A stretch of 33,042 nucleotides of DNA from Deltaproteobacteria bacterium (GTDB lineage Bacteria > Myxococcota_A > Polyangia > Polyangiales > Houyiibacteriaceae). This document shows, one piece after another, positions 1-33,042 of this stretch. Each line of letters starts with the position of its first letter. Positions within the stretch are counted from its first letter, which is position 1. The notes under the pieces are model-generated. The model did not search any database and was not told the DNA's origin. It was given only the letters and a program-made list of their open reading frames with translations. A program made the position numbers and the translations under genes. The stretch is from the NCBI GenBank assembly GCA_019313915.1, contig JAFDAJ010000034.1, positions 1 through 33,042 on the forward strand, read 5' to 3'.

Positions 1-402
1 GACAATGACGTGCTTGCTCAGTTTTTCGATCGCTCGCTGCATACTCCGACGCCTCAGAACTCCCTGCAAATCACCTTCTACAATCAAAGCAGTTAGACTA
101 GAAATGAAATAAAGTAGGGTGCCGCTGCCCAGGACGATCAGGCTGATCGTCACCCCACGGGCTTCGGGCATCTCGTTCATCCCCTCGAGCGTTTCGGCAA
201 AGCCGACCGTCGAGAGCGTGATAATCGTCATGTAGAAGCAGTCGAACCAAGACCACCTGCCTTCGCCGACGCTGTAGTACGCAGTGGCTCCCACCAGCAC
301 CACCGCGGCCAGTATGCCCGCTGCCGAGATCAAGCGGCCGTAGGCCCCCCGCCCCGACTTGATGCGCATCAGCTTCACCTGGGCGTAGTTGGCGTCATGC
401 AC
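1..402 (-). CDS. Potassium channel, TrkA-N/RCK type (N-terminal part, cut by window edge)
   Basis: This is the first 134 codons of a two-transmembrane potassium channel in the inner membrane. A first hydrophobic helix lies at about residues 24-45. The pore loop with the filter-like motif TVGFAE is at 65-70, and a second helix at about 84-108. A basic linker follows and ends in SKHVIV, the usual first strand of a cytoplasmic RCK (TrkA-N) domain; the rest lies outside the window. The GTG start at 402 is chosen because an in-frame TGA sits four codons upstream. The filter reads GFA where most K+ channels have GYG or GFG, so ion selectivity is less certain. It is divergent from the flippase gene with 53 bp between the starts. 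The family call is firm; the exact ion is inferred. Confidence 0.85.
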   Translation of the reverse strand, partial: MHDANYAQVKLMRIKSGRGAYGRLISAAGILAAVVLVGATAYYSVGEGRWSWFDCFYMTIITLSTVGFAETLEGMNEMPEARGVTISLIVLGSGTLLYFISSLTALIVEGDLQGVLRRRSMQRAIEKLSKHVIV

Positions 403-455
403 CGATCCAAGTCAACCCTTGACCATCGGGACCTGGGGCGGCACAACCGGCCGCG

Positions 456-1967
456 GTGAATCCCTCGGAAGACTCGCGGCGGGCTGGGCGCGGCCTGGTG
501 TCGATTGCCGGCGCCAAGGGCTACTTCATCGTTACCAGCTACGCAGTGCAACTCCTGCTTCCGAGAATCTTTGGGGAAGCCAAGGAGTTCGGACTTTATT
601 CGGCAACGATGAGCGGCGTGGCGATTCTCACGAATGTGCTGATCGTCGCGACAATCCAGTCGGTCTCGAAGTTCGTGAGCGAGGACGAGTCCCGTGCCGA
701 AGTCACCTTAAGGCAGGGGCTTCGGGTTCAGACCTTGGTCGGGGGCATCTTGGCACTCGCGCTGTTCGTCTTTGCGCCTGCGATCGCGCGCCTGCTCCTG
801 GATGATCAGCTCACGCGGTTGCTCCGCGTCGCGTCGGTCGTCGTCTTTGCCTACGCCCTGTACGCGGCCGTGGTGGGGAGCCTCAACGGACGGCACTGGT
901 TCTCCAAGCAGGCCCGTCTGGACTTCACGTTCTCCACGCTTCGCACCGTCGGTATCCTGGCGGGCGCGGCTCTTGGGTTCGGCGCGATCGGCGCTGTCGC
1001 TGGATTCGCGACAGCATCGGCGACGATCTTGTCGATCAGCCTGATTTGGATTGGGTTTGGAAAGCGTGGCGAGCCGATCCCTCTCCGCCGCTGGATCGGC
1101 TTCATGGCTCCGATATGGACCTATCAGCTCTGCCTCAACGGCATCTTGATGATCGACCTGCAGGTCCTGAAGCGGACGGCCACCGAAATCGCATTCGCGA
1201 GCACCGCGACCAGCCAGGCCGCGGTCGATCTCGCGAATCAGTACGTCGGCTACTACCGCGCCGCGCAGACCTTTGCGTTCGTGCCGTATCAGTTGATCAT
1301 CTCGTTGACGTTCGTCGTGTTCCCGATGATCAGCAAGGCGACGAGCATCGGGAATCGAGAGGCGGCCCAATCGACCGTTCAGCACGCCATGCGCTTGTCG
1401 CTGCTACTCCTCTTGCTGGTCGCAGCGCCCACTTCGGGAGCCGCTCACGGCGTGATGCAACTCGCGTACCCGGCAGAGTACCTGACGGGAGCACCCGCGC
1501 TTTCGATCCTGGTTTTCGGCGTGGCCGCGTTCGCCCTCTTTGCCGTCGCGGCAACCGCGATCAGCGGAGCGGGCCAACCTTCCCTAGCCGCGATCATCGC
1601 AGGCGTGTCGTTGCTAGCCGTGGCCGTCGCCAACCGGGTTCTAGTGATGCGCACCGGCCTAGGAGAAGGAACGCTCGTAGCGGCTGCCACCGGCACGACG
1701 ATTGGAATGGTTATCGCCCTGATCCTTTCGGCTTGGGTGATTTACAAATTGTTCGGCGTCTTCATCCCCGTCGCGACGTGGCTCCGAGCGGCTCTGGCGG
1801 CCGGCGTGGGGTACGCCACCGCCACCGCAACTCCTCACGATTCACCGGTGATGGCGCTCGCCGCGCTGGCTGTCGGGTTTACGAGCTCCCTCGCCGTCCT
1901 GGTCGTCACCCGCGAGCTCACCAGGGATGATTGGCACGCGCTTCGCCGAATCGTTCGTCGAGACTAA
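456..1967 (+). CDS. Polysaccharide/oligosaccharide flippase (Wzx/MATE-like, MOP superfamily)
   Basis: A 503-residue, very hydrophobic protein with roughly 12-14 membrane helices, the size and pattern of polysaccharide-export flippases that move lipid-linked sugar units across the inner membrane. The N-terminus reads GLVSIAGAKGYFIVTSYAVQ, which resembles the first helix of this family, and a conserved-looking FVPYQLIISLTFVVFPMISK helix lies near residues 274-292. The GTG start at 456 has no strong Shine-Dalgarno sequence. No glycosyltransferase or polymerase genes are adjacent, so the sugar substrate cannot be inferred. The gene ends 2 bp before the convergent moaC stop. Other MOP-superfamily exporters remain possible. 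Confidence 0.8.
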   Translation: MNPSEDSRRAGRGLVSIAGAKGYFIVTSYAVQLLLPRIFGEAKEFGLYSATMSGVAILTNVLIVATIQSVSKFVSEDESRAEVTLRQGLRVQTLVGGILALALFVFAPAIARLLLDDQLTRLLRVASVVVFAYALYAAVVGSLNGRHWFSKQARLDFTFSTLRTVGILAGAALGFGAIGAVAGFATASATILSISLIWIGFGKRGEPIPLRRWIGFMAPIWTYQLCLNGILMIDLQVLKRTATEIAFASTATSQAAVDLANQYVGYYRAAQTFAFVPYQLIISLTFVVFPMISKATSIGNREAAQSTVQHAMRLSLLLLLLVAAPTSGAAHGVMQLAYPAEYLTGAPALSILVFGVAAFALFAVAATAISGAGQPSLAAIIAGVSLLAVAVANRVLVMRTGLGEGTLVAAATGTTIGMVIALILSAWVIYKLFGVFIPVATWLRAALAAGVGYATATATPHDSPVMALAALAVGFTSSLAVLVVTRELTRDDWHALRRIVRRD

Positions 1968-1969
1968 CT

Positions 1970-2452
1970 TCAGCGCCGATAGTGGCCGCTGCGGCCGCCT
2001 TGCTTCTCGAGCAGCACAACCTCCTCTATCGCCATGCCGCGGTCGATCGCTTTGAGCATGTCGTAGAGCGTGAGCGCTGCGACCGTCGCCGCCGTGAGCG
2101 CTTCCATCTCGACGCCGGTGCGATCGGCACAACGGACTGACGCCTCGACGATGAATCTCTGGTCGTCGTCGGCCGGGTGGAACTCGACGTCGCAGCCCGT
2201 GATCGCAAGAGGGTGACAAAGTGGAATGAGCTCGGAAGTTCGCTTGGCCGCCTGGATGCCCGCGATGCGCGCCGTCGCCAACGCATCACCCTTGGGGACT
2301 TCGCCGGACAACAGCACGCGGCGCGTCTCCGGCTTCATTCGAAGCGTTGCGCGCGCGCGGGCTTCGCGTGTCGTTTTGTTCTTGCCCCCGACGTCGACCA
2401 TGCGGGCCTGACCGTCGCGATCCAAATGTGTGAGCTTGTCGTCTCTGTCCAT
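1970..2452 (-). CDS. moaC: Cyclic pyranopterin monophosphate synthase MoaC
   Basis: MoaC acts with MoaA in the cytoplasm to turn GTP-derived 3',8-cyclo-7,8-dihydro-GTP into cyclic pyranopterin monophosphate, the first step of molybdenum cofactor synthesis. The 160-residue protein has family length. It carries MVDVG (18-22), [20 protein letters not shown] (54-73), IPLCHPL (76-82), [10 protein letters not shown] (112-121) and YDMLKA (130-135), including the expected catalytic Lys, His, Asp and Lys positions. The ATG at 2452 shares its A with the TGA stop of the upstream LuxR-type gene (TGATG), so translation is probably coupled. A molybdopterin enzyme starts at the far end of the window, which suggests the organism uses the cofactor. 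Confidence 0.96.
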
Positions 2453-3066
2453 CAATCGGCGTGCGGCACTTCGTAGTTGGGGCGCGGGGGAATGGTAGCT
2501 GTCCCGGCCATCCGGGCAATCAGCTCGACCCTCGAATGCACACCGAGCTTGGAAAAAATCCGTTTGAGATATGTGTTGACGGTCGACACCGTCAGGCCGG
2601 TCTCCGCGGCGATCTCGCGCGTGCTGGACCCCGCAACCAGGAGCGAAACGACATCGCGCTCGCGCGGGGTGAGCGGTGCGCGGCGCAAGGTTTCCTCGAC
2701 GGCCTCGCCCGGCCTTCGGCTCCCTGTGTCCGTGAGCCGCTCGGCGTAGTCTAGCCCGCGACCGTAGAGGCGGGATGCCCACTTCAAGAGCTCTAACTGA
2801 TTGCCGGAGGGCGCTTCGCCAACGATTTCCAAATGGAGCGTCCCGATGAGGGCCCTCCCTTGGCGAAGCGGCAAAGAGATCGTCGGTTCGGTCGTGGTCA
2901 GAGCAGACTCGCTACTCAGCGCGTCGGCATCGGGGCGATCGAGCCGAAACGAATGGGCTCCGACCAAGCCGGCGATCAAAGTGGCTCCACGCTGAGGATA
3001 GGTCCTGACGGGGTCGAGCTCCGCTAGTCGCTCGGCAATCTCCGCCAGCCTTTCGTTTGATGTCAC
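2452..3066 (-). CDS. LuxR-type HTH transcriptional regulator with N-terminal GAF-like sensor region
   Basis: A 204-residue DNA-binding regulator. Residues 130-187 form a classical LuxR/FixJ helix-turn-helix: [12 protein letters not shown], then [20 protein letters not shown] and KLGVHSR. Residues 15-105 look like a small alpha/beta sensor fold ([17 protein letters not shown] resembles the end of a GAF domain). No receiver phosphorylation site is seen, so it is not a standard two-component response regulator. The start is GTG at 3066 with GAGG eight bases upstream. A TTGACA hexamer at the end of the preceding gluQ gene could serve as a -35 box, but no convincing -10 follows. Its stop overlaps the moaC start. 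The ligand is unknown. Confidence 0.85.
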
Positions 3067-3121
3067 AGCCCGGTCCTCAACTCATCTTCGTCGTAAGTGA
3101 GGGGCGAAAATTCAATTAATG

Positions 3122-4021
3122 TCAACCCTTGGGATTCCAGGTGAACGATGACCGGGAGATCTCGCTAAGCTCGAAGACCTGAACCAACTCTTTGGGGCAA
3201 ATCGGGGCGTCGGTTGCGGTCAACCCGAGTGAGCACGCGAGCTCTCCAATGACTTGCTCCGGCGAGCGGCCGGCCTCTCGAAGTGATTCGATTGAAGTTG
3301 CCCGGTGTCGCGTCGCAAGACGGGTACCGTCCCCGTCGACCACCAACGCAACGTGCGCGAAGCGTGGAACCGGGCAACCAAGCCCCCGGTAGAGTGCGAT
3401 TTGCCGCGGCGTCGACGATAGCAGGTCCGCTCCGCGGATCACTTCGGTGATCCCCGCTTCGGCGTCGTCCACGACGACCGCGAGCTGATACGCCCAAACG
3501 CCGTCGGCGCGACGCAGCACGAAGTCACCGCCTGCCCGGCCTTCGGGATACGTCCCGCACAATACGTCCTCGAACCCTGGAGAAGAGCCTTCGAACACGA
3601 AGCGAAGGGCTGGGGGCTTGCCGGGTTTGGTCACACCGTTGCGGCAGGTTCCGGGATAACGGGGACCTTCGTCTCCGTGCGGCGCGCTCGCGATTGCCGC
3701 GATTTCTTTTCGGGAGCAGGTGCATGGGTAGACCATGTCGGCTTTTTGCAGCTGACTGAGCGCTCGCTCGTACGCTTCGTCGCGGGAGGACTGGAACACG
3801 GGGCCCTCATCCCAGTCGAGCCCGAGCCACTCGTGGTCACGGAAGATTGCGTCGGCAGAGCCGGGAACGACGCGTGGGCGATCGATATCCTCGATTCGCA
3901 TCACGATTTTCCCGCCTTGTCTGCGGGCCTGGAGCCAGGTCACCAGCGCGGTGCGCGCGTGCCCGGGGTGCATCTTGCCCGTCGGCGAGGGGGCGAAGCG
4001 CGTCCGATACGTCGAAGCCAC
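3122..4021 (-). CDS. gluQ: Glutamyl-Q tRNA(Asp) synthetase
   Basis: A paralogue of the glutamyl-tRNA synthetase catalytic domain that attaches glutamate to queuosine at position 34 of tRNA-Asp. The 299-residue length fits a protein without an anticodon-binding domain. FAPSPTGKMHPGHART (9-24) contains the HIGH-like motif. Cys100, Cys102, Tyr122 and Cys126 match the zinc site that marks GluQ-RS. The KMSKS-equivalent loop reads RLATR (234-238), so the usual second lysine is missing. The family's DRPR and substrate-binding stretches (YQLAVVVDDAEAGITEVIRG) are intact. It is followed after 55 bp by the LuxR-type gene on the same strand and may be co-transcribed with it and moaC. Confidence 0.93.
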   Translation of the reverse strand: MASTYRTRFAPSPTGKMHPGHARTALVTWLQARRQGGKIVMRIEDIDRPRVVPGSADAIFRDHEWLGLDWDEGPVFQSSRDEAYERALSQLQKADMVYPCTCSRKEIAAIASAPHGDEGPRYPGTCRNGVTKPGKPPALRFVFEGSSPGFEDVLCGTYPEGRAGGDFVLRRADGVWAYQLAVVVDDAEAGITEVIRGADLLSSTPRQIALYRGLGCPVPRFAHVALVVDGDGTRLATRHRATSIESLREAGRSPEQVIGELACSLGLTATDAPICPKELVQVFELSEISRSSFTWNPKG

Positions 4022-4094
4022 AATCTCTCCTTTATACGACTTGCGCGGGGGCGGCCATGCAGTGCATCTTCCGTGCGTGCGGGGACGAACCGAT

Positions 4095-4835
4095 GTGTGT
4101 GGATGTTTTCCAACTGGACGCCACTATCCGGGCATCGCCGATCTGATCGCGGACGCGATCCAGAAGGTCGAAGGCCTGTGCCATGAGTTCGAGCCAGGTT
4201 CGTCGTGGGAACACATTCCGTTCACCGTCATCGACTTCGAAACGACGGGACGGGACTCCGAAACCGACCGCGTGATCGAAATCGGGCTCGTGAGATTCGA
4301 CAAGGGCAGCGTGACCAGCCGAGAGAGCTTGCTCGTCAACCCCGGCATCCCAGTGCCCGACGAGTCGCGGGCGGTACACGGCATCACGGACGAAGAGCTC
4401 GCGGGCGCGCCTGACTTTGCGACGGTCATGCCCCGCGTGCTTGAGGTCCTACAGGGCACACTCCCGGTGGCGTACAACGCCTCTTTTGACCGTGGGTTCA
4501 TGCTGGCCGAGATCGCACGCGCCGCTCCGGAGGGAATGACACCCGGGGACATGCCGCCAGCTGCGCGAGACGACGTGGTGTGGGTCGACCCATTGGTGTG
4601 GGCGCGCGAGATCCTGAAAGAGCTGAAGAGCCGGCGTCTCGGTGATGTCACGAAGCACCTCGGAATCCCGCTCGAGCAGGCGCACCGCGCGGCGGGAGAT
4701 GCAGAGGCGACCGGGCGCGTGTTACTGGCACTGGCGCCGCAGTTGCCCCGCGTCTACGGAGAGCTCATTCGGCTCCAGAAGCGCTACGCGGCGTTTCAGG
4801 AAGCCGAATTTGCCGCGTGGAAACGCTTTCGGTGA
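4095..4835 (+). CDS. DEDDh 3'-5' exonuclease (DNA polymerase III epsilon-like)
   Basis: A 246-residue protein with one exonuclease domain of the DnaQ/RNase T type, which removes nucleotides from DNA or RNA 3' ends with two metal ions. Exo I is VIDFETTG (Asp47, Glu49 from the chosen start), Exo II is YNASFDRGF, and Exo III is HRAAGDAEATG, giving the full DEDDh set. About 40 residues precede the domain. The start is uncertain: GTG at 4095 is preferred because GGGGA lies nine bases upstream, but GTG codons at 4062 and 4077 are in the same frame. A separate out-of-frame ATG at 4056 opens only a short dead-end frame. The gene overlaps the downstream CPBP gene by 19 bp. No polymerase domain is attached. 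Confidence 0.87.
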   Translation: MCGCFPTGRHYPGIADLIADAIQKVEGLCHEFEPGSSWEHIPFTVIDFETTGRDSETDRVIEIGLVRFDKGSVTSRESLLVNPGIPVPDESRAVHGITDEELAGAPDFATVMPRVLEVLQGTLPVAYNASFDRGFMLAEIARAAPEGMTPGDMPPAARDDVVWVDPLVWAREILKELKSRRLGDVTKHLGIPLEQAHRAAGDAEATGRVLLALAPQLPRVYGELIRLQKRYAAFQEAEFAAWKRFR

Positions 4836-5731
4836 GCCCGAAGGTCACCCAATCACGCTTGATTTGGGTCCCGTTCGGTCTAATGGCGATTGGGAGCTGG
4901 ACGCCGGTCGTCGGTATGTGGCTCAACGACATCGAGTGGTCCGGAGCGGCCGGGCGAGCCGTCGCCTTCTGGTACACCGTCCCGGCACTGGTGGCGATTC
5001 TGCTAGTGCAAGGGCCGTGGCTGAAGCAGCCGATTCTCGCGCCGCTCGGCATTCGCTTCAAGATCAACCGCTGGTGGGGCATCGCGTGGCTGCTGCCAGT
5101 CGTGGTCCTCTTCGTCGGTATGCTGGTCACATGGTCGGCCGGGTTTGAGCCAGTGCTGACCGTCGATCAATTGATCGAAACCAAGCGCTCGACGGTCCCG
5201 CCGGACCAACTCGCGCAGTTCGAAGAGTACCTCACTGATAGTCCACCGCCGCATCCGTTGATGCTGATCGTCCTGGGAATGCCTGCCGGGCTGACGTTCA
5301 ACCTCATCCCTGGGCTGTGCGAAGAAATCGCGTTCCGCGGCTACTACTTCCGTGAAATGTCGGGCGACTTTTGGATGCGGTCGACCAAGATCGGTCTCTT
5401 GTGGTGGCTGTGGCTCGCACCATCGGTGGCGGTTGGAAACCTCTACGGCGCTCCCGGCTTGTGGAGCGTCGCGCTTGCTCTTCCCTGGTGCATCGTCGCT
5501 TCCTGGATACTGGTTTACCTCCGCGTGAGGAGCGAGTCGGTCGTTGCCGTCGCGATCGCGCGAGGCACCATGCTCGCGCTGACCGCCGCCGCGCACGACC
5601 TCACCTTTGGCGCGCCGACTTGGATCGGCCCCTTCTATGGAATCGGCGGCATCGCCGGGCTCCTCGTCGTTTGGCTCGCCTTCTGGATCCACGACCGCAC
5701 TCGTGCCACACGTCGATTGATGACGATCTGA
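4817..5731 (+). CDS. CPBP family intramembrane glutamic protease (CAAX protease-like)
   Basis: A 304-residue membrane protein with about 7-8 hydrophobic helices. The CPBP (Abi/CAAX) signature EExxxR is present as CEEIAFRGYYF, with Glu169, Glu170 and Arg174. The second family motif, normally Phe-x3-His, is not evident: the matching helix reads APSVAVGNLYG. A third-motif His-Asp pair occurs at 260-261. The enzyme may therefore be divergent or use His260. CPBP proteins cleave prenylated or membrane-bound substrates, or handle bacteriocin immunity; the substrate here is unknown. The ATG at 4817 lies inside the end of the exonuclease gene, and the SDR gene follows 11 bp after the stop, so the three genes probably form an operon. 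Confidence 0.83.
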   Translation: METLSVSPKVTQSRLIWVPFGLMAIGSWTPVVGMWLNDIEWSGAAGRAVAFWYTVPALVAILLVQGPWLKQPILAPLGIRFKINRWWGIAWLLPVVVLFVGMLVTWSAGFEPVLTVDQLIETKRSTVPPDQLAQFEEYLTDSPPPHPLMLIVLGMPAGLTFNLIPGLCEEIAFRGYYFREMSGDFWMRSTKIGLLWWLWLAPSVAVGNLYGAPGLWSVALALPWCIVASWILVYLRVRSESVVAVAIARGTMLALTAAAHDLTFGAPTWIGPFYGIGGIAGLLVVWLAFWIHDRTRATRRLMTI

Positions 5732-5742
5732 GGGAGAACGGC

Positions 5743-6555
5743 TTGGGATACACGGCGAAGCTGGGGCTGCACGGCCGCTATGGAGGCTACGCCCTCGTCA
5801 CCGGGGCGGCGCGTGGGATCGGGCGGGCGTTCGCAACGTACTTGGCAGCCGACGGCTTCGATCTCTTACTGGTCGACCGGGAAGCCAGCGAAACCGAAGC
5901 GCTCGCCGAAGAGCTCGCTGCAAAACACGGCATCGATACGCGTGCGCTCATCTGTGACCTCGCCGAGCCAGGCCTCTTGGCAAAAGCTGAGGAGTGGGCG
6001 AAGACCTATGAGATCGGTCTCCTCGTCAATAACGCGGGCATCTCTTTGCTCGATCCCTTTTTCGACATCCCCCTCGATGCGCATCTCGCAACCTTGGACG
6101 TGAACTGCCGCGCCACGCTCGTGCTGACGTACGTCGTTGGGCAATCGATGACCTCGCGTGGACGCGGGGGCATCATCATCGTCTCTTCCGCGTCGGCCTT
6201 GTCCGGCTCGCCGTACTTCTGTCACTACGCGGCGACGAAGGGGTACGGCTTGAACCTCGCGGCTGGATTGTGGTCGGAGCTCCGAGGAAGTGGCGTCGAC
6301 GCCTTGGCGGTGTGCCCCGGAATGACAGACACCAAGCCGGTTCAGGATCAGGGTCTGGGCGATGACTTGCCGTTCTACGTGCCACTAGCCGGGCCGGAGC
6401 CTGTGGCGCTCGCCGCGCTCCGAGCATTGGGTAAGCAGCCTGCTCTGATCCCAACCTGGGCCGATCGCATGTCCGCAGGTTTGCTTTCGAAGCTGCTGCC
6501 CCGAGGTTGGACACTGTCGATCATGAAGCGGTCGATCGAAAAGATGCGGCGCTAG
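5743..6555 (+). CDS. Short-chain dehydrogenase/reductase (SDR)
   Basis: A 270-residue NAD(P)-dependent oxidoreductase of the classical SDR type. The cofactor motif TGAARGIG is at 20-27, NNAG at 96-99, and the catalytic triad is Ser149, Tyr162 and Lys166 (HYAATKGYG). PGMTDT after the active site matches the cofactor-binding PG motif. The C-terminus (residues 235-270) is basic and partly hydrophobic, like membrane-associated SDRs related to DltE or 17-beta-HSD. The TTG start at 5743 is supported by GAGGGA seven bases upstream; a longer open frame upstream only shadows the protease gene. The substrate is not identifiable. It ends 1 bp before the convergent acylase stop. Confidence 0.9.
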   Translation: MGYTAKLGLHGRYGGYALVTGAARGIGRAFATYLAADGFDLLLVDREASETEALAEELAAKHGIDTRALICDLAEPGLLAKAEEWAKTYEIGLLVNNAGISLLDPFFDIPLDAHLATLDVNCRATLVLTYVVGQSMTSRGRGGIIIVSSASALSGSPYFCHYAATKGYGLNLAAGLWSELRGSGVDALAVCPGMTDTKPVQDQGLGDDLPFYVPLAGPEPVALAALRALGKQPALIPTWADRMSAGLLSKLLPRGWTLSIMKRSIEKMRR

Positions 6556-6556
6556 G

Positions 6557-8698
6557 CTATTCGGGTGGCTTTCGAACCTTGAGGGTGCCGGCAAGCCAAT
6601 CGTCGACCCCGCTCTTGTACCACTTCGAAAACCGGCGGTCCGATGGGCCTCCGCAGATGGCGGAGTGCAAGATGGGCGCGCTCATGTCTGCGACGAAGCG
6701 GAGCGACGGAGTGAACGAGGTGAGCCGCTCGCCGGAGCGGTAAATCTGCCCCTGATGTGGGGTTGCGCGTCCGCCACGAATGGGGATGGGGCCTCGATCG
6801 AAGCCGAGGAAGAGAGGAAGCTTGCCACCGAAAAAGATGTTGGTGAGGGTGAGGCGATTTCGTTCGCCCCAGGGACCGGGCACCTGCTCCGCAACCTTCG
6901 CGAGGGCGGCGCTCCACACATCTTCCCGCGTGCGCTCGCCGAGCCACGGTGATGCTTCGGCCACGAGGATGCGGTCGAAGTTCTGGTAGAAGTCGATGAA
7001 GGTGCCGGTGGCGTCGCGCAAATGTTCGATCACCTGGGTGCCGCATGCAGCACCGAACATCTCCACCAGTAGCTCCGCGTAGAAGATCTCGAACGCCGTC
7101 GCCCCGGTGGAGCGCAGGTCATAGTGGCAGTCCCAGGCGCGGAGGGCATCGGCGATGGGGCCCGTTCGGAGTAGTGGGGCAAGGACTTCGAGGAACTCGG
7201 CTCCCTGGATCGAGTACGTGTCCATTTGGATCGCGCGGAACGAATCCACGTCGTGGTCGTCGCGCTCCTCCAGCAGTTGCGCGATGCGTCTCGCTCGGTA
7301 GTCGCCCATCGGTGCATTGATTGGATGGGCGTGGCCGAGATGGTTGAGATCCTGGTTGGCCGTCACGATGACGCCGTGGGTGGGACTGTGCACGCGCGGC
7401 AGATCCGCGGGGCTGACGAAGCCCTGCCAGTCGAATCGTTCCTCCCAGCCGGGCCGGGGCGCGAAGCCTGACCAGTCATCGGCACGCCGCGGCATCAAGC
7501 CAGACATCTGGTAGCCGATGTCACCGGCGCTGTCGGCAAAAATCCAGTTGAACGCGGACTCGACGTCGGCGAAGGCAGCCATCCCTTCGCTCGTCGTCCG
7601 CGCCGTCCACATCGGGAGCAGCGCGTTGATCGAGGGGGCTCCTCCATCCGCACCGGACCAGCGGGTTGCGAGCAGATATCCCTCCGTTGCGGCGGAACCC
7701 TCGAGCACGCCATGCTGGTTCTCCCAGAACGTCTCGACGATCGGCTTGCCCTTCTTCCGTTTGATGGTTTCCACGCGCTGGTCGAAGGGGACCCATGCGT
7801 CGCCGCGACGAAACTTCCCATCCCGGCAGTGTTCGACCCACGAATCGATCGCATCCATGAACGTGTACGTTGCGCCCCAAGACAGGTGTTCGGTGCGCCC
7901 GACGAGCGGAGCGGGCAGGCCTGGCATGGTCATGAGGATCGCGTAGCCATCGGGCCAGCGAAAGCTCTGCTCGACCCACACGTTCGGCAGGCGATTCGTC
8001 TCGAGGTGCGGATCGTTGGAAAGCATCGCTGCGCCGGACGCCGTCCACGAACCCGACACGCACCAGTTGTTCGACGCCATCAACCGGGGCACGCCGATCC
8101 CCCACTTGACCGCCTCGGGAACCATGCGCTCGCCTAGCTCGACCTTCTCCAACATCGCACGGTCGAGCCCGTCCGTGCAGCCGGGAAACAGCGCCTCGAG
8201 ATGCGCGTCGCCGATGCCCGCCTGAACCATCTCGACAAAGAGCCGCTCTACCTCCCCTTGAGACTGGGCCAGGGTGAGGAAGCCGCTCATGCGCGTGAGC
8301 AACAAACTGTCCCCAATCGTCCAGGCATCGGGTTTGACCCTCGCGAGCTTGAGCTCCCAGGGCACAGACTCACTGAAGCGCGCGTTCACGCCGTCGCAGT
8401 ACGCTTCGCACGCGACGCGGGCCTCCGTGCTGAGATTCTCAGCTTCCTCCGTGACGCCGCCACTCCAGTTCATGCGCCGAAAGAACCGGTCGACGTCGAC
8501 CATCTCGTCGCTGCCCTCGAGCAGCTCCGCCGCCCGCCCTTGGCCGAGGATCCGCATGATCAGCATTTGCAGACCACGATCCATGGCGTGGCAGTAACCC
8601 ATGCCCCAGTAGAGACCGGTAATGTCGTCGGCTGTGATCTGCGGGATTCCGTGCTCGTCCCGAGTCCAGGTGGCTCTCGATGTTTGTGACTCAGTCAT
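6557..8698 (-). CDS. Penicillin acylase family Ntn-hydrolase
   Basis: A 713-residue member of the penicillin amidase (S45) family, whose precursor cleaves itself so that a serine becomes the N-terminus of the beta chain and the nucleophile. The processing site is clear: MASNNWCVSGSW, with the predicted nucleophile Ser209, followed by the family stretch AAMLSNDPHLE. The N-terminal DEHGIPQITADD also matches family alpha chains. Relatives hydrolyse beta-lactam side chains, N-acyl homoserine lactones or other acyl amides, and the substrate here is open. Unlike most relatives, no signal peptide is visible: the N-terminus (MTESQTSRATWTRDE) is polar, so a cytoplasmic location is suggested. gloB lies 2 bp upstream on the same strand, so the two are probably co-transcribed. 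Confidence 0.92.
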   Translation of the reverse strand: MTESQTSRATWTRDEHGIPQITADDITGLYWGMGYCHAMDRGLQMLIMRILGQGRAAELLEGSDEMVDVDRFFRRMNWSGGVTEEAENLSTEARVACEAYCDGVNARFSESVPWELKLARVKPDAWTIGDSLLLTRMSGFLTLAQSQGEVERLFVEMVQAGIGDAHLEALFPGCTDGLDRAMLEKVELGERMVPEAVKWGIGVPRLMASNNWCVSGSWTASGAAMLSNDPHLETNRLPNVWVEQSFRWPDGYAILMTMPGLPAPLVGRTEHLSWGATYTFMDAIDSWVEHCRDGKFRRGDAWVPFDQRVETIKRKKGKPIVETFWENQHGVLEGSAATEGYLLATRWSGADGGAPSINALLPMWTARTTSEGMAAFADVESAFNWIFADSAGDIGYQMSGLMPRRADDWSGFAPRPGWEERFDWQGFVSPADLPRVHSPTHGVIVTANQDLNHLGHAHPINAPMGDYRARRIAQLLEERDDHDVDSFRAIQMDTYSIQGAEFLEVLAPLLRTGPIADALRAWDCHYDLRSTGATAFEIFYAELLVEMFGAACGTQVIEHLRDATGTFIDFYQNFDRILVAEASPWLGERTREDVWSAALAKVAEQVPGPWGERNRLTLTNIFFGGKLPLFLGFDRGPIPIRGGRATPHQGQIYRSGERLTSFTPSLRFVADMSAPILHSAICGGPSDRRFSKWYKSGVDDWLAGTLKVRKPPE

Positions 8699-8700
8699 GA

Positions 8701-9444
8701 TTAGAAGTTGTCCTTAGCTTCACGAATCGCGGCGAAAGACGCGACGGGATCTCGACCGGCGGCAACACCTGGGTCGTCAAACCGAAAAAACGGATTCGTC
8801 GCCAGCTCTTGATCGAGCCGCCCGGGCACCGTGAACTGCTTTGCTTCGCGCGCCGCAACCGCTTCTCGAAGCGCGTGCTCGACCTCTCGGTTGCCGGGCT
8901 CGATCGTCTGGGCGAATCGAAGGTTGTTGACGGTGTACTCGTGTCCGCACCACACCTTGGTGTCCGCAGGCAAGGAACGAAGCTTCGCGAGCGACTTCGA
9001 CATCATCTCCATCGTGCCTTCAAAGACGCGGCCGCAACCGGCGATGAAGAGCGTGTCGCCGCTGAAGAGATTGCCTTCGGTGATGAACGCGATGGCGCCA
9101 AGCGTGTGACCGGGGATTTCGACGATGCCGACCTTGGCGCCGCCGAAGTCGAAGGAGTCGCCGTCTGAGAGCATGTCCGTCTGCCGGGGAATCCGCTGAT
9201 GGTCCCCGTCGTAACGCGACCCCCGCACGTGTTCGATGGGACATTCCTCGATCAACGGCTCGATGCCACCGATGTGGTCCCAGTGGTGATGGGTGAGCCA
9301 AATCTCGGTGAGCTTCACCCGTGCCTCGGCGATTGCGCGCAGCACGGGGTCGGCCTGGGAGGGGTCGACTACCGCCGCCCGGCCGTTTTCAATCACGAGG
9401 TACGCGTAGTTATCGCTCAAACACGGTACGGGAATCACCTGCAT
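8701..9444 (-). CDS. gloB: Hydroxyacylglutathione hydrolase (glyoxalase II)
   Basis: A 247-residue metallo-beta-lactamase-fold thioesterase that hydrolyses S-D-lactoylglutathione to D-lactate and glutathione in methylglyoxal detoxification. The metal-binding motif THHHWDH is at 51-57. GHTLG (112-116), GDTLFIAGCGRVFEG (129-143), GHEYT (167-171) and NPFFR near the C-terminus are glyoxalase II hallmarks that separate it from other family members. The length is typical. ATG at 9444 follows a 5' region containing the palindrome CTGAATATTCAG. The acylase gene follows after 2 bp. No glyoxalase I gene is in the window. Confidence 0.95.
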   Translation of the reverse strand: MQVIPVPCLSDNYAYLVIENGRAAVVDPSQADPVLRAIAEARVKLTEIWLTHHHWDHIGGIEPLIEECPIEHVRGSRYDGDHQRIPRQTDMLSDGDSFDFGGAKVGIVEIPGHTLGAIAFITEGNLFSGDTLFIAGCGRVFEGTMEMMSKSLAKLRSLPADTKVWCGHEYTVNNLRFAQTIEPGNREVEHALREAVAAREAKQFTVPGRLDQELATNPFFRFDDPGVAAGRDPVASFAAIREAKDNF

Positions 9445-9499
9445 CGCCCGGACGATAGGACCCGAGCGCGTGGCTGGCCATCTCCAAGACCCTTAAATG

Positions 9500-9511
9500 C
9501 TGAATATTCAG
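9500..9511. promoter_or_regulatory. 12-bp perfect palindrome upstream of gloB (possible operator)
   Basis: CTGAATATTCAG is a perfect dyad 56 bp upstream of the gloB start. The TGAATATTCA core has the form of many TetR-family operators, but no tetR gene is near. A role in regulating gloB and the acylase gene is inferred from position only. Confidence 0.3.
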
Positions 9512-9544
9512 TCATTGTTTCATTGACTTGCGAATTGCTCCCAC

Positions 9545-9567
9545 AAAAGGTGTCTGTCCCCTTTATA
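9545..9567 (-). repeat. GGGGACAG-type palindromic repeat, copy 1
   Basis: Read on the minus strand, this 23-bp segment matches the segment at 10312-10334 at 20 of 23 positions, including AAAGGGGACAG exactly. It is an imperfect palindrome with A/T-rich outer ends. The two copies lie in inverted orientation around the Nudix gene. This could be a scattered short repeat or the relic of a mobile cassette. Confidence 0.5.
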
Positions 9568-9575
9568 CCGACGGG

Positions 9576-9701
9576 ATGGATTTGAAGTTTGCGGGGCGAG
9601 CGGAAGTGCAGGTACTCGTGCTCGAGGATGCGAACGGCCAAGTCGTGGCCGTGTCGTCGAACCGTTACCAGCTTCGTAGAATGAAGCCGAGCGGTGCTTA
9701 G
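9576..9701 (+). CDS. Possible 41-residue small protein upstream of the Nudix gene
   Basis: An ATG frame of 41 codons begins 8 bp after repeat copy 1 and ends 8 bp inside the Nudix gene. The product (MDLKFAGRAEVQVLVLEDAN at its start) alternates hydrophobic and polar residues as a beta-hairpin would. GACGGG lies directly before the ATG, too close for an ideal ribosome site. I recognise no family. It may be a translated leader coupled to the Nudix gene or a chance frame. Confidence 0.25.
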   Translation: MDLKFAGRAEVQVLVLEDANGQVVAVSSNRYQLRRMKPSGA

Positions 9702-10314
9702 AGCCGACGACAGCTTGCGATCGCAAATCGCCACGAACCTCGCCACTCACGAACGGTCGGGGGAGGCCGACCCTTCCCTCCGCCCTGCCGCGGTGGCGAT
9801 GACGGTCGTAGCTGATGAAACTGGCGAGGCCTGTTTCATCATCACGCGCCGCGTGTCGAGCCTTCGCAACCACAGCGGACAGTGGGCGCTTCCCGGAGGA
9901 CGCATCGATGAAGGCGAGGATCCGGCGAGCGCTGCGCTCCGAGAGCTCGATGAGGAAGTTGGCTTGCAGCTCAGCGCTGACCGTGTGCTCGGCCTCCTCG
10001 ACGACTACCCGACACGCTCCGGCTTTCGGATCACGCCAGTCGTAGTCTGGGCCGGAACGCACGTAGTGCTGAAGCCGAATCCAGACGAGGTCGCGGAGGC
10101 GCACCGAGTCCCCATCGCGGGTCTCGATGCGCCCGGCATCCCGAAGCTATTCAACCTCGAGGAAAGCGATCGCCCGGTCCTCTCAGTGCGGATCCTCGGC
10201 CAAGACATCTTCGCCCCAACCGCCGCCGTCATCTTCCAGTTCCGAGAAGTCGCCATCCACGGCCGCAACACACGCGTCGCCCACTACGACCAACCCTTCT
10301 TCGCCTGGCGGTAA
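9694..10314 (+). CDS. Nudix hydrolase, CoA pyrophosphatase-like
   Basis: A 206-residue Nudix protein. The Nudix box (G-x5-E-x7-REUxEExGU) is complete at 69-91: GRIDEGE, then RELDEEVGL. Just before it, TRRVSSLRNHSGQWALPGG resembles the LLTxR...LxxHxGQxxFPGG pattern of NudL-type CoA diphosphatases, which split CoA or acyl-CoA into phosphopantetheine and adenosine 3',5'-bisphosphate. That substrate is inferred from the motif; other nucleoside diphosphate derivatives are possible. The start is GTG at 9694; no strong ribosome site is visible. The TAA stop lies inside repeat copy 2, which can act as a terminator. Confidence 0.88.
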   Translation: MLRADDSLRSQIATNLATHERSGEADPSLRPAAVAMTVVADETGEACFIITRRVSSLRNHSGQWALPGGRIDEGEDPASAALRELDEEVGLQLSADRVLGLLDDYPTRSGFRITPVVVWAGTHVVLKPNPDEVAEAHRVPIAGLDAPGIPKLFNLEESDRPVLSVRILGQDIFAPTAAVIFQFREVAIHGRNTRVAHYDQPFFAWR

Positions 10315-10334
10315 AAAGGGGACAGTCCCCTTTT
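10312..10334 (+). repeat. GGGGACAG-type palindromic repeat, copy 2
   Basis: This is the second, nearly perfect palindromic copy of the 23-bp repeat, inverted relative to copy 1 at 9545-9567 (20 of 23 positions identical). It contains the Nudix stop codon. Confidence 0.5.
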
Positions 10335-10335
10335 T
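10313..10335. terminator. Bidirectional intrinsic terminator between nudix and DUF427 genes
   Basis: AAAAAGGGGA and TCCCCTTTTT form a perfect 10-bp stem around a CAG loop. Both strands end in a run of five T after the GC core, which suits termination of the two convergent genes (Nudix on +, DUF427 on -). It coincides with repeat copy 2. Confidence 0.7.
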
Positions 10336-10342
10336 GGAGGGG

Positions 10343-10627
10343 TTAACGCTCTACCGTGACGCCCTTCCAAAAAGCGACGTGGTCTTTGATGTTGGAAGCA
10401 GCCTCTTTGGGCTCCGGATAGAACCAGGCGGCGTTCTCGTTGCGTTTGCCATCGACAACGACGTGGTGGTAGCTGGCCGTGCCCTTCCAGGGGCAGACGC
10501 TGCGATGGTCGCTGGACTCGAAAAACTCTTCCTTGAGGGTGCCAGGTGGGAAGTAGACGTTCCCCTCGACGACCTCGAAGTCGTTCGACTCTGCGATCAC
10601 TTGCCCTTGCCAAACTGCCTTTGCCAT
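10343..10627 (-). CDS. DUF427 domain protein
   Basis: A 94-residue protein of the DUF427 family, a small beta-barrel domain of unknown biochemical role. Family features are AVWQGQVIAESND near the start (4-16), VYFPPG, SVCPWKGTASYHHVVVDG (the conserved CPWKG core) and WFYPEP. The ATG at 10627 is chosen for the strong AGGAGG site upstream; a longer frame upstream lacks family similarity. It is convergent with the Nudix gene across a hairpin terminator and divergent from the DUF255 gene with 93 bp between starts. No function is claimed. Confidence 0.92.
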   Translation of the reverse strand: MAKAVWQGQVIAESNDFEVVEGNVYFPPGTLKEEFFESSDHRSVCPWKGTASYHHVVVDGKRNENAAWFYPEPKEAASNIKDHVAFWKGVTVER

Positions 10628-10720
10628 CGTGCCTCCTGTTTCGTGCACTCTAGGACGCGAGCACAGTCCGTCGACCCCTGTTGACCTGACGGCCAGGAGC
10701 CCCACAAACTCGTCAATCGC

Positions 10721-12760
10721 ATGGCGAATCATCTTCAGAACGAGACGAGCCCCTATCTGCTGCAGCACGTCGACAACCCCGTCAATTGGTATCCCTGGGG
10801 CGACGAGGCCACGCGACTTGCGAGGGAGCAAGACAAACCGATCTTACTCAGCGTCGGCTACGCCGCTTGTCACTGGTGCCACGTGATGGCGCACGAGTCG
10901 TTCGAAGACGAAGCCACGGCGGCGCAGATGAACGCGGACTTCATCAATGTGAAAGTCGACCGCGAAGAGCGCCCCGACATCGACAGCATCTATATGCAGG
11001 CCGTCAACGCCATGGTCGGTCGCGGCGGCTGGCCGATGACGGTGTTTCTCACGCCCGATGGCAAACCGTTCTACGCCGGCACCTATTTCCCCAACGAGCC
11101 GCGCCACGGAATGCCGAGCTTCAGGCAGATCCTGACCGGTGTCACCCAAGCTTGGAACAAAGACCGGGACAACGTGGTGGGCAGCGCCGGGGAGGTCACC
11201 CAACAGCTCCAAGGGCTCTCAGACGTGGGCCTCGAAGGGGGAACCCTCGACGCGGACATCTTCAAGGACGCGCTTCGAGGCTTGGGGCAGCGGTTCGATG
11301 CCACATGGGGCGGATTTGGTGACGCTCCGAAGTTTCCTCAACCAATGACAATCGAGTTCTTGCTTCGGCAGTCCCTGCGGGGCGAGGGCAGCTATGCGCT
11401 CGAAATGGCCGAGGCGACGCTTCGGAAAATGGCCCAAGGTGGAATGTACGATCAAATCGGCGGCGGCTTCGCTCGGTACTCCGTCGACCATCGTTGGCTC
11501 GTTCCGCACTTCGAGAAGATGCTCTACGACAACGCGCAACTCGCCCGGGTCTACCTCCATGCATGGCAGGTCACCGGCAACGACTTCTACCGCCGCATCA
11601 CCGAGGAAACGCTCGACTACGTTCTTCTGGAAATGCGGCACGAGGATGGTGGATTCTACAGCAGCCAGGATGCGGACAGCGAAGGCGTCGAAGGCAAGTT
11701 CTACGTATGGTCTGCCGACGAGATTCGCGAGGCTCTGAGCGAGGACGCGGACACGTTCATGCGCATCTACGGCGTGTCGGACGAGGGGAACTGGGAGGGT
11801 CACAACATCCTGAACCTGCACCTCGATCCAAAGGGACTGGCGGCGCAACTGGACGTCGCTCCGGAGGCACTCGATGCGCGGATGACGGAAGCTCGGGCGA
11901 AGCTCTACGCGCTGCGTTCGAAACGCATCTGGCCCGGCCTCGACGACAAGGTCTTGACCTCATGGAATGGTCTGATGTTGGCGGCGTTCGCCGAAGCAGG
12001 GCAGGCCCTGCGCCGCCCCGACTATATCGAGGCAGCCGAATCGAACGCGGCCTTCCTGCACAGCACCATGCGGCACCAGTCAGGGCGCCTGTTGCGGACG
12101 TGGAAAGCCGGCTCCAATGCCAAGTACAACGCCTACCTCGAGGACTACGCCTACCTAGCCGATGGCTTACTGGCGCTCTACGAAGCTACGTTCGAAACGC
12201 GCTGGGTCGATTGGGCGCGCGAGCTAGCTGAGCTGATGCTCACCCACTTCCGCGACACGAAGAACGGCGGCTTCTTCGACACCTCGGGCGACCATGAGCG
12301 TTTGATCCACCGGCCGAAGGATCTTCAAGACAATGCGGTGCCGAGCGGGAACTCGATGGCCGCCAGCGTTCTGTCGAGGCTCAGCTTGCTCACAGGCAAC
12401 GGCGACTACTGGCAGGTCGCCGAGCAAAGCACGGCGACGATGAGCAAGCTCATGAGCCAATATCCATCCGGCTTCGGTCAATGGCTCAACGTTGCGAGCT
12501 TCATACTCGGAGAACCGCGGGAGGTCGCGCTCGTCGGAAGCAAAGAAGAGATCGACCCCTTGCTCGAGGTCGTCCGCAACGGCTACCGGCCCTTCCAAGT
12601 CGTCGCCGCCGGCAATGAGGGCGAGGAAGCCCCGTTGCCTCTTCTGGAGAACCGGCCTCGAATCGACGGCAAGGGCACGGCGTACGTATGCCGAAAGTTC
12701 GTGTGCCAAGCCCCGCTGACCGATCCCGGAGAGCTTGCGCGAGAACTGGAGTCGGCTTGA
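10721..12760 (+). CDS. DUF255 thioredoxin-domain protein (YyaL/SPATA20 family)
   Basis: A 679-residue cytoplasmic protein with the full architecture of the YyaL/SPATA20 family. An N-terminal thioredoxin-like DUF255 domain (about 1-170) carries CHWCHVM at 50-56 as the redox-like site. It is followed by an alpha/alpha-barrel region similar to N-acylglucosamine 2-epimerase/glycosidase folds. The opening ANHLQNETSPYLLQHVDNPV and the stretch GGWPMTVFLTPDGKPFYAGTYFP are signatures of the family. Its reaction is not established. No good ribosome site precedes ATG 10721. Its TGA stop overlaps the TTG start of the rhodanese gene, which suggests that the two sulfur/thiol-related proteins are made together. 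Confidence 0.94.
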   Translation: MANHLQNETSPYLLQHVDNPVNWYPWGDEATRLAREQDKPILLSVGYAACHWCHVMAHESFEDEATAAQMNADFINVKVDREERPDIDSIYMQAVNAMVGRGGWPMTVFLTPDGKPFYAGTYFPNEPRHGMPSFRQILTGVTQAWNKDRDNVVGSAGEVTQQLQGLSDVGLEGGTLDADIFKDALRGLGQRFDATWGGFGDAPKFPQPMTIEFLLRQSLRGEGSYALEMAEATLRKMAQGGMYDQIGGGFARYSVDHRWLVPHFEKMLYDNAQLARVYLHAWQVTGNDFYRRITEETLDYVLLEMRHEDGGFYSSQDADSEGVEGKFYVWSADEIREALSEDADTFMRIYGVSDEGNWEGHNILNLHLDPKGLAAQLDVAPEALDARMTEARAKLYALRSKRIWPGLDDKVLTSWNGLMLAAFAEAGQALRRPDYIEAAESNAAFLHSTMRHQSGRLLRTWKAGSNAKYNAYLEDYAYLADGLLALYEATFETRWVDWARELAELMLTHFRDTKNGGFFDTSGDHERLIHRPKDLQDNAVPSGNSMAASVLSRLSLLTGNGDYWQVAEQSTATMSKLMSQYPSGFGQWLNVASFILGEPREVALVGSKEEIDPLLEVVRNGYRPFQVVAAGNEGEEAPLPLLENRPRIDGKGTAYVCRKFVCQAPLTDPGELARELESA

Positions 12761-13272
12761 GGCGGCGCTGGATATGGGTCGCCGTGCTCGCCCTCGGGTT
12801 GACGGTATCCTTCGCAACGATGGCGAGAAAGTCTAGCGCGTGGAAGGCCCTGATCTCGGTAGGATATCCCGATGTCAGGTGGGTCGATGGCGAAACGCTC
12901 TCCGAGTGGATGAACAAGACGTCGGACGAGGTGCTGGTGCTCGTCGACGCGCGCACCCCCGAGGAACAACAGGTGAGTCACCTGCGAGATGCACGGCACT
13001 TAGACGCAAGCAACCCCGATATCGAAGCGCTAGCGATCCCAGCGGACGCCACGGTCGTCGTCTACTGTTCCATCGGGTACCGGAGCGCCATCATCGTCGA
13101 GCAGTTGACGCGGGCAGGAGTCCAGAGCGTATACAACCTCGATGGAGGACTCTTCGAGTGGGCCAACCAGGATCGGCCGATCTATCGCGGAGAGGAGCAG
13201 GTCCACGAGGTGCATCGGTTCAACCGCATCTGGGGTCTGCTCCTACGAAGAGACCTGAGGGCTGAAGACTAA
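12757..13272 (+). CDS. Membrane-anchored rhodanese-like protein
   Basis: A 171-residue protein with one N-terminal membrane helix (about residues 5-21, RRWIWVAVLALGLTVSFA) and one rhodanese domain (about 40-145). The active-site loop is CSIGYRS, with Cys104 as the persulfide-forming residue. VDARTPEEQQVSHLRDA is the usual domain entry, and NLDGGLFEWA its exit. The domain probably faces the periplasm, although orientation is uncertain because basic residues flank both sides of the helix. TTG at 12757 is preferred: it overlaps the DUF255 stop as TTGA and has GGAG five bases upstream. A sulfurtransferase or redox-relay role is inferred from family and neighbour. Confidence 0.85.
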   Translation: MRRRWIWVAVLALGLTVSFATMARKSSAWKALISVGYPDVRWVDGETLSEWMNKTSDEVLVLVDARTPEEQQVSHLRDARHLDASNPDIEALAIPADATVVVYCSIGYRSAIIVEQLTRAGVQSVYNLDGGLFEWANQDRPIYRGEEQVHEVHRFNRIWGLLLRRDLRAED

Positions 13273-13298
13273 GGAGCTCGACTTCGCGCGGAGCCGAG

Positions 13299-15068
13299 CT
13301 AGCGCGCCGGCGGCTCGTCGATCACGACGGGATTGCGGGCCGGAGCGTCCGGCGTGCCAGTAGGAGGCGGTGGCTCCCTGGGGAAGTCGGGAACGGTCCA
13401 GTCAATCCCATCATCCGACTCAGGCGACGTCTCCTTCTCGGTTCCGGCTCCGCTTTCGTCCCCAACCTCGCCTCCGCTCTGAGCAGCCGTCTCTGGCACC
13501 GCCACCATCTCTGCAGCTGTCTCTGGCACTGTCTCTGCCGCTGTCCCTGCCGTTGCCCCCGTCCCCGCCACTGGCCTCCTCTTGCGCGGCTTCTTCTTGG
13601 CCTTTGGCTTTGGCGGCGCCTTCTCCTCAACCACCGGCTCTTCCGTCACGACTTCCTCGACCACCACCGGCTCCACCACCGGCGCGTCGGTCCCGATGTC
13701 GGCGACTTGCGCGTCGGGCTCTGCGACGGGAGGTTGCGCTGGCATGGCCTGTGGCTCCTCGGCGGTGGCTCGTGGCGCGCGTTGCAACCACAACGCGCTG
13801 GTCACCACGGCAACCATGATCAGGCCCAACAATCCAAGCGAAGCCCAGAGCCATTTGTGATTCCGCTGCTTTGGCCGAGTCGCTGTGGCTAGGTCGTGCG
13901 ACGTAGTCCCAAAGGGCTTGGGCGCAGATGACAGGAGCGCCTCGTCGTCCGGGGTGCGATCGACTGCGATGGGTTGCGTATCGGCCAAAGGAGACGGAGA
14001 GCTCGGAGGGGCACTGGACCCGAGAAGCTCGGCCAGATACGAGCCCGGGGACGCCAACTCGTCGCCCCAGACGGTGCCGAAGAGGAGCGCCCGCGCGTCG
14101 TTCAGCAGGCCCGCATTGTCGGCCGCCTCCGCGAGAGCGTCCAAGAACTCCGCGAGTGATTGCTGGCGCGCCTCGGGGTCCTTGCTGAGCGAGCGCATCA
14201 CGACCCGGGCGACGTCGTCGGGCACCTGTGCACCCCGGCCCTTCGATTGAAGAAGAGGCGGCTCTTGGTGCACGTGCTGCATCAAGACCGCGCCCGCCGT
14301 CTTGCCTTCAAATGGAAGCTCGCCGGTGAGCAGCTGGTAGGTCAGGACGCCGAGGGAGTAAATGTCGCTTCGTTGGTCGGTCTCTTCGCCGGTCGCTGCC
14401 TCGGGCGAGATGTACGTCGCCGTTCCGAACACACGCCCGCTCTGCGTCGTCGTTGGCCCGAAGCCCTCGGCCTGCAGGACGCGGGCAATGCCGAAGTCCA
14501 CGAGCTTGACGAAGTCGGCATCTCGGCCGCGCCGCACGAGGTAGACGTTCTCGGGTTTGATATCGCGATGCACGATCCCCGCGGCGTGCACCGCTCCGAG
14601 CCCCGCGCAGAGCTTCATGATCATGATCAGCGCACGCTCGAGTGACGGCCAACCCTCCTCGTCCAGCTCATCGGCGAGCGACCGACCCTCGAGCAGCTCC
14701 ATCACGATGTAGAGCCGGCCATCGGCGAGCCGACCGGAAAGAAAAACACGGACGAGGTTCGGGTGGTCTAGCGAGATGGCTACGCGGGCTTCGCGCTCGA
14801 ACCGAAAGACCGCCTGTTCGTCGCGCGCCAGCTCAAGCCTCAAGACTTTGATGGCGACGTCGCGGCCCACCGTCGTCTGATGCGCGCGATATACGGTCCC
14901 CATCCCGCCAGTCCCGATCTGTTCCTCGATGCGAAACTGCTCGAGCAAGACGGTGCCGAGCAAGGGGTCAGCAATCTCGTCGTCGGTGACCAGCAGACTG
15001 CCGTCGTGCGGGCAATACTCGGCTCGGCTCCCAAACTTCGAACCGCAGCGAAGGCATATCTTCCGCAT
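13299..15068 (-). CDS. Transmembrane Ser/Thr protein kinase with N-terminal zinc ribbon
   Basis: A 589-residue Hanks-type kinase. A small zinc-ribbon-like segment (Cys5, Cys8, Cys19, then His21) opens the protein. The kinase domain spans about 45-315, with the glycine loop IGTGGMG (51-57), VAIK Lys74, catalytic HRD (167-169) and DFG (191-193), all intact. One membrane helix lies at about 405-429. It is followed by an extracytoplasmic tail of about 160 residues rich in Pro, Val, Glu and Ala, with a basic KAKKKPRKRR patch and repeated VPETAA units. No PASTA or other sensor domain is seen. ATG 15068 places the zinc ribbon at the start; an in-frame start farther upstream is possible. This architecture is common in myxobacteria. 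Substrates are unknown. Confidence 0.92.
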   Translation of the reverse strand: MRKICLRCGSKFGSRAEYCPHDGSLLVTDDEIADPLLGTVLLEQFRIEEQIGTGGMGTVYRAHQTTVGRDVAIKVLRLELARDEQAVFRFEREARVAISLDHPNLVRVFLSGRLADGRLYIVMELLEGRSLADELDEEGWPSLERALIMIMKLCAGLGAVHAAGIVHRDIKPENVYLVRRGRDADFVKLVDFGIARVLQAEGFGPTTTQSGRVFGTATYISPEAATGEETDQRSDIYSLGVLTYQLLTGELPFEGKTAGAVLMQHVHQEPPLLQSKGRGAQVPDDVARVVMRSLSKDPEARQQSLAEFLDALAEAADNAGLLNDARALLFGTVWGDELASPGSYLAELLGSSAPPSSPSPLADTQPIAVDRTPDDEALLSSAPKPFGTTSHDLATATRPKQRNHKWLWASLGLLGLIMVAVVTSALWLQRAPRATAEEPQAMPAQPPVAEPDAQVADIGTDAPVVEPVVVEEVVTEEPVVEEKAPPKPKAKKKPRKRRPVAGTGATAGTAAETVPETAAEMVAVPETAAQSGGEVGDESGAGTEKETSPESDDGIDWTVPDFPREPPPPTGTPDAPARNPVVIDEPPAR

Positions 15069-15166
15069 GTCCGTAAGCTTTCCTAAAGACCAAAGGGGCG
15101 TAGCATCTGGTAGGGGGTAGTACAATTCACCCCTCCGACGCACGTTTGGCTGCTAGCTTCACTTCC

Positions 15167-15754
15167 ATGCGCATAATTGGGGGTCGGCTTTCGGGGCGCA
15201 GGTTCGGCGCACCAAGCGGGCGGGGCACACGGCCGACGTCGGACCGCGCCCGAGAGGCCCTCGCCTCCGCGCTCGAGTCTCGCGGCGCGTTTCACGGCGC
15301 GCGCGTGATGGATCTGTTCGCGGGGACGGGAGCATTTAGCTTCGAGGCGCTTTCCCGGGGCGCATCAGAGGCCGTCGTGGTGGACTGCGATCCGCGAGCC
15401 ATCCGGCAGCTCATCCAGAGCGCAAAGGAGCTCGAGCTCAGCGCGCAGATCCTCACCTCGCGGGTGAACCTTCTGGGTGAACCCGCCGGGGCCATTCGAA
15501 AGCTTCCAGAAGCAGCCGCGGGCTTCAGTTTGGTGTTTGCCGACGCGCCGTACTCCGAAATCGACTCGGTCCCGCCGCTCCTGGACGCACTGGTTGCGGC
15601 CGGTCGACTGGCCCCAGGCGCCTGGGTCGTCATCGAGCACCCGGCAACCCACGAGTGGCGCTGGCCAAATCAACTCGCGTCGGACGCGGACTACCGCTAT
15701 GGTCAGACCGGTATTAGCCTCGGCGTCTACGCACCCGAGAAAGGCAGACAGTGA
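15167..15754 (+). CDS. rsmD: 16S rRNA (guanine(966)-N2)-methyltransferase RsmD
   Basis: A 195-residue SAM-dependent methyltransferase that modifies G966 of 16S rRNA during 30S assembly. MRIIGGRLSGRRF at the N-terminus and RPTSDRAREALASAL (22-36) are RsmD hallmarks. The SAM motif is VMDLFAGTGAFSFEALSRGA (48-67). The catalytic motif IV reads DAPY (126-129) instead of the usual DPPF/DPPY. ATG 15167 is chosen because the conserved N-terminus begins there. The TGA stop overlaps the GTG start of coaD by 4 bp, a pairing of rsmD and coaD seen in many bacteria. Confidence 0.94.
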   Translation: MRIIGGRLSGRRFGAPSGRGTRPTSDRAREALASALESRGAFHGARVMDLFAGTGAFSFEALSRGASEAVVVDCDPRAIRQLIQSAKELELSAQILTSRVNLLGEPAGAIRKLPEAAAGFSLVFADAPYSEIDSVPPLLDALVAAGRLAPGAWVVIEHPATHEWRWPNQLASDADYRYGQTGISLGVYAPEKGRQ

Positions 15755-16245
15755 GAGGCATCGCCGTTTATCCCGGGTCGTTCGACCCGATCACCAAGGG
15801 ACACACCGCCATCCTTCATGCAGGCTTGGTGGCATTCGAGACGATCATCGTCGCGGTTCTGAACAACGAAAAAAAAGAGGCACTGTTTAGTGTGGCCGAG
15901 CGAATGGAGATGATTCGAGAGTCGGCGGCCGAAATGGGCGCCGATCCGGGCCGCATCGAGGTCGATAGCTTCGACGGCCTTCTAGTCAACTACGCCCAGC
16001 GCCGGAATTCGCGCGTCATCCTGCGTGGCCTTCGCGCCGTCGCAGACTTCGAATACGAGCTTCAGATGGCCAACATGAACCGTCATCTCAACCAGGACGT
16101 CGAGACGGTGTTCATCATGGCCAACGATGCGTACTTCTACGTCGCGTCCAACCTCGTCAAAGAGGTTGCAAGGCTGGGCGGCAACGTCGCGGACTTGGTG
16201 CCCGGTCCCGTCCTGCCAAGGCTCCTCGCCAAGTTCGACAAGTAG
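15751..16245 (+). CDS. coaD: Phosphopantetheine adenylyltransferase
   Basis: A 164-residue enzyme of the nucleotidyltransferase superfamily that joins ATP and 4'-phosphopantetheine to give dephospho-CoA, the penultimate step of CoA synthesis. YPGSFDPITKGH (7-18) contains the nucleotide-binding T/HxGH motif. ILRGLRAVADFEYELQMANMNR is the conserved central stretch, and YVASNLVKEVARLGG the C-terminal one. Length is typical. The GTG start at 15751 overlaps the rsmD stop as GTGA. Its last 109 bp are covered on the other strand by the end of the DUF1704 gene. Confidence 0.97.
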   Translation: MRGIAVYPGSFDPITKGHTAILHAGLVAFETIIVAVLNNEKKEALFSVAERMEMIRESAAEMGADPGRIEVDSFDGLLVNYAQRRNSRVILRGLRAVADFEYELQMANMNRHLNQDVETVFIMANDAYFYVASNLVKEVARLGGNVADLVPGPVLPRLLAKFDK

Positions 16246-17414
16246 ATCGGCTGGCTGACGAGCCCTTCGCGAGCGAGCCGCCGTAGCTCCGGCAAGGCGC
16301 CCAGCGAGACCTTCCCCAGCTGCAGCTCCCCGAGACTCGTCTCTCCGCGGGCGACCGCACGGCGCACTCGCAACCAGCTGGTCAAATAGACTGCATCGCG
16401 CGCAACGCCGCCTGCTCGGAAGGCTCGTTCGCAGAGCGTCACCGCTCCGCCTGCAGAAAAATCATGTTCGCTAACCAACGTGCGCGCAGCGTCGCCGAAC
16501 GACACGCCGGCATGCATCGCGTGCGTCGCGAGCAAGCGGCCAGCCAACGTCCTTTGGCGGCACGGGCTCAGCAGCCCCGCAAGCTCTTCGAGGTAGATCG
16601 CCACGCCCTCCTGGTCGCCGTAGGAGCCCGCAGTACCGATGGCGAAAACCCCCAATGCCTGGGCGCGACCATTGAATGCCGACACCAAATGCCCGTAGAC
16701 CTCGTGCGTTGCGAGACGCTGCGCCTCGTACGCGCCAAAAAGCCGGTCTGCGATGAAGACGGTGCGCTCGCCCACGGCGGCATTCGCGATCAGATTCGGA
16801 TCGACCCGCACCGCAATGTGCAGGCGGACATGCTTGGCGTACGCGAGCATGAGGTCGCGCAGATTGACGCCCTTGGCCGACGCTGCAGGGATGGTCTTGG
16901 GTTCCTGCTGCAAGGGAGTGTGGGCAAGAATCTCGTGCGCGGCGTCGAGGACGGTGTGCTCGCCATCTGAAAAGAGCCGCTCGCTGCCAGTGCCGAAAAG
17001 TCGCGCGGCCATTGGACGCACTTGCTTGCTACGTCCGAGAGATTCGAGGAGCAGCAGCTCGGTTTCGAGCTCTTCCAGCCGCTGCACATAGAGGTCAGAG
17101 GCTACCGAATCAACAGCGAGCTCCCTCGCGCGTGCGAGCTCGCGCCACACGCTTCGCTCGACGGCGACGGGCTTCCATTCCCAACACGGCTTGGCATGCT
17201 CACCCCTTGCGACGGAGTTGGTGAGCCGCTGACGTTCGACGGGGTCGCTATGAGTCGTCGAGCCGACGAGGTGCCGCGCTGCGCCATGCAAACGGCGCAA
17301 CGCAACATCGAGCTCCGCCTGATGACGGCGAGCGCGCGGGCCGTGAGGGCCATCAGAGAAGCTGCGTCGCGCGGTCTGCGAGCTCACTTCGCTCACCTTT
17401 CGAGAGTGTGACAT
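16137..17414 (-). CDS. DUF1704 / QEGLA-motif metallopeptidase (MATCAP/KIAA0895-like)
   Basis: A 425-residue protein of the DUF1704 family, sometimes named flavohemoglobin expression-modulating QEGLA-motif protein. Its eukaryotic relatives (MATCAP/KIAA0895) are tubulin tyrosine carboxypeptidases. The metal motif HExxxH is present as HEVYGH (237-242), and DQEGVAIYLEEL (267-278) gives the QEG motif with the third ligand Glu269. The N-terminal 80 residues are basic and poorly conserved in appearance. The start is uncertain: ATG 17414 is used, while GTG at 17387 has an AAAGG site upstream. Either way the gene begins inside the end of the PhoH gene. Its 3' end overlaps convergent coaD by 109 bp. 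The bacterial substrate is unknown. Confidence 0.82.
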   Translation of the reverse strand: MSHSRKVSEVSSQTARRSFSDGPHGPRARRHQAELDVALRRLHGAARHLVGSTTHSDPVERQRLTNSVARGEHAKPCWEWKPVAVERSVWRELARARELAVDSVASDLYVQRLEELETELLLLESLGRSKQVRPMAARLFGTGSERLFSDGEHTVLDAAHEILAHTPLQQEPKTIPAASAKGVNLRDLMLAYAKHVRLHIAVRVDPNLIANAAVGERTVFIADRLFGAYEAQRLATHEVYGHLVSAFNGRAQALGVFAIGTAGSYGDQEGVAIYLEELAGLLSPCRQRTLAGRLLATHAMHAGVSFGDAARTLVSEHDFSAGGAVTLCERAFRAGGVARDAVYLTSWLRVRRAVARGETSLGELQLGKVSLGALPELRRLAREGLVSQPIYLSNLARSLGRTGPGTKSATLPPSLATSLTRLDAT

Positions 17415-18693
17415 GGGCACCGATGTTCTCATTCTGAAAACGCTGCGCGACGACGGTAAGGCCGTTGCTCGCGGCATCCACATAGGGGTTGTCGATTTGG
17501 TACGGGTCGCCGGTGAGGACTATCTTCGTGTCGGCTCCACAACGGGTGATCACCGTCTTCACCTGATGAGGAGTGAGGTTCTGCGCTTCGTCGACGACCA
17601 GAAACTGATGCGGAAGGGAGCGGCCACGAATATACGTGAGCGGCTCGACCTGGATGACGCCCGACGCAACGAGCTCTTCGTAGTTGCGGTACTCTGACAT
17701 GCGGCCGCGCCCACTGCTGAAGATGTACTCGAGATTGTCGAATATCGGCTGCATCCAGGGGTTGAGCTTTTCTTCGACGGTCCCCGGTAGATAGCCCACG
17801 TCGCGACCCATGGGAAAGATCGGGCGTGAGACGAGCATTCGGCTGTACGCGCCGTCTTGCACGACGGACTGGAGTCCAGCTGCGATAGCAAGCAGCGTTT
17901 TCCCGGTGCCCGCCTTCCCGATCAACGTCAACAAATGAATCTGTGGCGAGAGCAGCATGTCGAGTGCGAAGTATTGCTCGAGGTTTCGGGGCCGAACGCG
18001 CCAGACCCCCTCGCGACCGACCCGGAGGGGGACAATCGCTTCGCTCTTGGGATCGAATCGTCCGAGTGCGGTGTGCCTGGGTTGATCGTGCTCACGAAGC
18101 ACGACACCTGCGTTCGGGTAGAGCTCGACGTCGAGCGCGCTGGCATCGACTGGCTCCCGCTGGGCCAATTGATCGACCACGTCGCGACCCACATCGGCGG
18201 TGACGACGCCCGAGTAGAGCTCGTCAATTGAGACACGCCCGCCCTCGTAGGTCTCTGCCTTGAGCCCGAGCGCGTCGGCACGAATGCGGAGGTTCGTGTC
18301 CATGGTGACGAAAATGAGCGGCTCATCCGGGCTCTGGTCTCGGAGGTCGAGCGCCATCTGCAAGATGAAACGGTCCATCTCACCGGGCCCAGGGGCTCGC
18401 TTGGGCATCTCGGTTGGGACGGCGACCCGGAGCTCTCCGCCAGTGCTCTCGAGCGGCACCCCTTGGTCGAGAGTGCGACCGTTCTGATTGCGAAGCTCGT
18501 CGAGAATGCGCGAGAGGTGCCGCGCGTTCTGCCCCAACTCGCTCAACTCTTTTTTGAATTGATCGACCTCTTCGATCACGAAGATCGGTAGGACGACCGC
18601 GTTGTCTTCGAATTTATAGACCGCTAATGGGTCGTGAAGGACCACATTGGTGTCCAAGACGTAGGTCTTCTTCACGTTGAAGAACGCTAGCAT
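17353..18693 (-). CDS. PIN-PhoH family ATPase/RNase (PhoH2/YlaK-like)
   Basis: A 446-residue fusion of an N-terminal PIN ribonuclease domain (about 1-160) and a C-terminal PhoH ATPase domain (about 235-440). The PIN acidic residues include Asp14 in VLDTN, Glu41/Glu42 and Asp132 in VTMDTNLR. PhoH carries Walker A GKAGTGKT (259-266), the family stretch RPIFPMGRDVGYLPGTVEEK, and Walker B VVDEAQ (366-371). PhoH2 proteins of this architecture have been described as ATP-dependent RNA-unwinding and cleaving enzymes. The DUF1704 gene starts 61 bp before this stop, so the two are coupled. It is divergent from the TauE/SafE gene with 60 bp between starts. Confidence 0.93.
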   Translation of the reverse strand: MLAFFNVKKTYVLDTNVVLHDPLAVYKFEDNAVVLPIFVIEEVDQFKKELSELGQNARHLSRILDELRNQNGRTLDQGVPLESTGGELRVAVPTEMPKRAPGPGEMDRFILQMALDLRDQSPDEPLIFVTMDTNLRIRADALGLKAETYEGGRVSIDELYSGVVTADVGRDVVDQLAQREPVDASALDVELYPNAGVVLREHDQPRHTALGRFDPKSEAIVPLRVGREGVWRVRPRNLEQYFALDMLLSPQIHLLTLIGKAGTGKTLLAIAAGLQSVVQDGAYSRMLVSRPIFPMGRDVGYLPGTVEEKLNPWMQPIFDNLEYIFSSGRGRMSEYRNYEELVASGVIQVEPLTYIRGRSLPHQFLVVDEAQNLTPHQVKTVITRCGADTKIVLTGDPYQIDNPYVDAASNGLTVVAQRFQNENIGAHVTLSKGERSELADRATQLL

Positions 18694-18753
18694 GCTTTGG
18701 CGCGCGACGTACCGAGAAACGAAAACGAGGTATAGTGCGCCCGCGGAAAGTCC

Positions 18754-19515
18754 ATGATCGAGGAGTTGAGTTACCAGAGCCTCGCGATCCTCGCGGCAGC
18801 TGGAGTGCTCGCGACGGTGATGAATGTGATGGCCGGCGGCGGTGGCATGATCGTGTTGCCCGCGCTGATGGCGCTAGGACTACCCGCAGACGTTGCAAAT
18901 GGGACGTATCGGCTCGGGGTCGTCACGCAAAGCATCGCAGGCACTGCAGCCATGCGCCGCGAAGGAAAGCTCGACACCGGATCGATTGTTCCAATTCTGA
19001 TCCCTACCGTGGTCGGGGCAGTCGTTGGCGCGCTGCTTGCAATCTGGGTGCCGCGCGAAGTTCTCAAGCCGATCATGCTGGTGACGATGATCCTGATGGC
19101 AGCGATGATCGCCTTCCGAAAGCAGACCTTGATTCCGGGCGAGGGACCGACGCTGACTCCGCAAGAAGCGCCTCGCTCTTTCGTCGGGCTATTCTTAGCC
19201 GGCGTTTATGGGGGTTTCATACAAGCCGGCGTGGGTTTTCTATTGCTCGGCGTCCTCGTTGGAACACTGCGTCACAACCTGATCACAGGCAACGCACTGA
19301 AGTTGGTGATCACGCTCGCATTTGGCTCGGTCTCCCTCGGAATCTTCGTCTGGGCTGGATTGGTCTCATGGGCGCCCGCGCTCGTGTTGGCGGCCGCGTC
19401 GATCGTCGGTGCCCGACTTGGCGTACGTCTCATGCTCAAGGTCCCCATCGGTGGGTTGAGGTGGATTGTGTTCGCATGTGTGGTCGCCACGTGCATCGCC
19501 GCCTGGCTTCGATAG
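18754..19515 (+). CDS. TauE/SafE family membrane transporter (DUF81)
   Basis: A 253-residue membrane protein with about 8 helices in two similar halves, as in the TauE/SafE family of probable sulfite, sulfonate or other organosulfur anion exporters. AGGGGMIVLPALMALGLPADVANGT (about 27-51) is the family's first conserved loop. GVYGGFIQAGVGFLLLGVLV near residue 150 is the matching second-half loop. ATG 18754 has GGAAAG just upstream. Transport of sulfur anions is inferred from family only; no sulfur metabolism genes adjoin it apart from the more distant rhodanese. It lies 51 bp before prkA, but a promoter in that gap suggests separate control of the stress cluster. Confidence 0.9.
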   Translation: MIEELSYQSLAILAAAGVLATVMNVMAGGGGMIVLPALMALGLPADVANGTYRLGVVTQSIAGTAAMRREGKLDTGSIVPILIPTVVGAVVGALLAIWVPREVLKPIMLVTMILMAAMIAFRKQTLIPGEGPTLTPQEAPRSFVGLFLAGVYGGFIQAGVGFLLLGVLVGTLRHNLITGNALKLVITLAFGSVSLGIFVWAGLVSWAPALVLAAASIVGARLGVRLMLKVPIGGLRWIVFACVVATCIAAWLR

Positions 19516-19544
19516 TTAACAAGGATCCTCGTTGGTGATACTCT
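19516..19544 (+). promoter_or_regulatory. Sigma70-like promoter for the prkA-yeaH-spoVR cluster
   Basis: TTAACA and TACTCT are separated by 17 bp, with TG one base before the -10 box (extended -10). It lies directly after the TauE stop and 9 bp before AGGAGG, which serves prkA. Match quality is fair (5 of 6 and 3 of 6), so activity is inferred. Confidence 0.45.
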
Positions 19545-19566
19545 GATCGCTGAGGAGGACTTGGCG

Positions 19567-21507
19567 ATGGGGGAAATGGTCAAGCAGATAGCTGCCCTGC
19601 AGGACTACGAACGCTACCAGGATCTACACTGGGAAGGTTCCTTCGAAGATTACCTTCAGATCATCAGGGAGAAGCCGCAGGTCACGCGCAATGCGTTCCA
19701 GCGTCTTTACGACATGGTCATCTCCTACGGTGAAGAAGAGTACATCGACAACAAGAAGAAGCTGATCCGCTACCCGTTCTTCAAAGACCCGGTCGAGAAC
19801 GGCAAGGACGCGATCTTTGGTTTGGACATTCCGCTAATGCGCTTGGTGCATGTGCTTCATGCGGCTGCACAAGGTTACGGCCCGGAAAAACGAATCATCT
19901 TGCTCCACGGTCCGGTCGGTTCGTCGAAAAGCACGATCGCGCGGCTGCTGAAGAAGGGGCTCGAACGCTACTCCCGTACCGCCGAGGGCGCGCTGTACAC
20001 CTACGAATGGACCAATCTAGACTCGACGGGGCTCGCGGGGGGCGACGACGTGTTCCCGTGTCCCATGCACGACGAGCCACTTCGTTTGATTCCGGCCGAA
20101 TGGCGCGACGCGGCGATGCAAGAGCTGCGATTGGGAGATGACCGGAGGCGCATCAACGTGCGTGGTGAGCTCAACCCCGCGTGCCGATTCATCTTCCGAA
20201 GCCTGCTCGAACGTTACGACGGCGACTGGTCCAAGGTGATGGGCAACCACATCAAGATCAAGCGTTTGGTCTTGAGCGAGCAGGACCGGGACCCTCGCGC
20301 ATTCAACTTCGACGGGGAATTCAACATTGCGAACCGTGGCGTGGTCGAGTTCGTCGAGGTCTTGAAACTGGATGTCGCCTTCCTTTACGACCTACTCGGC
20401 GCAACCCAAGAGCACAAAATCAAGCCGAAGAAGTTCGCCCAGACCGACATCGACGAGGTGATCATCGGTCACACGAACGAAGCGGAGTACAAGAAGCTCA
20501 TCAACAACGAGTTCATGGAAGCGCTTCGCGACCGCACGATCAAGATCGACATCCCATACATCACCAAGATGAGCGAAGAGATCAAGATCTACCAGAAGGA
20601 CTTCAGCTCCGCTCGCTTGCGCGGCAAGCACGTCGCGCCGCACACGCTCGAGGTGGCGGCGATGTGGGCTGTGTTGAGTCGTCTCGAGGAGCCCAAGAAG
20701 CATCAGCTCGCGCTGCTTCAAAAACTGAAGCTCTACGACGGCAAGATCCTGCCAGGCTACACGCAAGACAACGTGAAGGAACTGCGCAAGGAAGCGATCC
20801 GCGAGGGGCTCGAGGGCATGTCGCCCCGATACGTGCAGGACAAGATCAGCAACTCGCTCGTGCGCGAGGGGACCGAGGGGTACATCAACCCGTTCATGGT
20901 GCTCAACGAGCTCGAAAAGGGACTCCGTGCATCGCTTACCGTCGGTGAGGATCAACGCAAGCGATATGGCGAGCTGATCGGTGTCGTGAAGGCCGAGTAC
21001 GACGAGATGGTCAAGAACGAGGTGCAGCGCGCAATCAGTGCCGACGAAGAGGCGATCGGGCGGCTGTCTGCGAACTACGTCGACAATATCCGGGCCTACT
21101 TGATGAAGGAGAAGGTCAAAAACAAGTACACCGGCAAGGACGAAGAGCCGGACGAGCGCCTGATGCGGTCGATCGAAGAGAAGATCGACATCACCGACTC
21201 TCGCAAGGACGACTTCCGTCGCGAGATCATGAACTTCATCGGGCACCTAGCCCTCGAAGGTAAGAAGTTCACCTACGAGACGAACGACCGTCTGCGGCGC
21301 GCACTCGAAATGAAGCTCTTCGAAGACCAGAAGGACTCGATCAAGCTGTCGAGCTTCGTGTCCAACGTCATCGACAAAGAGACGCAAGACAGGATCGACA
21401 TCATCAAGAACCGGCTAATCAAGTACTTTGGCTACAACGAGGCGTCAGCGACGGATGTGCTCGCTTACGTCGCCAGCATCTTCGCGAGGGGCGACGTAAA
21501 GGAGTAA
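19567..21507 (+). CDS. prkA: PrkA family serine protein kinase (YeaG-like)
   Basis: A 646-residue AAA-type protein of the PrkA family. In E. coli the relative YeaG acts in stress and nutrient starvation; in Bacillus PrkA affects sporulation. The family N-terminus is clear ([20 protein letters not shown], 26-45). The ATP-binding loop is [10 protein letters not shown] (114-123), with a long helical domain after it. ATG 19567 is preferred over TTG 19561 because AGGAGG then lies at a normal spacing of 8 bases. It is the first gene of the well-known prkA-yeaH-spoVR set, and its stop is 3 bp before the next start. Both AAA+ protease and kinase activities have been proposed for this family. Confidence 0.95.
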
Positions 21508-21510
21508 CGC

Positions 21511-22620
<1,110 letters not shown>

Positions 22621-22623
22621 CGA

Positions 22624-24158
<1,535 letters not shown>

Positions 24159-24162
<4 letters not shown>

Positions 24163-24764
24163 AAACCGACGCAGTTCGCGAAGGTGATCATAGTCGGTCC
24201 AACGCCCACGGCGCCAACGTCGTAGGCAAGCACGCTCGTCCGGTTGATCAGCGATCTGCACTCGAGCTCGAAGCTGACATCGCTGCCTTCCACAGAGATG
24301 CTCGAGAGCCTACAGGGCTGGTCCATCGATATGTCGTCTTCCCCGCATCTGCCAAGCGCCGGACCTCCATAAGAGGTTTGGTCCTCGATGATGGTCACGT
24401 GGCAGTCAGTCTGCTCCACCAACCCGTCACCCGTCTCGATGGTCTCGGCATGCAGCTCGAGGGCGAACTCGTCGGCAACGTTCACTTCGAGCGTGACGAT
24501 CCTCGTGCCGTCGGCCCCCTGAACCGCCTCGCAAATCGCTCTGATCGGATCGCCGGTGCACGCAAGCTGACGATGCTCCCCGACGATGACGCGTTGACCC
24601 CCGTCCCCGAGACAGGTGTCGGCCGGCACCCCTGAACAGCCAACCGGGCTGTCCACCGGGCAAGTTAGCTTCCACTCCGCATTCACGAGCGTTGGCCCCC
24701 CACTATCCGCGCAGGAAAGCAGCAGCACCGGCAGCAGCGCGCACATCAATCGGCCGTTCTTCAT
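24159..24764 (-). CDS. Predicted lipoprotein, unknown function
   Basis: A 201-residue protein that I do not recognise. It has a lipoprotein signal: basic MKNGR, a hydrophobic stretch, and the lipobox LLSC with Cys18. Alanine follows the cysteine, so the default outer-membrane destination is likely. The mature part is acidic, with about ten further cysteines (e.g. [42 protein letters not shown]), which suggests several disulfides and a secreted beta-rich fold. ATG 24764 is chosen over a GTG four codons upstream. It overlaps the SpoVR gene by 4 bp at the 3' end. There is no co-directional partner. Confidence 0.75.
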
Positions 24765-24888
24765 TCCCAACCCCACGCGATCAGGTTAGCGACACCACCA
24801 AAGCCCCGCAACTATAGGGTAAAGGGGGGCCGCGGGGAGCTGGTTCTTTGCGGCATACGGGTGGGTCAGGCTAAGAAAGGCCTGCCCG

Positions 24889-25605
24889 ATGCTGGAGCTG
24901 CTCACCAATCCGGACGCGTGGATCGCCTTGGCCACCCTGACGTTGCTCGAGATCGTCCTCGGCATCGACAACATCGTTTTCATCGCGATCCTGGCGTCGC
25001 GCTTGCCGGTCGAGAAGCAGGGGCTCGCCTATCGGCTGGGTCTGCTCGGGGCGATGCTCACGCGAGTCGCCCTCCTGATGACGATCAACTGGGTGATGCA
25101 ACTGACCGAGCCCCTGTTCGAGATCATCGGACATGCGTTCTCGGGGCGCGACCTCATCTTGCTCGGAGGTGGGCTGTTCTTGATCGCCAAGAGCACACAA
25201 GAGATCTACGAGAAGGTCGAGGGAGAGCCGGAGGGAGACATCCAGGGCTGGTTCAGCGGTCTGCCTGGCGTCGTCGGCCAGATCATGATCCTCGACATCA
25301 TCTTCTCACTCGACTCGGTGATCACCGCGGTGGGCATGGCTGAGGACATCGAAGTGATGGTGACCGCCGTGGTCATCGCAATCGGGGTGATGCTGCTATT
25401 CGCTAGGCAGATCGGTGACTTCGTCAACAAGTACCCCTCCATGAAGATCCTCGCCCTATCCTTCCTCCTTCTAATCGGCGTTCTGTTGACGGCGGAGGGC
25501 CTCGGCCAACACATCAACAAGGGCTACATCTACTTCGCAATGGCGTTTGCCTTGATCGTCGAGCTGCTCAACATTCGCTTTCAGGCGAAGCGAGGGGCCG
25601 AGTAG
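24889..25605 (+). CDS. TerC family integral membrane protein
   Basis: A 238-residue membrane protein with about seven helices. TerC hallmarks are LEIVLGIDNIVFIAIL (20-35), with the conserved acidic GIDN, and the repeated half DIIFSLDSVITAVGMA (SLDS). Family members include metal-handling proteins such as the Mn2+ exporters Alx/YkoY and tellurite resistance TerC; Mn2+ or Ca2+ efflux is a reasonable inference. ATG 24889 has AAAGG about nine bases upstream, in a loop between GCCTG and CAGGC arms. The upstream 112 bp contain GGGGAG and CATACG but lack the helices expected for a yybP-ykoY riboswitch. MgtE follows after 49 bp, so the two may be a divalent-metal pair. Confidence 0.93.
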   Translation: MLELLTNPDAWIALATLTLLEIVLGIDNIVFIAILASRLPVEKQGLAYRLGLLGAMLTRVALLMTINWVMQLTEPLFEIIGHAFSGRDLILLGGGLFLIAKSTQEIYEKVEGEPEGDIQGWFSGLPGVVGQIMILDIIFSLDSVITAVGMAEDIEVMVTAVVIAIGVMLLFARQIGDFVNKYPSMKILALSFLLLIGVLLTAEGLGQHINKGYIYFAMAFALIVELLNIRFQAKRGAE

Positions 25606-25654
25606 GCGAGATTTTTGCTGCGGCTTCCCGCCGCATGCGCCAGAATCGGCCGCG

Positions 25655-27037
25655 ATGCGGTTAGCGCCCCTGATAGGACCGGACCTTCAAGACGCGATCG
25701 CGATCGGTCCTGAGGCCGTTCGTGAGGCGGTTTCCGAGTTTCACCCCGAGGACATTGCCGAGCTCCTCGAAGACCTGTCCGCGAGGGAGGCGGTCGCGCT
25801 GGTTCGGGCGCTGCGCACCGAGACCGCCGCCGATGTCGTAGAGCGCCTGAGCCCGCATCGCCAGGTCCTGGTGTTCAATGCCATCGACACGGGTCGCGCC
25901 GTCGAGCTCCTCGGAGAGATGGACCCGGACGATCGCGTCGACCTTCTCCAAGAGCTCGAGGAGGACGACGCGGCGGCGTTGCTCGAAGCGCTCGAACGGC
26001 GAGAGCCCGCAGCTGCCGAAGAAGTTCGGGAGCTGGTTCAGTACGAGCCTGAAACCGCGGGCGGTCTGATGACAACCGAGTTCGCGTCCCTGCCCCCGGA
26101 AACGAAAGTTTGGGAAGCGATGGCGGCGGCGAGGCATTTTGGACGCGAAGACCGGGCGGAGATGCTCTACTACATCTACGTGTGCAGGCCGACCGGTGAG
26201 CTGCTCGGCGTTGTGTCCCTTCGAGACCTAATCTTGAGTGAGCCGGGGCAAGCGCTCTCCGAGATCATGACCGAGAACGTCTTTCGGGTGTTGTCCTTCG
26301 ACGACCAGGAAAAGGTCGCCCACGAGATCGCACGCTATGACTTGGCGGCCCTGCCGGTGGTCGACAGCGTGTCACGCATGCTCGGCGTGGTTACCGTCGA
26401 TGACCTCGTCGATGTCGTCATCGAGGAGGCCACCGAAGACGCGCAGAAGATGGGCGGCATCGTGCCACTGGAGGACTCGTACTTCGAGACGGGCTGGGCG
26501 GAGTTCGTGTGGAAGCGAGGCTCGTGGCTCGTGCTGCTCTTCATCGCCCAGTTGCTCACGGCCACGGTCATTCGCGAGAACCAAGACATCCTTCAAGCGA
26601 CGGTCGAGCTGGTCCTCTTCATTCCACTGATTATCGCATCAGGAGGAAACGCTGGGTCCCAGTCGGCGACGCTGATCATCCGCGCAATGGCGGTAGGCGA
26701 GCTGAGGCCCAGAGACTGGGCCAAGGTGCTGGGGCGTGAACTCTTGATCGGGCTGTCGCTCGGCATCGCCCTGGGGTTGATCGGCTTCGCAAGAGGCTGG
26801 TTTGCTGGCGAAACCGTGGCCCCCATCGCGATGGCCACCGCGGTTGGGGCAAGCATCCTAGCGATCGTCACGTTGAGCACCATCATCGGTTCGCTCTTGC
26901 CACTTGCAATTCGACGCGCAGGGCTCGATCCCGCGGTCTCCTCTACACCATTCATCGCATCGATCGTCGACGTGCTGGGGCTCATCGTCTACTTCGCCAT
27001 CGCACAAGTGATTCTGCACGTAGCCTTCGGCGCCTAG
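25655..27037 (+). CDS. mgtE: Magnesium transporter MgtE
   Basis: A 460-residue Mg2+ channel of full family architecture. An N-terminal superhelical MgtE_N domain (about 20-125, with FHPEDIAELLEDL) comes first. A tandem CBS pair (about 130-255, with GLMTTEF and ITEN-like SEIMTENV) forms the cytoplasmic Mg2+ sensor, followed by five membrane helices from about 275. The pore stretch PLIIASGGNAGSQSATLIIR is the family signature. The 49-bp space after TerC is too short for an M-box riboswitch but holds a TGCGGC/GCCGCA hairpin. Co-transcription with TerC is likely. Confidence 0.96.
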   Translation: MRLAPLIGPDLQDAIAIGPEAVREAVSEFHPEDIAELLEDLSAREAVALVRALRTETAADVVERLSPHRQVLVFNAIDTGRAVELLGEMDPDDRVDLLQELEEDDAAALLEALERREPAAAEEVRELVQYEPETAGGLMTTEFASLPPETKVWEAMAAARHFGREDRAEMLYYIYVCRPTGELLGVVSLRDLILSEPGQALSEIMTENVFRVLSFDDQEKVAHEIARYDLAALPVVDSVSRMLGVVTVDDLVDVVIEEATEDAQKMGGIVPLEDSYFETGWAEFVWKRGSWLVLLFIAQLLTATVIRENQDILQATVELVLFIPLIIASGGNAGSQSATLIIRAMAVGELRPRDWAKVLGRELLIGLSLGIALGLIGFARGWFAGETVAPIAMATAVGASILAIVTLSTIIGSLLPLAIRRAGLDPAVSSTPFIASIVDVLGLIVYFAIAQVILHVAFGA

Positions 27038-27067
27038 CCTCTCGATCTTGGTCTCATCCGTGTTAGT

Positions 27068-27088
27068 CTCCCGCCTTCGCAACGGGAG
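27068..27088 (+). promoter_or_regulatory. Hairpin covering the DUF2505 ribosome-binding site
   Basis: CTCCCG at 27068-27073 pairs with CGGGAG at 27083-27088 around a 9-base loop. The second arm contains GGGAG, the Shine-Dalgarno site six bases before ATG 27095. The hairpin could limit translation; this is structural inference only. Confidence 0.3.
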
Positions 27089-27094
27089 CTAAAC

Positions 27095-27580
27095 ATGCCG
27101 CATCTGACCATCAACTACACCCAAGACGTCGACACGGTTTACCGCTTCGTAACGGATCCAGATGTGATCAAGAAGCGCAGCGAAGAGTTCGGAGAGAAGA
27201 ACATCCGAATTGAGGTCGACGAGGCCGGTGGTACCAAGACGATCACTTCGACGCGGGAGATCGACAGCGACCTGCCAGGGTTCGCGAAGAGGCTATTCAG
27301 CTCGACCAACACGATTGTCGAGCGCCGCGAGTGGCGAGACGCGGGCGAAAAGAAGACCTGCAAGAGTCACATCGACATCCTCAAGACGCCTGGCTCGATC
27401 GACTCCAACGTGACGATCTCCCCAAACGGCAGCGGCTGCACCTACGACATCGAGTTCCAGGTCACCGCGAAGGTCCCACTCATCCGCAAGAAGCTCGAAG
27501 AGTTCGTCGCCAAGACCACCATGGAGGGCATGCGCGACGAGCACGACTACAACCAGCGCGAGCTCAACGCGGCCGGCTGA
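27095..27580 (+). CDS. DUF2505 domain protein (SRPBCC/START-like fold)
   Basis: A 161-residue protein that matches the DUF2505 family, small proteins with a predicted START/SRPBCC-like lipid- or ligand-binding fold. The pattern FVTDPDVIKKRSEEFG (about 18-33) is a typical opening, followed by alternating beta strands (RIEVDEAGGTKTITSTREI) and a long C-terminal helix (PLIRKKLEEFVAKTTMEGM). No catalytic residues are known for the family. There is no signal peptide. It starts at ATG 27095 with GGGAG six bases upstream, 57 bp after mgtE, and is followed by a hairpin. Confidence 0.82.
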   Translation: MPHLTINYTQDVDTVYRFVTDPDVIKKRSEEFGEKNIRIEVDEAGGTKTITSTREIDSDLPGFAKRLFSSTNTIVERREWRDAGEKKTCKSHIDILKTPGSIDSNVTISPNGSGCTYDIEFQVTAKVPLIRKKLEEFVAKTTMEGMRDEHDYNQRELNAAG

Positions 27581-27593
27581 GCCCCGGGCTTCA

Positions 27594-27616
27594 GTTGACG
27601 AGCTCAGTCCGTCAAC
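27594..27616. terminator. Inverted repeat between convergent DUF2505 and esterase genes
   Basis: GTTGACG (27594-27600) and CGTCAAC (27610-27616) form a perfect 7-bp stem with a 9-base loop, filling the gap between the two stop codons. No T-run follows on either strand, so it would be a weak or Rho-assisted terminator. Confidence 0.4.
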
Positions 27617-29347
27617 TCAGTCCATGAGCTCGGGGACGAGGTAGTCCTCGCCCGCCCAGAAGTCACACTTCTCGGCGGCGTTGCTGCTCACTGACACCGT
27701 CGTGTCGAACACCAGGTGCTGGTCTGCTTCCGTGTCGTAGCTCGGCCACTGGACGCCCCCTTCAGCGTTCGGATTGCCCGTCGCCGCGAAGCGCGAGAAG
27801 TAGCCTAGAATCTCTAGCCACAGCGCCTCGTCCACCGTCCCGGCCTGCCAGGTGTTGAGCGTGGTCGAGAAGTTCTCGAAGTCGATTTCGAGGAGCGGGT
27901 CGTAGCCGAACACGTACGGAATGTCCGCTCCGTGAAACGCACCCAAGTCGTAGCTCGGTAGACTGGCGCCGATGAAGGGCAACGCCACTTCGAGCTGCGA
28001 ATGTCCGTCCGGGTACTCGAACTGATAGAGGTGCGTTGGCGTGAACGGCGCGAGCTTGCCCGCCTCGAGCTTGCCAGGGCAGCGAAAGATCGTGTCGGTT
28101 GCCACCGCTGCGAGGGCCACCGCGGGCTCCGAGTAGTCCCCCAACGGATACTCTGCTGCTGCGCGGGCGGCGAGCTCCGTGTTGCCGCCAAGAAAATGTG
28201 CGATCAACTCCTCGTAGTTGTCTGCGGTCACGTCGAGGGGCGGCTCCGCGATCTCCCCCAACCAAACGAAGAGCCGTGCCTCTTCGCGAGTGAAGCCCAA
28301 CATCGTCGGCACTCGGTTGAAGTTGCCCGCAGTGAACGCGTCACTCGGCTGCTCGGTAAAGAACGACCCATCGAGGACGGGACCCCAGCTTCCGGTCGGC
28401 TCATCGCTTGGATTGAAGCCGAAGTTAGGCGCGGGGGACAGTGCCGCGAGCACCTCGTCTGCCGACTTCCCCCGCATGCAAGCCAACACGTCGTTCTGCA
28501 AGAAGCACAGCGCGTCTGCGAAAACCTCTCCCTGCGCCTCGGCGACAGCAAGCGTGGGCCATGGCCGCTCACAAGAACCGCTTTGCATGATCGCCTTGTG
28601 GAAGAGGTCGGCGCTCTTGGCCGAGGCGAGATGACCGCACACGCTGAAGGCGCCCGCGGACTCGCCGAAGATCGTGACGTTCTCGGGATCGCCGCCAAAA
28701 GCCTCGATGTTGGCGCGAACCCATTCGAGGGCAGCGGTTTGATCCATCAACCCGTAGTTACCGGACGCGCCGTCAGGGCTCTCCGCGGTGAGCTCGGAGT
28801 GCGCGAGGAACCCGAGCTGGCCGAGACGGTAGTTCATGCTGACGACGACCATGCCTCTGTGTCGCGCGATCAGGTCGCCCGCGGTGCCGCCATCGGTCTG
28901 CAAGCCTTCGCCGAGAATGAAGCCTCCGCCGTGGATCCACACCATGACCGGCAGGCCCGAACCTTCGGTTGGCGTGTCGACGTTGAGATAGAGACAATCT
29001 TCGCTCGGCATGAAACCCGGCACTGGAAGGTCGGCAAAGGCTTCCTGCGGACAGATGTTCGGGCTCTCGGTGGCTACGAGCGTTCCAGTCCACGGCGCGG
29101 GGTCAGTCGGAGGCCTCCAACGAAGATCACCGATGGGCGGCGCCGCGTATGGAATGCCGCGATACGAGAACACACCGTCGTTCTCGTAGCCCTCCACAAG
29201 ACCCGGTCCGGTTTCTACGAGGAGACCGCGATCTCCCGGACTGCCGCCACTTCCACCGGTGCCGCTCGCACTAGTGCTGCCGCAACCGGCGATGGCCGTC
29301 ACAAGCGAGACACACAGGACACAACCAAGAATGAATCGTCGACGCAT
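27617..29347 (-). CDS. Type B carboxylesterase, predicted lipoprotein
   Basis: A 576-residue alpha/beta-hydrolase of the carboxylesterase type B (cholinesterase-like) family. A lipoprotein signal ends in the lipobox AIAGC (Cys22), followed by a Gly/Ser linker (GTGGSGGSPGDRG), so the enzyme is probably tethered to the cell envelope. The domain starts with FSYRGIPYAAPPIGDLRWRP. EDCLYLNV (117-124), the oxyanion HGGGF (139-143) and the nucleophile motif GESAGA with Ser230 are intact, and GAFHGADIPYVFG supplies the expected His. Small esters, lipids or xenobiotic esters are plausible substrates. It follows the Ycf46-like gene after 67 bp on the same strand. Confidence 0.93.
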   Translation of the reverse strand: MRRRFILGCVLCVSLVTAIAGCGSTSASGTGGSGGSPGDRGLLVETGPGLVEGYENDGVFSYRGIPYAAPPIGDLRWRPPTDPAPWTGTLVATESPNICPQEAFADLPVPGFMPSEDCLYLNVDTPTEGSGLPVMVWIHGGGFILGEGLQTDGGTAGDLIARHRGMVVVSMNYRLGQLGFLAHSELTAESPDGASGNYGLMDQTAALEWVRANIEAFGGDPENVTIFGESAGAFSVCGHLASAKSADLFHKAIMQSGSCERPWPTLAVAEAQGEVFADALCFLQNDVLACMRGKSADEVLAALSPAPNFGFNPSDEPTGSWGPVLDGSFFTEQPSDAFTAGNFNRVPTMLGFTREEARLFVWLGEIAEPPLDVTADNYEELIAHFLGGNTELAARAAAEYPLGDYSEPAVALAAVATDTIFRCPGKLEAGKLAPFTPTHLYQFEYPDGHSQLEVALPFIGASLPSYDLGAFHGADIPYVFGYDPLLEIDFENFSTTLNTWQAGTVDEALWLEILGYFSRFAATGNPNAEGGVQWPSYDTEADQHLVFDTTVSVSSNAAEKCDFWAGEDYLVPELMD

Positions 29348-29414
29348 CTAAGACCTCTCAGACTAAGGCCGCAAAAGCTAGGGCAGGCGTCCCGCCAGCG
29401 CTATCCCACATCCG

Positions 29415-30941
29415 TCAGCCAGCAAAAACTGCACGATCTTTGGCCCAGTCGCGGAGGGCGTCGATGCGCTCTGCCATCGTCACCGAAAGTGGCTTGGTCA
29501 GCTCGATCTCCTCGGCGATCGCCTCGGTGCTGAGGTCTTCCTCCCGGGAGAACGCAGTGTAGAGGGCCGACACGACCGCTTGCTCGATCTCCGCGCCACT
29601 GAAGCCGTCGGTGAGATCGACGAGGCGACGGAGGTCGAACTTCGCGGGGTCACGCTTCCGGCGCTCGAGGTGAATCTCCAGAATGCGTTTGCGCGCCTCC
29701 TCGCGTGGGAGGTCGACGAAGAAGATCTCGTCGAAGCGACCTTTGCGCATCAGCTCGGGTGGCAGCTTCGAAATGTCGTTCGCCGTTGCAATGACGAAGA
29801 CGCTTTCCTTCTTGTCCTGGAGCCAGGCGAGGAAGGTGCCGAAGATCCGCTGCGCAGGCCCGCCCTCCGCGTCTTCCTGAGAGAGCGCCTTCTCGATCTC
29901 GTCCATCCAGAGCACCACTGGCGCCATGGCCTCGGCAAGCTTGATCGCGCGCTTCAGATTCTTTTCACTCTCGCCAACATAGCGGTTGTAAAGGTTGGAT
30001 GGGTCGAGACGGATCAGCGGAAGCTTCCACTCCGCGGCAACCGCCTTCGCGCAAAGGCTCTTTCCGCAGCCCTGAACGCCTATCAGCAGCAGGCCCTTGG
30101 GGGGAGACAGCCCGAACTCCTTGGCTCTCTTGGGGTCTTGGAAGGCCGCCTGCCGTTTCCGAAGCCACGCCTTGAGCTCGTCGAGGCCAGCTACGTCGCC
30201 CATCTCGTGATCGTGGGGGAAGTACTCGAGCACGCCCGAACGTTCGACGATCTGACGCTTGGCTTCGAGCACCCGGACGAGGTCCTCGCGCCCCAGCACG
30301 CCGTCCTCGACGACGGCTTGGGTGATGATCTTTCGTACCTCGAAGAAGGTGAGGCCATGCAACGCGGCAAGCAGCTGGGACACGTCTACGCTCGATAGCT
30401 CGACCTTGACCTCGAGCCGCTTGGCTAGGTCACGCAACACCGCTTGGACGAACAAGTGATATGCCTGCGGGGACGGCGCCTGCAGGTCGATCGGCGTGAA
30501 CAAGTGCTCGATGGCGGGCGGCATGTCGATGCCCTGACCGGAAACGACCAGGGCGCCACGGTGCCCGAAGTACTTCTTGTGGATGCTCTTGATGTGCGCG
30601 ATGACGGCGGGCTCGTGCAGATAAGGACCGAGCCCCCGCAGGTGGAAAATCGCCTCGAGGTCGGACCGATCGATGAAGGCGAGCGCTTTCTGGGGAGGTC
30701 CGCTGTCGGGAGTTTGCCCGGGGTCGGGCAGCTCGCGGCGCAGGCCATCCACTTGCGTCCATGAAAAGAGAGGCAAGCCGGTGCGTTCGGCCGCGTGCTC
30801 GAGGAGCACGTGAACCCGTTCCTCCTCGACGGTATCCACCAGCAAGAGCGGGTGGTGCGCGCGAATCAGTATCTCCAGCTCACGTAGCTGGTCAGCCGAT
30901 GGCGGGACTGCGCGAAGCACGATCCCAGGATCGGAGGTCAC
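29415..30941 (-). CDS. AAA ATPase, Ycf46-like
   Basis: A 508-residue protein with the Ycf46-type layout. An N-terminal region of about 240 residues begins [25 protein letters not shown], as in cyanobacterial and plastid Ycf46, and is followed by an AAA domain (about 245-500). Walker A is GVQGCGKS (288-295), Walker [10 protein letters not shown] (342-350), the sensor stretch VIATAND (383-389) and the arginine-finger region [13 protein letters not shown] (398-410), all intact. Family function is poorly defined. GTG 30941 is a judgement: the open frame continues upstream through the csp gene in another frame, where the translation has no family likeness. The csp gene lies about 70 bp upstream on the same strand. 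Confidence 0.87.
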
Positions 30942-31011
30942 CGCAGGGGTGTCAAACTTGTGTGTCTCGGCAACCCGCAGACATTGGGCGCCGATGCGCG
31001 CGGAGACCGCC

Positions 31012-31209
31012 TCAAAGAGGGCGGACGTTCTCTGCGCGTGGCCCCTTGGGACCTTGGCCTTCGTCGAAAGAGACCTTCTGTCCCTCGCGCAAGTCCTCGA
31101 AGCGCACGCCTTCCACGTTCGACATGTGGAAAAAGATGTCGTTGCCAGGAGAGGTTTCGATGAACCCGAAGCCTCGGTCGGTGAGACGCTTAATTGTACC
31201 TTCAGCCAT
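31012..31209 (-). CDS. Cold-shock domain protein (CspA family)
   Basis: A 65-residue single cold-shock domain that binds single-stranded nucleic acid and melts RNA structure. RNP1 is GFGFIE (13-18) and RNP2 is DIFFHMS (24-30). EGQKVSFDEGQGPKGPRAENV is the usual last strands. The opening GTIKRLTDRG is a small variant of the KGTVKWFN motif, lacking the Trp. ATG 31209 lies after AGGAA about 12 bases upstream. The 5' region up to the divergent sulfotransferase is about 210 bp, long enough for the leader often seen with csp genes. A Ycf46-like ATPase gene follows on the same strand. Confidence 0.95.
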   Translation of the reverse strand: MAEGTIKRLTDRGFGFIETSPGNDIFFHMSNVEGVRFEDLREGQKVSFDEGQGPKGPRAENVRPL

Positions 31210-31359
31210 TTTGCATTCGTTCCTACGGGAGATTGTCGGTGACCCCGCCAGCTCGCAGCCCTTGTGCTAGCGAGCGTGGGAATCACCCCAGGAATGGCTT
31301 CCTAGCTCAAATCGCGTCCGATGTCTCCGGCTCGACGTCATGTTAACGTTCCAAGGGAC

Positions 31360-31378
31360 AAAAAAGGCTTTTGAAGCC
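31360..31378 (-). terminator. Leftward intrinsic terminator upstream of csp
   Basis: On the minus strand, GGCTT and AAGCC form a 5-bp stem with a 3-base loop, followed by six T. It would end transcripts running leftward from inside the sulfotransferase region, or act as an attenuator if the csp promoter lies farther right. Confidence 0.4.
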
Positions 31379-31419
31379 CCTATCGCCCCCGCGCTATGGT
31401 GCGGGGACCCGGAGCCCCT

Positions 31420-32361
31420 GTGCAGACCCCCGACCGTTACACCCCTATCCGCTTCGCGCATGGCGTCGCCAAGCGCCTTGGCCTGAGCCGCAAGATCGTA
31501 GAGTTGGCCAACGCCTCGCTCCGCTCGGAGCGCAGCATGCGGGCCGCGTTCGCGGGCTACACGCCCACGGAGCGGGACGTGGTCGTCGCGACCTTCGTCA
31601 AGTCCGGCACCAACTGGGCCATGCAGATCTGCCAGCAGGTCGCGCACCGCGGGGCGGCCGAGTTCGAGCACATCCACGACGTGGTGCCGTGGCCAGACAA
31701 TATGGACGGACGCCCCATCGGCCTGGATGACCCAGCGAGCTGGCGGGACAGCCCGACCGGTCTGCGAGTGATCAAGACGCACCTGGCCGAGGCCTATGTG
31801 CCGCGCTCGGACGCGGCGCGGTACGTCGTGGTGCTGCGGAATCCCAAAGAGGTCGTGGTCTCCAGTTACTACTTCCTTGCGCCGCTACTGGGGGTGGCCG
31901 ACACGCTCGACCCGGCCGATTGGCTGGACGTGTTCCTCGCCAGACGGGTGGGTGGCGTGGAGGCTTGGGTGGACCACACCCTCAGCTGGTGGGCGCTGCG
32001 CGACGCGCCGGACGTGCTGGTGCTCTTCTTCGCCGATATGAAGCGCGACCTTCCGGGTGCGGTCGATCGCATCGCGGCCCACCTGGCGGTGAGCCTCAGC
32101 AGCGACGAGCGCGACGCGGTCATCGAGCGGAGCGGGCTGGGGTGGATGAAGGCTAACAACGACAAGTTTGCGCCGGTGCCGATGCCCTTCGTGCAGCCGA
32201 CCCACCTGCCGGACATGGTTCGGCGGGGTGCGTCGGGCGGCTCCGCCGAGCTGTACACGCGGGAGCAACTCGCGCGCGTGGACGCCCTGGCGCTCGCTTC
32301 CCTGGCGCGGCGGGGCAGCCCCTTTCCCTACGCCACGCGGTTCATCCAGGACGGCCCCTAG
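31420..32361 (+). CDS. Sulfotransferase family protein (PAPS-dependent type)
   Basis: A 313-residue cytosolic-type sulfotransferase that would transfer sulfate from PAPS to an alcohol, phenol or amine. The 5'-phosphosulfate-binding loop is ATFVKSGTNW (57-66), close to the canonical YPKSGTTW. The 3'-phosphate-binding region is LRNPKEVVVSSYYF (139-152). The HDVVPWPDN and KTHL stretches (KTHL at 119-122) match family positions around the acceptor site. GTG 31420 is chosen because GGAG lies five bases upstream; ATG 31396 is in frame but sits in the loop of a CCCCGC/GCGGGG hairpin with no ribosome site. The acceptor is unknown. No PAPS synthesis genes are nearby. Confidence 0.88.
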   Translation: MQTPDRYTPIRFAHGVAKRLGLSRKIVELANASLRSERSMRAAFAGYTPTERDVVVATFVKSGTNWAMQICQQVAHRGAAEFEHIHDVVPWPDNMDGRPIGLDDPASWRDSPTGLRVIKTHLAEAYVPRSDAARYVVVLRNPKEVVVSSYYFLAPLLGVADTLDPADWLDVFLARRVGGVEAWVDHTLSWWALRDAPDVLVLFFADMKRDLPGAVDRIAAHLAVSLSSDERDAVIERSGLGWMKANNDKFAPVPMPFVQPTHLPDMVRRGASGGSAELYTREQLARVDALALASLARRGSPFPYATRFIQDGP

Positions 32362-32382
32362 CGGGGCTCGAGCTCGTGCGAG

Positions 32383-32410
32383 TTGACAGCCAGGGAGGCG
32401 AATCTACACT
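32383..32410 (+). promoter_or_regulatory. Sigma70-like promoter predicting a leaderless transcript
   Basis: A perfect TTGACA at 32383-32388 and TACACT at 32405-32410 are spaced 16 bp apart. The ATG of the 55-residue gene begins 8 bases after the -10 box, about where transcription should start, so the mRNA would have little or no 5' leader. Confidence 0.5.
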
Positions 32411-32417
32411 CGGCCGC

Positions 32418-32585
32418 ATGGCAACTCTGGGTGATAGACTAACCGACAAGCGCATCGTGGAACGCAACATCGCGAAGGGCTTGATTTCGCAGGAAGAGTA
32501 CGAGAAGTATTTGGCCGACCTCGCGGACCGTGAGGGCGCGTATGACCAGGTCGAGATCGACCCGGGCGATTCGATTACGGAGTAG
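32418..32585 (+). CDS. Small conserved-looking protein, 55 residues, unknown function
   Basis: A 55-residue, highly charged, probably all-helical protein: LGDRLTDKRIVERNIAKG, then a short turn and a helix around EEYEKYLADLADRE, ending in an acidic tail (QVEIDPGDS). It resembles small uncharacterised proteins encoded in delta-type genomes with a ...KGL...EYEKYL... pattern, but I cannot name a family. A promoter ends 7 bp before ATG 32418 and no ribosome site is properly spaced, consistent with leaderless translation. An in-frame GTG at 32376 would extend it through the promoter. The DUF1844 gene begins 5 bp after its stop, so the two are likely co-transcribed. Confidence 0.7.
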   Translation: MATLGDRLTDKRIVERNIAKGLISQEEYEKYLADLADREGAYDQVEIDPGDSITE

Positions 32586-32590
32586 GTTTC

Positions 32591-32872
32591 ATGAGTGAGG
32601 AAGACAGCGCGCCTCCGAGCATTGACTTCAACACGTTCGTCTTGTCGCTGAGCACGTCCGCGCTGATGTGCCTGGGCGAGGTGCCCTGCGCCGAAGACGA
32701 TGCAGCGGTCAACCTCGCTCACGCCAAGCAATCAATCGACTGCATCGCGCTGCTCGAAGCGAAGACGAGAGGGAACCTCACCGGCGAGGAAGAGCGCTTG
32801 ATTGCCGAAGTGCTCTACGATCTACGGCTTCGCTTCGTCGCTGCCACGAAGACCGAGGGCGGCAAGCCTTAA
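32591..32872 (+). CDS. DUF1844 family protein
   Basis: A 93-residue protein of the DUF1844 family. The signature is FNTFVLSLSTSALMCLGEVP (13-32), followed by NLAHAKQSIDCIALLEAKTRGNLT with the conserved I-D-x-I-x-x-L-x-x-K-T-x-G-N-L pattern, and LLYDLR-like VLYDLRLRFV. The family is small, helical and of unknown function, common in Deltaproteobacteria, Planctomycetes and Acidobacteria. ATG 32591 has GGAG eight bases upstream, overlapping the end of the 55-residue gene. A CACCCC/GGGGTG hairpin follows at 32884-32905, before the oxidoreductase gene. Confidence 0.9.
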   Translation: MSEEDSAPPSIDFNTFVLSLSTSALMCLGEVPCAEDDAAVNLAHAKQSIDCIALLEAKTRGNLTGEEERLIAEVLYDLRLRFVAATKTEGGKP

Positions 32873-32938
32873 CGAGCGTCGTACACCCCATTTGGGGGAG
32901 GGGTGCGCGAGAGGCCCAAGCTCGGGTATGCTCCGTGG

Positions 32939-33042
32939 ATGAGCGGCCAGACCACCACCCACTACCGAACCTGTAACCTCTGCGAAGCGATGTGTGGAAT
33001 CGAGGTCGAGATCGACGGCGATGAAGTCGTGTCGATACGCGG
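32939..33042 (+). CDS. Molybdopterin oxidoreductase, N-terminal fragment (cut by window edge)
   Basis: Only the first 34 codons are present. The pattern Cys12-x2-Cys15-x3-Cys19 (TCNLCEAMCG), followed by IEVEIDGDEVVSIR, is the N-terminal 4Fe-4S motif of molybdopterin oxidoreductases of the formate dehydrogenase, nitrate reductase and DMSO reductase group. The fourth cysteine would lie outside the window. No Tat signal is seen before the motif, so a cytoplasmic enzyme is suggested. It begins 66 bp after the DUF1844 stop. The exact substrate cannot be told from this part. Confidence 0.82.
   Translation, partial: MSGQTTTHYRTCNLCEAMCGIEVEIDGDEVVSIR

What the first reader, a model, noticed from the sequence alone, without database searches (positions are those of the whole stretch)
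16137..18693. PIN-PhoH ATPase paired with a MATCAP-like metallopeptidase
The peptidase gene starts about 60 bp inside the PhoH2 gene, so they are made together. PhoH2 is an RNA helicase/RNase with toxin-antitoxin-like roots; DUF1704 peptidases trim C-terminal residues from proteins in eukaryotes. An RNA-cleaving ATPase next to a carboxypeptidase-like enzyme could form an RNA/protein quality-control or stress module that I do not know as a described system.
Basis: partly seen in the sequence, partly recalled or inferred. Interest (0 to 1): 0.5.

Follow-up and report, generated by a model that had tools for sequence, protein, structure and literature searches.

The report
RNA helicase paired with tail-trimming peptidase
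In a large group of myxobacteria, a gene for an RNA-cutting motor protein sits next to a gene for a relative of the human enzyme that trims the tail of tubulin, and in one large family the two stay neighbours although the genes around them have changed, which suggests an undescribed joint role that can be tested.

Summary
Window 17353-18693(-) encodes a PIN-PhoH (PhoH2-like) protein. 16137-17387(-) encodes a MATCAP-family (PF08014) metallopeptidase with an intact HEVYGH...QEG site. The model matches human MATCAP (Z 21.9). The "60 bp" overlap is not conserved: relatives share a GTG about 35 nt inside PhoH.

The pairing is not private to this genome. Of 154 genomes of the same order, 103 have both genes at the thresholds used. 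In the 86 with both on one contig they lie within 2 kb: 61 on the same strand, 25 divergent. In family f12 the pair persists while none of six other window neighbours was found (0 of 24 loci). The peptidase forms its own clade, apart from the canonical QEGLA proteins.

Neither gene strictly needs the other: 17 genomes gave the peptidase only, 6 PhoH only after correction, and no f5 genome in the sample matched either query.

Best reading: a conserved two-gene stress/RNA module, a helicase-RNase plus a C-terminal carboxypeptidase of unknown substrate. The linkage is well supported; the biochemistry is inferred. No paper on the pairing appeared in ten searches.

The parts
17353..18693 (-). PIN-PhoH protein (446 aa): PIN_4 nuclease domain plus PhoH ATPase domain
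   Evidence: Pfam PIN_4 and PhoH. D14, E41, E42, D44, D107, D132 (PIN) and G259, A261-T266, D368, E369 (PhoH) are identical in every row that covers them (92 or 93 rows of 94, near-duplicates included). That these are the catalytic residues is recalled
16137..17387 (-).
   Evidence: PF08014 161 bits; start from the frames of 13 relatives; AF2 model pLDDT 89.1 matches human MATCAP, Z 21.9, rmsd 3.1 over 280 residues
17353..17387 (-). 35-nt overlap of the peptidase start with the PhoH 3' end (translational coupling is inferred)
16689..16706 (-). HEVYGH (HExxxH) metal-binding and catalytic motif
   Evidence: H, E, H identical in 45 of 45 aligned rows, paralogues included
16605..16613 (-). QEG, with E as the likely third metal ligand (EEG in human KIAA0895L)
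   Evidence: E and G identical in 45 of 45 rows; Q is E in the three f7 rows; human EEG motif from a passage of PMC10499314
17896..17919 (-). Walker A GKAGTGKT of the PhoH domain
   Evidence: sequence; all positions but the second (K260) identical in the 92 rows that cover them
16137..16245 (.). convergent overlap of about 109 nt between peptidase 3' end and coaD 3' end
   Evidence: overlap of about 94-109 nt in 33 of 42 loci with coaD at the 3' side
15751..16245 (+). coaD (context only): convergent neighbour in most relatives outside family f12
   Evidence: TIGR01510
19561..21507 (+). prkA (context only), followed by DUF444 yeaH 21511-22620 and spoVR 22624-24162
   Evidence: next to the pair in many relatives, not found in the fetched stretches of 24 of 24 f12 loci

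Best explanation
The two genes form a conserved functional unit of one myxobacterial order (Polyangiales by my reading of record titles). The first product is a PIN-PhoH protein, an ATP-driven RNA helicase with a nuclease domain. The second is a metallocarboxypeptidase of the MATCAP fold, probably cytosolic, that trims the C-terminus of a particular protein. Both are made from one transcript here, or from divergent promoters in part of family f12, and act in one stress or RNA-handling pathway. Shown: families, fold of the model, intact active sites, and a linkage across much of the order that survived at least one change of relative orientation. Inferred: carboxypeptidase activity, location, co-expression, a shared pathway. 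Unknown: the substrate. My first guess is a C-terminal tail of a ribosome- or RNA-associated protein, PhoH itself included.
For: Of 154 genomes of the order, 120 have the peptidase clade (E up to 1e-25, query from L147), 113 PIN-PhoH (E up to 1e-90, window query) and 103 both. In 86 of 86 with both on one contig they lie within 2 kb: 60 same strand with PhoH 5', 25 divergent, 1 same strand with PhoH 3'. Four genomes scored as PhoH-only do have the peptidase next door: G229 and G257, G009 and G023. Orientation labels need 2 changes on the f12 peptidase tree, 1 forced by well-supported branches; the PhoH-3' case was left out of the labels. In 24 f12 loci PhoH is beside the peptidase, while coaD, rsmD, TauE, PrkA, YeaH and SpoVR are found in 0 of 24 (20 of these 24 loci were chosen because the pair is adjacent). 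The clade is separate from two other MATCAP clades of the order (99/97; long branches flagged there). Active sites are kept in both proteins. Fold: human MATCAP at Z 21.9, then DUF885 (15.8) and M32 carboxypeptidases (about 11).
Against: Neither gene is obligate for the other: 17 genomes gave the peptidase only (two of them, G007 and G015, hold PhoH fragments) and 6 remain PhoH-only, of which G131, G260 and G264 have no PF08014 match at E up to 0.001. In five f7 and four f3 genomes the two lie on different contigs. In 14 of 19 PhoH-less loci with room upstream, PrkA lies 5' of the peptidase. Outside the order PIN-PhoH is common, and in the eight genomes where both places are visible (both lists are cut) the MATCAP match is on another contig. 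The genomes are related, so the counts are not independent. No expression, binding or activity data exist here.
Confidence: 0.5

Rival explanations
1. Synteny inertia: two unrelated housekeeping or stress genes that have merely not been separated since the ancestor of the order.
For: Neither needs the other. coaD, which has no obvious link, is as constant a neighbour outside f12. Orientation changed only once or a few times.
Against: In f12 none of the six other window neighbours tested is found while the pair remains, and it persists after a change of relative orientation.
Confidence: 0.25
2. The peptidase belongs to the PrkA-YeaH-SpoVR starvation module next door; PhoH is an accessory of that module that can be lost.
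For: PrkA lies 5' of the peptidase in 14 of 19 PhoH-less loci with room upstream, within about 340 nt in 10. Two f11 genomes without a PhoH2 match keep the PrkA-peptidase arrangement.
Against: PrkA, YeaH and SpoVR are not found in the fetched stretches of 24 of 24 f12 loci that have PhoH.
Confidence: 0.1
3. The peptidase controls PhoH directly, in place of the PhoAT antitoxin of mycobacterial PhoH2, by trimming its conserved C-terminal GERSxLA...LL tail.
For: Adjacency and overlapping frames; the PhoH C-terminus is strongly conserved; no upstream antitoxin-like ORF is conserved beyond a genus in 28 loci.
Against: PhoH in genomes without any MATCAP match (G131, G260, G264) keeps the same kind of tail, so the tail is not conserved because of the peptidase. 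The peptidase often occurs without PhoH.
Confidence: 0.07
4. The peptidase removes glutamates that a RimK-like ATP-grasp ligase adds to protein C-termini, as a bacterial deglutamylase.
For: The canonical paralogue in the same genus sits beside a fused N-formylglutamate amidohydrolase/ATP-grasp gene. Human and Tetrahymena homologues deglutamylate tubulin (passages of PMC10499314). The window genome has five RimK-family matches over the cut-off.
Against: No ATP-grasp gene was among the window neighbours scanned; the RimK matches are weak (best 54 bits) and unassigned.
Confidence: 0.08

Closest known systems
Human MATCAP/TMCP1 (KIAA0895L), tubulin tyrosine carboxypeptidase, PF08014
   Same: Fold (Z 21.9, rmsd 3.1 over 280 residues); HExxxH with a downstream [EQ]EG ligand
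   Different: Bacterial; substrate unknown; no tubulin context; 17% identity in the structural alignment
TIGR02421 'flavohemoglobin expression-modulating QEGLA motif' proteins (canonical bacterial DUF1704)
   Same: Same superfamily, 180 bits
   Different: Below the equivalog cut-off of 339; separate clade; the canonical paralogue of the genus neighbours an ATP-grasp/N-formylglutamate amidohydrolase gene, the window's clade neighbours PIN-PhoH
Mycobacterial PhoH2 (PIN-PhoH RNA helicase/RNase) with PhoAT antitoxin (passages of PMC4826407)
   Same: PIN-PhoH architecture with conserved acidic and Walker residues
   Different: No PhoAT-like ORF conserved beyond a genus; 293 bits against a cut-off of 680 for NF053827; partner is a peptidase
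YbeZ (PhoH-like) with YbeY, an RNase/metalloprotein pair of ribosome maturation in E. coli
   Same: A PhoH ATPase with a metallohydrolase partner (pairing partly recalled; papers seen only as listings)
   Different: The window genome has its own YbeZ-like PhoH (C13) and YbeY (C77) elsewhere; that MATCAP is an unrelated fold is recalled

Membership tests
MATCAP family (PF08014) | Profile score above the curated cut-off | tested here: met
   161.3 bits against 27
MATCAP family (PF08014) | HExxxH plus downstream EG with a glutamate ligand | tested here: met
   HEVYGH...QEG; motif in 59 of 60 loci, the 60th a fragment without the site
MATCAP family (PF08014) | Fold of human MATCAP | tested here: met
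   predicted model against 7z5g: Z 21.9 over 280 residues; Foldseek E 2.4e-05
MATCAP family (PF08014) | Carboxypeptidase activity on a protein C-terminus | not testable with these tools
   needs purified protein
TIGR02421 QEGLA equivalog | Score above the equivalog cut-off | tested here: not met
   180.1 against 338.65 bits
Mycobacterial-type PhoH2 (NF053827) | PIN and PhoH domains in one chain | tested here: met
   PIN_4 11-150, PhoH 233-439
Mycobacterial-type PhoH2 (NF053827) | Score above the equivalog cut-off | tested here: not met
   293.4 against 680 bits
PhoH2-PhoAT toxin-antitoxin locus | Small antitoxin ORF upstream of phoH2 in the same operon | tested here: not met
   28 loci examined; same-strand ORFs of 40 aa or more near the PhoH start match one another only inside the window's genus (one set antisense to TauE, one overlapping the PhoH start out of frame, one small pair) or between two loci of one other genus
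PhoH2-PhoAT toxin-antitoxin locus | Toxicity relieved by the partner | not testable with these tools
   needs expression tests

The most novel reading that the evidence does not exclude
Bacteria run a counterpart of tubulin-tail editing: a dedicated MATCAP-type carboxypeptidase edits the C-terminal tail of a ribosomal or RNA-machine protein, and this editing is coupled to a PIN-PhoH RNA helicase/RNase as one two-gene stress module in much of an order of myxobacteria.
Probability: 0.2. Interest if true: 0.75.

Novelty: new variant of a known kind. Interest (0 to 1): 0.5.

Why it matters
MATCAP-type peptidases are known as tubulin-tail enzymes (passages of PMC10499314). None of the listings is about what their bacterial relatives do; the one bacterial mention is a row in an expression table. 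A clade tied to an RNA helicase/nuclease across much of an order gives a concrete partner, a phenotype to look for (RNA and ribosome stress) and a short list of candidate substrates, so the question becomes testable.

Tried and rejected
A 60-bp overlap start: rejected, because no relative has a start codon there and 9 of 13 carry a stop just downstream. Peptidase loss in genus members G001, G010 and G012, and in G030: no coaD match was found in any of them, so I read the locus as missing from the assemblies and drew nothing from it. PhoH tail as a peptidase-specific signature: rejected, because the tail is of the same kind in genomes without a MATCAP match. Defence-system membership: PADLOC gave no hit for the peptidase and three weak ones for PhoH (20-26 bits). 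Solved relatives by sequence profile: none at E up to 1; the fold search found MATCAP. Weak profile hits in L243 and L244: not counted, since the profile used there includes out-of-frame PhoH and antisense coaD sequence. Neighbour clustering in f12: besides frames over the pair itself, the most frequent clusters reach 11 of 24 loci and lie some 3 kb or more downstream by median; the one scanned is of TonB/receptor type; a response-regulator cluster reaches 10.

Literature: ten searches. Passages seen: PMC10499314, PMC10308900, PMC12393276, PMC4826407. Other papers were seen only as listings. No paper on a PhoH/MATCAP pair appeared in these; most subscription journals are not held.

Full report
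What is there. On the minus strand the window carries a 446-aa protein at 17353-18693 with PIN_4 and PhoH domains, followed by a peptidase ORF at 16137-17483 that matches PF08014 (MATCAP, 161 bits against a cut-off of 27). Downstream, rsmD-coaD converge on the peptidase; upstream, TauE and prkA-yeaH-spoVR run away from PhoH. The window is contig C83 of a 4.4-Mb draft genome with one match to the peptidase. Titles of related records read Myxococcales, Myxococcota, Polyangia, Polyangiaceae, Sandaracinaceae, Sandaracinus and Labilithrix, some only Deltaproteobacteria, 'uncultured bacterium' or, once, Proteobacteria. I take the order to be Polyangiales; that name is my inference.

Where the peptidase starts. 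In the 13 genus relatives printed no start codon stands at that place, and in 9 of them an in-frame stop follows within one to four codons (read by eye). The GTG at 17385-17387, 35 nt inside PhoH, is present in all 14 sequences including the window. In most loci of other genera the homology begins after the PhoH stop (L027/L071 is an exception). So overlap and translational coupling are plausible in this genus, with 35 nt the better figure, but overlap is not a general feature.

Is it an active peptidase. The metal site HExxxH plus [QE]EG with its following glutamate is kept in 59 of 60 distinct loci; the remaining one is a contig-end fragment. Three loci (family f7) have EEG instead of QEG, the form described for human KIAA0895L. 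Across 45 aligned rows including paralogues the invariant residues are H, E, H, E and G of the site, a second glutamate, one more G, four arginines and a tyrosine. The AlphaFold2 model of the 416-residue product has pLDDT 89.1. It matches human MATCAP with Z 21.9 and rmsd 3.1 over 280 residues, ahead of DUF885 proteins (15.8) and M32 carboxypeptidases (about 11). Activity itself is inferred.

Is PhoH intact. D14, E41, E42, D44, D107 and D132 of the PIN domain and G259, A261-T266, D368 and E369 of the PhoH domain are identical in every aligned row that covers them (92 or 93 of 94, near-duplicates included). Their catalytic roles are recalled from the families, not tested. The genome has a separate YbeZ-type PhoH and a YbeY on other contigs.

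How general is the pairing. A scan of one genome per species found 51 loci (its patterns were tight and it may leave out near-identical records). Together with loci from held genomes I tabulated 60 loci distinct in a 60-residue core, the window itself not counted (L083 corrected). PhoH lies 5' on the same strand in 27 and divergently 5' in 9. No PhoH is seen in 19 with about 1.9 kb or more upstream, and 5 have too little sequence. In 14 of the 19, PrkA lies 5' instead. In the order-wide sample of 154 genomes the peptidase clade was found in 120, PIN-PhoH in 113 and both in 103. On one contig: 86, all within 2 kb. On different contigs: 17, of which G006 and G011 are contig breaks inside or beside the pair. 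Peptidase only: 17, of which G007 and G015 hold PhoH fragments. PhoH only: 10; four of these (G009, G023, G229, G257) do have an adjacent peptidase that the query missed, leaving 6 (G027, G052, G131, G251, G260, G264).

Why this is more than neighbourhood drift. In family f12 the peptidase is about 31-36% identical to the window's and the pair occurs both same-strand and divergent. On a tree of 60 f12 peptidases and 8 outgroup rows (two rows left out of the labels), orientation needs 2 changes, of which well-supported branches force 1; one further genome (G158) has PhoH on the other side. In 24 f12 stretches of about 13-19 kb none of coaD, rsmD, TauE, PrkA, YeaH or SpoVR was found. Twenty of these stretches were picked because the pair is adjacent, so the PhoH count there is by construction; the absence of the other six is not. 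Other clades of MATCAP show another setting where I looked: the canonical QEGLA paralogue (L088) lies beside a fused N-formylglutamate amidohydrolase/ATP-grasp gene, and the clades separate at 99/97 (long branches are flagged there). Outside the order PIN-PhoH is common, but in the eight genomes where both places are visible the MATCAP match is on another contig (both lists are cut).

Limits. Counts come from related genomes and are not independent. Many are drafts. Thresholds differ between the two queries. Genomes without a match were not all inspected. Losses on both sides show that neither protein absolutely needs the other. No f5 genome of the sample is among the matches of either query.

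Mechanism. I commit to a two-gene module: PIN-PhoH handles RNA with ATP, the MATCAP-type enzyme trims a protein C-terminus, and both serve one stress response. Family, model fold, intact sites and linkage are shown; activity, substrate, co-expression and pathway are inferred. Mycobacterial PhoH2 has RNA-binding, unwinding and RNase activity and an antitoxin partner (passages of PMC4826407). No antitoxin-like ORF conserved beyond a genus was found here, and the PhoH tail is of the same kind in genomes without a MATCAP match, so I give low weight to a toxin-antitoxin reading.

Noticed in passing
window 16137-16245: The peptidase and coaD overlap convergently by about 109 nt, an overlap of about 94-109 nt kept in 33 of 42 loci with coaD at the 3' side; the peptidase C-terminus there is the antisense of coaD and has low confidence in the model (residues 388-416).
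   Followed up: partly
window 19561-24162: prkA, yeaH (DUF444) and spoVR form a cluster beside the pair, a known starvation/sporulation gene set (recalled), retained next to it in many relatives outside f12.
   Followed up: partly
L088 4335-9970: The canonical QEGLA paralogue of the genus sits beside a fused N-formylglutamate amidohydrolase/ATP-grasp protein, DUF2490 and a mechanosensitive channel gene; a ligase-peptidase pair worth its own study.
   Followed up: partly
L031-L060: A third MATCAP clade (HEGWVH motif in the three rows shown) is common in family f12 and forms its own branch; its partners were not examined.
   Followed up: no
L011 (G015, single-contig genome): Only the last ~120 residues of PhoH are matched beside the peptidase, a possible recent PhoH loss.
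   Followed up: no
window 19561-21507: PrkA relatives in four other genera give two match segments around residue 230-243 of the window protein, as if the window's protein lacks a short stretch there.
   Followed up: no
L251, L252, L253 (G254): One genome carries two PIN-PhoH genes on separate contigs, and its peptidase lies on a third contig.
   Followed up: no
window 13299-15143: Ser/Thr protein kinase with a likely zinc-ribbon N-terminus (CxxC...C, by eye) and a long Pro/Ala/Glu-rich tail.
   Followed up: no
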